NCBI GenBank assembly: GCA_021825295.1
Contig: JAKAHV010000015.1
Location: 1 to 64,000, forward strand
DNA from: Nitrospirota bacterium
GTDB lineage: Bacteria > Nitrospirota > Thermodesulfovibrionia > Thermodesulfovibrionales > JdFR-88
Direction: 5' to 3'
Length of the DNA stretch: 64,000 bases
Part shown: positions 1 to 64,000 of the stretch, in pieces
Layout of the letters: each line of letters opens with the position of its first letter
Position numbering within the stretch: the first letter of the stretch is position 1
Made by a program: the position numbers and the translations under genes
The notes under the pieces: generated by a model
Databases searched by the model: none
What the model was told of the DNA's origin: nothing
Seen by the model: the letters and a program-made list of their open reading frames with translations, nothing else

Positions 1-311
1 CCGCAAGAAGAAGCCATGCCGCCGCAAGGGTTAACAATATAGCCAGCCTGAACCCCGCGCGCGCGGACAGACGGCCCCCTGACCTGCAGATTCTGGTTTT
101 TGGAAACTTCACTGGATACACCTCCGGATAATTCGTGGATACGGATTTCCCAGTCTTTAAAACTGTGGACGCCTATTTGGAAAGTTGTTGTACTATAACC
201 GGGCATCCCCGCTGGAAGATGTAACCGAAATCACACCGCCCCGAGGATTACCAATGCGTTTCAAGCAAATTACTTCGGAGAGATTGCGCATTGGCGCACC
301 TGTGCACGCGA

Positions 312-339
312 TTGACAACGCAGCATTTTGAGTTACACT
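312..339 (+). promoter_or_regulatory. Candidate sigma70-type promoter (TTGACA-16-TACACT) for the polysaccharide operon
   Basis: TTGACA at 312-317, 16-nt spacer, TACACT at 334-339; followed by a ~145 nt leader before the first CDS. Confidence 0.4.
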
Positions 340-346
340 TAAAAAA

Positions 347-390
347 GGATGGCCACTGTAAGTGGGAGAGCGAAGCTCTGCTGGCCGTCC
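347..390 (+). other. Structured 5' leader hairpin of the polysaccharide operon
   Basis: GGATGGCCA (347-355) pairs with TGGCCGTCC (382-390), one G-U; inner AGAGC-GAA-GCTCT (367-379). Confidence 0.45.
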
Positions 391-484
391 TCACGACAAA
401 GCCTGCAATCTCCTTCAACGGCAATACTGATGCGGCATTCCGGGCTCTTAAAATCGTTCGGTCAATAAAGCTCGCGAAGGCTCA

Positions 485-1363
485 ATGATATCCCTGTCAA
501 AGAAAGCCGGTATACGCACGGCGACAAAGGCAGCCAGTCCCGCGGCGCGGATCATACGCGTTGAGCCTTCCAGAGGCTGGGTTTATCTCAAACTTGGCGA
601 ATTATGGGAATACCGGGAACTCCTTTATTTCCTTACGTGGCGCGATATCAAAGTCAGATACAAGCAGACGCTGCTGGGAGTCGGATGGGCCGTTATTCAG
701 CCTTTTTTCACAATGGTGGTTTTCAGTCTTTTTTTCGGAAAGCTGGCCAGAATGCCCTCCGATGGGATCCCGTATCCGGTTTTCACATTCACCGCCCTGG
801 TGCCGTGGACATTCTTTTCAAACGGATTGAACCAGGCGTCAAACAGTCTGGTAGGAAGCGCCAATCTCATTACAAAAGTGTATTTCCCAAGGCTGACGAT
901 CCCCATCGCCTCGGTGCTTGTCGGCGCCGTCGATTTTGTTTTTTCTTTTTTGATACTGATATGCATGATGCTTTATTTCGGCATAGTCCCTACAATCAAC
1001 ATATTGTGGCTGCCCCTTTTGCTGACACTCGTCGTCATCATATCTCTCGGGGTCTCGCTCTGGCTTTCAGCCCTTAATGTGCAATTCCGCGACGTCCGCT
1101 ATGTTATCCCCTTTTTGACGCAACTCTGGCTTTTTGCAACCCCTATTGCCTACCCCAGCAGCCTGCTGCACGAACCGTGGAGGACGCTGTACGGCATCAA
1201 TCCGATGGCCGGCGTTGTGGAAGGTTTCCGCTGGGCCCTGCTGGGAGCAAAGACGGCCCCGGGGCCGATCATTATCGTTTCCTCTTCGGTCGCATTCCTG
1301 GTGCTCGTCAGCGGGGCGCTGTATTTCCGCCGCATGGAAAAGACCTTTGCCGACATAGTGTAG
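485..1363 (+). CDS. wzm: ABC-2 type polysaccharide export permease (Wzm-like)
   Basis: 292 aa, multiple TM segments, RDIKVRYKQTLLGVGWAVIQP signature of the TagG/Wzm family; followed by Wzt. Confidence 0.9.
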   Translation: MISLSKKAGIRTATKAASPAARIIRVEPSRGWVYLKLGELWEYRELLYFLTWRDIKVRYKQTLLGVGWAVIQPFFTMVVFSLFFGKLARMPSDGIPYPVFTFTALVPWTFFSNGLNQASNSLVGSANLITKVYFPRLTIPIASVLVGAVDFVFSFLILICMMLYFGIVPTINILWLPLLLTLVVIISLGVSLWLSALNVQFRDVRYVIPFLTQLWLFATPIAYPSSLLHEPWRTLYGINPMAGVVEGFRWALLGAKTAPGPIIIVSSSVAFLVLVSGALYFRRMEKTFADIV

Positions 1364-1422
1364 GAGATGGGAGTGTCCGGGGAGCATCAAAAAAGAGACC
1401 GCGGAATCACTGGCATCTGACT

Positions 1423-2739
1423 ATGGGAGACGTTGCGATAAGGGTAGAGGGCATATGCAAGAAATACCGCATTGGCCGCGCGGAACAAAATTACAGGACC
1501 CTGAGGGACACCATAAGAGACGCCTTTGCCTCGCCATTTCGCAAGGCGGGCAGGCTGCTGAGAAGGCGGGGCCCGTCAAAACCGGCGCGCAACGATGAAA
1601 TATGGGCGCTGAAAGATGTCTGCTTCGACGTCACGGCAGGCGAAGTAATGGGCGTGATAGGACGAAACGGCGCCGGCAAAAGCACGCTGCTTAAAATACT
1701 TTCCAGAATCACCAGCCCCACAAGCGGATACGCGGAAATCCGCGGAAGGGTCGGCTCCCTCCTGGAGGTCGGCACAGGGTTCCACGCGGAGCTCACCGGA
1801 AGAGAAAACATTTACTTAAACGGCGCAATCCTTGGAATGGCCAGGACTGAAATCAGGCAGAAATTTGATGAAATTGTGGCCTTCTCCGAAGTGGAGAAGT
1901 TCGTCGACACGCCGGTAAAGCATTACTCAAGCGGCATGTACCTGAGGCTGGCCTTTGCAGTTGCGGCGCATCTGGAACCGGAAATACTCATTGTCGACGA
2001 AGTGCTGGCGGTGGGCGACGCCCGTTTCCAGAAGAAATGCCTGAATAAGATGGAAGATGCCGGCCACAGGGGCAGAACGGTCCTCTTCGTATCGCATAAC
2101 ATGCCTGCGGTCACGCGTCTGTGCAGAAGGGCGATTCTGCTGGAGGGAGGCAACCTGAAAACGGAGGGGCTTTCTCATAAAGTGGTCGGTGAGTACCTGA
2201 ATTCCGGACATCAAAATGCCGCGGTGCGCGAATGGATTGACCAATCGAAGGCTCCCGGCAACGACATCGCGCGCCTTCGCGCCATCAGGGTGCGGACTGC
2301 GGATGGGAAAATTGCCGAAACCTTCAATATCAGCGACACATTCGCGATCGAGATGGAATATGATGTGCTGGAACCCGGCTGCCAGCTCATGGCGTGGCAC
2401 CACTTCTTCAATGACGAAGGCATAAGGCTCTTCGAGTCCCACGATACGGACAAGGCATGGCTTGGGCGTAAACGTCCAGCGGGCCGTTATGTGAGCACCG
2501 TCTGGATTTACGGGGACCTCATGGCCGAAGGGATAGTATATGTTTCAACAGGCCTGACAAGGCTTCACCCGACAGAGCGATTGCTGCACGAACGCGACGC
2601 GGTGGTCTTTCAGGTAGTGGACAGCGACGGCAACTCGCCCACCCGCGGTGACTGGCCGGGGGCCATGGAAGGGGCCGTGAGGCCTTTTTTACGGTGGACT
2701 ACCCGGCTAAATCAAGACACCGGCAAAACCCTTGTCTAA
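1423..2739 (+). CDS. wzt: Polysaccharide ABC transporter ATP-binding protein with C-terminal Wzt glycan-recognition domain
   Basis: Walker A GRNGAGKST, signature YSSGMYLRLAF, Walker B LIVDEVLAVGD; ~150 aa C-terminal extension; start refined from ORF start 1177 to ATG 1423. Confidence 0.9.
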   Translation: MGDVAIRVEGICKKYRIGRAEQNYRTLRDTIRDAFASPFRKAGRLLRRRGPSKPARNDEIWALKDVCFDVTAGEVMGVIGRNGAGKSTLLKILSRITSPTSGYAEIRGRVGSLLEVGTGFHAELTGRENIYLNGAILGMARTEIRQKFDEIVAFSEVEKFVDTPVKHYSSGMYLRLAFAVAAHLEPEILIVDEVLAVGDARFQKKCLNKMEDAGHRGRTVLFVSHNMPAVTRLCRRAILLEGGNLKTEGLSHKVVGEYLNSGHQNAAVREWIDQSKAPGNDIARLRAIRVRTADGKIAETFNISDTFAIEMEYDVLEPGCQLMAWHHFFNDEGIRLFESHDTDKAWLGRKRPAGRYVSTVWIYGDLMAEGIVYVSTGLTRLHPTERLLHERDAVVFQVVDSDGNSPTRGDWPGAMEGAVRPFLRWTTRLNQDTGKTLV

Positions 2740-2759
2740 ACAAGGAGCAATCGACAGCG

Positions 2760-3791
2760 ATGGGCGGCCTGGCATATACTTTTAAAAACGTCACCCCGCG
2801 GCAGGAGAGACCGGTGAATAATCCTCTCGTTACCATAGCAACGTGCACCCGTAACAGGGCTGACCTGCTCAGGGAAACCCTTTCAAGCATCCTCGTCCAG
2901 CAGTATGATCCCGTGGAGATAATTGTTGTTGATGACGGCTCGACAGATGGCACAAAAAAAACCATCGCGGACTATAAAGACAAGATCGTCTATCATTCCC
3001 AGGAAAACAGCGGCTTTGCCCGCGCGCTTAACACGGCGTGCCGTCTGGCGCGGGGCGAATACATCGCGATTAATGACGATGACGACCTGATGCCGCCGGA
3101 CAGGATTTCACGTCTTTACGAGGCGTTGTGCCGTTTTCCACGGGCGGTCCTTGCCGTCGGCGAGGCCGAGATGATCGACTCCGCGGGCAACCGGACGGGC
3201 AAATTGAGCACTTATGCCCTGAAAGGCAATAGTGACGCGCCTATATTGATAGAAAACGGATACGGTGCGATTTTGTGGCCCCTTATAACGCCGGCCACGT
3301 GCGCAACCCTTTTCCGGAGGGCCGACGGCGAGCGCATCGGCTGGATCGACGAAAGGTTCCGAAGGAGCGCTGATACGGACTTTTTCAGCAGACTTGCGCT
3401 GCTGGGCCCGATCGTCTACGTGCCACAGGTGGTCGCCTACTACCGGAGGGGCCACACGTCCATGTGGAGCGACAACATCGCCAATAATCTTCTGTGTGAA
3501 TACAATAACCTGGTATTGTTCGAAAAACACCTGAAGTCCGTTCATGCCGGGCAGAAGGAAATTACGGAAAGGCTGCAAGCCAGAATGCTGCATACATTGA
3601 AAAGACTTGCGTTTCTGATCCGGCACGCTGAAGACGTGCCATGGGAGATCGAGAGGGACTTCATCCGCCAAAAAAAGGGCCTCCCGCTGCTTGGCCTGAA
3701 AAAACGCCTCTCTTACGAATGGTACGCCAGGATGAGGCTTCCGCTTGCGAGCGTCATAAAAGGGCTGATGAAAACCGCGGCGCAAAGATGA
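2760..3791 (+). CDS. Glycosyltransferase family 2
   Basis: PLVTIATCTRNRADLL...VVDDGSTDGT, INDDDDLMPP. Confidence 0.85.
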   Translation: MGGLAYTFKNVTPRQERPVNNPLVTIATCTRNRADLLRETLSSILVQQYDPVEIIVVDDGSTDGTKKTIADYKDKIVYHSQENSGFARALNTACRLARGEYIAINDDDDLMPPDRISRLYEALCRFPRAVLAVGEAEMIDSAGNRTGKLSTYALKGNSDAPILIENGYGAILWPLITPATCATLFRRADGERIGWIDERFRRSADTDFFSRLALLGPIVYVPQVVAYYRRGHTSMWSDNIANNLLCEYNNLVLFEKHLKSVHAGQKEITERLQARMLHTLKRLAFLIRHAEDVPWEIERDFIRQKKGLPLLGLKKRLSYEWYARMRLPLASVIKGLMKTAAQR

Positions 3792-3845
3792 TGACAGTGC
3801 GAAAAATGCGAGTGTTCTATCATCCTGAATCATAAGGCGGCCGGC

Positions 3846-5663
3846 ATGTTTTTCACCTATATCTGGCAATCTTCCGGCTTTACCCTTCAGGAGGCGAACG
3901 GCAGGTTCTCATCGGTCCTGCTGAAACAATGCGAATTATATGAAAAGGCGTTCGGACAGGCACCCGGCATGAAAACCATACAGATCGGCGGCATACTCGT
4001 CGGCCAGGTCTGTTACGATCCCGGCATCACCGGCTGGCGGCCATGGGTTGACGAGGGCGATGCAGGCATCGCCTGGGGAGGAGTCTGCGAAAATTATCTT
4101 GGCAAAAGACTTGCCAGGCAAGAAATAAACGAAATCAGGAAGACACTGGACAATGACCCCGGAAAACTCCTTTCCTGGGACGGCATGTTTTACGCGGCTA
4201 TCTGGGACGGGGAAGAAAAAAAGGTGGCCCTGGCTACTGCGGCGACGGAATGCCCCACGCTATGGAACACGGACGGACCATATGGCTGGGCCGCGGGACC
4301 GCGTGCCGCGCCACTGCTGGAACTGGTCGGCCGCAAGGCCGAGCCGGACATGGAGGCCCTGAACCTGTTCCTCCGCTTCGGATATCTTATCGGCGGACGT
4401 TCACCCTTCAGGCATGTGCGCCGCGTCCGCGACCGGCAGCAGGCCACCATAAGGCAAAACGGCGTACCCGTCTTCAAAACCTACGCCTCCCTGCGGCAAT
4501 ACCTCGGCCCGGGATGGAAAAACTCCGACTGGAAAGAGACCGTAAAGTTTGCGGCGGACAGGCTTGTGCAAAGAGTCACCGATCAGATGAGACACAGCCC
4601 CAAACCGGTAGTGCTTTTGACCGGGGGGCGAGACAGCAGGTCCATTGTGGCGGCTGCAAAAAAGACGGGGTATGACTTTACAACGGCCACCGGCGGGCCT
4701 GCCGGCTCCGAAGACGCTGTCATCGCGGCGCGCGTGTCAGGGATATTGAATATAAAACACAGTCTGACAGGCGACACCGCATCCCCGGATATTGTGCGCA
4801 AATCCATCGGACGTATCAGAACATGGACAAAAATTACCGAAGGCATCATCCCTATTGATTTCAGCCTGCATATGAAGGATTTTTTGATGTCCAGGCTGCC
4901 GTTTCCAGTGGAAAGGGCGCAGTATTTTCACGGCCTTGAACCCGGGATCGGACGCGGTTCATTCTATCCGCACTACCCCGACGTCGACGCGGGCAGGATG
5001 TCTGCAATGACGCTGAATGACGTCCACACATTTGTCACGAACGCGTACAGGAACCGCTACCTGAGGCCAGGCCCGGCAGCCGACAGCCTGTTGCAGGAAG
5101 TCCACCTCCGCCTGGACAGCGAGCTGCAAGAGGCCGGAGGCGAAATCCATCAATGGTTCGAACTGTTTTTGTGGAGGCAGCGGGGGCTGGTATGGGGAAT
5201 GGACCTTCAGTCCGTCAATACCCCGGTAAGATGGGCCTGGCTGCCCCTCTTCGACATGGAACTTATGGGGCTGAGCTGGAACCTTACAATAAATCAAAAG
5301 ATAGAGGCCAGGCTTTTGCTGGATGCCTCCGCCGCCATGGAAGCGGCCCTTGCTGAAATGCCATGCACGTTGTACATCGGGGGCAGAAAAACGGGACTTG
5401 CCGGGCGGATTAAAAACAGGATATTGACCGGGGCGCGGCGCTATTCGCAAAAGATCGGCATACCTGGCCCCGCCGCCGGGCAAAATCAGGCCGCGAAGGA
5501 TTTCTCAGCCCTTTGGGAAGCGGGCCTCCTGAGCAACGGCGAACACATATGGACCGAATTTATTGACAGAAAAAACCTGCTTAAAATTATCGGCATATCT
5601 CCTCAGAACGCGCTATTGTGGAGGCTGATGACCGTCGATTTCCTTGCCAGGGAATTGTTCTGA
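3846..5663 (+). CDS. Asparagine synthase-related protein, degenerate N-terminal glutaminase
   Basis: PP-loop VLLTGGRDSRSIVAA; N-terminus MFFTYIW lacks catalytic Cys2. Confidence 0.75.
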   Translation: MFFTYIWQSSGFTLQEANGRFSSVLLKQCELYEKAFGQAPGMKTIQIGGILVGQVCYDPGITGWRPWVDEGDAGIAWGGVCENYLGKRLARQEINEIRKTLDNDPGKLLSWDGMFYAAIWDGEEKKVALATAATECPTLWNTDGPYGWAAGPRAAPLLELVGRKAEPDMEALNLFLRFGYLIGGRSPFRHVRRVRDRQQATIRQNGVPVFKTYASLRQYLGPGWKNSDWKETVKFAADRLVQRVTDQMRHSPKPVVLLTGGRDSRSIVAAAKKTGYDFTTATGGPAGSEDAVIAARVSGILNIKHSLTGDTASPDIVRKSIGRIRTWTKITEGIIPIDFSLHMKDFLMSRLPFPVERAQYFHGLEPGIGRGSFYPHYPDVDAGRMSAMTLNDVHTFVTNAYRNRYLRPGPAADSLLQEVHLRLDSELQEAGGEIHQWFELFLWRQRGLVWGMDLQSVNTPVRWAWLPLFDMELMGLSWNLTINQKIEARLLLDASAAMEAALAEMPCTLYIGGRKTGLAGRIKNRILTGARRYSQKIGIPGPAAGQNQAAKDFSALWEAGLLSNGEHIWTEFIDRKNLLKIIGISPQNALLWRLMTVDFLARELF

Positions 5664-5683
5664 TTCTTAAAAAGGGCGGAAAA

Positions 5684-6424
5684 ATGCCAGCTATCAAAAA
5701 CATTTTGGAAAGTGTGTTCGGCCGGCCCCGCGCCGGAATGTTTCCACGCTGCAGACCGGCGGGCATCTCAATTTCTTTTGACGACTCTTACGTGGACGAA
5801 TGGTATTGTCTGAAGGACCTTTTTGCTGAATATGGCGCCACTGTTACCTTTTTTGTCAGCAATTTCGATCTGCTGCCGGAGAAATCGATTGAAAAATTGA
5901 AAATATTACGGGACGACGGACACGAAATCGCCTTCCATGGGTTAAGGCACCTGAGCGCCGGCAAGTTCATCAGAGAAAATTCGCTGGCCGGATACCTGGA
6001 AGCCGAGATTCTTCCCGGAATAGACGCCATGGCCAGACGCGGTTTTCCACCGGCAACCTTTTCATATCCCTATGGAGTGCGCGCCCCCTATATCGATGAT
6101 GCCCTCCTGAAATATTTCAAGCATGTACGGGCAGTTGCCTGCACCAACAGCAAAAAACGGTTATCCGGCTTAAAACAGATATACTGCAAAAATGCCGGCG
6201 GATTGGTCTTCGCGGCCGGCATTGACAACATTTACGGCAATAGTCTCGAAGAGATACGGGATGCGCTTATAAAGACAATGGGAAAGAAAAAGACCATTCT
6301 TCTTTATGCGCACAGGCCCACCAGCGAACCCGGCGATTATTGCACGCCAGTTCCAAGACTTCAAGCCGTACTTGAATACGCCTCAGAGTGCGGCCTGAAA
6401 TTTCTCAGGGTCAGAGACCTGTAA
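5684..6424 (+). CDS. Polysaccharide deacetylase (NodB-like)
   Basis: ISISFDDSYVDEW, DGHEIAFHGLRH, FSYPYG motifs. Confidence 0.85.
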   Translation: MPAIKNILESVFGRPRAGMFPRCRPAGISISFDDSYVDEWYCLKDLFAEYGATVTFFVSNFDLLPEKSIEKLKILRDDGHEIAFHGLRHLSAGKFIRENSLAGYLEAEILPGIDAMARRGFPPATFSYPYGVRAPYIDDALLKYFKHVRAVACTNSKKRLSGLKQIYCKNAGGLVFAAGIDNIYGNSLEEIRDALIKTMGKKKTILLYAHRPTSEPGDYCTPVPRLQAVLEYASECGLKFLRVRDL

Positions 6425-6491
6425 AAGGTAAACAAGCGTAAAAATCTCAAAGGACGGGCAACAACCATAAAAAAAGGATGCCAGTTGCCGG

Positions 6492-7874
6492 ATGATAGTC
6501 AGAATAAGGCCCTTTCTGGACATTGAGAAAATACCGAAGGCCATGAGCGCTGCCACCGGGCCCGGGTCCGATGCCGGTCCGGTAAGAGAGTTCGAGGCCG
6601 CCTTTGCCTCATGGCTGGGCGTATCGAATGCCACTGCCGTCGACAGGGGCAGGGCCGCCCTTCTGCTCGCCCTGAAGATACTGGGCATAAGGGAAGGCGA
6701 TGAAGTCATCGTCCAGTCCTATATCTTTCACGTGGTCATTGACGCCATACTGGAACTCGGTGCAAAACCTGTTCTCGCGGACAGCACCCTGGAGGATTTC
6801 AATGTGGACCCCCGGGCGATAGAAAGGGAAATAACACCCAGGACAAAAGCCATAATCGTGGCGCACCTGGGCGTTGCCTGCGACATGGAGGAAATCACAG
6901 ACATCGCCCGCAGGCACAACTGCTATCTCATAGAAAACTGCGCCCATACACTCGGGGCGGAGTGCAACGGGGAGAAAACGGGCAGCTTCGGAGACGTGTC
7001 CTTCTTCAGCTTTGATGTCGACAAGCCGATTTCGACCGGTGACGGAGGGATGATTGTAATCAACAACAACAGCCTGCTCGAAAGGGCCTGCGGCATACTT
7101 GGCGGATACGGCATGGTTTCATTCGAAAAAGAAAGGCAGATCGTTTGCGGACTTCTCCTGCATCATTTTGTGACCGGAGAGGAGATTTATCCCGAAAAAG
7201 GCTTCCTGCCGGTTGACTTCGGCAAAGAAGCCGTAAAAAAAGACCGGCGCCTGTTCTCACTTGTTGAAAAAGCTGCGTCCTTCGGCTCAGCCGCCAAGTT
7301 CCGGGAACTCATATCTCCATATCTTCATGAAAAGCGTCTGCTGCGCGAAAACAAATGGCTGAAAAAAAGCATCGCACGGGCCGCCGGGCGTGCAAACGCG
7401 GCCCTCGGACGCGTGAACATACCGAAAATTGATTCCGGGCGCCTGTTAATGAATTCTCTGAGGAGCGCGGTCGGGACCGAATGCCTGAGGGATTACGAAA
7501 ACTGCAAGGCCATCCGGGACAGGAACACGCAATATTATATTGACCATCTGGACCCGGATGCCTTCAGGCCGCCCAGGATAGCCAGGGGGAAGAAGCCAGC
7601 TTTTATCCGGTACGCGGTCCTGAACAATACCGGATACGAAAATTCCCGGATCAACGAAGCTGCAAGGCAAAGGGGGTTCGAAATAGGCATCTTCAACTGG
7701 AGCGCGCCAGTCCACCGATGCTATCCCTATAACAGGCTGCTTGATTTCGACCGGTCGAAGCTTCTTAAAAGCGAGCATTTGGGAAGGGGCCTTCTCAGCC
7801 TCCCGGTGCACCCATACGTGGGCGGGGAAGCGCTCGGTGAAATAGTCCGCTTCCTGAACGGGTTTGCCATTTGA
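6492..7874 (+). CDS. DegT/DnrJ/EryC1/StrS aminotransferase-family protein
   Basis: GDEVIVQSYIFHVVIDAI, FGDVSFFSFDVDKPISTGDGGM around the PLP site (Lys position as DVDKP). Confidence 0.85.
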   Translation: MIVRIRPFLDIEKIPKAMSAATGPGSDAGPVREFEAAFASWLGVSNATAVDRGRAALLLALKILGIREGDEVIVQSYIFHVVIDAILELGAKPVLADSTLEDFNVDPRAIEREITPRTKAIIVAHLGVACDMEEITDIARRHNCYLIENCAHTLGAECNGEKTGSFGDVSFFSFDVDKPISTGDGGMIVINNNSLLERACGILGGYGMVSFEKERQIVCGLLLHHFVTGEEIYPEKGFLPVDFGKEAVKKDRRLFSLVEKAASFGSAAKFRELISPYLHEKRLLRENKWLKKSIARAAGRANAALGRVNIPKIDSGRLLMNSLRSAVGTECLRDYENCKAIRDRNTQYYIDHLDPDAFRPPRIARGKKPAFIRYAVLNNTGYENSRINEAARQRGFEIGIFNWSAPVHRCYPYNRLLDFDRSKLLKSEHLGRGLLSLPVHPYVGGEALGEIVRFLNGFAI

Positions 7875-8896
7875 TGGAGAAAAAGGCGGAAAGCGATTTT
7901 CATGCGGGCAGCATCCCTCATGTCAACTCGCTGTTTCAGCAGCCGTGGTGGCTTGAGGCGGTCGCGCCCGGGCGGTGGCATGAGATCTCCATAAAAAAAG
8001 GGGACGATCTGCTGCTAAGATTTCCGTTCGTGTTGGAAAAGCAGAACGGCTTCATCTTTCTTACCATGCCAGCCATTACACAGACCCTCGGACCATGGCT
8101 GAAACCGCAGAACGGAAGGCATTCAAGCCAATTGTCCCTCCAGAAGGAATTGATGACCGAATTGATCGGCAGATTGCCTGCCCATGACAGTTTTTACCAG
8201 AGGTTTCACCTTTCAATAACCAACTGGCTCCCCTTCTATTGGAAAGGTTTCACCCAGACAACGCGCTACACCTACATCATCGATGACCTGTCGGATATCG
8301 ACAGGATCTGGGACGGAATGAGGCCCAACATGCGCAATAAGATCCGCAAGGCGGAAAAATCGGGCATAAAAGTAGTGGACACCGATGACATAGAAACATT
8401 TCTTGACCTAAACGAGCTGACATTCAAGCGCCAGTCCATGCCTCTGCCATATTCGAGGGACCTTGTTCGCAGGCTCGACAAGGCATGCGCCAGGAACAAT
8501 GCGCGCAAAATATACATCACCTACGGCCCGGACGGCCGTCCCCAGACCGGCCTTCTTTGCGTCTACGACGAACGCGCCATGTACAACCTGCTGCAGGGCG
8601 GGGATCCGTCACTGAGGAGCAGCGGGGCAAACGCCCTTGCCATGTGGGAATCGATAAAATTTGCCTCGCAAGTGACGGCGGCATACGATTTCGAAGGTTC
8701 CATGATTGAGCCGATAGAAGAATTTTTCCGTGGTTTTGGCGCCGTTCAGGCACAATATTTCGAAATATCGAGGATTACCAGCCGCCAACTGCAATTTCGC
8801 ATTTACAGGGGCAAGCTGCTCAGACTCATGTTCGCGGGGGACTCAACCGGAAAATTAAAGCGGTTTATCCCCGGCAGAATCCGCAGGGCGCTCTGA
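7871..8896 (+). CDS. FemAB/GNAT-fold acyltransferase-like protein
   Basis: RPNMRNKIRKAEKSGIKV, DFEGSMIEPIEEFFRGFGA, typical of FemAB-like GNAT proteins in EPS loci. Confidence 0.75.
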   Translation: MMEKKAESDFHAGSIPHVNSLFQQPWWLEAVAPGRWHEISIKKGDDLLLRFPFVLEKQNGFIFLTMPAITQTLGPWLKPQNGRHSSQLSLQKELMTELIGRLPAHDSFYQRFHLSITNWLPFYWKGFTQTTRYTYIIDDLSDIDRIWDGMRPNMRNKIRKAEKSGIKVVDTDDIETFLDLNELTFKRQSMPLPYSRDLVRRLDKACARNNARKIYITYGPDGRPQTGLLCVYDERAMYNLLQGGDPSLRSSGANALAMWESIKFASQVTAAYDFEGSMIEPIEEFFRGFGAVQAQYFEISRITSRQLQFRIYRGKLLRLMFAGDSTGKLKRFIPGRIRRAL

Positions 8897-8914
8897 AAAA
8901 GGGCCGGAGACAAC

Positions 8915-10285
8915 ATGATCAGCATACGAATCCCGGACAATCTCGTCGCCGAAAGAACTTATGTAATCGATGTTATTTTTTCCGAATTTCTCGGGCTCGA
9001 CTATAAAATCGCAATCGGCAACGGGACAAAGGATTATGAAATAACCCTCGAAAACGGCAAAACTCTCCTGGTCCGGGACCATTTTTTCAGGAAGTTCGAA
9101 GAAGCTTCCGAATACCTTACCCAGACCGGGATACCCTCAAATGCGTTGATGTGCACAAACAAATTTTCGCCCGACGCCGATATCCCGGTAATTTTCGGAA
9201 CCGGTGAACTCGCCGCGGGACAGGATTCCATCATCTGCGGAGCCGATATATTTGCCTCTTCTTTTTTCATGCTTACCCGATGGGAGGAGTATGCAAACAG
9301 GGGGCGGGATTCCCATGACCGCTTCCCCGCCCATGAGTCGCTGGCCCAAAGGAGCGGTTTTCTCCATCGTGCCGTTGTCAACGAGTACGTTGAGATGCTC
9401 TGGAACATGCTCAATCACCTCAAATGCGGACAGCACAGAAAGGAAAGGAATTTCAGGACATTTGCAACTCACGATGTGGACAACCCGTTTCTTTACGCGG
9501 CAAGAAGCCCGTTTATCGCCTTAAAACAGATGTGCGGAGATATCATCAGGAGAAAAGACCCGGCAGCGGCATTCGGAAATTTCAGGGCCTGGGCAAAAAC
9601 GGCCAACGGCAGAGAGGACCTCGATCCCTTCAATACCTTTGACTGGATGATGGATGTAAGCGAGGGCCTCGGGCTGAAAAGCCATTTCCTTTTTATTACC
9701 GGCCACAGCGAGCCTGCCCGTGACGGCGGCTACGACTGCGGCCATAAACTGCTGCGCTCCCTGATGCAAAACATTCACAGAAGGGGGCACCACATCGGAC
9801 TTCATCTGAGCTACGGCTCCTTCGACAGCCCCGAACAGACGAAAAAGGAGTTCGATATTTTGAAGACTGCCTGTTCGGGGTTGGGTGTCCGGCAGGAAAG
9901 CTGGATGAGCCGCCAGCACTTCCTCAGATGGAAAACCCCCGAAACGTTTGAAAATCTCGAATCGGCTTGTCTTGATTACGACTCCACGCTGTCTTATGCC
10001 GACGCCGCCGGCTTCCGGTGCGGGGTCTGTTATGAATACCCCGCATTCGATGTCCTTGCGCGGAAGAGACTACGTTTGCGGGAAAGACCCCTGCTGGTCA
10101 TGGACTGCACGGTAATAGACAGGCCGTATATGAATCTTGGCGCGGGCGAGCAGGCCTATTCCACCATTAAAAATATCAAGGACACATGCAGGAGATACGG
10201 CGGAGATTTTGTGGTCCTCTGGCACAATACCAGGCTTATAGACCAGGCCGAGCGCGGACTCTACAACCAGATACTGCGGGCATAA
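8915..10285 (+). CDS. Polysaccharide deacetylase-family protein with N-terminal extension (DUF7033-like)
   Basis: ATHDVDNPFLYA, HHIGLHLSYGSFDS; long N-terminal domain. Confidence 0.7.
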   Translation: MISIRIPDNLVAERTYVIDVIFSEFLGLDYKIAIGNGTKDYEITLENGKTLLVRDHFFRKFEEASEYLTQTGIPSNALMCTNKFSPDADIPVIFGTGELAAGQDSIICGADIFASSFFMLTRWEEYANRGRDSHDRFPAHESLAQRSGFLHRAVVNEYVEMLWNMLNHLKCGQHRKERNFRTFATHDVDNPFLYAARSPFIALKQMCGDIIRRKDPAAAFGNFRAWAKTANGREDLDPFNTFDWMMDVSEGLGLKSHFLFITGHSEPARDGGYDCGHKLLRSLMQNIHRRGHHIGLHLSYGSFDSPEQTKKEFDILKTACSGLGVRQESWMSRQHFLRWKTPETFENLESACLDYDSTLSYADAAGFRCGVCYEYPAFDVLARKRLRLRERPLLVMDCTVIDRPYMNLGAGEQAYSTIKNIKDTCRRYGGDFVVLWHNTRLIDQAERGLYNQILRA

Positions 10286-10409
10286 ATGGAGAACAGGCTA
10301 TTGCCTTCACACCCGGGGAAAACTTTTCCGGCTGCCCTGTATCGATCCGGGCACAAACCCACGGCCGCATGGGATATCAACCGGACCGGCATGCAAACGG
10401 CGACGAAGG

Positions 10410-11444
10410 ATGCGCCGGCAGGAGGCAATTAAAATGGAAATGGCCATCTCGACCGGCTTGAGGACTCTGGTATGTCCGGTACATCAATGCGAACTGCAAT
10501 TCGACCAATCCATAATTAATATCGGGGTGCCGTTTCCAGACGGCGGCATTAACTGCCCGCGGGGCTGTACGTTCAGAATTGAACGGGGCATTCCCCGTTT
10601 TGTCCCGTCCGACAATTATTGTTCCAGTTTCGGGCTTCAGTGGCGAAAATATCAAAAAACCCAGCTCGATTCCCATACCGGAGCCGATATTTCCAGGAAA
10701 CGCCTGGAAGACAGCCTGGACAAACCCCTGTCTTTCCTCAATGGCAAGCGGGTCCTGGAGGCCGGATGCGGGGCAGGACGGTTTACCGAGCACCTGGCAG
10801 AAAATTGCGGCTCCCTGGTCTCCGTGGATATTTCCAATGCCGTCGACTCGAACCTCACAAACTGCGCCGGCAAAAAACCGTACATGCTGATACAGGCAGA
10901 TATAAATTCCGCGCCGCTGCGGCCTCATTCATTCGATGTTGTCATCTGCCTGGGTGTTATCCAGCATACCCCTTCACCTGAGCTGACAATTTCAAACCTG
11001 GCTAAATATGTAAAACCGGGAGGCGATCTTGTCATCGATCATTACGCCAACGATTCCTTTTTCTCGCCATTGGGACGCGTTCTGTCTCTTGGGTACCCTT
11101 TGCGCTGCGTCCTCAAGCGCCTTCGTCCCGAAGTGAGCCTGAAGATAACCACCAGACTGACCGCCATCGCGGACCCCTTGCGTAAAAGGACCTATAAAAT
11201 TAAATGGATTGACCGCATTGCGGTAAGATTGCTGCCTTCAACATGCTATTACGGCAGTTATCCCGGGCTTGATCCGGAGATACTGTATGAGTGGAACGAG
11301 CTCGATACTTTTGATCAGCTTACCGATTATTACAAGCACTTCCGCTCGGCCAGGGACATAAGGCAATGCCTGAGCAGGCTTGGATTCAGGGAAATTTACT
11401 GCGAAAAAAGCAGCCAGGGCGTTACCGCCAGGGCAACCATGTGA
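10410..11444 (+). CDS. Class I SAM-dependent methyltransferase with N-terminal Trm112-like segment
   Basis: VLEAGCGAGRFTEHLA, FDVVICLGVIQHTPSPE. Confidence 0.8.
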   Translation: MRRQEAIKMEMAISTGLRTLVCPVHQCELQFDQSIINIGVPFPDGGINCPRGCTFRIERGIPRFVPSDNYCSSFGLQWRKYQKTQLDSHTGADISRKRLEDSLDKPLSFLNGKRVLEAGCGAGRFTEHLAENCGSLVSVDISNAVDSNLTNCAGKKPYMLIQADINSAPLRPHSFDVVICLGVIQHTPSPELTISNLAKYVKPGGDLVIDHYANDSFFSPLGRVLSLGYPLRCVLKRLRPEVSLKITTRLTAIADPLRKRTYKIKWIDRIAVRLLPSTCYYGSYPGLDPEILYEWNELDTFDQLTDYYKHFRSARDIRQCLSRLGFREIYCEKSSQGVTARATM

Positions 11445-11456
11445 TCAACCGAGGAT

Positions 11457-12401
11457 ATGGCGACATCCCCCCCGCTGATTAACGTCATAATGCCGCTTTA
11501 CAACAAGCGGCCCTATGTCAGGCGAGCCATAGACAGCATAATGGGGCAGACTTATACCAACTGGGAGTTGATTATCGTGGATGACGGCTCCACTGACGCA
11601 TCGGCCGATATGGTTCCGCGCGGGAATCCCAGGCTAAAACTGCTCCGACAGGCAAACAGGGGCCCCAGCGCAGCCCGCAACGCCGCCGTACGTTCGGCAT
11701 CCGGCGAGTATCTCGCCTTTATTGACGCCGATGACTGCTACTATCCCTTCAAGCTGGAGAAGGGGATAGACCTCCTGTGGAGGGATCAAAAGGCGGAATG
11801 GATGATGTCCGCCTACGATTACCAGCTAAACGGCGTGACCACGCGGCGATATATCAAGGACGTCAATGATGCCGAGATAAAGGAGGATTCGGCGGTTTTC
11901 GACGACGCCCTTTCCCAGCTCACTGTAGTGGGCTGGCCAAGCGACGGGCTGTTCATGAAAAAGTCCCTGTTTGAGCGACTTGGAGGGTTTAATGAGGAAA
12001 TCAGATACGGTGAAATATCGGAATTCATACTCCGCTGCGCCCTGGAGGAGCCGAAAGTCGCGATATGCCACGTCCCGCTTTTTTTGCATATCGATGTGCC
12101 CGGCAGCACGGCGAAAAACCCGGCCTTCAAAACGAGATGCACCGGGCTCAGGGGCCGGATAATGTACGGACTCGCAAAAAACTATCCCCATTACTCAAAT
12201 TATTTGCTTCACGCAGCGCGTGATTACATGACATCCTATGCCTCAACGCTTATCCTGGAGGGAGAAGGCAGAAAAGCCAGGAGATTCCTTATGGAGGAAT
12301 ATCCCTTTGCCCGCGACCGGAAGTGGTTTAAATTATGGGCAGCCGGCTGGCTCCCCCAATGGTTCCTCGGGCGAATGTCTCCGCAAAGAAAAAGATGCTG
12401 A
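11457..12401 (+). CDS. Glycosyltransferase family 2
   Basis: PLINVIMPLYNKRPYVRRAIDSIMGQTYTNWELIIVDDGSTD, DADD. Confidence 0.88.
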   Translation: MATSPPLINVIMPLYNKRPYVRRAIDSIMGQTYTNWELIIVDDGSTDASADMVPRGNPRLKLLRQANRGPSAARNAAVRSASGEYLAFIDADDCYYPFKLEKGIDLLWRDQKAEWMMSAYDYQLNGVTTRRYIKDVNDAEIKEDSAVFDDALSQLTVVGWPSDGLFMKKSLFERLGGFNEEIRYGEISEFILRCALEEPKVAICHVPLFLHIDVPGSTAKNPAFKTRCTGLRGRIMYGLAKNYPHYSNYLLHAARDYMTSYASTLILEGEGRKARRFLMEEYPFARDRKWFKLWAAGWLPQWFLGRMSPQRKRC

Positions 12402-12408
12402 AACGGCA

Positions 12409-13944
12409 ATGCGCATCCCTTCGCTTTGTATGAAATTCAGGCACGTCGTCCCATTGGCCATCTTTCTCTTTCTGGCCGCGGTTGCAGGCCCGCCGGCCGT
12501 GAAAATGGTTTTTGCGGCGTCCTATTATGTGGCGCCTGGAGGAAGTGACAGCGCGCGCGGGACAAAGGCAAGACCATGGGCCACCTTTGCCAGGGCCATG
12601 GCCGCCCTGAGGCCGGGCGACACCCTCTATCTCAAGGACGGCTTCTATCACCAGTCCCTGGATGTGAGGGTGTCAGGAAGGCCGGGCAGACCGATAGTTT
12701 TCAGGGCGGTAAATGAAGGCAAGGCGATTGTAGGCACTGTTTATCCATCAAGCCCGCTGCGGATTGCCGGCCAGTCCTACGTCCTGGTGGAAGGCATAAA
12801 TTTCAGAAACAGAGGTCCGTATGACGGCAATACTTATTGCTCCACGGACGGCGCCGGTTACATCAACGTGCACGGCCTGAATATCTTCGGGGCGGACCAC
12901 ATAGTACTGAAAAGAGTTACCGTAAACGGTTCTTCCGGCTGCAACTCAGCGGTAATCGGCCTCAGCAAGGTAAGGGACAGTTTAATCGAAGATTGCGCAG
13001 GCTCGGGTCCCGGCCGGGTCGTTCTCAATATACTTGACTGCGGGAATATAACCGTAAGAAGGTGCTGGCTCGACTGGTCGGGTCCAAGCACCGGCGGCGG
13101 GGACACATCCAGTATCGCACAAATATATGATTCTTCGCATGTGCTCATGGAAAACAATATCGGCCTCAACCTGACAACCACGCCGACCGACGATCTGGGG
13201 ATTTGGGCCCATTATAAGGACTCTGATCACAACACCTTTGTGGGGAACGTCGTCTACCATACCCAGGCATACTCGGCAGGCGGGCTCAGAGACACCGCGG
13301 AATATGAAATGCGTTCATCGCACAGCCTGTTTGAAGACAATGTCGCAATCTTGCCTGTCGCCGGAGCCTACCACAGCGTTCCTGCCGATGTAGTGGGGAC
13401 CGGCCATCATACATCTGAAAACAACACCTATGTTGGCGACGGCGGCGGAGAGGGTTTTTTGGTCCACGAACGTCCAAACAGGCCGCAACAGGCGACGGAT
13501 GCGGCCGTAATCGACTGCTCTTTCATCAATATGGACGCGGGCATTTATGCAAGCAGCAGCGGCAACAATACGGTGTCGGCGCACAGGTACAATAATTTTT
13601 ACAGGGTGCGGAAATGTCTTTGGAACGAGAGGCAGATGGTCCCCCGCGGGCTCGACCGGACCGAGAAATGCAATACGGTGGACCCCGGTTATGACACGGC
13701 AAAATACGGGATCGGGGGTTATCTTATCGTACCGGCGGCTCTTAAAGGCAAAGGGCAAGGCGGGGCGGACATTGGCGCATCGGTAATATACAGGTATAAA
13801 AACGGGATGCTGACCCGCGTTCCGCTCTGGCCATGGCCCATGGAGGCCAGAATACTTGCCGAGTTCCATGTGAGCCCTACCTGGCAGGCCAGGGGGGGCA
13901 TATGGAAGTCGCTTGACGGCATATATACCCAAAGGGCAAAGTGA
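12409..13944 (+). CDS. Secreted right-handed parallel beta-helix protein
   Basis: Signal peptide; YYVAPGGSDSARGTKARPWATFARAMAALRPGDTLYLKDG signature; start refined to ATG 12409. Confidence 0.8.
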   Translation: MRIPSLCMKFRHVVPLAIFLFLAAVAGPPAVKMVFAASYYVAPGGSDSARGTKARPWATFARAMAALRPGDTLYLKDGFYHQSLDVRVSGRPGRPIVFRAVNEGKAIVGTVYPSSPLRIAGQSYVLVEGINFRNRGPYDGNTYCSTDGAGYINVHGLNIFGADHIVLKRVTVNGSSGCNSAVIGLSKVRDSLIEDCAGSGPGRVVLNILDCGNITVRRCWLDWSGPSTGGGDTSSIAQIYDSSHVLMENNIGLNLTTTPTDDLGIWAHYKDSDHNTFVGNVVYHTQAYSAGGLRDTAEYEMRSSHSLFEDNVAILPVAGAYHSVPADVVGTGHHTSENNTYVGDGGGEGFLVHERPNRPQQATDAAVIDCSFINMDAGIYASSSGNNTVSAHRYNNFYRVRKCLWNERQMVPRGLDRTEKCNTVDPGYDTAKYGIGGYLIVPAALKGKGQGGADIGASVIYRYKNGMLTRVPLWPWPMEARILAEFHVSPTWQARGGIWKSLDGIYTQRAK

Positions 13945-15233
13945 CAAGGAAGGTTTTAATCATAGCGCATAGCTTTCCGCCTATGCAGGTCATAGGCTCT
14001 CAGCGTCCCTACGGGCTGGCAAAGTATCTCCGGGGCTTCGGGTGGGAGCCGGTAATACTGACAGTCAGTCGCCGCGGAAGTCCTCCGGACGGCATCATGG
14101 TAATCTCAACGGATTGCACTGACAGAATCGCCGCGATAAAGAAATTCGCGGGATTCGATCCCGGCGAGGGCCTCCATCAGCAGATGGGCATACCCGTAAC
14201 CAAAAATTTCGGCTACCCCACATGCAGGAGCAAGGCGTTCGGGGCAATGAGGCAGGTCATCGCCTTTCCCGACGCCGAGATAGGATGGTACGGACATGCA
14301 GTCGAGGCCGCGTCAGAATTCATGAATGGCGGGCAAATTGACGCCATCATAAGCACATCCTATCCGGTCACATCCCACTTAATAGCGAAAAGACTGAAAC
14401 AAAGCCATGGGATCCCATGGATAGCCGATCTTCGCGACCTCTGGACGCAAAACCACCATTACAGAAAAATCTGGCCGGTACGTTTTCTTGAACGGAGCCT
14501 GGAGCTGAAGACTCTGTCCTGCGCGGATGCGCTGGTCACCATTTCACAGCCCCTCGCGGATACTCTTAAATGCCTTCACACGGGCAGGCAGGTGCGCTGC
14601 ATCACGAACGGCTATGATCCGGACGATTATAAGGAGGCGGCGCCGACGCTTACGGAAAAATTCAGCATAACCTATACGGGCAGGCTTTATAACGGGCTCA
14701 GGGACCCATCGATGCTGCTGGAAGCAACCGCAAAGCTGCTGAATGAAAAGAGGATGGACAGGGCAAAAATTGAAATAGCTTTTTACGGGCCGTCCGAGGG
14801 ATGGCTGACCGCCGACATAATAAAATACGGCCTTGAAGACATCGCCAGGGATTACGGGCCGGTGCCGAGGGAGATCGCGATAAGGAAGCAGAAAGAATCC
14901 CAGCTCCTGCTTCTTTTGCTGCTGAACGACGCGGGCGAGAGGGGCGTTTATACCGGCAAACTGTTTGAATACCTCGGAGCAAGGCGTCCAATCCTTGCAA
15001 CAGGGAGAGCCGACAGCATAGTAAGGGACCTTCTCGCCGGCACGGGCGCCGGCCGCTTCGCCGAGAACAGCCGGCAGATGGAATCAGTCCTGCTTGGATA
15101 TTATCGCGAATTTACAAGCAAGGGAGAAATCGCATATCACGCCAACGGCACTATTGAAGATTATTCATATAAATCGATAGCCGGGCAATATTCAGGATTG
15201 TTAAACGAAGTGGCGGAAAACCGGCGGCACTGA
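13941..15233 (+). CDS. Glycosyltransferase family 4-like protein
   Basis: VLIIAHSFPPMQVIGSQRPYGLAKYLRGFGWEPVILT; GTG start overlapping the upstream stop. Confidence 0.75.
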   Translation: MTRKVLIIAHSFPPMQVIGSQRPYGLAKYLRGFGWEPVILTVSRRGSPPDGIMVISTDCTDRIAAIKKFAGFDPGEGLHQQMGIPVTKNFGYPTCRSKAFGAMRQVIAFPDAEIGWYGHAVEAASEFMNGGQIDAIISTSYPVTSHLIAKRLKQSHGIPWIADLRDLWTQNHHYRKIWPVRFLERSLELKTLSCADALVTISQPLADTLKCLHTGRQVRCITNGYDPDDYKEAAPTLTEKFSITYTGRLYNGLRDPSMLLEATAKLLNEKRMDRAKIEIAFYGPSEGWLTADIIKYGLEDIARDYGPVPREIAIRKQKESQLLLLLLLNDAGERGVYTGKLFEYLGARRPILATGRADSIVRDLLAGTGAGRFAENSRQMESVLLGYYREFTSKGEIAYHANGTIEDYSYKSIAGQYSGLLNEVAENRRH

Positions 15234-15238
15234 TAACA

Positions 15239-16606
15239 ATGCGGGCATCAGTATCGCGAATCAATCCCAGAGCGCTTGCGGGCGGACTTGCGCTGCCCAT
15301 GGCCCTGCTTATTGCAATGACCATAACGGGGGCCGGATGGCAGTACGCCGCAATACTGGCATGTGTTCCTCTCGGCGTCTATTTATTTGTGAAAAAGCCG
15401 TTCATATTCCCCTTTGGGTTATACATATTTTCAATTCCATTCGAGAATCTGCTTGTCATGAACGGTTCAGAGCACGGCGCCACATTGACAAGACTGCTTG
15501 GCATGATGGCAATCCTCGCATTGGTTGTCAAGGGCCTGTTTGAAAAAAAGCTAAAGCGGCCCGATAAAATCGGCCTGTGGTGGGTATTATTTTCGGCTTA
15601 CTGTCTCCTGTCGATTACATGGGCCATTGCTTACGAGCAGCCGGTTGTGAGGGGCCAGACGCTCATCGGGCTTGTAGGCCTTTACATAGTAGTCTCCTCG
15701 TACCGGATGCAGAAAAATGAATACGAGACGGTAAAATGGCTGGTACTGGCGGGCGGTGCGTTATCCTCCATATTCACAATTTATGCCTATCATAAAGGGC
15801 TGATCGATTTCGGCCAGGCCGAGAGAGTATCCTTAATATCGCTGGATAACAGCAACGGCATCATCGGCGCAAACAAACAGGCATTCGACATGTTGCTGCC
15901 AGTTTCCGTATGCCTGGGAATGCTGATGAAAAAGGGGAGGCCGCTTTTCAAGGGCTTTTTCATCCTTGTCCTGTTTACGATGTTCTTCGGCATCGTGATA
16001 ACAGGTTCGCGCGGAGGCCTGGCAGCGGTCCTGGTTATGCTGCTTTTTTTCATTTTCAACTCGGGTAAAAAGAGATTCGGGATTGTTGCAGTTGCAGTCC
16101 TGATTACTGCGCTGTCGATAACACCGCAGTTTTATTTTGACCGCATCAGCCGCTCGGCGGAATCCCACGCCAGCGGAAGGACCGACATCTGGCAGGTCGG
16201 ACTGAAGGCATTTGAAAAATACTGGCTCTTCGGCGCCGGGCTCGATTGCTTCCCGAAGGCATATACCGAGTTCGCAAACTACAGCCCGGTATATATGGGA
16301 TTTGACAGGGCTCCCCACAATATATTCGTGGGAATGTTCGTTGAACTTGGAATAATCGGCGGCTGCCTGATGGCCGTGGCGATGCTTAAACATTACGCCG
16401 CTATTGGACGGAAAAAATGGAATTACCGGACCGATCAGGTCGTCCTGAAGGCCGCTTTTTGGGCATTGCTTACCGGAAGCCTGTCGCAGGACGTCGTCTG
16501 GTATAAATCGTTCTGGCTGCTGTGGATGATGATAGTTATGCTAAAAAAAGTCTCCGAAACCGAAGGCCGCGATTTGAACCCCGCCTGGAAAGCTCCTGAC
16601 CGCTGA
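15239..16606 (+). CDS. O-antigen ligase/polymerase family membrane protein
   Basis: About 10 hydrophobic segments; ITGSRGGLAAVL, HASGRTDIWQVGLKAFEKYWLFGAG, APHNIFV motifs. Confidence 0.85.
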   Translation: MRASVSRINPRALAGGLALPMALLIAMTITGAGWQYAAILACVPLGVYLFVKKPFIFPFGLYIFSIPFENLLVMNGSEHGATLTRLLGMMAILALVVKGLFEKKLKRPDKIGLWWVLFSAYCLLSITWAIAYEQPVVRGQTLIGLVGLYIVVSSYRMQKNEYETVKWLVLAGGALSSIFTIYAYHKGLIDFGQAERVSLISLDNSNGIIGANKQAFDMLLPVSVCLGMLMKKGRPLFKGFFILVLFTMFFGIVITGSRGGLAAVLVMLLFFIFNSGKKRFGIVAVAVLITALSITPQFYFDRISRSAESHASGRTDIWQVGLKAFEKYWLFGAGLDCFPKAYTEFANYSPVYMGFDRAPHNIFVGMFVELGIIGGCLMAVAMLKHYAAIGRKKWNYRTDQVVLKAAFWALLTGSLSQDVVWYKSFWLLWMMIVMLKKVSETEGRDLNPAWKAPDR

Positions 16607-16608
16607 CC

Positions 16609-18543
16609 ATGTGCGGGATATGCGGCATATTCGACAGGCACCACCCGGATATCGACGCTGCTATAATTGAGAGAATGCGCGACGTAATGATCAACCGCGG
16701 TCCCGACGATGCTGGACTGCATGCGGACGCTCACATCGGCCTTGGTCATCGGCGCCTGAGCATTATAGATGTCTCTTCAGCCGGACATCAGCCCATGCAC
16801 AATGAGGACAAAACCATATGGATCACATTCAACGGAGAGGTATATAATTTCCGGCCGCTGCGTGACGCATTGTCCGGCAGGGGACATGTCTTCAGCTCCT
16901 CCTCTGACACCGAGGTGCTTGTCCATGGCTATGAAGAATGGGGCATAAAGAAGCTCCTGCAGAAAATAAACGGCATGTTCGCGTTTGCAATATGGGATTC
17001 CGCAAGACAGGAACTGGTGCTGGCGAGGGACCGGCTGGGCGTAAAACCGCTGTATTACATGGAAAAAGACGGCAGGGTGTATTTTTCCTCAGATATCAAG
17101 TCAATCCGCCTTGCATGCGAAAGGGATTTGACGCTGGATTTTTGCGCTATTGACGATTTTCTTTATTCGTATTGCATCCCCCAGGAGCGTTCCATCTTCA
17201 CGGAGATCAAAAAAGTCCCGCCCGCCAACTATGTCGTTTTCAGGAAAAATGACACTTCAGTAAACGAATACTGGGACCTGAGGTTCGCGCCAAAATTATC
17301 GATTGACGAAAATGAATGCCTGGAGGAACTCGAAAAAAGGCTTTTGTCGGCAGTGGGCGGCCGGATGATCAGCGACGTTCCGATAGGAGCATTTCTGAGC
17401 GGCGGCGTTGATTCAAGCCTCGTTGTCGCCCTGATGGCTACCCTTTCAGGCCAGCGCATAAAGACGTTTTCCATGGGAGTAAGGGAGGACTCATATAATG
17501 AACTGAAATACGCCAGGATGGTGGCCGATAAATACTCGACCGATCACCATGAATTCATAGTCGAACCGGACGCTCTAGGCATTCTGCCCGAGATCATTTG
17601 GGCCTATGGGGAACCATACGCCGATGCCTCCCAGATACCGGCCTATTATGTTTCCAAAATGACAAGGAGGTATGTAACCGTCGCCCTGACCGGGGACGGA
17701 GGAGACGAGTCTTTTTGCGGATACGGCAATTCAGCCGCTTATTATTATGCATACAGGTACCGGAAGTACTTGCCCAGGTTCCTGAGAGACAGCATCGCGC
17801 CTTCGATTGCCGGCGGCATCGTATCACTGGCCGGCAGGCGAGGCGCGGCAGGAAAGTTCAAGACCCTGACCGAGTACGGACGGGGTAGCTTCACAGACAG
17901 TCTCGGCATCGGCGGAATTTTCGGACAAGATTTCAGAAAAAAGCTGTACACCCCCGGATTCATGCGAAAATTGGCCGGACACAATCCCATAGGCACTTTC
18001 GAAAAATATTCCGCCCGGGCCTGCGGAGAAGATGAGGTGGACAAATCGCTTTACATCGGCATCAAGACCTCCCTGCCGAACGACTATCTTACCAAGATAG
18101 ATGTCGCCACCATGATGAATTCCCTTGAAGCCAGATCGCCTTACCTCGATTACGAACTGATGGAATTCGCGGCAAGGCTGCCGTCGAGCCTGAAAATGAG
18201 GCATGGCAGGCGCAAATTACTCCTTAAGAAACTGGCAGCACGCTACGTTCCCCATGCTGCAATTTACAGAAAAAAATGGGGGTTCGGCATACCGGTCGGT
18301 TACTGGTTCAGGCATGGCGAGATGAAAAATTTGCTCGGTAATGTCCTGCTTAGCGAGAGGGCTGAAAAGCGGGGATATTTTAATATGGGCTTCCTGAGGG
18401 CCCTCATAAATGAACACCTGAAGGGGGAGGCCGACCACACCTACAGGCTATGGGCGCTTTTATGCCTGGAACTATGGCACCTGATGTTTATCGACAACTC
18501 CATTTCGAGAAGTGACAAATTGCCTGCCTGCGCCGGAATCTGA
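16609..18543 (+). CDS. asnB: Asparagine synthase (glutamine-hydrolysing)
   Basis: MCGICGIF N-terminal Cys, RGPDDAG, LSGGVDSSL PP-loop. Confidence 0.93.
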   Translation: MCGICGIFDRHHPDIDAAIIERMRDVMINRGPDDAGLHADAHIGLGHRRLSIIDVSSAGHQPMHNEDKTIWITFNGEVYNFRPLRDALSGRGHVFSSSSDTEVLVHGYEEWGIKKLLQKINGMFAFAIWDSARQELVLARDRLGVKPLYYMEKDGRVYFSSDIKSIRLACERDLTLDFCAIDDFLYSYCIPQERSIFTEIKKVPPANYVVFRKNDTSVNEYWDLRFAPKLSIDENECLEELEKRLLSAVGGRMISDVPIGAFLSGGVDSSLVVALMATLSGQRIKTFSMGVREDSYNELKYARMVADKYSTDHHEFIVEPDALGILPEIIWAYGEPYADASQIPAYYVSKMTRRYVTVALTGDGGDESFCGYGNSAAYYYAYRYRKYLPRFLRDSIAPSIAGGIVSLAGRRGAAGKFKTLTEYGRGSFTDSLGIGGIFGQDFRKKLYTPGFMRKLAGHNPIGTFEKYSARACGEDEVDKSLYIGIKTSLPNDYLTKIDVATMMNSLEARSPYLDYELMEFAARLPSSLKMRHGRRKLLLKKLAARYVPHAAIYRKKWGFGIPVGYWFRHGEMKNLLGNVLLSERAEKRGYFNMGFLRALINEHLKGEADHTYRLWALLCLELWHLMFIDNSISRSDKLPACAGI

Positions 18544-18555
18544 GAATTTTTGGGC

Positions 18556-19758
18556 ATGAAGGTGCTGGTCCTCACAAATATGTACCCCAGATACCTTGGC
18601 GGCACCTTTGTCCATGAGCAGACAAAGAAAATGATGAACATGGGCTTCGAATTCAGGGTTATCGTCCCGGCGCCTTTTTTCCCCGGTGCGCTTATGGAAG
18701 AAAGCAGATGGGGCGCATATGCGAGAATACCCTGCCGAGAGCTTATTGACGGCGTGCCGGTATACTACCCGAAGTATTTCCGGCTGCCCGGGAAATGGTT
18801 CCACCCCCTGTCCTGCTATACGCAATATTTAGGCTTCAGAAAGACCGCCGATGCCATAATCAGCGAGTTTAACCCGGACATGATCCACGCCCACGCCGCC
18901 ACGCCCGCGGGATTCGCAGGATTGTTCCTCAGGAAGAAGTATGGCCTGCCGCTTGTCTGCAGCCTCAGGGGCAGCGACGTGGACCTTTACCCCGCGTATG
19001 GGAAATGGTCCCGCCATATGACCAGAAAAGTGATCATCGAATCCGACAGGCTTGTCAGCGTAAGCGCTGCCCTGAAGGACACGGCAGGCTCAATCGCGAG
19101 ACCGAAAAAAAGTATCCGGGTCATCTACAACGGATGTGACCCCGATACATTTGCCGGCAGACCTGAAAATCGCGCATATGCAAGAAGGAAGCTGGGCATT
19201 CCGGAGACGACAAGCGTTCTTATATTTGTCGGTAAAATATCACGGGACAAGGGGATATGCGAATTAATGGAATCCTTCAGGTCAGTAAACCGGGGGAATT
19301 GCGGTGCGCATCTGCTGATGGTCGGAAGCGGCCCGGACGTCCCGGTTCTGCAGTCGATGGCGGCCTCGTATGGCCTGCTCTCCAATATACATCGGACAGG
19401 GGATATCCCGCACGGGGATATCCCGGATGCCCTGAACGCCGCCGATATTTTTGTCCTGCCTTCCTACCATGAAGGACTGCCGAACGCGGTGCTTGAAGCC
19501 ATGGCCTGCGGTTTACCCGTCGTTGCCACCAGAGCCGGTGGAATACCGGAAGCGGTGGAGGACGGTAAAAGCGGGATTCTTGTTCCGGTAGGAGATCACA
19601 GGCAACTGGCAAATGCAATCGAATACCTGCTCATGAATGATTCAGCCGCAAAGCGGATGGGCAGCCGCGGCCGGCAGATAGTTGAAACCCGTTTTACATG
19701 GCAGGTCAATTCCGAGAAGATGTCCAAGCTGTACAGAGAGGTCATGGATGAAAAGTAG
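18556..19758 (+). CDS. Glycosyltransferase family 4
   Basis: [50 protein letters not shown]. Confidence 0.9.
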
Positions 19759-20896
19759 GAAGGTTTGCATGATTACCACCGCGCACAGGCCGTTTGACGA
19801 CCGTATCTTTCATAAGGAAGGACAGACCCTCGCCAGGGGGGGATACGAAGTCGTGATTATCGCCCCGCATGACAGGGATGAAATCGCCGGTGGCATACGT
19901 ATAATTCCCCTGCCATTGCGGAAGAAAAATGGCAGTCTCGCCGCCGCCATCAGGGCCTATCGGATGGCCTTAAAAACGGACGCCGATGTTTATCATATCC
20001 ATGACCCGGAGCTTCTGGCCGCGGGCGTCCTGCTGAAGATACTCAATGGTAAAAAGGTGATCTACGATGTTCATGAGGACTATGGGAGAAAGATACTTTC
20101 AAAAGAGACGATAAGAAAGGAACTCAGGCCCCCCCTGTCAAGGATTTTTACCGTCCTGGAACGTACAGCAGCCGGGATGCTGTATTATGTGCTCGCCGCC
20201 GATTCAAATATAAGGAAGAAATTCGGCGCAAACACGGAGGTAATAGGGAATTATCCGCCGATCGATTTTATGGTGATGAGGCCGCCGGCGCGAAGCGGCA
20301 GGACCATGAAGATGGTTTATATAGGGGGCATTGACCGTGACAGGGGCAGCAGGATAATGCCTGAAATTATGAAACACCTGGAAGGCTATGATATCGAGCT
20401 GCATATGGCCGGCCCGATAGCAGACAAGGACGATATCCTGGCCCTTACCTCAGCCGGGAAGATCGCATATCACGGTTTTTTACCCTGGCGCGAGGTGAGC
20501 AAATGTCTGGCGGATGCCGATATCGGCCTTCTCCTGCTGCAGCCGACCCCCTCGTATATTAATTGCACCGGCGAGGGCATAATAAAATTATTTGAATACA
20601 TGATGATGAAGCTGCCAATTATAGTTTCCGATTTTCCGTATTTAAGGCAACTTATCACGGCGACAGGCAGCGGAATCTGTGTCGATCCGACAAATCCGGC
20701 AAAGATAGCCGAGGCAGTCAAATTTCTTACCGGCAATCCCGAAGTCAGGCGGAAAATGGGCGAAAACGGAAGAATGGCGGTAATCAGGGAATATAACTGG
20801 GAAAAAGAAGGCAGGAAGCTGATTGCCGTATATCAAAAGGCATTCGGGCAAACGCAGCAGCAGGGTTCTGCTGTCATCAGCCATGATCAAATATGA
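19748..20896 (+). CDS. Glycosyltransferase family 4
   Basis: VCMITTAHRPFDDRIFHKEGQTLARGGYEV; start refined to ATG 19748 overlapping the upstream gene. Confidence 0.85.
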   Translation: MKSRKVCMITTAHRPFDDRIFHKEGQTLARGGYEVVIIAPHDRDEIAGGIRIIPLPLRKKNGSLAAAIRAYRMALKTDADVYHIHDPELLAAGVLLKILNGKKVIYDVHEDYGRKILSKETIRKELRPPLSRIFTVLERTAAGMLYYVLAADSNIRKKFGANTEVIGNYPPIDFMVMRPPARSGRTMKMVYIGGIDRDRGSRIMPEIMKHLEGYDIELHMAGPIADKDDILALTSAGKIAYHGFLPWREVSKCLADADIGLLLLQPTPSYINCTGEGIIKLFEYMMMKLPIIVSDFPYLRQLITATGSGICVDPTNPAKIAEAVKFLTGNPEVRRKMGENGRMAVIREYNWEKEGRKLIAVYQKAFGQTQQQGSAVISHDQI

Positions 20897-21849
20897 CTAT
20901 CAGGGAAATTAGTCCAGGTGGCAACAGCGATGCATCGCGGCAGTCCGGGTCGGTTTTCGACAGCCCGCAATGGACAACGCTGTTCGGGGCAAATACCTTG
21001 CATTACGGGCTCTATGACGCAGGCGAAAGGCTGATCGGGCGTTTTTACATTTACAGGGAAAGAAAGTTCGGGTTCACTGTATGCTGCAACCCTCCGCTGA
21101 CGCCGTCTATAGGACCTTTTTTCAAAAACGACGCCAAAAACCCGTCCAGGGCGATGGAAAAATGCAAACAAATAATGTCCTGCATCGCGGAGTTCATCGA
21201 CGGGAAGAACTATCCGGTCGTTTCTCTTTCATTTGATAAAGCCATAATTGACATGCAGCCCTTCATTTGGAGGGATTTTAAAGTCGTGCCTCAATACACG
21301 TATGTCATAGACCTGGCACTGCCGGACGGCGACATCTGGAAGAGGATGTCATATGAAATAAGAAATCACATCGCAAAAGGGGAAAAGGACGGATTGGTTG
21401 TAGGCAGGATAGATGATTACACCCTGGTTAAATCTCTTGTCTTGAAGACATTTTCAAGACAAAAAAAGACAATTGATGATTCAGGCATGAACAAGGTCCT
21501 CTTCGATTTTGCAACAGGTAGCAACAGTTTCGCGTTCGCTGCCTTTCGCGGGGACATTCCCATAGCCTGCACATTTTGCGTCCGCGACAATGAAACCGCC
21601 TATTACCTGCTTGGCGGTTATGACTCCGTAAACAAACATCACGGCGCCGGTCCCCTGTGCGTATGGGAGGCGATCCGCCACGCGAAATCACTCGGCCTGG
21701 CGTATTTCGATTTTGAGGGCTCGATGGTCCCCGCCATCGAACGTTATTTCAGGGGATTCGGAGGACAACTGACGCCGTATTACCGTGCCAACAAGGCGGC
21801 ATTGCCGCTTGAAATAGCATTGAAGTTTTTTAAACGGAGGCTGTTTTAG
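20893..21849 (+). CDS. FemAB/GNAT-fold acyltransferase-like protein
   Basis: MSYEIRNHIAKGEKDGLVV, YFDFEGSMVPAIERYFRGFGGQLTPYY; paralog of 7871-8896. Confidence 0.75.
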   Translation: MTIREISPGGNSDASRQSGSVFDSPQWTTLFGANTLHYGLYDAGERLIGRFYIYRERKFGFTVCCNPPLTPSIGPFFKNDAKNPSRAMEKCKQIMSCIAEFIDGKNYPVVSLSFDKAIIDMQPFIWRDFKVVPQYTYVIDLALPDGDIWKRMSYEIRNHIAKGEKDGLVVGRIDDYTLVKSLVLKTFSRQKKTIDDSGMNKVLFDFATGSNSFAFAAFRGDIPIACTFCVRDNETAYYLLGGYDSVNKHHGAGPLCVWEAIRHAKSLGLAYFDFEGSMVPAIERYFRGFGGQLTPYYRANKAALPLEIALKFFKRRLF

Positions 21850-22688
21850 TGAAGGTGATCATTTCGCATGATGTCGACCATATTACGGCGTGGGAGCATG
21901 GAAGAGACCTGATACTGCCCAAACACATCGTGAGAAACTGCATCGAATTCGGCCTGAAATATATCTCCGGCAGGGAGATGGCGCGGCGGTTCGCGGACAT
22001 AGCGAGAAACAGGTGGCACAACATGGAAGAGATGATGGGTTTTGACCGGGAGATGGGCATCCCCTCCACCTTTTTCTTCGCGGTAAGCAACGGCATGGGA
22101 CTGTCGTATTCACTTGAGGACGCCAAATTCTGGATGAACAGGGCAATGGATGAGGGATTTGACATAGGCGTTCACGGAATCGAATTTGAAAGCCCGCATG
22201 GCATAACCGTGGAATTCAATACATTTGCCAGGCTGACAAACATCACCGGCTTTGGAATAAGAATGCATTACCTCAGAAGAAACGACGGAACGCTGCGAAA
22301 TCTGGCAAAGGCCGGCTACAGGTTTGACAGCTCGATTGCTGAACTGGCGCCTCCCTTCAGGGTCGACAGTCTGTGGGAATTCCCGCTTCATATCATGGAC
22401 GGCAACATCCTGTGCAGGAACAGCCGCTGGCAGGACCGGAGCCTGGAGCAGGCCAAGGACTCCACCAAGGCCATATTTGACGCGTCGTTTGACCGCGGAA
22501 TCGAATATTTCACGATCTTACTGCATGACAGGTACTTCACTGACAGCTTCAGGACATGGAAGAATTGGTATATATGGGTCACCGAATTCGTGAAGGCAAA
22601 CGGCATCGGATTCACAAGTTACAACGAAGCAATCAGGCAACTGGAACGCGATGTCCCCCCGGCAATAAACCGTAAAACCGTCTACTGA
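21849..22688 (+). CDS. Polysaccharide deacetylase-like (WalW/NodB fold)
   Basis: VIISHDVDHITAW, FDIGVHGIEFE; GTG start overlapping the preceding stop by 1 nt. Confidence 0.7.
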   Translation: MKVIISHDVDHITAWEHGRDLILPKHIVRNCIEFGLKYISGREMARRFADIARNRWHNMEEMMGFDREMGIPSTFFFAVSNGMGLSYSLEDAKFWMNRAMDEGFDIGVHGIEFESPHGITVEFNTFARLTNITGFGIRMHYLRRNDGTLRNLAKAGYRFDSSIAELAPPFRVDSLWEFPLHIMDGNILCRNSRWQDRSLEQAKDSTKAIFDASFDRGIEYFTILLHDRYFTDSFRTWKNWYIWVTEFVKANGIGFTSYNEAIRQLERDVPPAINRKTVY

Positions 22689-22708
22689 AAAAACCCGGAG
22701 GCGAGCCG

Positions 22709-23335
22709 ATGTTTAAAAGAGTGCTGGTTCTGGCCCCTCACACGGACGATGGAGAATTCGGATGCGGCGGCAGCATGGCTTATTTTATCGAGAAAGGCAG
22801 GGACATTTACTACGTAGCTTTTTCAATTGCCGAAAAATCCGTCCCGCAGGGACTGCCGAAGGACATCCTCAGGACCGAGGTCATAGAAGCGACTAAAAGA
22901 CTTGGCATCCCAAGGGAAAACCTGATAATTTTCAATCACGAGGTCAGAAAATTGAATTACGTGCGCCAGGACATCCTTGAAGCCCTCATCAAGATAAAGA
23001 AGGACATAATGCCCGATCTGGTTTTGCTTCCGTCCCAGAACGACCTGCACCAGGACCATTACGTAGTGTCCTCGGAGGGGATGAGGGCCTTCAAACAGGC
23101 GAGCATTCTGGGCTATGAGATACCATGGAACAACATTACCTTTCATACACAGGCCTTCATAAAACTTGAGAAACAGCATGTAGAGAAAAAAATCGACGCA
23201 CTGAAAGCATACAAATCACAGAGTGAAAGAAGCTATGCCACAGAGGACTTCATCTGGAGCCTTGTGAAAACGAGGGGCTTGCAAATAGGCTCCCAATACG
23301 CCGAAACCTTCGAGGTGATACGATGGGTGATATGA
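22709..23335 (+). CDS. PIG-L family (LmbE) deacetylase
   Basis: VLVLAPHTDDGEFGCGGSMAYF, QNDLHQDHYVVSSEGMRAFK. Confidence 0.88.
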   Translation: MFKRVLVLAPHTDDGEFGCGGSMAYFIEKGRDIYYVAFSIAEKSVPQGLPKDILRTEVIEATKRLGIPRENLIIFNHEVRKLNYVRQDILEALIKIKKDIMPDLVLLPSQNDLHQDHYVVSSEGMRAFKQASILGYEIPWNNITFHTQAFIKLEKQHVEKKIDALKAYKSQSERSYATEDFIWSLVKTRGLQIGSQYAETFEVIRWVI

Positions 23336-24393
23336 TCACGGCAATGGTAACGGGGGGCGGCGCGCCCGGCACGGCAGGCACGATTTTCGCGCTGAGGAAT
23401 AATCCTGACAATGCGGGGCTCCGAATCGTGACGACCGATATAAGGGACCACGTGGTTGGGAAATATCTCTCCGACGCATTTTATACGGTCCCCCAGCCGG
23501 AGGATGACGACTACGTAGGCCGCCTGTCAGACATTGTCCGCAGGGAGAATATAAAGGTCATAATACCGCAGACAACAAGGGAAGTGGAGACCATTTCGGA
23601 ATATGAAGGACATTTCCGCGGATTGGGCGCGCGGGTGATTGCCTCGGAGTATAAATCCGTAAAAGAGGCCAATGACAAGTCCGCGCTCCTGGCCAGGGCG
23701 GAAAAGACCGGAATACCATTCCCATTGTATGTGCTGACCCGGTCCGAGGATGAATTTGTCACCGCGGTCAAAGGTCTCGGATACCCGGCAAAAAAGGTAG
23801 TCATCAAGCCGCCCGTATCAAACGGGATGCGGGGCCTGAGGATACTTTCCGGGGAGCCGTGGAATGTCCGAAGGTTTCTGGGGGAGAAACCGGATGGGAC
23901 CGAGATCGATCTCGATAATATCCTTAAAATACTCCGAAACGGAATATGGCCGCCGCTTCTTGTATCCAAATACATGGAAGGAGCCGAGTACACGGTGGAT
24001 GTTTTCAGAAACGGAAGCGGCGTTGTAGCGATCCCCAGGCTCAGAAAGAGCATCCGGAGCGGAATAACATTTGAGTCGCACGCCGATTACAGGGAAGACA
24101 TGATGGAATATTCCAGAAAACTGGCGGATGCCTGCGACCTCAAGTATTGCTTCGGGTTCCAGTTCAAACTCTCCAGGGAAGGTATCCCGAAATTGCTCGA
24201 GTGCAATCCGAGGGTACAGGGGACAATGGTCTTCAGCGCCTTCGCCGGATTCAACATGATATATTATTCCGTGCAGGAAGCCCTCGGCCGTGCGGTCGAC
24301 ACCGGCAATGTCACGCTCAGGCGGAATATACATTTTAAAAGATACTGGGGGGGGATTGCGTCAGGCGATGGCGTGTTCATCGGAAGAGTTTAA
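23323..24393 (+). CDS. ATP-grasp domain protein (CarB-like)
   Basis: KKVVIKPPVSNGMRGLRIL, LLECNPRVQGTMVFSAFAGFNM. Confidence 0.85.
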   Translation: MGDMITAMVTGGGAPGTAGTIFALRNNPDNAGLRIVTTDIRDHVVGKYLSDAFYTVPQPEDDDYVGRLSDIVRRENIKVIIPQTTREVETISEYEGHFRGLGARVIASEYKSVKEANDKSALLARAEKTGIPFPLYVLTRSEDEFVTAVKGLGYPAKKVVIKPPVSNGMRGLRILSGEPWNVRRFLGEKPDGTEIDLDNILKILRNGIWPPLLVSKYMEGAEYTVDVFRNGSGVVAIPRLRKSIRSGITFESHADYREDMMEYSRKLADACDLKYCFGFQFKLSREGIPKLLECNPRVQGTMVFSAFAGFNMIYYSVQEALGRAVDTGNVTLRRNIHFKRYWGGIASGDGVFIGRV

Positions 24394-25027
24394 GTCCCTG
24401 TTATCCCGGAGAAAATACATTTTCCATGTGCACACCACGTACACGGACGGTTCGGGCACAGTCGAAGATTATTTTGAATATGCGTCGCTTCACGGATATG
24501 AGTCGATTGTATTTACGGAGCATGTAAGAATGAATATGTCCTATGATTTTGACGCCTTTCTGGAGGATATTAAGGCCGCCAGGCAAAAATTCCCTTGGAT
24601 AATGGCCCTTGCGGGCGCCGAGGCAAAGATATTGCCCGGTGGCCTGCTGGATATTCCTGATAACGTCTCATCAAAAATCGAGGTAATCTGCATCGCTTGT
24701 CATTCCTTTCCAGGCAACATCCGTTTATATGAAAAATCGTTTCAGAAGCTGCTTGGCGACAGCAGGTGGGGAAATCACATACGCGTATGGGTTCATCCGG
24801 GCAGATTTTTAAGGCGCATGGGACTCCTTGATGGCAACCTGGAAAATATCGGCAGTTTAATCAGGCTTGGCGCGGACAGAGGTGTCTTCATCGAAAATAA
24901 TATAAAGAACAATCTGCCGCCCGCTTCGCTTTTAAACGGCATCCATCCTGATATGATCGTAGTCGGATGCGACGCGCATTCGCCATCAGAATTGGGGATG
25001 TTGCGGGCCTGCGCCGCTCCGGACTGA
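24368..25027 (+). CDS. PHP-domain phosphoesterase, probably C-terminally frameshifted
   Basis: FHVHTTYTDGSGTVEDYFEYASLHGYESIVFTEH, VGCDAHSPSELG; homologous-looking tail continues in another frame. Confidence 0.75.
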   Translation: MACSSEEFKSLLSRRKYIFHVHTTYTDGSGTVEDYFEYASLHGYESIVFTEHVRMNMSYDFDAFLEDIKAARQKFPWIMALAGAEAKILPGGLLDIPDNVSSKIEVICIACHSFPGNIRLYEKSFQKLLGDSRWGNHIRVWVHPGRFLRRMGLLDGNLENIGSLIRLGADRGVFIENNIKNNLPPASLLNGIHPDMIVVGCDAHSPSELGMLRACAAPD

Positions 25028-25143
25028 GTCCCCAGCGGCCACGTCCAAACAAGATCATTGAATCTCCGGCGGAAGGCCACCCTCTAATGAGGAGCCCTAC
25101 TAAGAAGCACACACAGGCAAGATATCATTGCGCCGTTAAAAGC

Positions 25144-25211
25144 TGTCATGCCCGAGTATTAATCGGCGTCCAATTTGACTGCTAAAATGGATTCCCGCCC
25201 GCGTGGGAAGG
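25144..25211. repeat. Degenerate dispersed palindromic (REP-like) element
   Basis: TGTCATGCCCGA..TCGGCGTCCA..AAATGGATTCCCGCCCGCGTGGGAAGGA; hairpin TTCCCGC-CCGC-GTGGGAA at 25192-25209. Confidence 0.45.
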
Positions 25212-25256
25212 ATGTACAATTACTTTTGAACTCCTTGGTATATGTGGAGGATGCCG

Positions 25257-26927
25257 ATGCAATCCGAAGCTGAACGTTTCTTAGGGGCTGCTCAAAATAC
25301 CCGTCGTTATGCCAGCCGCCCTCTTATACTGCGTGGTAAAAACGTCTCATCCTCCCTGGAAAACGCCGACTACAGGGCCTACTGGGAAGGCATGCTCTTC
25401 ATTGACGGCATCCTCTCCGGTGAGACTTCCGTTGCGGCCTTTTTTGACGAGCTTAAAAAGACTCCAATAGAGGACGCGTGCCGCCTCCTGAAGGGCATAT
25501 ATTTCATTGTCGTTGAATCGAAGAAAAAAGGCGAAATTCATGCGTTCGTCGATAATGCGGGATTATATCATGCATTTTATACGGACTGCGCAGTTTCGAA
25601 CTCCTTCCTGGAACTGGCCAGGCACGAAGGATATGGTCCCGATGACCTCTCAGCGGAAAGCGTAGCCGAATTTTTGCACTTTGGCTGCCTTTTTTTCCAA
25701 AAGACATACTTCGATGGAATTCGCAGGATTGCCCGCACAGATGTGCTTTGCCTTCCGGAGGACGGCGGGAAAATGAAGTTCCTGAGAAAAAAAGGAATCG
25801 ATCTCGATGCGGCTCCATGCCTCCCGCCCGAGTCAATCTGGGAATATTTCCGGAAACTGGCGCTCTCCCTGGGCAACTGCAACGTAAGCGTCGACCTCAC
25901 GGGCGGCACTGACACGAGGCTTGTGGCCGCGATGCTGGACCACTTCGGGCTGGAGTTTGAGACCGGTTCGTCCGGGGGGGACGATGATTACGTGGACATC
26001 TCAGTCGCCAGAAAAGTTGCCGGGGCGATGGGACACAGGTGTTTCGGGACTATACACTCATTATCCTCCTTGGAACGCGACATTCGCGATGTGTTTTACG
26101 CAACCGAGGGATTATATGATGCCCTCTACTATCACAGGCTGTTTCAACTTCAGAACGCCAGAAAAAACAGGGGCATCGACACGATGATCTCGGGTGTGGG
26201 CGGGGAATTGTTCAAGGACTTCTGGTGGCTCCAGGATTTTCCCTTCTATTCAAGAAAATCCGCCAACATCGGGAGGTTCGTGAACATGAGGCTGATGCCC
26301 TTTGAACCGATGTCCGGCATCCTTGCCGGACCGTTCGCCGTGGCGTCCCGCGGCTTAAAGGGCAATCTGAAAAGAGGGTTGTCATGTTACGTACTCGATT
26401 CGAATACGAGGACATACGATAATATTTTTTACAATGTCATATTGGCCGATATAGCCGGACGGATATTGACATCGCACAGCAACTATCTCAAATGTTTTGC
26501 CCCTTTCCTGGACCTGGATCTGGCCAGAATGGGATTCAACCTTAAACTGAGCCAGCGATGCTTCAACCTCTTTCACAGAAAAGTCCTTACCAGGGTCAAT
26601 CCGCTGCTTGCCAGGTTTGCAACATCGGAAAATGGCATGACAGTCTCTTGCGAGCCCGGTAACATGCTGCGCGATTTGCCACGTTTTTTTAACGATAGGC
26701 TTCGCAGACTCCTGATAAAGCTTGGAATGTTGAAACAGAGAAAGTTCCGAACCCTCAACAACCCGGATTTTATCGCCCGCGCGCGCCCCATGAAGGTCAC
26801 GAAGGCCTCGATTAGCGCCTTGAAGGACGCCGGAATCATCGCCGGTAACGTGCAATTGAGCCGGATAGAAGATAAATATCTCGGAATGTTCCTTTCGCTC
26901 GGGATGCTCATCAGAGACCTTTGGTGA
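25257..26927 (+). CDS. Asparagine synthase-related protein with degenerate glutaminase domain
   Basis: PP-loop-like VSVDLTGGTDTRLVAAML; no N-terminal catalytic Cys. Confidence 0.65.
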   Translation: MQSEAERFLGAAQNTRRYASRPLILRGKNVSSSLENADYRAYWEGMLFIDGILSGETSVAAFFDELKKTPIEDACRLLKGIYFIVVESKKKGEIHAFVDNAGLYHAFYTDCAVSNSFLELARHEGYGPDDLSAESVAEFLHFGCLFFQKTYFDGIRRIARTDVLCLPEDGGKMKFLRKKGIDLDAAPCLPPESIWEYFRKLALSLGNCNVSVDLTGGTDTRLVAAMLDHFGLEFETGSSGGDDDYVDISVARKVAGAMGHRCFGTIHSLSSLERDIRDVFYATEGLYDALYYHRLFQLQNARKNRGIDTMISGVGGELFKDFWWLQDFPFYSRKSANIGRFVNMRLMPFEPMSGILAGPFAVASRGLKGNLKRGLSCYVLDSNTRTYDNIFYNVILADIAGRILTSHSNYLKCFAPFLDLDLARMGFNLKLSQRCFNLFHRKVLTRVNPLLARFATSENGMTVSCEPGNMLRDLPRFFNDRLRRLLIKLGMLKQRKFRTLNNPDFIARARPMKVTKASISALKDAGIIAGNVQLSRIEDKYLGMFLSLGMLIRDLW

Positions 26928-26996
26928 AGCCGCACACGAAATACGGTGGTGCGCAGGCGGAATATGAAGGGCTTGCCATAGCCAGGGAATGAAAAA

Positions 26997-27770
26997 TTGA
27001 AGACGTCCGCGATCCACGGATACCCGGAGAATTATGAACTTTTCAACCTCACCGAATTTGACAACTGGGCCGGCAAAGGCGTCCTGACCGCCGAAGAGGA
27101 CTACTTATTCGGCAAATTTATTTATGCGCTGGACAAAAATGCCTCCATACTGGACCTCGGCACAGGAAGCGGCAGGTTCCTGCTGGAACTGGCGAAGCGG
27201 GACTTTACCCGCTTGCACGGAATTGATCTGGCTGAGCGTCTTTTGCTTGCGGCAAGACGGAGGACAGAGCCATTCCCCTTCATAAAATTCTACAGGATGA
27301 GCGCAGCCGAACTTAAGTTTGACAGCGGCACATTTGACGCGGTCCTCGGCCTGCAGCAGGTAATCTCCTTTATTGAGGATGACAGGGACAGGGCGGCCGC
27401 GTTTCATGAATGCAGCCGAGTGCTGAAGCCCCATGGCCTGTTTGCCGGCAGCTTTCTGATGTACGGGGGGCGTTGGATCAACCCGGCGGTTTCACTGCTC
27501 ACCTATCCTGCAAAACTGTGTAACAAAAAAATTCGCAACCGCCTGAGTTATCAATATCTCCCATGGCTGAAGCTCGGAGGTAAAACCAACTGGAGCTTTG
27601 CCGGCAGAAGACAGCCGTATCTTTACTGGTTCAGGAGGGCTGAAGTAAGGTCGGTCCTGGAGGAAGCCGGCATCGATATTATAGAGATGAAGACGGTAAA
27701 AAATATTGCCGGCAGCCGGAATTTGCTTGCAAGCGCCGGCATGCTTTACGTGGCCGGCAGGAAAAAATAG
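26997..27770 (+). CDS. Class I SAM-dependent methyltransferase
   Basis: ILDLGTGSGRFLLELAKRD, TFDAVLGLQQVISFIEDD. Confidence 0.85.
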   Translation: MKTSAIHGYPENYELFNLTEFDNWAGKGVLTAEEDYLFGKFIYALDKNASILDLGTGSGRFLLELAKRDFTRLHGIDLAERLLLAARRRTEPFPFIKFYRMSAAELKFDSGTFDAVLGLQQVISFIEDDRDRAAAFHECSRVLKPHGLFAGSFLMYGGRWINPAVSLLTYPAKLCNKKIRNRLSYQYLPWLKLGGKTNWSFAGRRQPYLYWFRRAEVRSVLEEAGIDIIEMKTVKNIAGSRNLLASAGMLYVAGRKK

Positions 27771-27795
27771 CAACACAGCCCGTGTGGAAACATAG

Positions 27796-28917
27796 ATGAA
27801 AATCATGACAATTGTAGGCGCGCGGCCCCAATTTGTCAAGGCCGCCGTGGTGTCGCGGGAAATTGAATCGTTCAACGCCCGGGGAGACGGAGAAAAAATC
27901 CATGAGATAATCGTCCATACGGGCCAGCATTACGACGAGAACATGTCCGGGATATTCTTCAGGGAGATGCGAATACCAGTTCCCGGTTACAATCTTGGCA
28001 TCTCTGACTGCACCCATGGCGAAATGACGGGCCGGATGCTGCAGGAAATTGAAAAAGTCATAATGGCCTCCGTACCGGATGCTGTGCTGGTATATGGAGA
28101 TACAAATTCCACGCTCGCAGGGGCGCTTGCAGCCGCAAAGCTGCACGTGCCCGTCGCCCATGTGGAGGCTGGCCTTCGCTGCTTTAACATGGCAGTGCCG
28201 GAGGAGATCAACCGGATTCTCACCGACCACGTGGCCGGCCTTCTGTTTTGCCCGACCGAAACGGCCGTTTGCAATCTGCAGAGGGAAGGCATCGGCATCA
28301 ACTCAAAAGTACGGCCGGCCCCGCCGCTTGTCTTGAACGCCGGCGACATAATGTATGACGCCGCGCTTTATTACAGGCAAATCGCAGGGCCAAGCGGGCG
28401 CATACGGTCACTCATCGAGGCGATGAACGGAAATTATTATCTGGCCACAATACACAGGCCTGAAAATACCGACAGCCATGACCGGCTCCGAAATATCGCC
28501 GAGGCATTTGAGCTGATCTCGCGAAACACTCCCATAGTATTGCCACTGCATCCGAGGACGAAAAAGGCCCTTTCGGAACACGGCCTGCAATTTCGCGGGG
28601 TGACCCTTACCGCACCCGTGGGCTATTTCGATATGATAATGCTCCTTGATTCCTGCAAGGCGGTGATAACGGACAGCGGGGGATTGCAGAAGGAGGCGTA
28701 TTTCTTCCGGAAACAATGCATAACCCTGCGGCGGGAAACGGAATGGGTGGAGACCGTGGAGCATGGTTTCAATACGCTTGCCGGGGCTGACAAGGAGGCA
28801 GTCATCGAGGCTGAAAAGGGGCTGTCCCGCACCGCGCAAGACTCCTGGCCCGCTTTTTACGGCGAAGGAGACGCCGGGGCCAGGATAGTCCGGGCGCTGG
28901 CGGACATCCGGGGGTGA
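27796..28917 (+). CDS. wecB: UDP-N-acetylglucosamine 2-epimerase (non-hydrolysing)
   Basis: MKIMTIVGARPQFVKAA, HVEAGLRCFNMAVPEEINR, DSGGLQKEAYFFRK. Confidence 0.95.
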   Translation: MKIMTIVGARPQFVKAAVVSREIESFNARGDGEKIHEIIVHTGQHYDENMSGIFFREMRIPVPGYNLGISDCTHGEMTGRMLQEIEKVIMASVPDAVLVYGDTNSTLAGALAAAKLHVPVAHVEAGLRCFNMAVPEEINRILTDHVAGLLFCPTETAVCNLQREGIGINSKVRPAPPLVLNAGDIMYDAALYYRQIAGPSGRIRSLIEAMNGNYYLATIHRPENTDSHDRLRNIAEAFELISRNTPIVLPLHPRTKKALSEHGLQFRGVTLTAPVGYFDMIMLLDSCKAVITDSGGLQKEAYFFRKQCITLRRETEWVETVEHGFNTLAGADKEAVIEAEKGLSRTAQDSWPAFYGEGDAGARIVRALADIRG

Positions 28918-28920
28918 CAC

Positions 28921-30156
28921 ATAAATATCCTGGTTATAAATCACTACGCTGGCTCGCCCAAACACGGCATGGAATACCGCCATTTTTACCTGTCGAGGGA
29001 ATGGACACGCCTTGGACACAGGATATGCATCGCCGCGGCTTCCCAGTCCCATCTGCACAGCCGGAAGCCCAAGACATCCGGGACGATAACGGAAGAAGAA
29101 ATTGAGGGCGTGCGCTATTTCTGGCTGAAAAGCCCGAAATACGATGGAAACGGAATCGGGCGCGTGCTGAATATGCTGGTATTCAGCCTCATGCTTATGC
29201 CGCTTAAATCCAGGATATTGGGCCATTTCAGGCCGGACCTCGTAATCGCATCGTGCCCGCACCCTTTCGTAATTTACGGCGCCCGCGGCATCGCCCGAGC
29301 AACAGGCGCGGGACTTTTTTTTGAAGCCAGGGACCTGTGGCCTTTGACCTTGACGGACCTGGGCGGCATCTCGCCCCGTCACCCATTCATCATCATGATG
29401 CAGATGGCGGAAGATTTCGCATACCGCGTTTCGGACCGGGTCATCTCCCTGATGCCCAAAGCCTGCGGCTACATGAAAAAGCACGGCATGGCCGGCAGCA
29501 AATTTGCCTATATACCAAATGGAATAAATGTCGAGGAATGGGATGAAAGCGGCCCCATCGGCGAACTGGAGCATATCCGGGCGCTATCCCGGATTAAAGA
29601 GCAGGGAAAACTTATCGTTGGCTTCGCAGGCTCTCACGGTTTCGGCAATGCCCTGGACACCCTTATCGACGCCGCGGCATCGCTGCAAAAATCCCTTCCT
29701 GTTGACTTTGTGCTGGTCGGGCAGGGGCCGGAAAAAGAAAGATTGCACATGAAGGCGCTGAATTCGGGCCTGCGAAATGTCACTTTCCTGCCGCCGGTGC
29801 CCAAATCTTCAGTCCCGAAACTGCTGGCGTCCATGGACATTCTTTATATCGGGCTAAAGAAAAATAAAGGTTTACATGCTTTCGGCATAAGCCCAAACAA
29901 GCTCATTGATTACATGATGGCGGGCAAACCCATAATTCACGCCGTAAACGCCGGAAACGACATGGTGTCTGAATGCGGCTGCGGCATCACTGTCGCGCCT
30001 GAAAATCCGAAGGAGTCCGCGGAAGCAATAATCAAGCTGATTAATATGCCAGCCGCAGAGAGAGCCGCCATGGGATCGAGAGGGAAAAAATATGTTTTGG
30101 AAAACCATGATTACAGGGTCCTCGCAAAGCGCTATCTCGAAGCGTTCGCGGGATGA
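28921..30156 (+). CDS. Glycosyltransferase family 4; probable non-canonical ATA start
   Basis: INILVINHYAGSPKHGMEYRHFYLSREWTRLGH; the track start 28969 lies inside the conserved N-terminal fold. Confidence 0.8.
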   Translation: MNILVINHYAGSPKHGMEYRHFYLSREWTRLGHRICIAAASQSHLHSRKPKTSGTITEEEIEGVRYFWLKSPKYDGNGIGRVLNMLVFSLMLMPLKSRILGHFRPDLVIASCPHPFVIYGARGIARATGAGLFFEARDLWPLTLTDLGGISPRHPFIIMMQMAEDFAYRVSDRVISLMPKACGYMKKHGMAGSKFAYIPNGINVEEWDESGPIGELEHIRALSRIKEQGKLIVGFAGSHGFGNALDTLIDAAASLQKSLPVDFVLVGQGPEKERLHMKALNSGLRNVTFLPPVPKSSVPKLLASMDILYIGLKKNKGLHAFGISPNKLIDYMMAGKPIIHAVNAGNDMVSECGCGITVAPENPKESAEAIIKLINMPAAERAAMGSRGKKYVLENHDYRVLAKRYLEAFAG

Positions 30157-30165
30157 CGGCCGCAA

Positions 30166-31065
30166 ATGCAAAACAAAACGGAAGAATGGCTGATGGAAAG
30201 CAAATACATGTCGTGGCTTGAAAAAAGCGGGGCCCCACTTTTAAGGGGAGCGGGAACCCTCTGGACGCTGTATCACGGGGCGCTCGTCCCCGCTTCGCCG
30301 TTTCCCGAATATCCGGAAGTGGACTCAGGCCAGGCAGATTCATTATTAAAGGCATCGGGGGCCTGGCTCATCCGTTATTCTACGGCCCCCTGCGATTACG
30401 AGACATCATGGTGGTACGTCGTCTGCAGTAATCATGATCCGACGGATATCAGGGCAAAGACACGGTCGGAGATTAAACGGGGAAGACGCGAATGTATTGT
30501 TCATGAGGTGGACCCAGGGTGGCTTGCAGACAATGGATACCCATGCTACTGCGCCGCAGTCGCAAGGTACCGCGACCTGAAGCCCGTTGCCGAAGGCGTC
30601 TTCAAAAAGATAATTCTCAATACCCGCGACGGTCCGTTTTGCTACTGGACGGTGTTCCATGAAGGCCATCTGGCAGGCTACTGCCAGTGCATTATAGAGG
30701 GGATGCATGTGTCTACAAACGTCGCCAAATATGATCCTCTGTATTTGAGGCACCGCAGCGCATACGCGCTCATCGATACGCTGATTCAGACGTATGTAGT
30801 CGGAAAGGGAATGACCCTCTGCAACGGAAACAGATCGATTGCGCACAATACAAACTATCAGGATTTTCTGATAAAACTCGGCTTTCGAAAACAGTTCTGC
30901 CGTCTGAACGTGGTTTATAACCCGCTGCTGAAACTTGCCGTGGACGCATTATATCCCATAAGATCGATGCTGGCCGGACTGCCAGGCCTGCGCATCATCA
31001 ATAGGGCCAGGGCCCTTTTGTTCCAGGAGGAGATACGGAGGACAGCATCCGCAAATGGCCGGTAA
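30166..31065 (+). CDS. GNAT/FemAB-like protein
   Basis: RAKTRSEIKRGRRECIVHEV, GNRSIAHNTNYQDFLIKLGFRKQFC. Confidence 0.6.
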   Translation: MQNKTEEWLMESKYMSWLEKSGAPLLRGAGTLWTLYHGALVPASPFPEYPEVDSGQADSLLKASGAWLIRYSTAPCDYETSWWYVVCSNHDPTDIRAKTRSEIKRGRRECIVHEVDPGWLADNGYPCYCAAVARYRDLKPVAEGVFKKIILNTRDGPFCYWTVFHEGHLAGYCQCIIEGMHVSTNVAKYDPLYLRHRSAYALIDTLIQTYVVGKGMTLCNGNRSIAHNTNYQDFLIKLGFRKQFCRLNVVYNPLLKLAVDALYPIRSMLAGLPGLRIINRARALLFQEEIRRTASANGR

Positions 31066-32149
31066 CTTCTTCTTTTACAAGGGGCGGGTCGCCCTTTATG
31101 CCATTCTCAAATCGCTGGGCGTCCGCGAAGGTGATGAGGTGATTCTTCCCGGCTTCACATGCGTCGTAGTCCCCAATGCCGTAAGCTATCTTGAAGCCAA
31201 ACCGCGTTACGTCGACATCGACCCCGGCACCTACAATATCGACCCCGGGAAGATCGCGGAGAATATAACCGGAAGGACGCGAGCCATAATTGCCCAGCAC
31301 ACCTTCGGCATTCCGGCCAAAATGGATGATATTATCGAAATCGCAAAAAAAAACGCCCTGCCCGTGATAGAAGACTCATGCCATGCCATAGGCTCGAAAT
31401 ACAAGGGCCGGCAGGCCGGGACATTCGGAGATGCGGCCTTTTTTTCATCACAATGGTCGAAGCCGGTCACTACCGGTCTCGGGGGGTGGGCAACTGCCAA
31501 CAAACCGGAAATCAGACAAAACCTGGAACGGATATGCCGGAGCTTACCTCGGCCCTCCTTCTGGGACAGCCTGCTGCTGAGGGCGCAATATTTTATTTAT
31601 GCCGCGCTTCTAAGGCCATCTCTTTTCTGGCTTGCGCAGGACGCGTACAGGAAACTGTCAAAATACGGGTTTGCGATAGGCTCCTCCACGGACGATGAAT
31701 TATCGTGCAGGATGCCTGCCGGATATGCAAAAGGGATGTCGGATTGGCAAAAAAAAATTATATCGGAAAAACTGGCCCTCATCGCGGATGTCATAGAACA
31801 CAGGAGATGGGCCGCCTCCAGATACAGGAAACTGCTCCCGCAGGCCGGGTTTGAGCCGCCCGAACTGCCGGATGATTGTGAGACCGTTTTTTTGAGGTAT
31901 CCGCTGCGAGTGAACAACAAAAAGAAGGTGCTTGAGTCGGCAAGGCGAAGCAGGATCGAAATCGGAGACTGGTTCCTCTCGCCCGTGCATCCGAACACGT
32001 CGGGCTGGGGTGACATAGCCTATGAAAAGGGCATGTGCCCTCATGGAGAGCGGGCGTGTGAAGAGACGGTCAATCTGCCGACTCACATGCGCATAGGAGA
32101 CAGGGAGATCGAAAAGACCATTGAGCTGCTGTCGAGCCTCAACAATTGA
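31055..32149 (+). CDS. DegT/DnrJ/EryC1/StrS aminotransferase-family protein
   Basis: GDEVILPGFTCVVVPNAV, VIEDSCHAIGSKYKGRQAGTFGDAAFFSSQWSKPVTTGLGG. Confidence 0.88.
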   Translation: MAGNFFFYKGRVALYAILKSLGVREGDEVILPGFTCVVVPNAVSYLEAKPRYVDIDPGTYNIDPGKIAENITGRTRAIIAQHTFGIPAKMDDIIEIAKKNALPVIEDSCHAIGSKYKGRQAGTFGDAAFFSSQWSKPVTTGLGGWATANKPEIRQNLERICRSLPRPSFWDSLLLRAQYFIYAALLRPSLFWLAQDAYRKLSKYGFAIGSSTDDELSCRMPAGYAKGMSDWQKKIISEKLALIADVIEHRRWAASRYRKLLPQAGFEPPELPDDCETVFLRYPLRVNNKKKVLESARRSRIEIGDWFLSPVHPNTSGWGDIAYEKGMCPHGERACEETVNLPTHMRIGDREIEKTIELLSSLNN

Positions 32150-32258
32150 GATAGCGGATGCGTCACCACACACGTCATCGCTAAAGTGCTCCATGCGCTC
32201 TGAGTGCCCCATGCGCTCTGCCGAAAACGTAAAATCGTTTGTAAAAGTAAAATCCTTC

Positions 32259-32287
32259 TTGACAGCCGGGCTGAAAAGTACTAATTT
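32259..32287 (+). promoter_or_regulatory. Candidate sigma70-type promoter upstream of the NRPS-like gene
   Basis: TTGACA (32259-32264), 17-nt spacer, TAATTT (32282-32287), in the largest gap (~340 nt) of the co-directional cluster. Confidence 0.35.
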
Positions 32288-32487
32288 TAACACTGTAACA
32301 ATTCTCTTCTCATCAATTACACAAAAGCGGCAATCACAGTTCAGGGCCAATTTACCGGCGTCCCTAAATCCGGAAGACAGCTTCAATCCCGGGATGGCGG
32401 CCGAGACAAAGGACTCAGGTTCTGAATTCGTCGTGATGTGTTCAGACATCAAACAGGGAGCGGGCGGACGCCGCCTGCGGGAAGCGT

Positions 32488-35121
32488 ATGAAGATTAAGG
32501 CGGAACCTGACAAGCCGTTTGCCAGATTCGCGAAGGCAGAAACCAATCAATCCATTGTCGACCGTTTCGAACAGCAGGTCGCAGGCGGTCCCTCAAGGCT
32601 TGCCGTAAAGGCAGGCAGGACCTGGCTCACATACGGCGCATTAAACCGGACTGCAAACCGTTTGGCGCGGGCAATAATTGGGCGCTGCGGACAGGGAAGC
32701 GAACCAGTCGCGATATTTCTAGACCAGGGATCGCGGCTCATCCCGGCAATATTCGGCGTCCTGAAGGCCGGCAAGCCCTACCTGGCGCTTGACACCTCCT
32801 TCCCGCAAGCAAGGAACGCCTCCATGCTGAGGCATTCCCGGCCGGGGCTTATCCTTACCGACAGAGATCATTACCCCCCAGCCTGCATATTGGCCGGCGA
32901 TTTTACGCCCCTGATTATCGATGAGATTGATTCCAGATTCTCCCCGGAGAACCTTAACCTGCCCATCTCTCCGGAGGCGGCCGCCTATATAATTTACACG
33001 TCCGGTTCCACGGGCGAGCCGAAGGGGGTGTGCCAGGACCACAGGAATGTTCTTCATAACGTCATGAGATGCACCAACATGATGCATATCGCCGCGGATG
33101 ACCGTCTTTCCCTCCTCTGGTCCTGCAGCTTCGCGGCGTCGGTGCCAAATGTATTCGGCGCCTTGCTGAATGGCGCGGCCCTCTTCCCCTTTGACCTGAG
33201 GAAGGAAGGCATCGTCAGGATGGCTGACTGGCTTATCAGGGAAAAAATCACCGTTTATCATTCGGTCCCGACAGTTTACCGCCATTTTATCTCCATGCTT
33301 ACGGGAATGGAAAAATTCCCGGCGCTTCGCATAATAAAACTCTCCGGCGAGCCTGTCCAGAGGAGGGATATTGAACTCTACAGGAAACATTTCGGCAAAG
33401 GCTGTGTTTTTCACGTGTCGTATGCATCCACGGAAACGAACATTGTCCGCCAGTTTTTTTGCGACCATCACACCCCACTCAACGGGGACACTGTGCCTGC
33501 CGGCTATGAAGTGGAGGATATGGAGGTATTGTTGCTTGACGAGCGCGGAAGGGAGGTCGCAAGCAACTGCGAGGGTGAAATTGCCGTCAGGAGCCGGTAT
33601 CTTCCGTCCGGCTATTACCTGGGGAATGACGCGGCCGAATCGCCATTTTTCCCGGATGAAGCGGGACGGCGCATTTACAGGACCGGCGATCTCGGCCGCA
33701 TGCTTCCGGACGGATGCCTGATTCATCTTGGGCGAAAGGACCTCCAGGTAAAGATCAGGGGCTATAGGGTCGAAATCGGCGAAGTCGAGTCGGCCCTGAA
33801 CGGGATTGACGCGATAAAGGAGGCAGCCGTCGTCGGGCGCGGTGATCCGAACGGCGGAAATCTCCTTTTGGCATATGTCGTGCCCCGTAAAGGGACTGCC
33901 ATAACGGCCAGGCAACTGCGCAACCGCCTGAAAGACAGGCTCCCGGACTACATGGTGCCTTCACGCTTTGTCTTTCTCGACGCCCTGCCCCTCACACTGA
34001 GCGGCAAGGTCGACCGGAGGGCATTGCCGGATCCCGAAGCGCAGGCCAGTCAGGAGGGGGATTATGTTGCACCGCGAACGCCGGAGGAAGCAATGCTGGC
34101 CGGCATCTGGCAAAAAATCCTGGGGACAAGGCGGGTAAGCGTGCTTGACAATTTCTTCGATCTGGGTGGACATTCCCTGCTGGTGGCGCGGCTGGCGGCC
34201 GAGATAAAAAAAATAACGGGCAGGACGCTCCCTATCGCAGCAATACTCCAGTCTCCGACAATCAGGCAATTGGCCGGCCTCCTCCAGGAAGATGGACCGC
34301 CATCAAGACTCCCCTCGATGGTGGTCCGGTCCGGCGGCTCGAAAGCGCCCTTTTTCTGGGTGGGCATCAACACTTACCGGCCGCCGTACCTGGGGACCGA
34401 TCAGCCGGTGTACGGCATCATTCTCCAGGGTGATTACGGTAAACCCATCGCTTTCAGGACCGTGGAAGAGCTGGCCGCTTACCACCTGGATGAAATAAGG
34501 ACTGTACAGCCGAAAGGTCCTTATTCGTTGGGAGGCTATTGCTTCAGCGGCCTGGTGGCCCTTGAGATCGCCCAGCAGTTGCTCAGGCAGGGAGAGGAAG
34601 TGCCGCTATTGTGCCTCGTTGAACCTCTCACGTACTGCCTGCCCCGGGGCAACGGCTCCGCGGCGCTCGATGTTTCATTGGCGTCCAGGGCCAAGGCCGC
34701 CCTGAGCGAAAAAATTGAGCTTCTGAGCAGCGCTGAAAAATTGATGTCCGTATCGGGTTTTGTTGGGCGAACGATAAGCGGAAAACTGAATTTCGCGTTA
34801 TGCCGGGCCCTTATTTCTCTGGGATACCCGGTCCCGCGGCGCCTCCGGGACTTCTACCGCCTTTATACGGCGGGAAGATATCCCGCCGGCGCATATCCCG
34901 GCAGGGCGGCCGTTTTCCTGATTGAAAGCAGGCGCGGCGAGGACTGGAGCAGGCTTGGCGCCAAGGGAACATATGTCCATGAGGTAACCGGAGCGCTGCA
35001 TCATACCATGCTGGATGAACCCTACGTGGAGATATGGACCAAACATCTTAGCCGTTACCTGATCGAGATTCAGGCGAATGAAAAGGCGAAAAGCAGCAAC
35101 AAGGAACTGGCCTTTTCCTGA
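32488..35121 (+). CDS. Single-module NRPS-like protein: adenylation - PCP - thioesterase
   Basis: YIIYTSGSTGEPKGV, YRTGDLGRMLPDG, KIRGYRVEIGEVE; PCP DNFFDLGGHSLLVARL; TE-like GGYCFSGLVALEIAQQLL. Confidence 0.92.
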   Translation: MKIKAEPDKPFARFAKAETNQSIVDRFEQQVAGGPSRLAVKAGRTWLTYGALNRTANRLARAIIGRCGQGSEPVAIFLDQGSRLIPAIFGVLKAGKPYLALDTSFPQARNASMLRHSRPGLILTDRDHYPPACILAGDFTPLIIDEIDSRFSPENLNLPISPEAAAYIIYTSGSTGEPKGVCQDHRNVLHNVMRCTNMMHIAADDRLSLLWSCSFAASVPNVFGALLNGAALFPFDLRKEGIVRMADWLIREKITVYHSVPTVYRHFISMLTGMEKFPALRIIKLSGEPVQRRDIELYRKHFGKGCVFHVSYASTETNIVRQFFCDHHTPLNGDTVPAGYEVEDMEVLLLDERGREVASNCEGEIAVRSRYLPSGYYLGNDAAESPFFPDEAGRRIYRTGDLGRMLPDGCLIHLGRKDLQVKIRGYRVEIGEVESALNGIDAIKEAAVVGRGDPNGGNLLLAYVVPRKGTAITARQLRNRLKDRLPDYMVPSRFVFLDALPLTLSGKVDRRALPDPEAQASQEGDYVAPRTPEEAMLAGIWQKILGTRRVSVLDNFFDLGGHSLLVARLAAEIKKITGRTLPIAAILQSPTIRQLAGLLQEDGPPSRLPSMVVRSGGSKAPFFWVGINTYRPPYLGTDQPVYGIILQGDYGKPIAFRTVEELAAYHLDEIRTVQPKGPYSLGGYCFSGLVALEIAQQLLRQGEEVPLLCLVEPLTYCLPRGNGSAALDVSLASRAKAALSEKIELLSSAEKLMSVSGFVGRTISGKLNFALCRALISLGYPVPRRLRDFYRLYTAGRYPAGAYPGRAAVFLIESRRGEDWSRLGAKGTYVHEVTGALHHTMLDEPYVEIWTKHLSRYLIEIQANEKAKSSNKELAFS

Positions 35122-35163
35122 AAAAGGTTTTTTCACTCCTAAATTTTCTCCTTTGGTGGTCCG

Positions 35164-35874
35164 GTGCTGAGAAAAAAAGAAGCCCATGTGTGGAGCGCCT
35201 CTCTGGGGGAAATGCCGCCCGTTCAAATGGAGAGGCTACGGCAAGGCCTCTCGGACGATGAGTTGAGAAGGGCCGAGCGTTTTCGTTTTCCGGGAGACAG
35301 GGACCACTATATCATTGCGAGGGGAATTCTCAGGGCAATCCTGGCAGGTTATCTGAATATGAAGCCGGAGGAAGTCCGTTTCAGCTACGGGCCTTTTGGA
35401 AGACCGGAGCTCGCCGGAGATGCCGGGAAAAAACTCTGTTTCAGCGTCTCACATTCCAATGGCCTGGCTCTTTACGCGGTTGTCAAGGGCCGGAGGGTAG
35501 GCGTGGATATTGAATATATCCGGTCCGATATCATGGTTGAAGACATTGCGCGGCAGTTCTTCACGCCCAGTGAGAATATCCTGCTTGAGACATGCCCCGG
35601 GCAGGCCCGGAATAAGGCATTTTTCACGCTCTGGGCCAGAAAAGAGGCCTGCCTTAAGGCGCAGGGCACCGGGCTTGCCGAAGCCGGCGCCCTCATGAAA
35701 GCAGACCGTGATGCCTCGTGGTCACTTGCGGACCTCGACGTCAAGCGGGGATACGCCGCGGCCATTGCCGTCGAGGGACGCGGCATCGGCCTCCGCTGCC
35801 GGCAATGGGTGAGCGGCGCGCCACGGATAAGACGCCTTGCCCAGGGTCCGCGCGGCGTCTTTCGCATAGTATGA
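35164..35874 (+). CDS. 4'-phosphopantetheinyl transferase (Sfp-type)
   Basis: VGVDIEYIRSD, FFTLWARKEACLKAQGTGL, FSVSHSNGLALYAV. Confidence 0.93.
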   Translation: MLRKKEAHVWSASLGEMPPVQMERLRQGLSDDELRRAERFRFPGDRDHYIIARGILRAILAGYLNMKPEEVRFSYGPFGRPELAGDAGKKLCFSVSHSNGLALYAVVKGRRVGVDIEYIRSDIMVEDIARQFFTPSENILLETCPGQARNKAFFTLWARKEACLKAQGTGLAEAGALMKADRDASWSLADLDVKRGYAAAIAVEGRGIGLRCRQWVSGAPRIRRLAQGPRGVFRIV

Positions 35875-36810
35875 TATTACAATGTCCGCTCCCGCCCTCC
35901 TGCATGATACCAGCGCCTCCTGCATGACCGCCTCGAAGTCGAGCCGTCCCGCCTCGGACGCCGCCTGAATCATGGCATATTCACCGCTGACGTTGTATAC
36001 CGCCAGGGGCTGATCGAACCTTTCCCTGGCGCGGTAAACTACATCCAGATAAAACAAGGCAGGTTTTATCATGATGATGTCCGCCCCCTCTTCTATGTCC
36101 AGGGCTATTTCCCGCATGGCCTCAGTAGAATTGGCAAAATCCATCTGGTGCGACCTTTTGTCCCCGAAGGCCACCGGCGACTGGGTGCCATGCCTGAAGA
36201 ACGGCTCGTAGAGCCCGGAGGCATATTTTGCCGCGTATGCCATAATGACCGCCTCGTGGTGACCGTGCTCTTCAAGAGTGCCCCTTATCGCTCGTATCTG
36301 CCCGTCCATCATCCCCGCGGGGGCAACGATATCGGCGCCCGCCTCAACATGGGAAAGCGCGATCTTCGCGACAATTTCCGTTGTGGGATCATTGGCTATA
36401 TATCCGTTTCTGATAATGCCGCAGTGACCGTGGGTAGTGTGCTCGCAGAGGCATACATCCGTGATTACCACCATATCCGGGACGGCGTGTTTCACGGCCT
36501 TTACCGCGCGCTGGACTATGCCGTCCGGCGCATACGCCCCAGTCGCCTTATCGTCTTTCCCGTTCGGGATGCCGAAAAGCAGTATGGCGGGGATGCCCAG
36601 ATCGCCAAGTTCCTTGGCCTCCTCAACGAGCATGTCTATGGAGAGATGATAATTGCCGGCAATGGAGGCTATCTCCTTCCGTACCCCCTGCCCCTCGACA
36701 ACAAACAGCGGCTGTACGAAATCGTCTACCGACAGGCCGGTTTCCCGCACCATTCTCCTCATATTCCCGTTTTTCCGCAACCTTCTCAATCGATGTGCCG
36801 GAAAGCCCAT
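35722..36810 (-). CDS. hemB: Delta-aminolevulinic acid dehydratase / porphobilinogen synthase (Zn-type Cys triad)
   Basis: DVCLCEHTTHGHCGII, MAYAAKYASGLYEPFF, MIKPALFYLDVV, YNVSGEYAMI; ~40 aa C-terminal extension. Confidence 0.95.
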   Translation of the reverse strand: MGFPAHRLRRLRKNGNMRRMVRETGLSVDDFVQPLFVVEGQGVRKEIASIAGNYHLSIDMLVEEAKELGDLGIPAILLFGIPNGKDDKATGAYAPDGIVQRAVKAVKHAVPDMVVITDVCLCEHTTHGHCGIIRNGYIANDPTTEIVAKIALSHVEAGADIVAPAGMMDGQIRAIRGTLEEHGHHEAVIMAYAAKYASGLYEPFFRHGTQSPVAFGDKRSHQMDFANSTEAMREIALDIEEGADIIMIKPALFYLDVVYRARERFDQPLAVYNVSGEYAMIQAASEAGRLDFEAVMQEALVSCRRAGADIVISYYAKDAARTLGKASYPWRAAHPLPAAEADAASLDGNGRGVSPLDVEVRK

Positions 36811-36860
36811 AATCCACCTCCTTCAAATAGCACCTATTGGGGCTTTTTTAAAAAACCAGC

Positions 36861-37421
36861 TCAAAAGCCGGTCTTGCTCAATGAGACTGCAGAAGGCACA
36901 AAGTCAGGATACTGCCGGTCTTTGTCCGAGATCTCGGACACTTTCAGGGGCCATTTTATCTCGAAGAGGGGATCGTTCCATCTGATGCCCCTTGAATATT
37001 CCGGCATATAAAACCGTGTCATCTGATAAAAGACTTCAGTGTTGTCGCGGAGGGTCATGAAACCGTGGGCAAAGCCTTCGGGGACATAAAGGAGCCTGCG
37101 GTTTTTCTGGGTCAGTTCCACCGACATCCATTGCTGATAGGTGGGTGAATCAGGCCGGAGATCGGCAATTACGTCATAAACCGCGCCCAATGTGCACCTG
37201 ACCAGTTTTGCTTCGCTGTATGGGGCCGCCTGGTAATGGAGCCCCCGGAGGGTCCCTCTTTTTTTGTTGAAGGAGACGTTGGACTGTACGGGTTTCTTAT
37301 GTATTCCCAGCATCTCGAATTCGTGCTGGCACCACGAGCCGGCAAGAAACCCGCTGCCGTCCGCCTCCGCCTCCGGCTCCACTATGAAGGCGCCATCCAG
37401 CCTGGTCTTGACGAATTTCAT
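36861..37421 (-). CDS. rfbC: dTDP-4-dehydrorhamnose 3,5-epimerase
   Basis: RGLHYQAAPYSEAKLVRC, GAVYDVIADLRPDSPTY, VPEGFAHGFMTLRDNTEVFY. Confidence 0.93.
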   Translation of the reverse strand: MKFVKTRLDGAFIVEPEAEADGSGFLAGSWCQHEFEMLGIHKKPVQSNVSFNKKRGTLRGLHYQAAPYSEAKLVRCTLGAVYDVIADLRPDSPTYQQWMSVELTQKNRRLLYVPEGFAHGFMTLRDNTEVFYQMTRFYMPEYSRGIRWNDPLFEIKWPLKVSEISDKDRQYPDFVPSAVSLSKTGF

Positions 37422-37609
37422 CAGAAGGGCCTTACCCCGGGGATAAGCGCCGCAGTCCGCCCACCCCGCATGATGTGCGACATCCGCTCAATTGTCTCTT
37501 CTATTACGCGTCCGGATATGGCTCCGCCCCCAAAGGCCACATGGTCACGATGCAATACGCATTCAAGTGAGATTCACCCAGGTAAAAGCAATTAGCATGC
37601 CCGCTCACC

Positions 37610-37993
37610 TCAGATGATCCTGTAGCCTTCCCCCTCCGGTAGAGGCCGGAGAAAAAAATGTCTCACGAGGTCCTTGAATTTCCTGTAGTCGAGGGGTTTT
37701 AAAAGGCAGCAGGAATTTTTCAGGCCTTCGAGCGTCTTTAGCAGTTCCGCGTCTATATGGTCCGAAAGTATGATCACCGGCACTTCAAGCCATTTTATCT
37801 GCTCTAAAATCGGGTCGCCGAAGGGATAGCTAGTGATTATGAGGCCGGGCTGGCGCCGCGCCAGAAACGGCGGAAAACGGGCGGGATCTGCCTCCGCCAC
37901 GGCATCGTAACCCTCCGTGGCCAGAATGGCCTGGCAGATGCGGGAAAACCTGGCCTCGTCAAATATAAGGATTTTCTTGTCTGGCAGGATCAT
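37610..37993 (-). CDS. Receiver-like (pseudo-receiver) protein
   Basis: KKILIFDEARFSRICQAILATEGYDAV..PGLIITSYPFGD..VPVIILS..CCLLKPLDYRKFKDLV; no Asp at the phosphoacceptor position. Confidence 0.65.
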   Translation of the reverse strand: MILPDKKILIFDEARFSRICQAILATEGYDAVAEADPARFPPFLARRQPGLIITSYPFGDPILEQIKWLEVPVIILSDHIDAELLKTLEGLKNSCCLLKPLDYRKFKDLVRHFFLRPLPEGEGYRII

Positions 37994-38102
37994 CGGCGTT
38001 TTTGCGCCACGGATTTCCGGCTTCTCTATGTGTATTTTGGATACAGGATTACCGGTTTTGTCCCTGCTCTCTGTTTACAATGGAAACAAACAAACCCTCC
38101 GG

Positions 38103-39452
38103 TCAAAGAGCGCCGCCAAGCTTCTTGTAGAAGGACTTCCTGGAAATGCCAAGCGCCCTCGCCGCCTGCGATTTGTTGCCCCTGCACTGGGAAAGGGCCC
38201 TTTTAACAGCTTGGATCTCGAGTTCCCTGAGCGTCTTTAAAGAGCCGGCAAGCCCCCGTCGCCTTTTAAAAGATAAAATTTCGGCGGGCATTTCACCGGC
38301 GGTTATGGCCTCTCCCGCGGCAAGCACGACCGCGCGCTCAATCACGTTTCTCAGTTGTCTTACGTTTCCCGGCCAGGAATATCCCAGCAGTATTCCCATC
38401 ATGTCCGGCGGGATGGAGAGCTTCTTGCCCTCCCGCGTGCAGTATTCGTTTAGAAACTCCGCCGCCAGCAGCGGAAGGTCCTCCATCCTTTCCCTGAGCG
38501 GGGGCATGTTGATGTGCACGATGTTTATCCGGTAAAAGAGGTCTTCCCTGAAATTGCCCTTTTTGACTTCCGCATGAAGCTCGCGGTTGGTGGAACAGAT
38601 CAGCCGGAAATTCATTTTGATCCTGCGGTTTCCGCCCAGCCTTTGCATCTCCCGCTCCTCGAGCACCCGCAGGAGTTTTGACTGAAGCGAATGCCCCAAT
38701 TCACCTATTTCATCGAGGAAGAGGGTCCCCGCCCCGGCCTCCTCGAACCTGCCGATCCTCCTTGAGCAGGCCCCGGTGAAGGCTCCTTTCTCATAGCCGA
38801 AGAGCTCGGACTCAATAAGCTCCGCCGGTATGGCCGCGCAGTTGGCGGCGACAAAGGGCAGGTCCCTTCTGACGCCTCCGTAGTGGATGGCCCTGGCGGC
38901 CAGCTCCTTGCCGGTGCCGGTCTCCCCGGTGATAAGTACGCTGCTTGCAGAATCACTTACCGACTCGATTATCCCCGAAACCCTCAGCATCCCGTCCGTC
39001 TTGCCGGTGAGATTCACCCGCCTGCGGCATCCCAGACTGATCTTCAGACGCTCGATCTCATGTTTCAGCCGCCTTTGCTCAATCGCCCGTTCCAGCATTT
39101 TCTTCAGTTTCAGGAAATCCGGGGGCTTGACGAAATAATAAAAGGCCCCCTTTATAAGGGCCTGCACGGCGGACTCCACGGTCCCGTAGGCGGTAAGGAA
39201 AATGACGGGAACGCCCGGATGCCTTCTCATCACAAAATCGAAAAGCCCCATCCCGTCCGTGCAAGGCATCCTGAGATCGGTGATCACCGCGTCGATGCTC
39301 TGCCTGTCCATTGTCTCCATCGCCTCCGAGCCGTCCGGCGAGGCAAACACATTGTACCCCTCGGCGGACAAGATGGCCGACAGGACTTTCAGCGTATTCG
39401 GCTCGTCATCGGCGATGAGTATGTTGGCCTTGTTGGCGGTTCCAGTATCCAT
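38103..39452 (-). CDS. Sigma-54-dependent response regulator (NtrC family)
   Basis: Receiver VITDLRMP..KPPD; AAA+ GETGTGKEL, GAFTGA, GTLFLDEIGEL; Fis-type HTH KSQAARALGISRKSFYKKL. Confidence 0.95.
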   Translation of the reverse strand: MDTGTANKANILIADDEPNTLKVLSAILSAEGYNVFASPDGSEAMETMDRQSIDAVITDLRMPCTDGMGLFDFVMRRHPGVPVIFLTAYGTVESAVQALIKGAFYYFVKPPDFLKLKKMLERAIEQRRLKHEIERLKISLGCRRRVNLTGKTDGMLRVSGIIESVSDSASSVLITGETGTGKELAARAIHYGGVRRDLPFVAANCAAIPAELIESELFGYEKGAFTGACSRRIGRFEEAGAGTLFLDEIGELGHSLQSKLLRVLEEREMQRLGGNRRIKMNFRLICSTNRELHAEVKKGNFREDLFYRINIVHINMPPLRERMEDLPLLAAEFLNEYCTREGKKLSIPPDMMGILLGYSWPGNVRQLRNVIERAVVLAAGEAITAGEMPAEILSFKRRRGLAGSLKTLRELEIQAVKRALSQCRGNKSQAARALGISRKSFYKKLGGAL

Positions 39453-39467
39453 AAAAATCCCGGCTGA

Positions 39468-42155
39468 TCAAATCAGGTTGATCTCCTCCGTTTTTGCAAG
39501 GATGCCCTGGAAATTGGGCACGGCCCTTCTGATGCAGTCGATCACATCGTCCGCGGAAAGCGCGTGGACCGCATCTTCAAGCTCCTTCACCATCGCTTCA
39601 AGCTCCTCATTGGAAGGGACGCTGGAGACCGCCATCTTCAGCTTTTCATGGGAGGTGGGCAGTATGGTTTCGCTCGCGTCGAAGAGCTCCTCAAAGAGTT
39701 TTTCGCCCGGCCGCAGCCCGGAGAACTCTATTTTTATCTCCTTGTGGGGCACAAGGCCCGACAGTCTCACAAAATTCTCGGCCAGGTCCAGAATTTTCAC
39801 CGGCTCACCCATATCGAGCACGAATATCTCGCCGCCCCGCCCCGATGCCCCGGCTATCAGCACCAGTTGCATCGCCTCCGGTATCAGCATAAAAAACCTT
39901 TTCACCTCGGGATGGGTGACCGTCAGCGGTCCGCCCTTGGCAAGCTGCTCCCTGAAGATGGGCACAACGCTGCCGTTTGTCCCCAGGACGTTGCCGAACC
40001 TCACCACGCTGAACCGGCTCCCGGAAAGACGGTTCATGGCTATGGTCAGGAACTCGGCCAGGCGCTTTGTGGCTCCCATGACGCTGGTGGGGTTCACGGC
40101 CTTGTCCGTCGATATGGCGACAAAGCTCTCAACACCGTGGCGGTCCGCCGCGTGGAGGAGATTCCTTGTGCCAAGGACGTTGTTTTTCACCGCCTCCACC
40201 ACGTTCGATTCCATCAGCGGCACGTGCTTGTACGCCGCGGCGTGGAAGACTATCTGGGGATTATGCCTGGAAAACAGGTATTCAATGTAAAGGGGGTCCT
40301 GTATGTCGCCCACGGCGCTTGTCAGGGCCGCGCACGCGGCCCCCCCGCGTCTGAGCTCCATGTCTATGTGGAAAAGGTTGTTTTCGTATCTGTCCAGAAG
40401 CACAAGGCGGCCCGGATTGTACTTCATTATCTGCCTGGACAGCTCGGAGCCGATTGAGCCGCCAGCCCCCGTCACAAACACGGATTTGCCTTCAATGAAC
40501 TCCCTGACGGATTTTATATCGGCCCGGACGGGTTCTCTCTGCAGGAGGTCCTCGAGGGAGAGCGGTTTTATACGCGAAAAAACGTATTGCTTCTGGAGGG
40601 CGGATACGAGATTCTCCTCCTGGATAAGACCAAGTCCGATGAGTTTGGAGCCGAGTTTGCCGCCCTCAGCCCTCTGAAGCGACAGGCCCATCGCGAGTTG
40701 GGAATGGGTGATGTGGCCCGCGTCGATCAGCACCTGGCCTATCCTGGGGGCTATCGAGACGTCCCCGTTCAGGATGTCCTCCATAACGGGCAGCTTCTTT
40801 ACCGGGATATTGAAGGGCTTGGAAAGCTCGTATATCCTTTTCAGGGCATCGGGGCCGCAGGGAAACGAGACCAGAATCTCGTCCGGCAGGTGCTTCCTGA
40901 TGAGGTCGGGAAGGTGCTCCTTTGGCCCGAGAATCGGCACGCCGTGGATGGAGAGTCCCCTTTTGTACCTGTCATCGTCGATAAAGCCGACGGGTTCGTA
41001 GGAATTCCTGTGCCCGTTTGTCTTCATCTGCCTCACGGCGATCTCTCCGGCGTCGCCGGCGCCAACTATAAAGACCTTCTTCTGCGGGCTTTCGGCGCTC
41101 ATATACTCGTTGAATATCCTGATCATGAGCCTCATGCCACCGGACAACGACACGAACACCAGGAAATCTATGATGTAAATGGAGCGCGGATATCCCCTGT
41201 CCCCGAAAATGAAAACGACCGCGGCCATGAAGAGCGCGTTTCCGGCGGCCGAGGTCCAGAGGATATCCACCAGGTCCTTTATCCCGGCATACCGCCACAG
41301 ACTCTTATAAAGGCCCGCCCGCAAATAAAAGAAGAGCCTTATGGCAAGCAGGAGCGGGATATAGGTGAGAAATTGGGCCACGTTCACAGGCGACAGAAGA
41401 GACTCGAACCTCAGAATAAATGCAAGATAGTTTGCCGTGACCGTTTGAACGAGCAGGGTCATGGCGAACACCAGGCGCCTTCGCCTTATTATGAAATCCC
41501 TCACGGGACTGTAAATGGACGTGGTGAAAGGTCTTCCATCCTTGCCTGGCCCGTCCGTCCGCCCTGCCCGTACCCAGCTTCTGAACACTGTCCCCGTAAT
41601 GATCCCGAGGTCTTTCAAGGTCCCGGCGTTGCTGAGGTATTGTTTTGAAATCCTGATCTTCTCCGGGAGTATTTTCTTGATATAGATTTCCTCTCCGCCG
41701 GAGGAAAGCGGCAGCGCGTCCTCCTCCTGCATGAAACAGACGGATGCAGGGTCCGTCATGCCCGGCCGGACGGCCAGCAGGGTCTTGTAATCATCGCGAA
41801 AAAGCTCAATATACTTCCTCACTTCCGGCCTGGGCCCGACGAAGCTCATCTCCCCCTTGAGGATATTTATCAGCTGCGGCAGCTCATCGAGCTTGTACTT
41901 CCTCAAAAAACTCCCGAGCGGCGTGACCCTCACGTCGCCCTTTGACGTAACGAGCGGCCCCTCCGCCTGGGCGCCGTCCCTCATGGTGCGGAATTTGTAG
42001 ATTGAGAAGGGCGTGAAATTCATGCCCATCCTCTCCTGCCGGAAGAAAACCGGGCCCTCGGAGCTCCATTTCACAGCCAGGGCGATAACGGCAAGCAGGG
42101 GCGCAAAGGCAACAAGGCCAAACAGGGAAAAAAGGATGTCAATCGCACGCTTCAT
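39468..42155 (-). CDS. Fused initiating sugar transferase plus FlaA1/CapD-type NDP-sugar dehydratase/epimerase with internal MshEN-like domain
   Basis: N-terminal MKRAIDILFSLFG..KFRTMRDGA..DELPQLINILKGEMSFVGPRPE; TM region; VFIVGAGDAGEIAVRQM; TGAGGSIGSELSRQI..AAAYKHVPLME; start refined to 42155. Confidence 0.92.
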   Translation of the reverse strand: MKRAIDILFSLFGLVAFAPLLAVIALAVKWSSEGPVFFRQERMGMNFTPFSIYKFRTMRDGAQAEGPLVTSKGDVRVTPLGSFLRKYKLDELPQLINILKGEMSFVGPRPEVRKYIELFRDDYKTLLAVRPGMTDPASVCFMQEEDALPLSSGGEEIYIKKILPEKIRISKQYLSNAGTLKDLGIITGTVFRSWVRAGRTDGPGKDGRPFTTSIYSPVRDFIIRRRRLVFAMTLLVQTVTANYLAFILRFESLLSPVNVAQFLTYIPLLLAIRLFFYLRAGLYKSLWRYAGIKDLVDILWTSAAGNALFMAAVVFIFGDRGYPRSIYIIDFLVFVSLSGGMRLMIRIFNEYMSAESPQKKVFIVGAGDAGEIAVRQMKTNGHRNSYEPVGFIDDDRYKRGLSIHGVPILGPKEHLPDLIRKHLPDEILVSFPCGPDALKRIYELSKPFNIPVKKLPVMEDILNGDVSIAPRIGQVLIDAGHITHSQLAMGLSLQRAEGGKLGSKLIGLGLIQEENLVSALQKQYVFSRIKPLSLEDLLQREPVRADIKSVREFIEGKSVFVTGAGGSIGSELSRQIMKYNPGRLVLLDRYENNLFHIDMELRRGGAACAALTSAVGDIQDPLYIEYLFSRHNPQIVFHAAAYKHVPLMESNVVEAVKNNVLGTRNLLHAADRHGVESFVAISTDKAVNPTSVMGATKRLAEFLTIAMNRLSGSRFSVVRFGNVLGTNGSVVPIFREQLAKGGPLTVTHPEVKRFFMLIPEAMQLVLIAGASGRGGEIFVLDMGEPVKILDLAENFVRLSGLVPHKEIKIEFSGLRPGEKLFEELFDASETILPTSHEKLKMAVSSVPSNEELEAMVKELEDAVHALSADDVIDCIRRAVPNFQGILAKTEEINLI
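40587..40745 (-). other. MshEN-like (T2SSE N-terminal, c-di-GMP receptor) domain core inside the fused protein
   Basis: RIGQVLIDAGHITHSQLAMGLSLQ (24) - RAEGG (5) - KLGSKLIGLGLIQEENLVSALQKQ (24). Confidence 0.85.
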
Positions 42156-42160
42156 AAACC

Positions 42161-43312
42161 TCACCTTTTGAACTTTCTGGCCAGATGAGTCACCACCTCG
42201 ATTACTCCGGAGACCTCCTCCTCCATCATCCCGGGATATATGGGAAGCGAGACGATGCGCCCGAACACCCATTCGGATGCGGGGTATTCATGCAGCCTGC
42301 AGCCGTATTTGTTCTTGTAGTAGGGGTGCCTGTAGAGAGGGATGAAATGGACAGACGCGCCAATTCCCCTTTTCGACAGCTCCTCGATGAAACGGTCCCT
42401 GCCGATCTTCAGGCTCTCCAGGTTCAGTTTCAGGCAGTAGAGGTGCCAGGCGCTTTCCCTGTCTGGCTTGACAAACGGCGTTATAAGCTCCTCCATCGCG
42501 CTGAAGGCCTCGTTGTATCTGGCGGCGATCTCCCTCCTCGCCTGCCACATCCATTCCAGTTTTGCGAGCTGCGCAAGACCGAGGGCCGCCTGGACATCTG
42601 TCATGTTGTACTTCCATCCGGCGTCTATGACCTCGTATCGCCATGTGCCGCTTTTTGTATATCTCTTCCAGGCGTCCCTGGAGATCCCGTGCATCCTCAG
42701 CACCCGCATCGTCTCGGCCCACCGCTCGTCGTTCGTGACCGCCATCCCCCCTTCCCCTGTACAAAGGGTTTTTGTTGCGTAGAAGCTGAAGCATGTGATA
42801 TCGCCCAGGCCGCCGACCTTTTTGTACCTGTACCATGCCGGCAGGGCATGGGCCGCGTCCTCGATCACATGCACCCGGCGCGCCTTAGCGATCTCCAGTA
42901 TCTCGTCCATGTCACAGGGCTGGCCCGCATAGTGCACGGGGATTATGGCCTTTGTCCGTCCAGTGATGCGGCTTTCGAGCTTGTTCAAGTCGATATTGGA
43001 GGTCCCGGTCTCTATGTCGGCGAAGACGGGCCTGGCGTTGAAATAGCTGATCACCTCCGAGGTGGCCGTAAACGTCATGGCGGGCACGATTACCTCGTCG
43101 CCCTCCTGCAGACCGATGGCCCGGAGCGCCAGGTGGAGGCAGGCGGTGCAGGAGTTCATCGAGACGGCATGCCCGGACTCCACATACCCCGCAAACCTGT
43201 TTTCGAATTCGATCGTCTTGGGGCCCATAGTGAGCCAGCCGGACCTGATGGCCTTTACAACGGCTGCTATCTCTTCATCTGTTATGTAGGGCTTGTGGAA
43301 TGGGATTTCCAT
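42161..43312 (-). CDS. DegT/DnrJ/EryC1/StrS aminotransferase
   Basis: GDEVIVPAMTFTATSEVI, VIEDAAHALPAWY, ITCFSFYATKTLCTGEGGM. Confidence 0.93.
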   Translation of the reverse strand: MEIPFHKPYITDEEIAAVVKAIRSGWLTMGPKTIEFENRFAGYVESGHAVSMNSCTACLHLALRAIGLQEGDEVIVPAMTFTATSEVISYFNARPVFADIETGTSNIDLNKLESRITGRTKAIIPVHYAGQPCDMDEILEIAKARRVHVIEDAAHALPAWYRYKKVGGLGDITCFSFYATKTLCTGEGGMAVTNDERWAETMRVLRMHGISRDAWKRYTKSGTWRYEVIDAGWKYNMTDVQAALGLAQLAKLEWMWQARREIAARYNEAFSAMEELITPFVKPDRESAWHLYCLKLNLESLKIGRDRFIEELSKRGIGASVHFIPLYRHPYYKNKYGCRLHEYPASEWVFGRIVSLPIYPGMMEEEVSGVIEVVTHLARKFKR

Positions 43313-43441
43313 GCGGGCTTTTCCTCCAGATGATATAGCTGATCCCAGTGCTTCGCCTTTCCGGTTACAGGGAATGTTTTTCGGCTTTAGTCCTGCAAAA
43401 GAAATTTGGGCAGCGTGACTGAGCTTTGAGGACTGCGGCTT

Positions 43442-43471
43442 CCGGGGAAAAAATTCAAAAAAATTTTCCGG
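43442..43471 (-). other. AT-rich inverted repeat just after the NusG-paralog stop (possible attenuator)
   Basis: CCGGGGAAAAAATTCAAAAAAATTTTCCGG on the + strand. Confidence 0.3.
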
Positions 43472-43475
43472 CTGT

Positions 43476-43985
43476 CTAAACCATCTCGATATCCTCGGCC
43501 GGGACCTTTACCCCTATGCTCCTGCCAAGGATATCTATGTTAACGATGAGCATATAGCAGTCTTCTTTCTTGACTATAACGCCAGAGGCCCCGCTTAGCG
43601 GCCCCCTCATGACCATCACCCGCACGCCTTCCTTCAGGGCGGGATAGATGTCCAGGCCGCTGCCCTTTTCCACCATGAGCTTCAGGGAATCGATCTCGTT
43701 GTCGGGCACGGCAAGAGGCACTCCCTGTTGCCCCGAGACCAGGCTTACCACCCCCCTGGCCTTCAGGACGTTGACAAACTCCGAGGGATTCGGATTAACA
43801 CGCACAAACAGATATCCGGGGAAGAGAGGAAATTCCACCACCTTTTTGCGGTCCTTCCACTGCCGGTTCCTTTTGATGAGGGGCAGATACGACTCCACCC
43901 CCTTTTTTTGAAGCTGGCCGTAGGCCACGCCCTCGTGTCTTGATCTCACGTATATGGCGTACCATTTGAACCCGGCGGCTCCCAT
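43476..43985 (-). CDS. NusG/RfaH/UpxY-like specialised transcription elongation factor
   Basis: KWYAIYVRSRHEGVAYGQLQKKGVESYLPL..FPGYLFVRV; C-terminal KOW-like GVRVMVMRGPLSGASGVIV; start placed at 43985 rather than 44027 because of the promoter below. Confidence 0.88.
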   Translation of the reverse strand: MGAAGFKWYAIYVRSRHEGVAYGQLQKKGVESYLPLIKRNRQWKDRKKVVEFPLFPGYLFVRVNPNPSEFVNVLKARGVVSLVSGQQGVPLAVPDNEIDSLKLMVEKGSGLDIYPALKEGVRVMVMRGPLSGASGVIVKKEDCYMLIVNIDILGRSIGVKVPAEDIEMV

Positions 43986-44016
43986 GACGGTTTTTTCATC
44001 CATGATATTTGAAATT

Positions 44017-44031
44017 GCAATTGGCATGCCA
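44017..44031 (-). promoter_or_regulatory. Sigma-54 (-24/-12) promoter
   Basis: Minus strand TGGCAT-GCCAA-TTGC against consensus TGGCAC-N5-TTGC. Confidence 0.65.
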
Positions 44032-44077
44032 GCCGTATATAAAAAGCCATATACCCGGGAAAATGACGGCTAAGCGG

Positions 44078-44099
44078 TTGAAATCCTTTCAAGTTTCAA
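44078..44099. promoter_or_regulatory. Candidate enhancer-binding-protein site
   Basis: TTGAAA-TCC-TTTCAA inverted repeat plus an extra TTTCAA half-site, ~75 bp upstream of the predicted sigma-54 start. Confidence 0.35.
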
Positions 44100-44250
44100 G
44101 CTTCCGAAAAAGGCGGAGCGGCAATGGCATCGCTTCATCTTTTCAGGCACGGGGCCGTCACATTTCAGCCTGTCCCCTGCAGAAACAGAATGTTTATTAC
44201 AGATACATTATTTTTTGAAGATTTGTGTGCAAAAAGGAAACAGAAAGGGG

Positions 44251-45339
44251 CTAATCGTCCTGGCGCCAGGCGTCTCCGGTTCCGGCCGGGGGCCTGCCGG
44301 GCAGGGCGGGAATCTGGACGGCCGCCCGGTCGGCCGGGATGCAGAGGAGGACCGTTGTGCCAATGCCTTTTTGACTTTTAATCTGCAGCAGCCCTCCATA
44401 GTATCGCAATATCTCCCTGGTGAGGAAGAGGCCGAACCCCTTCCCCTTGTCCGCGGCGGCCGGTCTTTCATTTTCGCCGCCAAGGATTCCCGATCCGGTG
44501 TCGGATATCCGTATTACTACAAGGTCCCGCTCCTGGGGCTGCCTTCCGGCTGACAGGAGCGTCCGGACGCGAAGCGTTCCGCCATGGCCCATGGCCTCGA
44601 TCGCGTTGTTGACCACATTCAGGACGGCCTGTTCCAACTGAAAAGGGTTTATGACCGCGCCGGGCAGTTTCGGCGCGTACCTGAATTCCGATTTAATGCC
44701 GTTTGCCATGGCCTGAAGCGATACGAAAACCTCTATTTTTTTCACCAGAGAGTTTATGTCAACCGCCTGGCCCATCTCTGCAATGCCTGCGGAGAGGAAC
44801 CTCGATATGAAATTGTCCAGGCGCGATATCTCCTCTTCCATGAGTTTGGTGAATTCCAGAAGGGGTTTCTCCTGCCTGTATCTTTCCCCGAGGTACACCA
44901 CTGCCCCTTTAATGGCATTGAGCGGGTTTCGCACGCCGTGTGCAAGGATGGACGCCATCTTGCCTATGTCGATAAGCGGCTGGTAATTGTGTAGTTGCCT
45001 TGCGAGGTGGCAGTAAGTCCCCGGATATATCGTGATCCTTGCGCCCCGTTTGCCTTTTTTGCTTAAGCCCTCACCCCCGGCGGGCAGCGGGCTTATGACC
45101 ACATCGGCAAAAAACTGGCAGTTTGAAAATCTCAGGCAAAACGATTTCAGCGTTATGGACATCCCACCCGAGATCGCCATACGCACGGCGTCCCTGTTTC
45201 CGGCTTTGATCTTCGGAAATATTTCATAATATTTCCGGCCCCTTAAATCACCGTCGAACCCCGCAAGCCCGCGGAAGCCCTCATCGGCCCAATCTATGCA
45301 AAGCTTTTCATCTGTGCAAAAGCAATAGGATTTTTTCAT
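44251..45339 (-). CDS. PAS-containing sensor histidine kinase
   Basis: H-box ILAHGVRNPLNAIKGA; N-box VVNNAIEAM; G boxes DTGSGIL, KGKGFGLFLTREI. Confidence 0.9.
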   Translation of the reverse strand: MKKSYCFCTDEKLCIDWADEGFRGLAGFDGDLRGRKYYEIFPKIKAGNRDAVRMAISGGMSITLKSFCLRFSNCQFFADVVISPLPAGGEGLSKKGKRGARITIYPGTYCHLARQLHNYQPLIDIGKMASILAHGVRNPLNAIKGAVVYLGERYRQEKPLLEFTKLMEEEISRLDNFISRFLSAGIAEMGQAVDINSLVKKIEVFVSLQAMANGIKSEFRYAPKLPGAVINPFQLEQAVLNVVNNAIEAMGHGGTLRVRTLLSAGRQPQERDLVVIRISDTGSGILGGENERPAAADKGKGFGLFLTREILRYYGGLLQIKSQKGIGTTVLLCIPADRAAVQIPALPGRPPAGTGDAWRQDD

Positions 45340-45514
45340 GATTCGGAAAGGCCCTACATATTTTTTTAGTCCATCCGGCGGAAAAGTCAAGCGAAAAATT
45401 GCCCAATCCGTCCTGAGCCGCCTTGAGGAACATTTTTTGCTATAAAAATGCAAAGGGGAATTTGGATATTAATCATCTCAAAACAACGTTTATCGTCAAA
45501 CGGGGGAGAGGAAC

Positions 45515-47359
45515 ATGTGCGGAATAGTCGGTTACATAGGGGGAAGAAGCGCGCTGCAGGTCCTGGTGGACGGTCTCAGGCGGCTCGAATACAGGGGATA
45601 CGATTCCGCGGGCGTCGCATACGCCAACGGCGGCGCGATAGGCATACACAAGACCAGGGGCAGGATTGACGACCTCCAGAACATCCTGCCCAACCCCATG
45701 CCGGAGGCAAAGGCGGGTCTCGGCCATACACGATGGGCCACCCACGGCGCACCTTCCGACAGAAACGCGCACCCGCATTCCACGGGCGGCATCGCCGTGG
45801 TCCATAACGGCATCATCGAGAATTACCAGCAGTTGAAATCGCGCCTGATTGCCGAGGGCCATGAGTTCGCCTCCGACACGGACACGGAGGTGATACCGCA
45901 ACTCATATCGGGTTACATGCGGCAGGGGATGCCGTTTGAAGCCGCCATGAGAAGGGCCATCCTGGAGTTGAAGGGTTCATATGCCCTGGGGATAATGAGC
46001 GTCTGGTCGCCCGGAAAGGTGTTTGCCGTAAGAAACGGAAGCCCGCTAGTTGTCGGGTTCGGCCAGGGGGAATATTTTTTCGCCTCGGACATACCGGCCT
46101 TCCTGCCATACACCAAAAAATTTTCCTTCATGGAAGACGGCCAGATATTCATCCTTTCGGCGGGAGAAGCAATGCTTGAGTATCTGGATTCAGATGCGGG
46201 CCCCGGGAAAGGGCCTGCCCAGACCGTGCCGAAGATCGTGGAGATCGGCTGGACGGCCGAGATGGCCGAAAAGGAAGGGTATGACTACTTCATGCTCAAG
46301 GAGATATACGAGCAGCCGAAGACCGTCATGGAGACCATGAGGGAATGGCTCGACAACCCCCTGGATATGCTGCCGGCCATGGGCATAACAACAAGGATGA
46401 TACTGGGGTTAAGAAGGCTCCACATAGCGGCCTGCGGGACCTCCTACCACGCCGCCCTGGTCGGAAAATACGCCGTAGAGGGCCTGGCCCACATCCCGGT
46501 GGAGGTAGAGATCGCATCCGAATTCAGATACAAGAACCTGCTCATAGAAAAAAACAGCCTTTTCGTCTCGATCACACAGTCCGGAGAAACGGCCGACACG
46601 CTCGCGGCCCAGAGAGAGGCCGCCAAAAAAGGGGCCTATACCCTCACCATATGCAACGTCGTGGGAAGCACGGCCTCCAGGGAGGCGGACTCCGTCCTTT
46701 ATACCAGGGCCGGCCCCGAGATAGGAGTGGCATCGACAAAGGCCTTTACCGCCCAGATAGCCGCCCTCTGCCTGCTTGCCGTGGCGCTGGGGGTCAGGCG
46801 CGGCAGGCTCATCGCGGACGAGGCGGAAACGATAACCGCCCAGCTAAAAAAGATGCCCCTTCTCCTGGAAAAGGCCCTCGCATCGGGGCCGCGTGTGAAG
46901 GATATTGCAGCCACTCTCGACGACGCCAGAAGCATGCTCTACCTGGGCCGCGGGATCAACTATCCCATTGCCCTCGAGGGAGCGCTGAAGCTGAAGGAGA
47001 TATCCTATGTGCATGCCGAGGGATATCCGGCCGGCGAGATGAAACACGGCCCCATCGCGCTTATAGACAAGAGGATGCCGGTAGTGGTGGTGATCCCGAT
47101 GGGCAGCCTGTTTGAAAAGACGCTCTCAAACATAGAGGAGGTGAAGGCCAGGGGCGCAAGAGTGATCGCGGTTACGGACGAGCCGGCAAGCCTCCATGGC
47201 AAGGCGGACGAGACCATATCCGTGCCCTCCACCCATCCGGTGCTTTCGCCTTTCGTAAATGTGATACCGCTGCAGATGCTGGCCTTTCATGCCGGGGTGC
47301 TGCGTGGCAACGACGTGGACAAGCCGAGAAACCTCGCAAAGAGCGTGACCGTGGAATGA
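45515..47359 (+). CDS. glmS: Glutamine--fructose-6-phosphate aminotransferase (isomerising)
   Basis: MCGIVGYIGGRSALQVLVDGLRRLEYRGYDSAG; SIS domains; C-terminus DVDKPRNLAKSVTVE. Confidence 0.98.
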   Translation: MCGIVGYIGGRSALQVLVDGLRRLEYRGYDSAGVAYANGGAIGIHKTRGRIDDLQNILPNPMPEAKAGLGHTRWATHGAPSDRNAHPHSTGGIAVVHNGIIENYQQLKSRLIAEGHEFASDTDTEVIPQLISGYMRQGMPFEAAMRRAILELKGSYALGIMSVWSPGKVFAVRNGSPLVVGFGQGEYFFASDIPAFLPYTKKFSFMEDGQIFILSAGEAMLEYLDSDAGPGKGPAQTVPKIVEIGWTAEMAEKEGYDYFMLKEIYEQPKTVMETMREWLDNPLDMLPAMGITTRMILGLRRLHIAACGTSYHAALVGKYAVEGLAHIPVEVEIASEFRYKNLLIEKNSLFVSITQSGETADTLAAQREAAKKGAYTLTICNVVGSTASREADSVLYTRAGPEIGVASTKAFTAQIAALCLLAVALGVRRGRLIADEAETITAQLKKMPLLLEKALASGPRVKDIAATLDDARSMLYLGRGINYPIALEGALKLKEISYVHAEGYPAGEMKHGPIALIDKRMPVVVVIPMGSLFEKTLSNIEEVKARGARVIAVTDEPASLHGKADETISVPSTHPVLSPFVNVIPLQMLAFHAGVLRGNDVDKPRNLAKSVTVE

Positions 47360-47370
47360 GATGAGAGGGC

Positions 47371-48438
<1,068 letters not shown>

Positions 48439-48452
48439 TCATTCGGAAGGCC

Positions 48453-48526
48453 TCCCTCACCCCCAACCCTCTCCCATTGGGAGAGGGAGGAGCGAAGGGC
48501 CTGGCCCCGAAGCGGAGGGTGAGGGA
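48453..48526. repeat. Nested palindromic (REP-like) element
   Basis: Outer TCCCTCACCC/GGGTGAGGGA; inner CCCTCTCCC-ATT-GGGAGAGGG (48467-48487). Confidence 0.7.
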
Positions 48527-48564
48527 ATGACTCAAGGAGACCCTGCAGCAAGCTACTGGAAATT

Positions 48565-48631
48565 GCAAGTTAAGTGGATAGCGGGCGTATTCCCTGTGGC
48601 TTGGGGACCAGTCCCCTTTGCCGCAGGGAAT
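48565..48631 (+). repeat. Dispersed palindromic element, copy 1
   Basis: GCAAGTTAAGTGGATAGCGGGCGTATTCCC box followed by hairpin ATTCCCTGTGGC..GCCGCAGGGAAT with inner GGGGAC-CA-GTCCCC. Confidence 0.7.
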
Positions 48632-48659
48632 ATCAATTATGCAACTCTGCAAGATTGAT

Positions 48660-50120
48660 TCAGGCGCAGGTCTTTGCGGAGCTGATTTCCCTGAGTCTCT
48701 TATAGAAGGTCTTCCTTGAAATGCCCAGCAGCTTTGCCGCCTTCGATTTGTTGCCGCGGCACTCCTCCAGCGCGCCTATGATGGCCTGCTCTTCCAGTTC
48801 CCTCAGGGTCTGGGTGGCCTGCGGCGGCGGGCAGGCAGGCCCGCAAAGGCCCCCCGCATCGTTGATTCCCGGTCCTCCGGCCGCGGAGCGGACGGCCGGA
48901 GCCGCGGGGCCGTCCGCACTGCCGGCAAGAATCTCTTCGGGCAGGTCGTCTACCGAGACCAGTCCGTTCCTGCTAAGGACGGTGACCCTTTCAAGGACGT
49001 TTCTCAACTGCCTTATATTTCCGGGCCATGAATATTCGCAGAGGATTTTGAGGACCTCCGCCGAAAGGGAGACCTCCTTTTTTTCCCTCTCCGAGAACTC
49101 CATTACGAACTCCGCGGCCAGCCGGGGTATATCGTCCCTTCTGAGCCTCAGCGGCGGAACGGATATATGGACCACGTTTATCCGGTAATAAAGGTCCATC
49201 CGGAAATTGCCGGACTGCACGTCTTTTTCAAGATCGCGGTTCGTGGAGGAGACGAGCCGGAAATCGACTTTTATCTTCCGGCTGCCGCCGAGCCGCTCGA
49301 TCTCCCTTTCCTGAAGCACCCGCAGAAGCTTTGCCTGCAGCGGCAGCCCCAGTTCTGTTATCTCATCCAGAAAGATGGTGCCGGAAGAGGCCTCCTCGAA
49401 CCTTCCGATCCTGCGGGATACGGCATTGGTGAAGGCGCCCTTCTCGTAGCCGAAGAGCTCCGATTCAAGCAATTCGCGCGGGATGGCGGCGCAGTTGACG
49501 GCCACAAAGGGTTTCCCGGCCCTGACGCCGCCGTAGTGCAGGGCCCTTGCGATCAGCTCCTTGCCGGTGCCGGTCTCGCCGGTTATGAGCACGCTGCTGG
49601 TGGTGTCCTTCACGGCCTCGACCGTCTCCAGTATCTTCCTGAGCGCGGGATCCTTGCCTATGATCCGCATCGGGGGGGTGCCTGATCCCGGCATCTCCGC
49701 GCGCGTCGCGCCCGCGCCGCAAACGGCCGGCCGCTCGGTATGCGCGCGGCGCGTCCGCACCGCTTTTGAGAGCACTCCTCTTAGCTTGGTGTAATCCGGC
49801 GGCTTTATGAAATAGTAATATGCCCCCTTCGTTATGGAATGGACGGCGGACTCAACCGTCCCGTAGGCGGTCAGAAAGATCACCGGGATGCCGGGATGGT
49901 TCAGCTTCACGTATTCGAAGAGCTGCATGCCGTCTATCTCCGGCATCTTCAGGTCGGTGATTATCGCATCCATCGGTTCTTCCCTGATGATATCAAGGGC
50001 CTTCCGGGCGTCGAAGGATTTGAAAATGTTGTAGCCGTCGCTGGAAAGCATCGCCGAGAGCACTTTAACAGCATTGGGCTCGTCATCGACGATAAGCACA
50101 TTGCCGAAGCCTTCAGCCAT
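48660..50120 (-). CDS. Sigma-54-dependent response regulator (NtrC family), paralog of 38103-39452
   Basis: Receiver, AAA+ (GETGTGKEL, GAFTNA, GTIFLDEITEL), Fis HTH KSKAAKLLGISRKTFYKRL. Confidence 0.95.
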   Translation of the reverse strand: MAEGFGNVLIVDDEPNAVKVLSAMLSSDGYNIFKSFDARKALDIIREEPMDAIITDLKMPEIDGMQLFEYVKLNHPGIPVIFLTAYGTVESAVHSITKGAYYYFIKPPDYTKLRGVLSKAVRTRRAHTERPAVCGAGATRAEMPGSGTPPMRIIGKDPALRKILETVEAVKDTTSSVLITGETGTGKELIARALHYGGVRAGKPFVAVNCAAIPRELLESELFGYEKGAFTNAVSRRIGRFEEASSGTIFLDEITELGLPLQAKLLRVLQEREIERLGGSRKIKVDFRLVSSTNRDLEKDVQSGNFRMDLYYRINVVHISVPPLRLRRDDIPRLAAEFVMEFSEREKKEVSLSAEVLKILCEYSWPGNIRQLRNVLERVTVLSRNGLVSVDDLPEEILAGSADGPAAPAVRSAAGGPGINDAGGLCGPACPPPQATQTLRELEEQAIIGALEECRGNKSKAAKLLGISRKTFYKRLREISSAKTCA

Positions 50121-50234
50121 TTTTCCAGAGACCTCTCCTGTCTTTGATATTGCGGAATTTAATGCTGCGGAACGCCTTTAAAAAAACCGCTTCACCACGT
50201 ATTAAAATCTAGTTGGAAACGGGGCAGATTACAA

Positions 50235-50250
50235 TCCCCCGTTTGGGGGA
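50235..50250. other. Short GC hairpin downstream of the GGDEF gene
   Basis: TCCCCC-GTTT-GGGGGA; no clear U-tract. Confidence 0.3.
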
Positions 50251-50270
50251 AAGGCGCGCAGATCCGGCCT

Positions 50271-52484
50271 TCAGATGGTGAAACCGCCGAAGGGCTCCTC
50301 CGGCAAGTTCTCGCGGGTCAGGCCGTTGCCAGGTTTTTCGTCCAGGCCTGTCCGCCGCACTTCCATATCCGGGCGCAACTCTCCACGGCGGGACTGAACG
50401 TCATTGCAGCCGCCCTGCGGCTGATTTAAATCGCCCTTGTCTTTTACGAACGGGGGCTTCACCGTGACGGACGGGTCCCACGCGACAGTCCTGTTTTTTC
50501 CGCTGGTCTTGGCCGAATAAAGGGACTTGTCCGCCTGTATTATAATGTTTTCCATCGAATCGCCGCACTCCGGGTACATGGCGATCCCGGTGCTTATGGT
50601 CAGGCATCCCCCGGACTCTTTCCTCTTTACGCCGGGAAGGATCATGCCGCACACGTTTCCTCTTATCCTTTCGAGGACGTTGAACGCCTCGTCCTTGCTG
50701 GTCTGCGGCATTATTATCGCGAATTCCTCGCCCCCTATCCTCACAAGGATGTCGTTTGCCCTGATGGAATTGGTCATTATATTGGCGATCTCCCTGAGGG
50801 CGTAATCGCCCGCAAGGTGGCCCTCGGTGTCGTTGAGGACCTTGAAGTCGTCAATGTCCAGAATGGCCAGCGAGAAATTCAGGCCGTACCTCTTCGCCCT
50901 CTGGTATTCCTCCTCGAGCCGCACATCGAAGTAGCGCCTGTTGAAAAGGCCCGTAAGGGGGTCGGTTATCGAAAGCTCCCTCATCTGCTCGGATGTCCTG
51001 TGGCAGTTCGACAGCTTCAAAAGGATTGAGGACTGCAGGGCGAAGGGCAGAAGCACCGCCAGGTCCTTTTCAGTGAATGGCTCTCCCGTGGCCTTGTCCG
51101 AAACGTTCAGTATCCCCATCGTCTCGCCGGAGATCTTCATGGGCATGCTTATGCAGGACTGCGTTTTGAAAAGCGGCTTGGGCGCGCCCGAGAATGCCTT
51201 CAGTTTTTCTTCGCTGTCTATGAGTATCGGCACCCCCTGTTCAAAGACCCTTCCGGCGATGCCCTCCCCCACCCTTATCTTCACTTCCTTCATCAGCCAC
51301 TTGTTCAGGCCCATTACGGAAATTACGCTGAGGGAATCGCCCTCGTCATCGGGCAGCATGACGGAGCATTTCTCCGCATCCACCAGGGCGGCCGCCTCCG
51401 CCACTATATGATCGCACAATGCCTGCCGGTCCTTGTAATGGGAGAAAAGCTGCGTGGTCTTCATGGTTATCAGGTTCAGGCCGTCCGAGTGTTTTTCGTA
51501 CTGATCGCGCAGATATCTGACGCCAAAGAGGTATGCCGAGAGTTTGCAGAGCTCGTTTACCGAGTCGAATGCCTCACGGTCCAGCAGGGAATTGAAAACG
51601 CCCAAAAACCCGAAAAAACCTATCTGGGAGTGGATCGGGAAAAGGTACATGGAGATTATCTCTTCCGGAAAGCCGGAGTGCTTCAATTTATAGCTGTCAA
51701 TGGCTGAAACCGGCATCCTCGACTGGATGGCGTTTGATACCAGGTAATTGTCCTTCGAGAGCTTGAGCCTCCTGATAACATCCCGGTTGCGGCCGCCCGC
51801 GGACTCGGGACAGAAGAAGTCCTTGTTACGCGCGAATATGGCCGCCGTATCTATATTAAACAGAAAGATGACCGTATCGACTATTGTCTGCCGGACATCC
51901 TCGATCGTGGCATCGGATTTTATGTTCGCCGCAAGGTTTATGATCGTCTTGGACCACTGCCATCTCTTGTTCAGCTCCCCTTTTTCATACCCGGAGGAGA
52001 TTATGTTTTCCAGCAGCAGCTTTATGGATTTTATATAATTTTCAATGGCATGCGAGTCCACGAATTTCAGCTCCGCTCTCCACTGTTCCATCGTGCGGTT
52101 TGCTAGCCCGAACTTGTCGGCCTTCGTGGCGTAGAATCTGGCGAAATCCTCGCCGGACATGTAAAAGCCCTCGCACAGGGCCACCAGCATGATCTCCTTG
52201 TATCTGATGGGAATAAAAACATGATACTGCATGGTAAAACCCTGGATAAGAAAGGATTTCGTGTTTTTGAGCGTCAGCTTGAGGTATTTTGAAAGAAACC
52301 CGTTGTATAACTCCTGCCCCTTCTTGTCCGTCTTGATCGAAGCAAGGAGGGGGTCTTCCCTGGAAGGCGCTATCAGAAGATTTTCCCTGTCGTCATAGAG
52401 CGAGAAATTAAGCCCGGTTATGCTGGAGAGGGCCTTCATGGCCTTTGTCAGAAACTGTATATCTATGAGATGTATCATCCTCAT
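50271..52484 (-). CDS. GAF-GGDEF diguanylate cyclase with N-terminal sensory domain
   Basis: RIGGEEF active site; RAND I-site five residues upstream; GAF-like KCSVMLPDDEGDSLSVISVMGL. Confidence 0.92.
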   Translation of the reverse strand: MRMIHLIDIQFLTKAMKALSSITGLNFSLYDDRENLLIAPSREDPLLASIKTDKKGQELYNGFLSKYLKLTLKNTKSFLIQGFTMQYHVFIPIRYKEIMLVALCEGFYMSGEDFARFYATKADKFGLANRTMEQWRAELKFVDSHAIENYIKSIKLLLENIISSGYEKGELNKRWQWSKTIINLAANIKSDATIEDVRQTIVDTVIFLFNIDTAAIFARNKDFFCPESAGGRNRDVIRRLKLSKDNYLVSNAIQSRMPVSAIDSYKLKHSGFPEEIISMYLFPIHSQIGFFGFLGVFNSLLDREAFDSVNELCKLSAYLFGVRYLRDQYEKHSDGLNLITMKTTQLFSHYKDRQALCDHIVAEAAALVDAEKCSVMLPDDEGDSLSVISVMGLNKWLMKEVKIRVGEGIAGRVFEQGVPILIDSEEKLKAFSGAPKPLFKTQSCISMPMKISGETMGILNVSDKATGEPFTEKDLAVLLPFALQSSILLKLSNCHRTSEQMRELSITDPLTGLFNRRYFDVRLEEEYQRAKRYGLNFSLAILDIDDFKVLNDTEGHLAGDYALREIANIMTNSIRANDILVRIGGEEFAIIMPQTSKDEAFNVLERIRGNVCGMILPGVKRKESGGCLTISTGIAMYPECGDSMENIIIQADKSLYSAKTSGKNRTVAWDPSVTVKPPFVKDKGDLNQPQGGCNDVQSRRGELRPDMEVRRTGLDEKPGNGLTRENLPEEPFGGFTI

Positions 52485-52841
52485 CAGTCAAAAGCAAAAA
52501 ACATACCCGTCAATTCACCTTGACAATTTCATTCCCCCCGAAAGGTCTGCCCCGCTCAAATTGCAATATTCTAAATCAGGGAAATTTAAATGTCTAGTTA
52601 GAATGCAGGGGCGGCTGCGGCCATGGCAAAAGGCAAGGCCGCAAGGTTCCTCCCAATACATCCCGCAGGCGCTTCGGGGCCTCAACCCGGAGTTTATAAA
52701 ATTCAAACTTGAATAAATGCCTTTTTTTAGCGTTAAAAGACACAAATCATACTTTAGCCCATGGGACTTCGCGCAAAAAAAATGCGGTTGTAAAAGGGCC
52801 CCCAATTCATGGGTTTTTTCAGGTATAATGTTGAAATAAAA

Positions 52842-53420
52842 ATGAAAAAAAATGAGGCGGACTTGCACAGACTTGAATCCAGCAGGCATTTTGTCTCAAA
52901 GGAACTCCGCTACTCCGTAGCTTTAATAGTCATCTCGTCGCTTGCGGCAGGGATAGTCTTCATCCTTCTGGCAAAGGCCCTTGGCACGGTCATAAACCCC
53001 GCCTATGTGCCGTTCATTATAATGATCGGCTATGTGGCAATCGTGATCCTGCTGACGATGATCTTCTCCCACCGCTTCGTGGGGCCGTTTCCGAGACTGA
53101 AGATGGAGATGCGCATCATCCTGGGCGGGGAGTATTCCAGACGGCTGCGGATCAGGACGAAAGACGACATATACATCAGGTCTTTCATAGACGAGCTGAA
53201 CCTTCTGCTGGAGGAATTCGAGAAGATGCACCGCCTGAAACTGGAATTCATCAAGTCGGCGGACGCCGACCTGCAGGCGCTCTCCTCGTGTGTTGTCTCC
53301 GAAGACATGACGAAGGAGGAGCTTGTAAAGAAAATACAGCAATGCCGCGCCAACGTAGGGGAGCTGATCAAAAAATACAGATACAGATATTCGCGCGGGC
53401 AGGACGATCAGGTTTCCTGA
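52842..53420 (+). CDS. Two-TM membrane protein with HAMP-like cytoplasmic coil
   Basis: Two hydrophobic segments followed by FVGPFPRLKMEMRIILGGEYSRRLRIRTKDD. Confidence 0.6.
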   Translation: MKKNEADLHRLESSRHFVSKELRYSVALIVISSLAAGIVFILLAKALGTVINPAYVPFIIMIGYVAIVILLTMIFSHRFVGPFPRLKMEMRIILGGEYSRRLRIRTKDDIYIRSFIDELNLLLEEFEKMHRLKLEFIKSADADLQALSSCVVSEDMTKEELVKKIQQCRANVGELIKKYRYRYSRGQDDQVS

Positions 53421-53426
53421 GGGCCC

Positions 53427-54278
53427 TCAAACCATGAACGAAAGCGCCGTGAACACGAAGACGGTAACGCTTATCCAGCCGTTCATATTGAAAAAAGCGA
53501 TATTGAGCCTGCTTAAATCCTTCTCCTTCACCAGGGAGTGCTCGTAAACGAAGAATGCCGACACAAGAACGAGGCCGGCCCAGTAGGCCGCGTTCATACC
53601 CATCAGCGCGCCGGTAATCCCGAGCATGAGGACGCTTAAAACGTGGAAAAACCTTGCCGCCCAAAGGGATTTCGCTATGCCGAACCTTGCCGGCAGAGAA
53701 TAAAAACCGTATCTGCGGTCAAAATCGAGGTCCTGCAGGGCGTAGAGCACGTCGAAGCCGGCCAGCCAGAACAGCACGGCAAAAGCAAGGCAGACGGCCC
53801 CCCACCCCAGGCTGCCCCGCACCGCGGCCCAGGCCCCCATCGGGGCGAGCGACAAGGACAGCCCCAGGAAAAAGTGGGACGTCCAGGTAAAGCGTTTCGT
53901 GTAGGAATAAAAGACCACGACCGCGATGGCCACCGGCGAAAGCTCAAGGCACAGGGGATTCAGCATCCAGGAGGCAAAGACCATCAGCGCAAAGGAAACG
54001 GCCGCAAAGACAGAGACTTCAGCCAGCCCCAATTTCTCCGAGGGCAGCTCCCGGTTTCTTGTACGCGGGTTCATGGCGTCTATCTTCCTGTCCACAATCC
54101 GGTTTACAGCCATCGCCCCGGAACGGGCGCCCACCATCGCCAGGGTTATCCAGAGGATTTTTATTAAAGGCGGAAAGCCGCCCGCCGCCATGATCGCCGA
54201 GGTAAAGGCGAAAGGCAGGGCGAAAATGGAATGGGAAAATTTTATCATCCGCAGGAAAAGGACCAGGCGCTTGAACAT
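53427..54278 (-). CDS. ubiA: UbiA-family prenyltransferase (4-hydroxybenzoate octaprenyltransferase-like)
   Basis: ARSGAMAVNRIVDRKIDAMNPRTRNRELPSE; LAGFDVLYALQDLDFDRRYGFYSLPARFG. Confidence 0.92.
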   Translation of the reverse strand: MFKRLVLFLRMIKFSHSIFALPFAFTSAIMAAGGFPPLIKILWITLAMVGARSGAMAVNRIVDRKIDAMNPRTRNRELPSEKLGLAEVSVFAAVSFALMVFASWMLNPLCLELSPVAIAVVVFYSYTKRFTWTSHFFLGLSLSLAPMGAWAAVRGSLGWGAVCLAFAVLFWLAGFDVLYALQDLDFDRRYGFYSLPARFGIAKSLWAARFFHVLSVLMLGITGALMGMNAAYWAGLVLVSAFFVYEHSLVKEKDLSRLNIAFFNMNGWISVTVFVFTALSFMV

Positions 54279-54301
54279 GCCGCGATATGATACCCCCGCC
54301 G

Positions 54302-55093
54302 CTATTTCCCGCCCCTCCCGTACTTGCTCATCAGGGCGTCCAATATGTGGGGCAGCTCCTCCATGTACCGGCCTTTCGGCATCGAGAAGGAAAGATGGCG
54401 GGCGCCTGCCGTTATCGCAACGTAGCTTACCTCGTGATCGCTGCCTGCGACAACCAGGACAGGGGCCTTCCTGGCTGCGGGATGTCCGGAGGGGTTTTCG
54501 AACTCACTGTAAGAGTTAAACGGCAGGTTATCCGAATCTACAAGAATTAAATCGGCGGCAAACGTCCCCGCCTCTTCCACCCCCCCTACTGTCTTTACCT
54601 CGTATTTTTTCTGAAGAAATTGAGGAGTATCGGCGGAGGCGGAGACAAAAAGCACCTTTTTGCCCGCGGTATCCCCGGCCCCCCAGAGCGCGCCAAGGAG
54701 GTTTTCGGCCAGGGAATTATTCACTTCAAGGTCTTTGCCCCATTTCGTATAACCGCTTATCTCCCTTTCCCTTTGCATGACATAGTGGGAGATTTTTTTT
54801 TGCTCGGCGGAGTCATGGTCGAACTGGACCCCGCAGGTATTGTCCGCCACGTTGACGATCCTCCCGGAAAGCCAGCAGACCTCTTCAGCGGGCAGGAGAA
54901 TGGCGAATTCAAGGGTCGAGCCTGCCTGGATGATGTTTTCGGCATAGGGGACGCTCAGCAAAGCCCCTCCCATGCTTATATCTATTATCCTGATGCCCTT
55001 CGCGACCGCCCTGAGAGCCCTGTTTTTGATGGCGACCTTCAGGGGCCTGGATACCGGGACGGGCACCCTGATGTAATTTCGTCGATATGTCAT
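54302..55093 (-). CDS. PilZ-domain c-di-GMP effector with C-terminal receiver-like/unknown domain
   Basis: YRRNYIRVPV (RxxxR) and IIDISMGGALLSV (DxSxxG). Confidence 0.85.
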   Translation of the reverse strand: MTYRRNYIRVPVPVSRPLKVAIKNRALRAVAKGIRIIDISMGGALLSVPYAENIIQAGSTLEFAILLPAEEVCWLSGRIVNVADNTCGVQFDHDSAEQKKISHYVMQREREISGYTKWGKDLEVNNSLAENLLGALWGAGDTAGKKVLFVSASADTPQFLQKKYEVKTVGGVEEAGTFAADLILVDSDNLPFNSYSEFENPSGHPAARKAPVLVVAGSDHEVSYVAITAGARHLSFSMPKGRYMEELPHILDALMSKYGRGGK

Positions 55094-55188
55094 GGCCTCG
55101 ATAATATTACCAGTCAAACTGATCTTCCCTGCGGCAAGCAGCAGGGAATTTAATGTAAGGAATTTTAATTTTTATCATATTCGCTCGC

Positions 55189-55248
55189 TAGCCCCCGTGG
55201 CAAGTCCCGTGCACGCGGGGGAATACGCCTGCTATCCATTTAACCTGC
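55189..55248 (-). repeat. Dispersed palindromic element, copy 2
   Basis: Minus strand GCAGGTTAAATGGATAGCAGGCGTATTCCC (27/30 identical to copy 1), then hairpin CCCCCGCGTG..CACGGGGG. Confidence 0.65.
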
Positions 55249-55334
55249 GATCTCCCGGAAATAAGGAAACTATGAATAATAATAAATTATTGATTTTATT
55301 TCAAGTAGTTACAAACATTCAGCCTTGTCCCGGG

Positions 55335-55748
55335 TCATTTGCCGGCTGCCGCCTGCACAAACCCCTCCACGGAGAGATTAACATAGGGTCTTTTTGCGTC
55401 GTTGCTTTTCACAAGGACGTTTTTTGCGATATAGCCGCTCTTGCCCTGGGTATCGATCCTTACCATGATGGTCCCTTTCCGCCCGGGCGGAAAACTTGCC
55501 GAACTGGCAAGCGCGGCCGTGCAGCCTCAGCCCGGTCTCAATCCCCTGATGAGGAGGGTCCGGTCGCCGGTATTCGTGAAAGTAAACCGGCCCTGAACGG
55601 ATGTCCCGGCCGCCACCTTCCCGAAATCAATGATCTCCGTGTCAAAGGAAATCCTCGGCTGGGCGTAGAGCAGGGAGGGGAAAAGGGACAAAAGGGATAT
55701 ACTGATTATGAAGGCCCGCGGTAAAAATAAAAAGCGCATACGTTTCAT
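55335..55748 (-). CDS. DUF1573-family secreted protein with in-frame TGA at the first Cys of the CGCT motif; candidate selenoprotein
   Basis: MKRMRFLFLPRAFIISISLLSLFPSLLYAQPRISFDTEIIDFGKVAAGTSVQGRFTFTNTGDRTLLIRGLRPG-[TGA]-GCTAALASSASFPPGRKGTIMVRIDTQGKSGYIAKNVLVKSNDAKRPYVNLSVEGFVQAAAGK*. Confidence 0.75.
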
Positions 55749-55836
55749 TATCCGATTATAAACAATCCATTTGATAATTGAAACGGTGGCCCCATATTTT
55801 TTATAGTAAATGGTTGGAGTTTGACCTGGAGAGTCT

Positions 55837-58341
55837 ATGCAGGATTTCATAATAATAACCGGCGCAAGGGAACATAACCTTAAAAACATAAGGCTTTCGA
55901 TACCGAGGCAGAAGACGACCGTCATAACCGGCCCCTCCGGCTCCGGCAAGAGCACTCTTGCCATAGACACCATCTATGCCGAGGGCCAGCGCCGCTATGT
56001 GGAAAGCCTCTCGCCCTACGCAAGACAGTTTCTGGGCGAGCTTCAGAAGCCTGATATCGATTCCATAGAGGGCCTCTCCCCTTCTATCGCCATAAACCAG
56101 AAGACCGTCACAAGGAGCGCCCGTTCGACGGTTGGCACCGTCACGGAGATATACGATTACCTCAGGGTGCTCTATACCAGGATTGGAAAGGCGTTTTGCT
56201 ACCGCTGCGGAGGGGCCATTGCCGGGCAGGAGAAGGAAGACATAATAAACACCGTCTCCGGGCTGCCGGAGGGCACGAGGTTCCAAGTGCTCTCCCCGAT
56301 TGTCCGTGACAGGAAGGGCGAGTACAGGAAGGAACTGCAGGAGATGAGGGCCGAGGGCTTCCTCCGGGCGCGGATAGACGGCAAGCTCGCCGACATAACG
56401 CAGGACATGAAGCTTGCGCGCTACAAGCGCCATACCGTGGAGATAGTCATAGACAGGCTCATAATAAAGCCGGGCATCGACCGGCAGCTGAAAAACGCCA
56501 TCGAAACCGCTCTCAGGTACTCGGACACGGCGGTCGTCAATCTCATAGACCGCGGGGAGGACATCGTCTTCAGCAGCAAGGCGGTCTGCCCCCATTGCGG
56601 CATCAGTTATCCCGAGATAAACCCGATGTTCTTCTCCTTCAACAGCCGCTCGGGTGCCTGCCCCGTCTGCCGGGGGCTCGGGTACGAGTTTTTGGGCTCC
56701 GACGAGGGCGAGCTTATCAACACGGAGCGGCCCTGCCGGGCATGCAGGGGCATGAGGCTCCGGCCCGAGGCGCTGAGCATAAAGCTGGGGGGTTTAAGCA
56801 TAGGCGAACTGGCACGCCTGCCGGCAAAGGACGCCCTGGTCTTCATGAAAAAACTGAAACTCTCCAGGAGGGAGGAGACTATCGCCGAGAGGCTTTTGCG
56901 GGAGATAAAGGAGAGGCTGAGTTTCCTTGAAAACGTAGGCCTGGGCTATCTCACCCTGGAGCGCACCTCGATCACGCTGTCGGGCGGCGAGTCGCAGCGC
57001 ATAAGGCTGGCCACCCAGATAGGCTCCTCGCTCACGGGGGTCCTCTACATACTCGATGAGCCCACCATAGGGCTCCATCCCAGGGATTCCGGCAAGCTCC
57101 TGGCGAGCTTGGGCAGGCTCAGGGAGCAGGGAAACACGATCATAATCGTCGAGCACGATGAGGAGACGATGCGGCGCGCGGACCACATCGTGGACATGGG
57201 GCCGGGCGCGGGCCTGCTGGGCGGCTGGATAATCGCGGCCGGAACACCCGGCGAGGTGGCCGGAAACGAAAATTCGCTCACCGGCAAGTACCTGAAGGGC
57301 GAGCTGCAGGTCCCCCTGCCTGAAAAAAGGAGAAAACCGGACCGGAAATTCCTGGAGGTGATGGGCGCCCAGGCCTATAACCTTAAAAATATCGACGTAA
57401 AAATCCCGGTAGGGCTCTTCACCTGTGTGACGGGCGTCTCCGGCTCCGGCAAAAGCACCCTTGTAAACGAGATAATCTACAAGGCGCTGAGCGGCCGGAT
57501 CTATGGCGACGGGCAAACACCGGGAAAACACAGGGAGATCCGGGGGGCCCAGTGGTTTGAAAGGATCGTCGAGGTAGACCAGGCCCCGCTTGGCCGCACC
57601 CCCCGCTCCAACCCGGCCACCTATTCCGGCGTCTTCAATTACATCAGGGAGCTTTTCAGCATTGTCCCGGAAGCAAGGGTAAGAGGATTTGGCGCTTCGA
57701 GGTTCAGTTTCAACGTCCAGGGGGGCAGATGCGAGACCTGCAAGGGCGAAGGCTTGAGGAAGGTGGAGATGCATTTCCTGCCCGATGTGTACGTGCCCTG
57801 CGATCTTTGCCGCGGGAAGAGGTACAACAGGGAGACGCTCGAGATCTATTACAAGGAAAAAAACATCTCCGATGTCCTTGAGATGACCATCTCCGAGGCC
57901 CTCGAGTTCTTCAGGCCGGTTGGGCCCATAAAAAGGAGGCTCCAGGTGCTCGCGGACGTGGGGCTCGGCTATCTGAAACTCGGCCAGCCGGCAACGACGC
58001 TCTCCGGCGGCGAGGCCCAGAGGGTAAGGCTGTCAAGGGAGCTGGGCAAGAAAAGTTCCGGCAAGACCCTCTATATCCTGGACGAACCCACCACCGGACT
58101 CCATTTCGTCGACATAGAAAAACTGCTGCGGGTGCTGGATTCCCTCGTGGAGATGGGAAATACGGTTATTGTTGTGGAGCATAACCTTGACGTGATAAAA
58201 TCAGCCGACTATCTGGTTGATTTAGGGCCGGAAGGCGGCCAGGAGGGCGGGTATCTGGTCGCGTGCGGCACGCCGGAGGAAGTGGCCGGAAACAGAAATT
58301 CCTACACAGGCAGAGCCCTCCTGCCCAAGCTGAGGAGATAG
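55837..58341 (+). CDS. uvrA: Excinuclease ABC subunit A (short form)
   Basis: ITGPSGSGKSTLAIDTIYAEGQRRYVESLSPYARQFL; CPHC..CPVC zinc motif; LSGGEAQRVRLSREL. Confidence 0.97.
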   Translation: MQDFIIITGAREHNLKNIRLSIPRQKTTVITGPSGSGKSTLAIDTIYAEGQRRYVESLSPYARQFLGELQKPDIDSIEGLSPSIAINQKTVTRSARSTVGTVTEIYDYLRVLYTRIGKAFCYRCGGAIAGQEKEDIINTVSGLPEGTRFQVLSPIVRDRKGEYRKELQEMRAEGFLRARIDGKLADITQDMKLARYKRHTVEIVIDRLIIKPGIDRQLKNAIETALRYSDTAVVNLIDRGEDIVFSSKAVCPHCGISYPEINPMFFSFNSRSGACPVCRGLGYEFLGSDEGELINTERPCRACRGMRLRPEALSIKLGGLSIGELARLPAKDALVFMKKLKLSRREETIAERLLREIKERLSFLENVGLGYLTLERTSITLSGGESQRIRLATQIGSSLTGVLYILDEPTIGLHPRDSGKLLASLGRLREQGNTIIIVEHDEETMRRADHIVDMGPGAGLLGGWIIAAGTPGEVAGNENSLTGKYLKGELQVPLPEKRRKPDRKFLEVMGAQAYNLKNIDVKIPVGLFTCVTGVSGSGKSTLVNEIIYKALSGRIYGDGQTPGKHREIRGAQWFERIVEVDQAPLGRTPRSNPATYSGVFNYIRELFSIVPEARVRGFGASRFSFNVQGGRCETCKGEGLRKVEMHFLPDVYVPCDLCRGKRYNRETLEIYYKEKNISDVLEMTISEALEFFRPVGPIKRRLQVLADVGLGYLKLGQPATTLSGGEAQRVRLSRELGKKSSGKTLYILDEPTTGLHFVDIEKLLRVLDSLVEMGNTVIVVEHNLDVIKSADYLVDLGPEGGQEGGYLVACGTPEEVAGNRNSYTGRALLPKLRR

Positions 58342-59378
58342 TGAAAAAGAAAAAAACGTTAAGCCTCCACTTCAATAAAGCAACAATAACACTTTTTATC
58401 TTAAGTGTTTTTTTGTTTTCCTGCGCACGTCCGCCGAGGGAGGAACTTTACAGGAAGAGCACGGTACTCATGGATACGCTGGTGACGATCACCGTGGTAT
58501 CCGACTCCTCCAAAAAGGCCAATGACGCGATAGACGCGGCCTTCGCGGAGATCCACCGTCTCCAAAAGCTCATAAGTTTCTGGGATCCCAAAAGCGAGAT
58601 TTCCGCCCTTGGAAGGGAGTCAGGCATAAGACCTGTCAAAGTCTCCCCGGAGACATTGGACCTTGTTGAAAAGGCCCTTTACATATCGCGGGAGACCGGG
58701 GGGGCATTCGACTGCACAATGGGTCCGGTCATAAGACTATGGAACATCCCCTACAGCAAGAAAATACCCAGCCAGGCTGCAATAAAAAAGGCCTTGAAAC
58801 TCGTTGGCTACAAGTCAGTGATAGTAGACCCTAAAAATTCCACTGTCTTTCTTGCCAAAAAGGGGATGTCCTTTGATACCGGAGGCATCGCCAAGGGATG
58901 GGCGAATGACTATGCGGAAGCCGTCCTCAAATCACACGGGATAAAGGCCGGCCTCATCTCCATTGCGGGCGATGTAAAGGGATTCGGCAGGAAGCCGGAC
59001 GGCCACGGATGGGAGGTAGGCATAGAAAATCCCAGACCGAAGGGCAAGGCCGGCGGTCTCATCGCGCGGCTGGAGCTCCTTGATGAGGACATATCCACTT
59101 CCGGCGATTACGAAAGGTATTTTATGGTAAACGGGGTCCGGTACAGCCACATACTTGATCCCAGGACGGGCTATCCCGCGCGGGGTTTTGAAAGCGTCAC
59201 CATAGTGTCTCCCCAGGGAGTATGGTCGGACGGCTTTTCAAAAATCTTTGTAATGGGGCCTGAAAAAGGCATGGCGCTCGCCAAAAAACTCGGGCTAGGG
59301 ATCATCACGGTGACGGATGACGGTGCGATCCATATCTCCGGGAGGGGCCTCAAAAAGAGGGTAACGCTATACCGATGA
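58341..59378 (+). CDS. apbE: FAD:protein FMN transferase (lipoprotein)
   Basis: Lipobox-like [48 protein letters not shown]. Confidence 0.93.
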
Positions 59379-59587
59379 AGGTGTCATGCCCCGTTTGCAG
59401 GAAGATGGTCCCCTGGAAGGGAAACCCCTGGAGGCCGTTTTGTTCGGAGAGGTGCAGGATGATCGACCTTGCCTCCTGGGCTTCCGAGGAATACAGGATT
59501 CCCGGCGAGAAGGTGGAAGAGAAAGAGGAAGAGGAAGAGGCCGGGGAAGGGGGAAAACCCGCCCAGCCGGAGGAAGAGGACGGTTGA
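59375..59587 (+). CDS. yacG: DNA gyrase inhibitor YacG
   Basis: [40 protein letters not shown]. Confidence 0.93.
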
Positions 59588-60021
59588 TGAGCGCGGTTTT
59601 AAACGAACTTAAAAGGCAGACCTTCTTCAGCTTTCTTGACGCCGCGGGACGTGTCTTTATTCACGTGAAGCCTTCGGGCGGCGCCGTCATCGGGGAGAGG
59701 GGTTTCATGCCCGATGAGATGGAAAAGGGGATAGTGCTCGTTTTTAACCGCAAAATGGCCTTCGACTGGGGGCAACAGGGCATAGCGGCGACCCTCGTCT
59801 TTGGCAGCTCCCCTCAGAAGTGCTTCATCCCGGCGGACGATATAATAGCGGTCTTCAGCCCGGAGCTGGAGGCCAGGCTGGTCCTTGATCCTCCGGGCGG
59901 AGAGCCCCGGAAAGGCGGCCCTTTGCCGCCAGCGGAGCGTAAAACCCCGGCTGCTGAGGGAAGCGGGGACGGGAAAGAGAAAAAGCTCATAAAGGTGGAT
60001 TTCAGGAAAAAAAAGACGTGA
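59587..60021 (+). CDS. SspB-like ClpXP adaptor family protein
   Basis: [82 protein letters not shown]; basic/hydrophobic tail KLIKVDFRKKK. Confidence 0.65.
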   Translation: MSAVLNELKRQTFFSFLDAAGRVFIHVKPSGGAVIGERGFMPDEMEKGIVLVFNRKMAFDWGQQGIAATLVFGSSPQKCFIPADDIIAVFSPELEARLVLDPPGGEPRKGGPLPPAERKTPAAEGSGDGKEKKLIKVDFRKKKT

Positions 60022-60054
60022 TATGGGGGGGCAAAGGGGGGACCAAATTATTTT

Positions 60055-60417
60055 ATGGAAACTGAAGCGGTAATCCACGATGCAATAGCGGAGGAGATCA
60101 GGAAAAAACTCAGGCACCAGTACCGGGAGATAAAATCAAATCCCTCCGGGCAAAGGTTGCACGAGTTCAACGGACAATACCCGGATCTCATATTCTCCGA
60201 GCATGGCATGGTACTGGCCCTGGTTGAAATAGAGACTGAAAATTCCATCACACCTGATAAGATTAATATATGGAAGGCCCTGGCCGGCTCCGGGCCCAGG
60301 CTTATACTGATGGTGCCCAAAACGATGAAAGCCAGGCTCGCCTCCATGCTCTGGGACGGCGGCCTCGCCGACAAGGTCTCGCTTGGCAGCTACGAAATCA
60401 GCATAAACATGCCTTAA
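60055..60417 (+). CDS. Hypothetical protein
   Basis: 120 aa ORF with coding-like composition between co-directional genes. Confidence 0.55.
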   Translation: METEAVIHDAIAEEIRKKLRHQYREIKSNPSGQRLHEFNGQYPDLIFSEHGMVLALVEIETENSITPDKINIWKALAGSGPRLILMVPKTMKARLASMLWDGGLADKVSLGSYEISINMP

Positions 60418-60503
60418 GACTTTTGTTGAAATCCCTCCCGGATGGGAGGGGATCAGGGAAGGACAAAGGGAGAGGGTTTCGCACAAAAGGCCAAGGGGGA
60501 AAC

Positions 60504-60893
60504 ATGAAAAATGTCGAACTCATGCGGATAAAGATCAAGGCAGGCGGCGTGGAGCTTGAAGCCCGGCTTCTGGACAACGAAACCGCAAGGGCGGTGTACG
60601 ATCTGCTGCCCATCGAAGGCTATAACAACGTTTGGGGGGACGAGTTCTATTTCGAGATACCGCTCTACCAGCCCCTTGACGACTCCGCCACCATGGATGT
60701 TGAGGTCGGAGACATAGGGTACTGGCCCCCTGGAAAGGCGGTGGCCATCTTCTTCGGCCCTACCCCGCTCAGCAAGCCAGGCGGCAAGCCTGTGCCCGCG
60801 GGCCCCGTAAACCTGATAGGCAGGATAATCGGAGACGCGACAGTTCTTAGGAATGCAAGGGATTTCAATCCCATAATACTTGAAAAGGCCTGA
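60504..60893 (+). CDS. Cyclophilin-like domain protein
   Basis: LLDNETARAVYDLLPIEGYNNVWGDEFYFEIPL..VEVGDIGYWPPGKAVAIFFGPTPLS. Confidence 0.8.
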   Translation: MKNVELMRIKIKAGGVELEARLLDNETARAVYDLLPIEGYNNVWGDEFYFEIPLYQPLDDSATMDVEVGDIGYWPPGKAVAIFFGPTPLSKPGGKPVPAGPVNLIGRIIGDATVLRNARDFNPIILEKA

Positions 60894-60913
60894 AGGAGGA
60901 TATTTCGAAAAAA

Positions 60914-61720
60914 ATGGTGAAAATAGCGGTGGCGGGGGCATTGGGGAGGATGGGAGGCCGGATTGCCGCGCTTTCCATGGAGCACGGGGACATCCGGCTT
61001 GCGGGCGCATTCGAGCGGAGGGGCCATCCCGATGCGGGCGGGCAACTGGGGACGCTCCTTGGAATCGGAGCGCTGCCTCCGGTAAAACTCTCCGACAACG
61101 TTTTTGAGGCCCTTTCGGCGGCGGACGTCCTCATTGATTTTACCCAGCCCGCCGCGACGCTGTCGAACCTGAAGGCCTGTGTGGAAACAGGCAAGGCGAT
61201 GGTAATAGGCACAACGGGGTTTGACAGCGGGCAGATGAAGGAGATAAAGGACCTGGCCCCGCGGATACGCGCGGTCATGGCCGCCAATATGAGCATGGGC
61301 ATAAACCTCCTTCTGAAGGTGGTCAGGGACATGGCCCAGGCGCTTGGGGGCGACTACGACGTGGAGGTAATCGAGGCCCATCACAGATACAAGAAGGACG
61401 CCCCTTCCGGGACCGCACTTAAACTGGCCCAAGCCGCCGCGGAAGGCCTGAAGAGAAACCTTGACGATGTTGCGGTCTATGCCAGGCATGGAATGACAGG
61501 CGAGAGGTCTTCCACCGAGATAGGCATCCAGACGATCAGGGCCGGGGACATAGTCGGCGAACACACGGTGCTTTTTGGCGGGCTTGGAGAGCGGGTTGAG
61601 GTCACCCACAGGGTCGCAAACAGAGACACGTTCGCAAGGGGCGCGCTCAGGGCGGCGCTGTGGCTCAGGGACAGAAAACCCGGACTCTACGATATGCAGG
61701 ACGTTCTGGGCCTGAAGTGA
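60914..61720 (+). CDS. dapB: 4-hydroxy-tetrahydrodipicolinate reductase
   Basis: KIAVAGALGRMGGRIA; VIEAHHRYKKDAPSGTALKLA; TVLFGGLGERVEVTHRVANRDTFARGAL. Confidence 0.97.
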   Translation: MVKIAVAGALGRMGGRIAALSMEHGDIRLAGAFERRGHPDAGGQLGTLLGIGALPPVKLSDNVFEALSAADVLIDFTQPAATLSNLKACVETGKAMVIGTTGFDSGQMKEIKDLAPRIRAVMAANMSMGINLLLKVVRDMAQALGGDYDVEVIEAHHRYKKDAPSGTALKLAQAAAEGLKRNLDDVAVYARHGMTGERSSTEIGIQTIRAGDIVGEHTVLFGGLGERVEVTHRVANRDTFARGALRAALWLRDRKPGLYDMQDVLGLK

Positions 61721-64000
61721 GTCTTCACGAACCGCTCCTCGTCCTGCCGGCTGGCAATATTGCCTTTCAGTCTTTCATGCAGGATGGCCTTGAATATCTC
61801 GGAGAAAAGCGGGCCCGGCGCAAAACCCATCGCCGCAAGGTCCGCCCCCCTGAGGACCGGCTTTTCCTTCCTCAGCTCAAGCAGATATCTTGAGATGGCT
61901 TTTTTCTGGCCCTCGGCGCCAGCCAGCGCCATGGCAAGCAGCAGGCTCTCGACCGGCAGCCCGCTCAATGCATCGTAGAGCTCAACGGCGCCCTCCGGGA
62001 TTTTACCCAGGGCCAATCTTTCGGTGAGGACCTCCTTTGCCTTGACGATGCCCCCGGCAATAATGGAGCCGGTCTTCGAGGAGACCTGGAGCCTGCGGAG
62101 CGCGGCGCCGGTCTCTTCCGCGTCAAGCCCGCCCAACAGCGCCATCAGGTAGAGGGCGGCCCTGTCCACGGGCTCTCCGGTAAAGGAAAGCCCGAACCAC
62201 AAAAGCGCGTCGTGCGCGGCCTGGATGCTCCCGAGGACCTCATCCTCCTTCAGGGCGGGGTGCACCACCTTCAAAAGCCCGTACTCGGCCAGCTTGCCTA
62301 TCGCCGCAACCGGCTCCGTTTCCCTGAACATCAGCAGCAGTTCCTCATACAGCCTCGCGCCCGACAGCCTCTGGAAGAGGTCCATTTCGAGGGCGGATTT
62401 CAAAAGCTCCTCCGTATGGCGCGACAGCTTGAAGCCGAACCGGACGGCAAAGCGCACCGCCCGGAACGCCCTCGTAGGGTCCTCGATGAAGCTGAGGTCG
62501 TGCAGCACGCGGATGGTCTTCTCCCTCAGGTCGCGCCTGCCGCCGAAGAAATCCACAAGCTGGCCGAAATTCCGCCGGTTCAGCCTGACTGCCAGAGTGT
62601 TGACGGTGAAATCCCGGCGCTGCAGGTCCCGCTTTACCGAGGAGATTTCCACCTTCGGAAGGGCCGCCGGGGACTCGTAATACTCCGTTCTGGCCGTGGC
62701 GATATCGAGCTTCAGGTCCGGAAGGATGACTATGGCGGTGCCGAAACGCTCGTGCGTCCTCAGGCGGGCCCCTAGATGGCTGGCCAGCCCGCGCGCAAAT
62801 CCGATGGCGTCGCCCTCCACGACCAGGTCTATGTCGAGATTGCGGGTGCCGCGAAGCAGGTCCCTTACCGAGCCCCCGACCATATAGACCGAAAGGGCAA
62901 GCTCGTCAGCCGTCTGGCCGGCAAGCTCCAGTATCCGCACGACGTTCCCGGGGAATTGCTCCCTGATGTTTCTCGCCAGGTTCCTTTCAAGGTGCGGCCG
63001 GAGCAACCCTGCCTCTTCGGGCGGTATACGGCTGCGCCTGAGGTAGTCCTCGTAGAGGACGCGCAGTATATCGGTCCTCGTAATCGCGCCGATGATGCCG
63101 CCTTCGCCGTCCAGCACCGGCATGAAGCGCTGGTTTCGCTCGATCATGAGGGCCTCCACCTCGCCTACCGGCGTATCGGGCCTTACCGTGGATGCGTCCG
63201 TCATGGTGAAATCCATCACGCCGGTCCTTGCAAACCCGTGAAATAGGGCCTTTTCCACCACCTCGCGCGAGATCATCCCCATGTATAGGGAGTTTTTGAG
63301 CACCGGAAGGACATTCACCCCGTAGCGGGTCATCATCTTCTCGGCCTCGGCTATCGTGGCTGTAAAATCTACCGTGACGACCGGTCTGGTCATCACGTCT
63401 GCGGCGGCCGTCTCCGGCCTTACATGTCTTTTCAGCGATTCGACCAGTTTTTCCTCGAGTATCTCGAGCGGCATGTCGTAGAGCGTGGCGGAAGCCGCGC
63501 CCCTGTGCCCCCCGCCCCCGAAATCCTGCAGCACCCGGGCCACATCTATCTCCGGGGCCCGGCTCCTGCCGACGACGACAATCTTGCCCTCCATGGAGAC
63601 CAGCATAAGCAGCGCGTCTATATCCTCGGCGTCCATTATGTTGTGGGCAAGCTGGGCTGCATCCCCCACGTAGCTTTCGGCCGACGCCTTCGCGACCTTT
63701 ACCCTGAGCCCCCGGACAATCAGATCCCGCGAGTTCTCCAGCAGCTCGTTCAGGAGCGAAATCTCCTGCCTGCCGAACCCCGCCTTCATGTAACTGCCGA
63801 TTATCTTGGGGCTCGCGCCGCACCTGAAGAGATACGCGAATGCCCGGATGTCCCTTTCCGTGGTCGATGGAAAGATAAGGCCGCCGGTCTCCTCGTAGAC
63901 GCCAAGGCCCATCACCGTGGCCTCAAGCGGAGAGGGTTTTAACTTTCTTTTCTGAAGCATCTCAACGAGGATGGTCACAGTGGCCCCGACGGACTGGACG
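61687..64000 (-). CDS. CCA-adding enzyme/poly(A) polymerase-family nucleotidyltransferase with DHHA1 and CBS domains (5' end beyond window)
   Basis: FGGGGHRGAAS (DHHA1), paired CBS repeats, VYMVGGSVRDLLRGTRNLDIDLVVEGDAIGFA, RRDFTVNTLAVRLN; frame stays open to 64000. Confidence 0.93.
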   Translation of the reverse strand, partial: VQSVGATVTILVEMLQKRKLKPSPLEATVMGLGVYEETGGLIFPSTTERDIRAFAYLFRCGASPKIIGSYMKAGFGRQEISLLNELLENSRDLIVRGLRVKVAKASAESYVGDAAQLAHNIMDAEDIDALLMLVSMEGKIVVVGRSRAPEIDVARVLQDFGGGGHRGAASATLYDMPLEILEEKLVESLKRHVRPETAAADVMTRPVVTVDFTATIAEAEKMMTRYGVNVLPVLKNSLYMGMISREVVEKALFHGFARTGVMDFTMTDASTVRPDTPVGEVEALMIERNQRFMPVLDGEGGIIGAITRTDILRVLYEDYLRRSRIPPEEAGLLRPHLERNLARNIREQFPGNVVRILELAGQTADELALSVYMVGGSVRDLLRGTRNLDIDLVVEGDAIGFARGLASHLGARLRTHERFGTAIVILPDLKLDIATARTEYYESPAALPKVEISSVKRDLQRRDFTVNTLAVRLNRRNFGQLVDFFGGRRDLREKTIRVLHDLSFIEDPTRAFRAVRFAVRFGFKLSRHTEELLKSALEMDLFQRLSGARLYEELLLMFRETEPVAAIGKLAEYGLLKVVHPALKEDEVLGSIQAAHDALLWFGLSFTGEPVDRAALYLMALLGGLDAEETGAALRRLQVSSKTGSIIAGGIVKAKEVLTERLALGKIPEGAVELYDALSGLPVESLLLAMALAGAEGQKKAISRYLLELRKEKPVLRGADLAAMGFAPGPLFSEIFKAILHERLKGNIASRQDEERFVKTHFRPRTSCIS

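Follow-up and report, generated by a model that had tools for sequence, protein, structure and literature searches.

A predicted c-di-GMP receptor module inserted in a PglF-like UDP-sugar dehydratase of a Nitrospirota bacterium

What would a receptor for c-di-GMP do inside a membrane enzyme of sugar-nucleotide metabolism, and which enzymatic step would it govern? The question is raised by a gene within a 64,000-nucleotide stretch of DNA from a Nitrospirota bacterium of the Thermodesulfovibrionia (the window), whose product joins an initiating sugar-phosphate transferase to a sugar-nucleotide dehydratase and carries a short insertion resembling the MshEN domain. For the most part, c-di-GMP is known to control polysaccharides through transcription or through the synthases that polymerise them (cellulose, NfrB), and to our knowledge the c-di-GMP outputs of Thermodesulfovibrionia and of anammox bacteria have been little studied.

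The fused protein and its MshEN_N module

The gene (39468..42155, minus strand) encodes an 895-residue protein in which a phosphoglycosyl transferase (PGT), four transmembrane helices (4TM), a CoA_binding_3 domain, the MshEN module and a PglF-like dehydratase follow one another, as judged from the translation, Pfam and NCBIfam matches and a full-length AlphaFold model (pLDDT 76, pTM 0.51; domain orientation unreliable). The ATG at 42155 was taken as the start because the stop codon of the upstream aminotransferase gene is only 5 bases away; the mechanical open reading frame extends further upstream. A frameshift or assembly artefact was ruled out, as the 895-codon frame is free of stops and the architecture recurs in five more fused genomes and in 25 unfused carriers of the insertion.

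The N-terminal domain (residues 2-191, 41583..42152, minus strand) matches Bac_transf (PF02397, 3.5e-55). It contains an Asp-Glu pair (KLDELPQ), a GPRP motif and an N-terminal hydrophobic helix, all read directly, and its PDB relatives are PglC (8e37/8g1n) and WbaP (8t53). The Bac_transf core and Asp-Glu dyad mark it as a predicted monotopic PGT, in which the N-terminal helix would be re-entrant. Four transmembrane helices are predicted from the full-length model and hydropathy peaks at residues 226-250, 256-280, 292-316 and 324-352 (about 226-352 overall, 41100..41480, minus strand), and a Rossmann-like CoA_binding_3 domain (PF13727, 5e-11) covers residues 281-433 (40857..41315, minus strand). 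The dehydratase domain (Polysacc_synt_2, 1.7e-112) spans residues 559-841 (39633..40481, minus strand). Its first PDB match by sequence is PglF (5bju), which is also matched by fold (TMt 0.94), and direct reading gives T683 D684 K685 ... M693 xxx K697, the TDKxnMx3K signature tabulated for PglF/WbpM (PMC8987622). From the 4TM segment, the CoA_binding_3 domain and a short-chain dehydrogenase/reductase (SDR) domain with this signature, the catalytic domain is assigned to the Met (PglF/WbpM) type, with UDP-GlcNAc as the predicted substrate. The original prediction of an initiating transferase fused to a CapD-type enzyme thus holds for the Bac_transf, CoA_binding_3 and Polysacc_synt_2 domains, but the dehydratase is of the Met and not the Tyr (FlaA1/PseB) type.

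The insertion comprises 58 codons, R471 to R528 (40572..40745, minus strand), of which the first 53 form the motif proper (40587-40745) and the last five read YVFSR. Residues 471-523 of the minus-strand translation are RIGQVLIDAGHITHSQLAMGLSLQ-RAEGG-KLGSKLIGLGLIQEENLVSALQKQ, with motif I at 471-494, a five-residue spacer and motif II at 500-523. The 24-5-24 MshEN architecture originally proposed here was recovered by the NCBIfam profile NF053729 (cyclic di-GMP-binding domain, MshE-related), which covers residues 471-523 at 53 of 53 positions with 47-52 bits against a curated cut-off of 38 bits (E = 1.5e-12 for the whole protein and 4e-14 for the segment alone). A phmmer search of PDB sequences with the segment returned Thermus thermophilus PilF, Vibrio cholerae MshE and several PilB proteins, at E-values down to 5e-10. 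The profile check suggested beforehand (T2SSE_N/MshEN) came out positive for NF053729 but not for Pfam PF05157, a longer model spanning MshEN_C, which had no match in the fused protein at E ≤ 10 because the MshEN_C subdomain is absent. The module is therefore the MshEN_N subdomain only, of the genuine c-di-GMP-receptor type. The missing subdomain should be no obstacle to binding, since the isolated MshEN_N subdomain of MshE binds c-di-GMP at 0.35 µM.

Structure prediction gave the same identification. An AlphaFold2 model of a 111-residue segment was of moderate confidence (pLDDT about 75-82 within the domain, low in the flanks), and its first seven Foldseek matches in the PDB were all MshE or PilF GSPII structures (5htl/8pfa/8pdk), c-di-GMP-bound PilF among them; most matches were c-di-GMP complexes, several at an rmsd of 1.3 Å over 52 columns, with E-values that are weak owing to the short query. 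In the full-length model the four helices of the MshEN_N fold lie at residues 471-478, 484-497, 501-507 and 513-523.

A chance motif match was ruled out by the E-value (about 1e-13) and by the scarcity of other MshEN matches: NF053729 matched only seven places in the whole 2.9-Mb genome. Five of these were checked against Pfam and proved to be two T2SSE-family secretion or pilus ATPases, a CheA-like chemotaxis kinase (Hpt, HATPase_c, CheW) bearing an MshEN-type domain (L005:271-2475, contig C55), and two PatA-like DUF4388 proteins in which MshEN-type motifs occur (L002:757-2142 and L006:1276-2760), the second of them with additional DnaJ and TPR domains and a score under the NF053729 cut-off.

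Ligand contacts were evaluated with the positions and motif definition of Wang 2016 (PMC5013675). Contact positions 1, 2, 3, 17, 21 and 24 are occupied by R471, I472, G473, L487, L491 and Q494 in motif I and by K500, L501, G502, L516, L520 and Q523 in motif II, so that acceptable residues are retained at all main ligand-contact positions; the motif I Arg, the final Gln and Leu17 and Leu21 of motif II, singled out in the original prediction, are all present. Against the tandem pattern (R/K/L)LGxx(LVI)(LVI)xxG(LVI)(LVI)xxxxLxxxLxxQ, repeated twice, the window motifs fit a slightly relaxed form without deviation, having Ile for Leu at position 2 and His at position 11 of motif I. Lys at motif position 1 appears to be tolerated or better, since the PilF GSPII-B domain, with Lys/Leu at this position, binds with a KD of 6 nM and led its authors to widen the start of the consensus to (R/K/L)LG (PMC11731258). 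In the same domain family a single Gln-to-Glu change in PilF left a KD near 0.5-1 µM, and the double change alone abolished binding (PMC11731258). From sequence and modelled fold, we consider it very probable that the window module binds c-di-GMP.

Distribution and history of the insertion

Close relatives either carry the segment (31 homologues) or show an exact 58-column gap in its place (46 homologues), and the linker flanks (..DIL.G.V[ST].. and S.I.PLSLEDLLQRE..) align on both sides of the gap. The alignment indicates a clean insertion of a 58-residue module into a linker that is uninterrupted in relatives without it, in agreement with the earlier proposal that the domain breaks up the linker leading from the cofactor-binding part to the dehydratase part. 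Besides the window protein, the 31 carriers comprise 28 named loci from a scan of genome contigs and two more relatives. The 28 loci belong to Nitrospirota MAGs, two Candidatus Scalindua, one Candidatus Anammoxibacter and one Anaerolineae MAG; the carriers as a whole thus fall in Nitrospirota, anammox Planctomycetota and the single Anaerolineae MAG. The last (L063) lies on a very short contig of 3 kb, and this Chloroflexota carrier may reflect a binning error instead of gene transfer. In a 200-genome sample of the phylum, seven genomes had a full 111-column match at 171 bits or more; the next match, of 83 bits, covered the MshEN part only. The trait is patchy but real, and it has probably moved between phyla.

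A tree of 77 rows and 610 columns, from which the insertion columns had been removed, accommodates the presence of the insertion as one change (SH-aLRT 90), with retention by every sampled member of the clade; a wider group that includes two insertion-less rows has an SH-aLRT of 98. The topology points to a single origin. Repeated independent insertion was considered and is unsupported, one change being sufficient on the tree.

The segment has been kept long-term under purifying selection: compared with the nearest orthologue, dN is 0.063 and dS 0.40. Across the 31 carriers the 12 contact positions have a mean entropy of 0.67 bits vs 1.45 bits at the other 41 (permutation p 0.0012). Both Gly3 residues are invariant and the motif I Gln24 is retained in 30 of 31 carriers; the motif II Gln24 is retained in 22 and gone in 9, and the motif I Gly10 is retained in 9 and gone in 22. 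With these last two losses, some members of the clade may bind the ligand less well or no longer at all; nine distant carriers, L064 among them, are the ones in question. The copy in Candidatus Anammoxibacter (L064), with a shortened spacer and both Gln gone, is a candidate for a decayed, non-binding module. In the window protein and its five PGT-fused orthologues every checked position is kept and both motifs are intact.

Which of the two enzymes owns the receptor was judged from the same set of carriers. In 25 of the 31 the dehydratase has no PGT fusion, and the PGT, where seen, is encoded by an adjacent gene that sometimes overlaps the dehydratase start. Only the window protein and five orthologues, which form one clade, combine a PGT fusion with MshEN, a pattern that points to a later, single fusion event there. 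PGTs fused to CapD/PglF-type dehydratases without MshEN were also seen in related genomes (L026, L027), where fusion occurs independently of the receptor. Since most carriers are unfused, the fusion came later and MshEN-free fusions exist, the receptor appears to have been acquired by the dehydratase, and its evolutionary tie is to that enzyme rather than to the initiating transferase. The converse assignment, the MshEN domain as a property of the PGT, is unsupported by the unfused majority and by an insertion that precedes the fusion on the tree. The original prediction had placed c-di-GMP control at the first committed step or at a precursor step; association with the dehydratase favours the precursor step, and with 25 of 31 carriers unfused, an association with the initiating transferase was not borne out.

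Genomic context

The genes around the fused gene, all on the minus strand, run in the order histidine kinase, UpxY, PseC-like aminotransferase, fused gene, sigma-54 regulator, small receiver-like gene and RmlC, and much of this order recurs across many Nitrospirota loci. Histidine kinase, UpxY, aminotransferase, PGT, dehydratase and sigma-54 regulator together make up a polysaccharide gene cassette. Immediately upstream of the fused gene lies a DegT/PseC-like sugar aminotransferase (42161..43312; PF01041, 4.9e-129), whose best NCBIfam match is PseC at 380 bits, under that model's cut-off of 423.5, and whose adjacency is retained in many Nitrospirota loci. Such an enzyme would be a partner for a 4-keto-6-deoxy product and is consistent with the dehydratase role. 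Further upstream are an UpxY-family transcription antiterminator, a NusG paralogue of polysaccharide operons that is conserved in the cassette (43476..44027; NF033644, 134 bits, cut-off 100), and a sensor histidine kinase (44251..45453; HATPase_c and HisKA) with orthologues at four other loci (L038, L046, L048, L065). On the downstream side, a sigma-54 response regulator (38103..39452; Sigma54_activat, 8e-66) is the immediate and conserved neighbour, and an RmlC dTDP-4-dehydrorhamnose 3,5-epimerase (36861..37421) scores above the TIGR01221 cut-off.

Between these two, two genes downstream of the fused gene, lies a small receiver-like protein of 127 residues (37610-37993, minus strand) that has no Pfam match and apparently lacks the phospho-acceptor Asp. 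It is reminiscent of EpsW, which activates a PGT as a single-domain response regulator (PMC12802240), and a small unmatched gene occupies the equivalent place at another locus (L038:8787-9236). Elsewhere, the enzyme has Wza-like and Wzz-like export genes directly upstream (L044), stands beside a hexapeptide transferase/MocA oxidoreductase (L045) or neighbours UDP-glucose dehydrogenase-family genes (L046, L061); polysaccharide genes were not found among the neighbours checked in Scalindua (L057).

About 8 kb from the fused gene, a diguanylate cyclase with PocR-GAF-GGDEF organisation (50271..52484, minus strand; GGDEF, 2.5e-43) has an intact GGEEF active site and RxxD I-site by direct reading. 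Neither this cyclase nor a PilZ protein (54302-55117, minus strand) is more than 15 kb away from the MshEN enzyme; the cyclase is a possible local source of c-di-GMP, and the two could form a local circuit. Genome-wide, 10 GGDEF, 2 EAL and 7 PilZ matches were counted.

A proposed switch, its alternatives and its precedents

The explanation that we find best, and likely, is that c-di-GMP, acting through the inserted MshEN_N, regulates the dehydratase in cis. The receptor has the membrane-anchored CoA_binding_3 domain on one side and the catalytic domain on the other, and as c-di-GMP rises one molecule would be clamped by the two 24-residue motifs. The ligand would repack the four-helix bundle and so alter the placement of the flanking domains relative to each other, or their dimer state; a shift of the catalytic domain on CoA_binding_3, or its dimerisation over that domain, would then switch the dehydratase, probably on. 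In WbaP the equivalent of CoA_binding_3 mediates dimerisation and is the proposed carrier of nucleotide feedback (PMC10942596). NfrB, a glycosyltransferase with an MshEN domain, binds c-di-GMP and needs that binding for function, and by this precedent activation is probably the sign of regulation over inhibition (PMC8669469). The linker need not control catalysis, because WbpM retains activity in its C-terminal half when the membrane part is missing (PMC8987622). On its presumed substrate the dehydratase would yield UDP-4-keto-6-deoxy-GlcNAc, for the neighbouring PseC-like aminotransferase to turn into a 4-amino sugar. Within the clade of the window protein, the chain also begins with the PGT, which would load a sugar phosphate onto undecaprenyl phosphate, and precursor synthesis and chain initiation would thus reside in one c-di-GMP-responsive polypeptide. 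The step under control is most likely UDP-sugar precursor formation, with control of the PGT only possible in the window protein. An effect of c-di-GMP on the fused PGT there is doubtful, and we are equally hesitant about the wider proposal that one polypeptide senses c-di-GMP and gates both sugar-nucleotide 4,6-dehydration and undecaprenyl-linked chain initiation.

Other roles for the insertion were weighed against this reading. That c-di-GMP acts chiefly on the fused PGT, at chain initiation, instead of on the dehydratase would fit the six fused proteins, all with intact motif halves, and the post-translational control of a PGT at initiation has a precedent in EpsW-EpsZ (PMC12802240). It is improbable given that 25 of 31 carriers are unfused, that the insertion is older than the fusion and lies far along the chain, beside the dehydratase, and that MshEN-free PGT-dehydratase fusions are known (L026, L027). 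We also regard as quite unlikely a module that binds c-di-GMP yet serves localisation, oligomerisation or partner docking without direct catalytic control. MshEN modules do occur in many contexts, membrane-anchored assembly lines are plausible, and the linker is tolerant, relatives without the insertion being otherwise alike; the crystallised PglF construct, however, aligns from residue 531, three residues past the insert, which means that the insertion directly abuts the catalytic domain, and receptor domains so placed would usually act in cis.

An MshEN-derived spacer that has stopped binding c-di-GMP is suggested by the loss of the motif II Gln24 (9 of 31) and motif I Gly10 (22 of 31), by L064, which has neither Gln, and by XpsE, which has the same fold and has lost binding. 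Such a relic is very unlikely here: the window protein and its five PGT-fused orthologues have lost none of the hydrophobic contacts and still carry Gly3 and Gln24 in each motif, conservation peaks at the contact positions (p 0.0012), purifying selection acts on the segment, and the insertion reaches 52 bits with NF053729.

Several known systems resemble parts of the fused protein. The MshEN domains of V. cholerae MshE, PilB and PilF GSPII (PMC5013675, PMC11731258) share the 53-residue 24-5-24 layout, the four short helices and the contact residues; there the domain is N-terminal in secretion or pilus ATPases and is followed by MshEN_C, whereas here MshEN_N stands alone, internally, in a membrane sugar-nucleotide dehydratase. 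Escherichia coli NfrB (PMC8669469) likewise has a covalently attached MshEN and c-di-GMP control of polysaccharide synthesis (predicted in our case), but there the MshEN is C-terminal and the enzyme is a GT2-type synthase acting in polymerisation, unlike a UDP-sugar 4,6-dehydratase (plus PGT) acting in precursor formation and initiation. PglF/WbpM/CapD (PDB 5BJU; PMC8987622) have the same 4TM, CoA_binding_3 and SDR domains with TDKxnMx3K, and in insertion-less relatives the halves meet directly where the fused protein has 58 MshEN residues. Bifunctional monotopic PGTs, named in PMC10942596, also combine a PGT catalytic core with a second functional domain; in the fused protein the role of that domain falls to a full-length membrane PglF-like dehydratase with a second-messenger receptor. 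Myxococcus EpsW-EpsZ (PMC12802240) offers post-translational control of a polysaccharide initiating step, exerted in trans by a phosphorylated receiver protein rather than in cis by a nucleotide receptor domain. MshEN fusions to many domains, glycosyltransferases included, were already known (PMC5013675). Our literature search returned no paper on MshEN inside a nucleotide-sugar dehydratase or tying c-di-GMP to these dehydratases; a prior listing in the supplementary domain-combination tables of PMC5013675 is possible. MshEN is known as a plug-in receptor, and its placement in a UDP-sugar dehydratase may be new.

Enzymes that are almost the same except for the 58-residue insert, which the sisters L066 and L022 lack, provide a natural experiment on how MshEN transfers its signal to an adjoining catalytic domain, and they bear on the purpose of the puzzling N-terminal region common to PglF-like dehydratases and large PGTs (PMC10942596). 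If the proposal is true, a receptor in a UDP-sugar dehydratase would move c-di-GMP control to precursor formation. If dual gating is also true, the supply of precursor and the start of chains would both depend on c-di-GMP, at a control point that precedes the polysaccharide synthases already known to be under its control. In this Nitrospirota bacterium, surface-polysaccharide production is probably set at its first steps by c-di-GMP.

Follow-up and report, generated by a model that had tools for sequence, protein, structure and literature searches.

A probable selenocysteine-containing DUF1573 protein gene in a Nitrospirota genome, with fused and tandem relatives in the phylum

Introduction

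Selenocysteine (Sec)-containing DUF1573 proteins form a selenoprotein family that has been known since reports of 2007-2008. The Sec-containing form with the motif UGC is listed in a 2022 review (PMC9312934), which cites a 2007 study of Olavius symbionts for it, and in a 2026 review (PMC13188914), in which proteins of this family have one Sec each. The same group appears in PMC2398784 under the designation OS_HP2, with the domain pfam07610 and the motif UxC, and it is represented in NCBIfam by the model NF041425, OS_HP2 family (seleno)protein. Cys-form DUF1573 proteins, in which the corresponding motif is CGCT, occur in Nitrospirae bacterium RBG_16_43_11, in Ignavibacteria and in Desulfuromonadales.

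The window analysed here, that is, the whole stretch of 64,000 nucleotides from contig JAKAHV010000015.1 of a Nitrospirota bacterium, contains a further member of this family on the minus strand at 55335..55748. The first-pass annotation of this DNA had presented the gene as a new selenoprotein, a claim that does not stand, since Sec-DUF1573 proteins with UGC are already recorded in the three papers and the NCBIfam model named above. The window protein shares with these proteins the domain, the UGC motif and the existence of Cys homologs elsewhere; it differs in coming from Nitrospirota, and its relatives add fusions and tandem forms with two Sec residues. Against NF041425 it scores 76.7 bits (E 1.4e-21), below the curated cut-off of 100, and so falls outside the NCBI model and within the broader published family only, while a two-domain relative (L165) scores 142.2 bits. 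Neither the fusions nor the tandem form with two Sec residues was found in the freely accessible papers searched, and both may be undescribed; for the two-Sec form this possibility follows from the single Sec per protein given in the 2026 review.

By itself, the window gene changes no concept. Together with its relatives, it extends a little-studied selenoprotein family through much of the phylum, with a clean SECIS element supported by base-pair covariation. Functional leads for DUF1573, a domain of unknown function, come from the partners to which it is fused, from its operons and from the forms with two Sec residues. Standard gene calling splits the window gene and hides it. As the switch between Sec and Cys follows the presence of SelA, the family can usefully mark Sec use among uncultured Nitrospirota.

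The gene and its in-frame TGA

The reading frame opens with an ATG at 55748, contains one in-frame TGA at 55529-55527 and closes with a terminal TGA at 55337-55335, all on the minus strand, with no frameshift and no further stop. The mechanical ORF reaches upstream to 55973, and the start of the protein is placed at 55748 by homology. When the TGA is read as Sec, the product is a protein of 137 aa including Sec74 (MKRMRF...RPG-U-GCTAALASSASF...AAAGK), composed of a signal-peptide-like N-terminus and one PapD/Ig-like DUF1573 domain. The whole protein matches PF07610 (DUF1573) with E 7.4e-23 and 80.9 bits, passing the curated cut-off of 26.1. Each half also matches this profile alone, the part 5' of the TGA with E 2.7e-7 at profile positions 1-38 and the part 3' of it (55338..55526, minus strand) with E 7.6e-8 at positions 43-98, which bears out the initial view that one intact DUF1573 gene is split by a single in-frame TGA.

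This TGA (55527..55529, minus strand) takes the place of the first Cys of the conserved CGCT motif, as had been proposed: Sec-form orthologs carry TGA at the site and Cys-form homologs carry TGC or TGT. It thus lies inside an intact, conserved coding sequence and aligns with Cys in homologs, as is characteristic of selenoprotein genes. The putative Sec would occupy the first position of UGC, the motif position that defines Sec-DUF1573 proteins. The last position is Cys76, encoded by TGC at 55521..55523 (minus strand), which is the sole Cys of the protein and a possible partner of Sec74.

AlphaFold2 confidently predicts a PapD/Ig-like sandwich (mean pLDDT 90.2) in which Sec74 sits in the turn that joins strands 65-72 and 76-80. 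Among solved structures, the best match is PDB 2QSV, an uncharacterised protein of Porphyromonas gingivalis (Z 14.1, rmsd 1.5, 101 residues), which has the same fold as the predicted domain but whose aligned domain lacks a Cys at the UGC site. Sequence and fold searches of the PDB returned the PapD/Ig-like fold only, and no function. By eye, the N-terminus resembles a signal peptide with the end LLYA-QP.

The bSECIS-like hairpin

Bacterial SECIS (bSECIS) elements follow a spacing rule from the UGA to the loop. In the window gene, the hairpin CTTGCC-AGTTC-GGCAAG lies at 55495..55511 on the minus strand, with a stem of 6 bp, or 7 bp if the G-U wobble 55512/55494 is counted. Its stem begins after a gap of 15 nt from the TGA and its loop after 21 nt; the second base of the loop AGTTC is a conserved G at 55504. 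Position, spacing and loop base agree with what the first-pass annotation had described, and its suggestion that the hairpin acts as a bSECIS is strengthened by the comparative data that follow.

Covariation was assessed in 42 gap-free sequences of the 6-base-loop register. All seven hairpin pairs changed on both sides in this set, and 90.8% of cells pair; cells with double changes numbered 56, as opposed to 21.6 in shuffles, and the covariation score was 0.522 against 0.261 in shuffled alignments (0/500 shuffles). Sliding one strand by 1 base lowered the pairing to ~43%. RNAalifold recovered the same helix unaided, and the G at loop position 2 is invariant. Shuffling of synonymous codons in 29 genes yielded hairpins less stable than the natural ones (mean z -2.0, with related genes treated as independent), and for the window gene alone the same shuffle gave a marginal p of 0.047.

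Of the 62 Sec forms, 45 have at least 6 consecutive pairs, a length that no Cys form reaches (0 of 45); these are descriptive figures in which kin sequences are counted separately. The Cys forms, which share the domain and the motif position with the window protein, thus differ from it both in carrying TGC/TGT at the site and in lacking the SECIS hairpin. The window gene belongs to a family with a 5-base-loop register, in which the amino acids are LASSA; most others have a 6-base loop, so that protein and RNA change together across loop registers. Judged by these comparisons, the RNA hairpin is evidently under selection, and the element combines a position just 3' of the UGA, a G early in the loop and covariation, the features by which a bSECIS is recognised.

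Conservation of Sec and Cys forms

A match was obtained in 35 of the 61 relatives searched, and a TGA stands at exactly this codon in 30/30 best orthologs. For wider sampling, 395 genomes of the phylum were searched, named genomes were scanned and the codon was read in the loci fetched; with duplicates excluded, this yielded 62 distinct sites of the Sec form and 45 of the Cys form, the latter with TGC or TGT. The scan of named genomes, run with a query carrying Cys for Sec, returned Cys forms alone. Compared with its congener, the window gene shows dN 0.11 and dS 0.49 (dN/dS ~0.22) 3' of the TGA and dN 0.21 and dS 0.50 (dN/dS 0.43) 5' of it; several other dN/dS comparisons were saturated. The lower ratio after the TGA indicates that the downstream part is translated and selected. 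Taken together, the alignments mark the UGA as a conserved sense codon.

A tree of Sec and Cys forms requires five state changes, and it is poorly resolved, for which reason no direction of change between Sec and Cys is claimed. Among genomes with a readable ortholog, those with the Sec form have SelA in 79 of 87 cases and those with the Cys form in 4 of 20 (Fisher p 6e-10, kinship among genomes ignored), the Cys form in the phylum being found mostly in genomes without SelA (16/20). One family (f23; L135, L137, L140 and L143 in genomes G101, G062, G088 and G071) is an exception to this association, having SelA together with a Cys-form DUF1573. Eight Sec-form genomes lack a full SelA. Three of them (G227, G308 and G090) possess a full SelB, which suggests that the missing SelA reflects assembly gaps. 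Two genomes, both rated 99-100% complete, contain SelA and SelB fragments only (G257, locus L097) or neither gene (G041, locus L090); in both, DUF1573 retains its in-frame TGA and the frame beyond it is intact, and a recent loss of Sec decoding is possible there.

Sec machinery and tRNAs of the window genome

The window genome encodes SelA (601.2 bits), SelB (365.7 bits) and SelD (342.2 bits). The SelD gene has its own in-frame TGA in the context SSCSG-U, making it a second selenoprotein gene in this genome. The search for Sec machinery recommended by the first-pass annotation therefore succeeded for these three proteins but not for the tRNA: neither the Rfam model nor the tRNA sequence of the congener nor an anticodon/T-loop pattern recovered a canonical tRNASec(UCA) from the assembly, which is 91% complete. 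The congener DNA that flanks tRNASec likewise has no clear counterpart there. Both congeners possess tRNASec(UCA), and ARAGORN identified 25 of 29 loci from relatives, those of both congeners included, as tRNASec with UCA. The joint absence of the tRNA and its flanks is consistent with a gap in this incomplete assembly.

The Rfam tRNASec match in the window genome (62.4 bits; G000:C6:41833-41924, L001:1501-1596) is the sole Sec-like tRNA of the assembly, a tRNASec-shaped molecule with the anticodon GCA and U73, adjoining a yedF-like ORF. It combines a tRNASec-like body, one of the two selC* anticodons (GCA or UCA) and U73, features of the selC* tRNACys described in PMC7609411, citing Mukai et al. 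2017. These tRNAs have been reported from hosts including Nitrospirae, and forms with a UCA anticodon are known in Desulfobacterales (PMC7609411). The tRNA of the window genome resembles selC* tRNACys in its tRNASec shape, GCA and U73, but its acceptor/T arm is 8/5 by eye, whereas the reported arm is 8/4 with an unpaired A51a bulge. The anticodon GCA reads UGC/UGU, so that a selC*-type tRNA of this kind cannot read UGA and is not the decoder of the window codon. Beside the GCA tRNA there is also an ORF that, by eye, resembles a 2-hydroxyglutaryl-CoA dehydratase activator. The same kind of tRNASec-shaped tRNA with GCA and U73 occurs at L070:1501-1595.

Alternative readings of the UGA

The simplest alternative, which the first-pass annotation itself had raised, is that a point mutation or a sequencing or assembly error turned TGC/TGT into TGA in one genome. 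TGC and TGT are indeed one base away from TGA, and Cys forms exist; however, TGA occupies this codon in each of the 30 best orthologs, whose assemblies are separate, and likewise at the 62 distinct Sec-form sites, and the hairpin covaries. With such conservation in dozens of genomes, a mutation or error has practically no probability left. The split in the ORF track would likewise be accounted for if the gene were a pseudogene ending at a genuine stop, and decay could be starting in G041 and G257, where the gene is kept with the Sec machinery missing or fragmentary. In the window gene, this reading is opposed by the low dN (0.11, with dS 0.49) after the TGA, which is lower than that before it, by the lack of frameshifts or other stops and by the presence of SelA, SelB and SelD in the genome. 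Decay is excluded by the conservation of the gene in dozens of genomes, and a pseudogene is highly improbable. It is just as improbable that the UGA is read as an amino acid other than Sec, for example as Cys through a selC*-type tRNACys opal suppressor. The tRNASec-shaped tRNA beside the yedF-like ORF, with the Cys identity element U73, and the failure to find a canonical tRNASec in the assembly would favour that reading; the GCA anticodon of this tRNA, the three Sel proteins and the prevalence of tRNASec(UCA) among relatives argue against it.

Sec decoding is the reading preferred here, and the window gene very probably encodes Sec at its UGA. Codon 74 would be read as Sec by SelB together with Sec-tRNASec, under the direction of the hairpin just 3' of it within the coding sequence. 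The predicted product is a small exported Sec-DUF1573 selenoprotein that would be N-terminally targeted and consist of a single PapD/Ig-like domain, with the motif Sec74-Gly-Cys76 placed between two strands of that domain.

Fusions, tandem forms and possible function

In many orthologs, a cytochrome c domain stands after DUF1573; it carries two CxxCH motifs and a conserved MPG[FW] (Cytochrome_CBB3, E ~1e-11); this two-haem-motif cytochrome c is the commonest fusion partner and lies C-terminal to Sec-DUF1573 in L022, L027, L029-L033, L035, L036, L158 and L159. In a subfamily with the motif U[RK]AC, DUF1573 instead follows a SCO1/SenC domain, which is in frame before the UGA (PF02630, E 3e-18); an N-terminal SCO1/SenC-like domain is present in L038, L160 and L166. 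In other relatives DUF1573 is preceded by a beta-domain, part of which is carboxypeptidase-regulatory-like. Tandem DUF1573 proteins with two in-frame TGA codons were found at L161 (G353:C267), L164 and L185 (both G038:C23) and L165 (G375:C46). They carry the motifs URxCT and UK[KR]AT, a separate AGTTC hairpin for each TGA and an N-terminal beta-domain.

Genes of the SCO1/SenC or beta-domain type at L184, L185 and L187 are accompanied by a NosD-family gene (TIGR04247, 350 bits), which at L185 is fused to a NosR-like part, and by genes for an ABC transporter, a transglutaminase-like protein and a ResA-like thioredoxin; genes for a cytochrome bd-like protein and a cytochrome c come next in two of these three loci. 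The tandem copy of G038 sits in such a NosD/ABC/thioredoxin/cytochrome operon. At five Sec-form sites (L037, L111 and the second domains of L161, L164 and L165), no Cys occurs within 4 residues after Sec. The Sec/Cys pair with a redox role that had been put forward for the window protein would consist of Sec74 and its possible partner Cys76; an obligatory pair is unsupported family-wide because of these five sites.

The fusions, operons and tandem forms suggest a place in the periplasmic respiratory chain and in copper or thiol handling. For the window protein, the most likely role among those considered would be to pass electrons, or a soft metal such as copper, to and from respiratory proteins of the periplasm, since its relatives are fused to cytochrome c or SCO1/SenC or lie in NosD-ABC-thioredoxin-cytochrome operons; from these associations, a respiratory redox or copper role of the window gene is proposed tentatively, as something short of an even expectation. 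A different possibility, held with slightly less conviction, is that Sec74 and Cys76 are ligands of copper(I) or another soft metal in a periplasmic metallochaperone and not a thiol/selenol electron carrier. The SCO1/SenC fusions and the operon context of relatives are compatible with this, as are the Sec-form sites without a nearby Cys for a selenenylsulfide and the Cu/Zn efflux selenoprotein with UxC listed in PMC13188914, while the commonest fusion, with two-haem-motif cytochrome c, suits electron transfer equally. It is conceivable, at a similarly guarded level, that Sec-DUF1573 serves more generally as a modular selenium redox or copper unit of the Nitrospirota periplasmic respiratory chain, which would be free-standing in the window, fused to cytochrome c or SCO1/SenC in other members, and present as a tandem two-Sec form in NosD-ABC-thioredoxin operons, with a second Sec that has no Cys nearby.

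Genomic neighbourhood and putative promoter

The window gene is itself unfused, and its neighbours (uvrA, ApbE, UbiA, PilZ and GGDEF) are uninformative on function. Synteny is kept inside the family and extends outside it mostly to uvrA and ApbE only. A TATAAT box at 55755..55760 (minus strand), 6 nt 5' of the ATG, may be a leaderless promoter, because with a box so near the ATG transcription would begin at the start codon or close to it; a consensus promoter scan did not list it. A TATAAT about 5-7 nt 5' of the ATG is shared by several orthologs (L010, L011, L012, L015, L020, L021 and L034).
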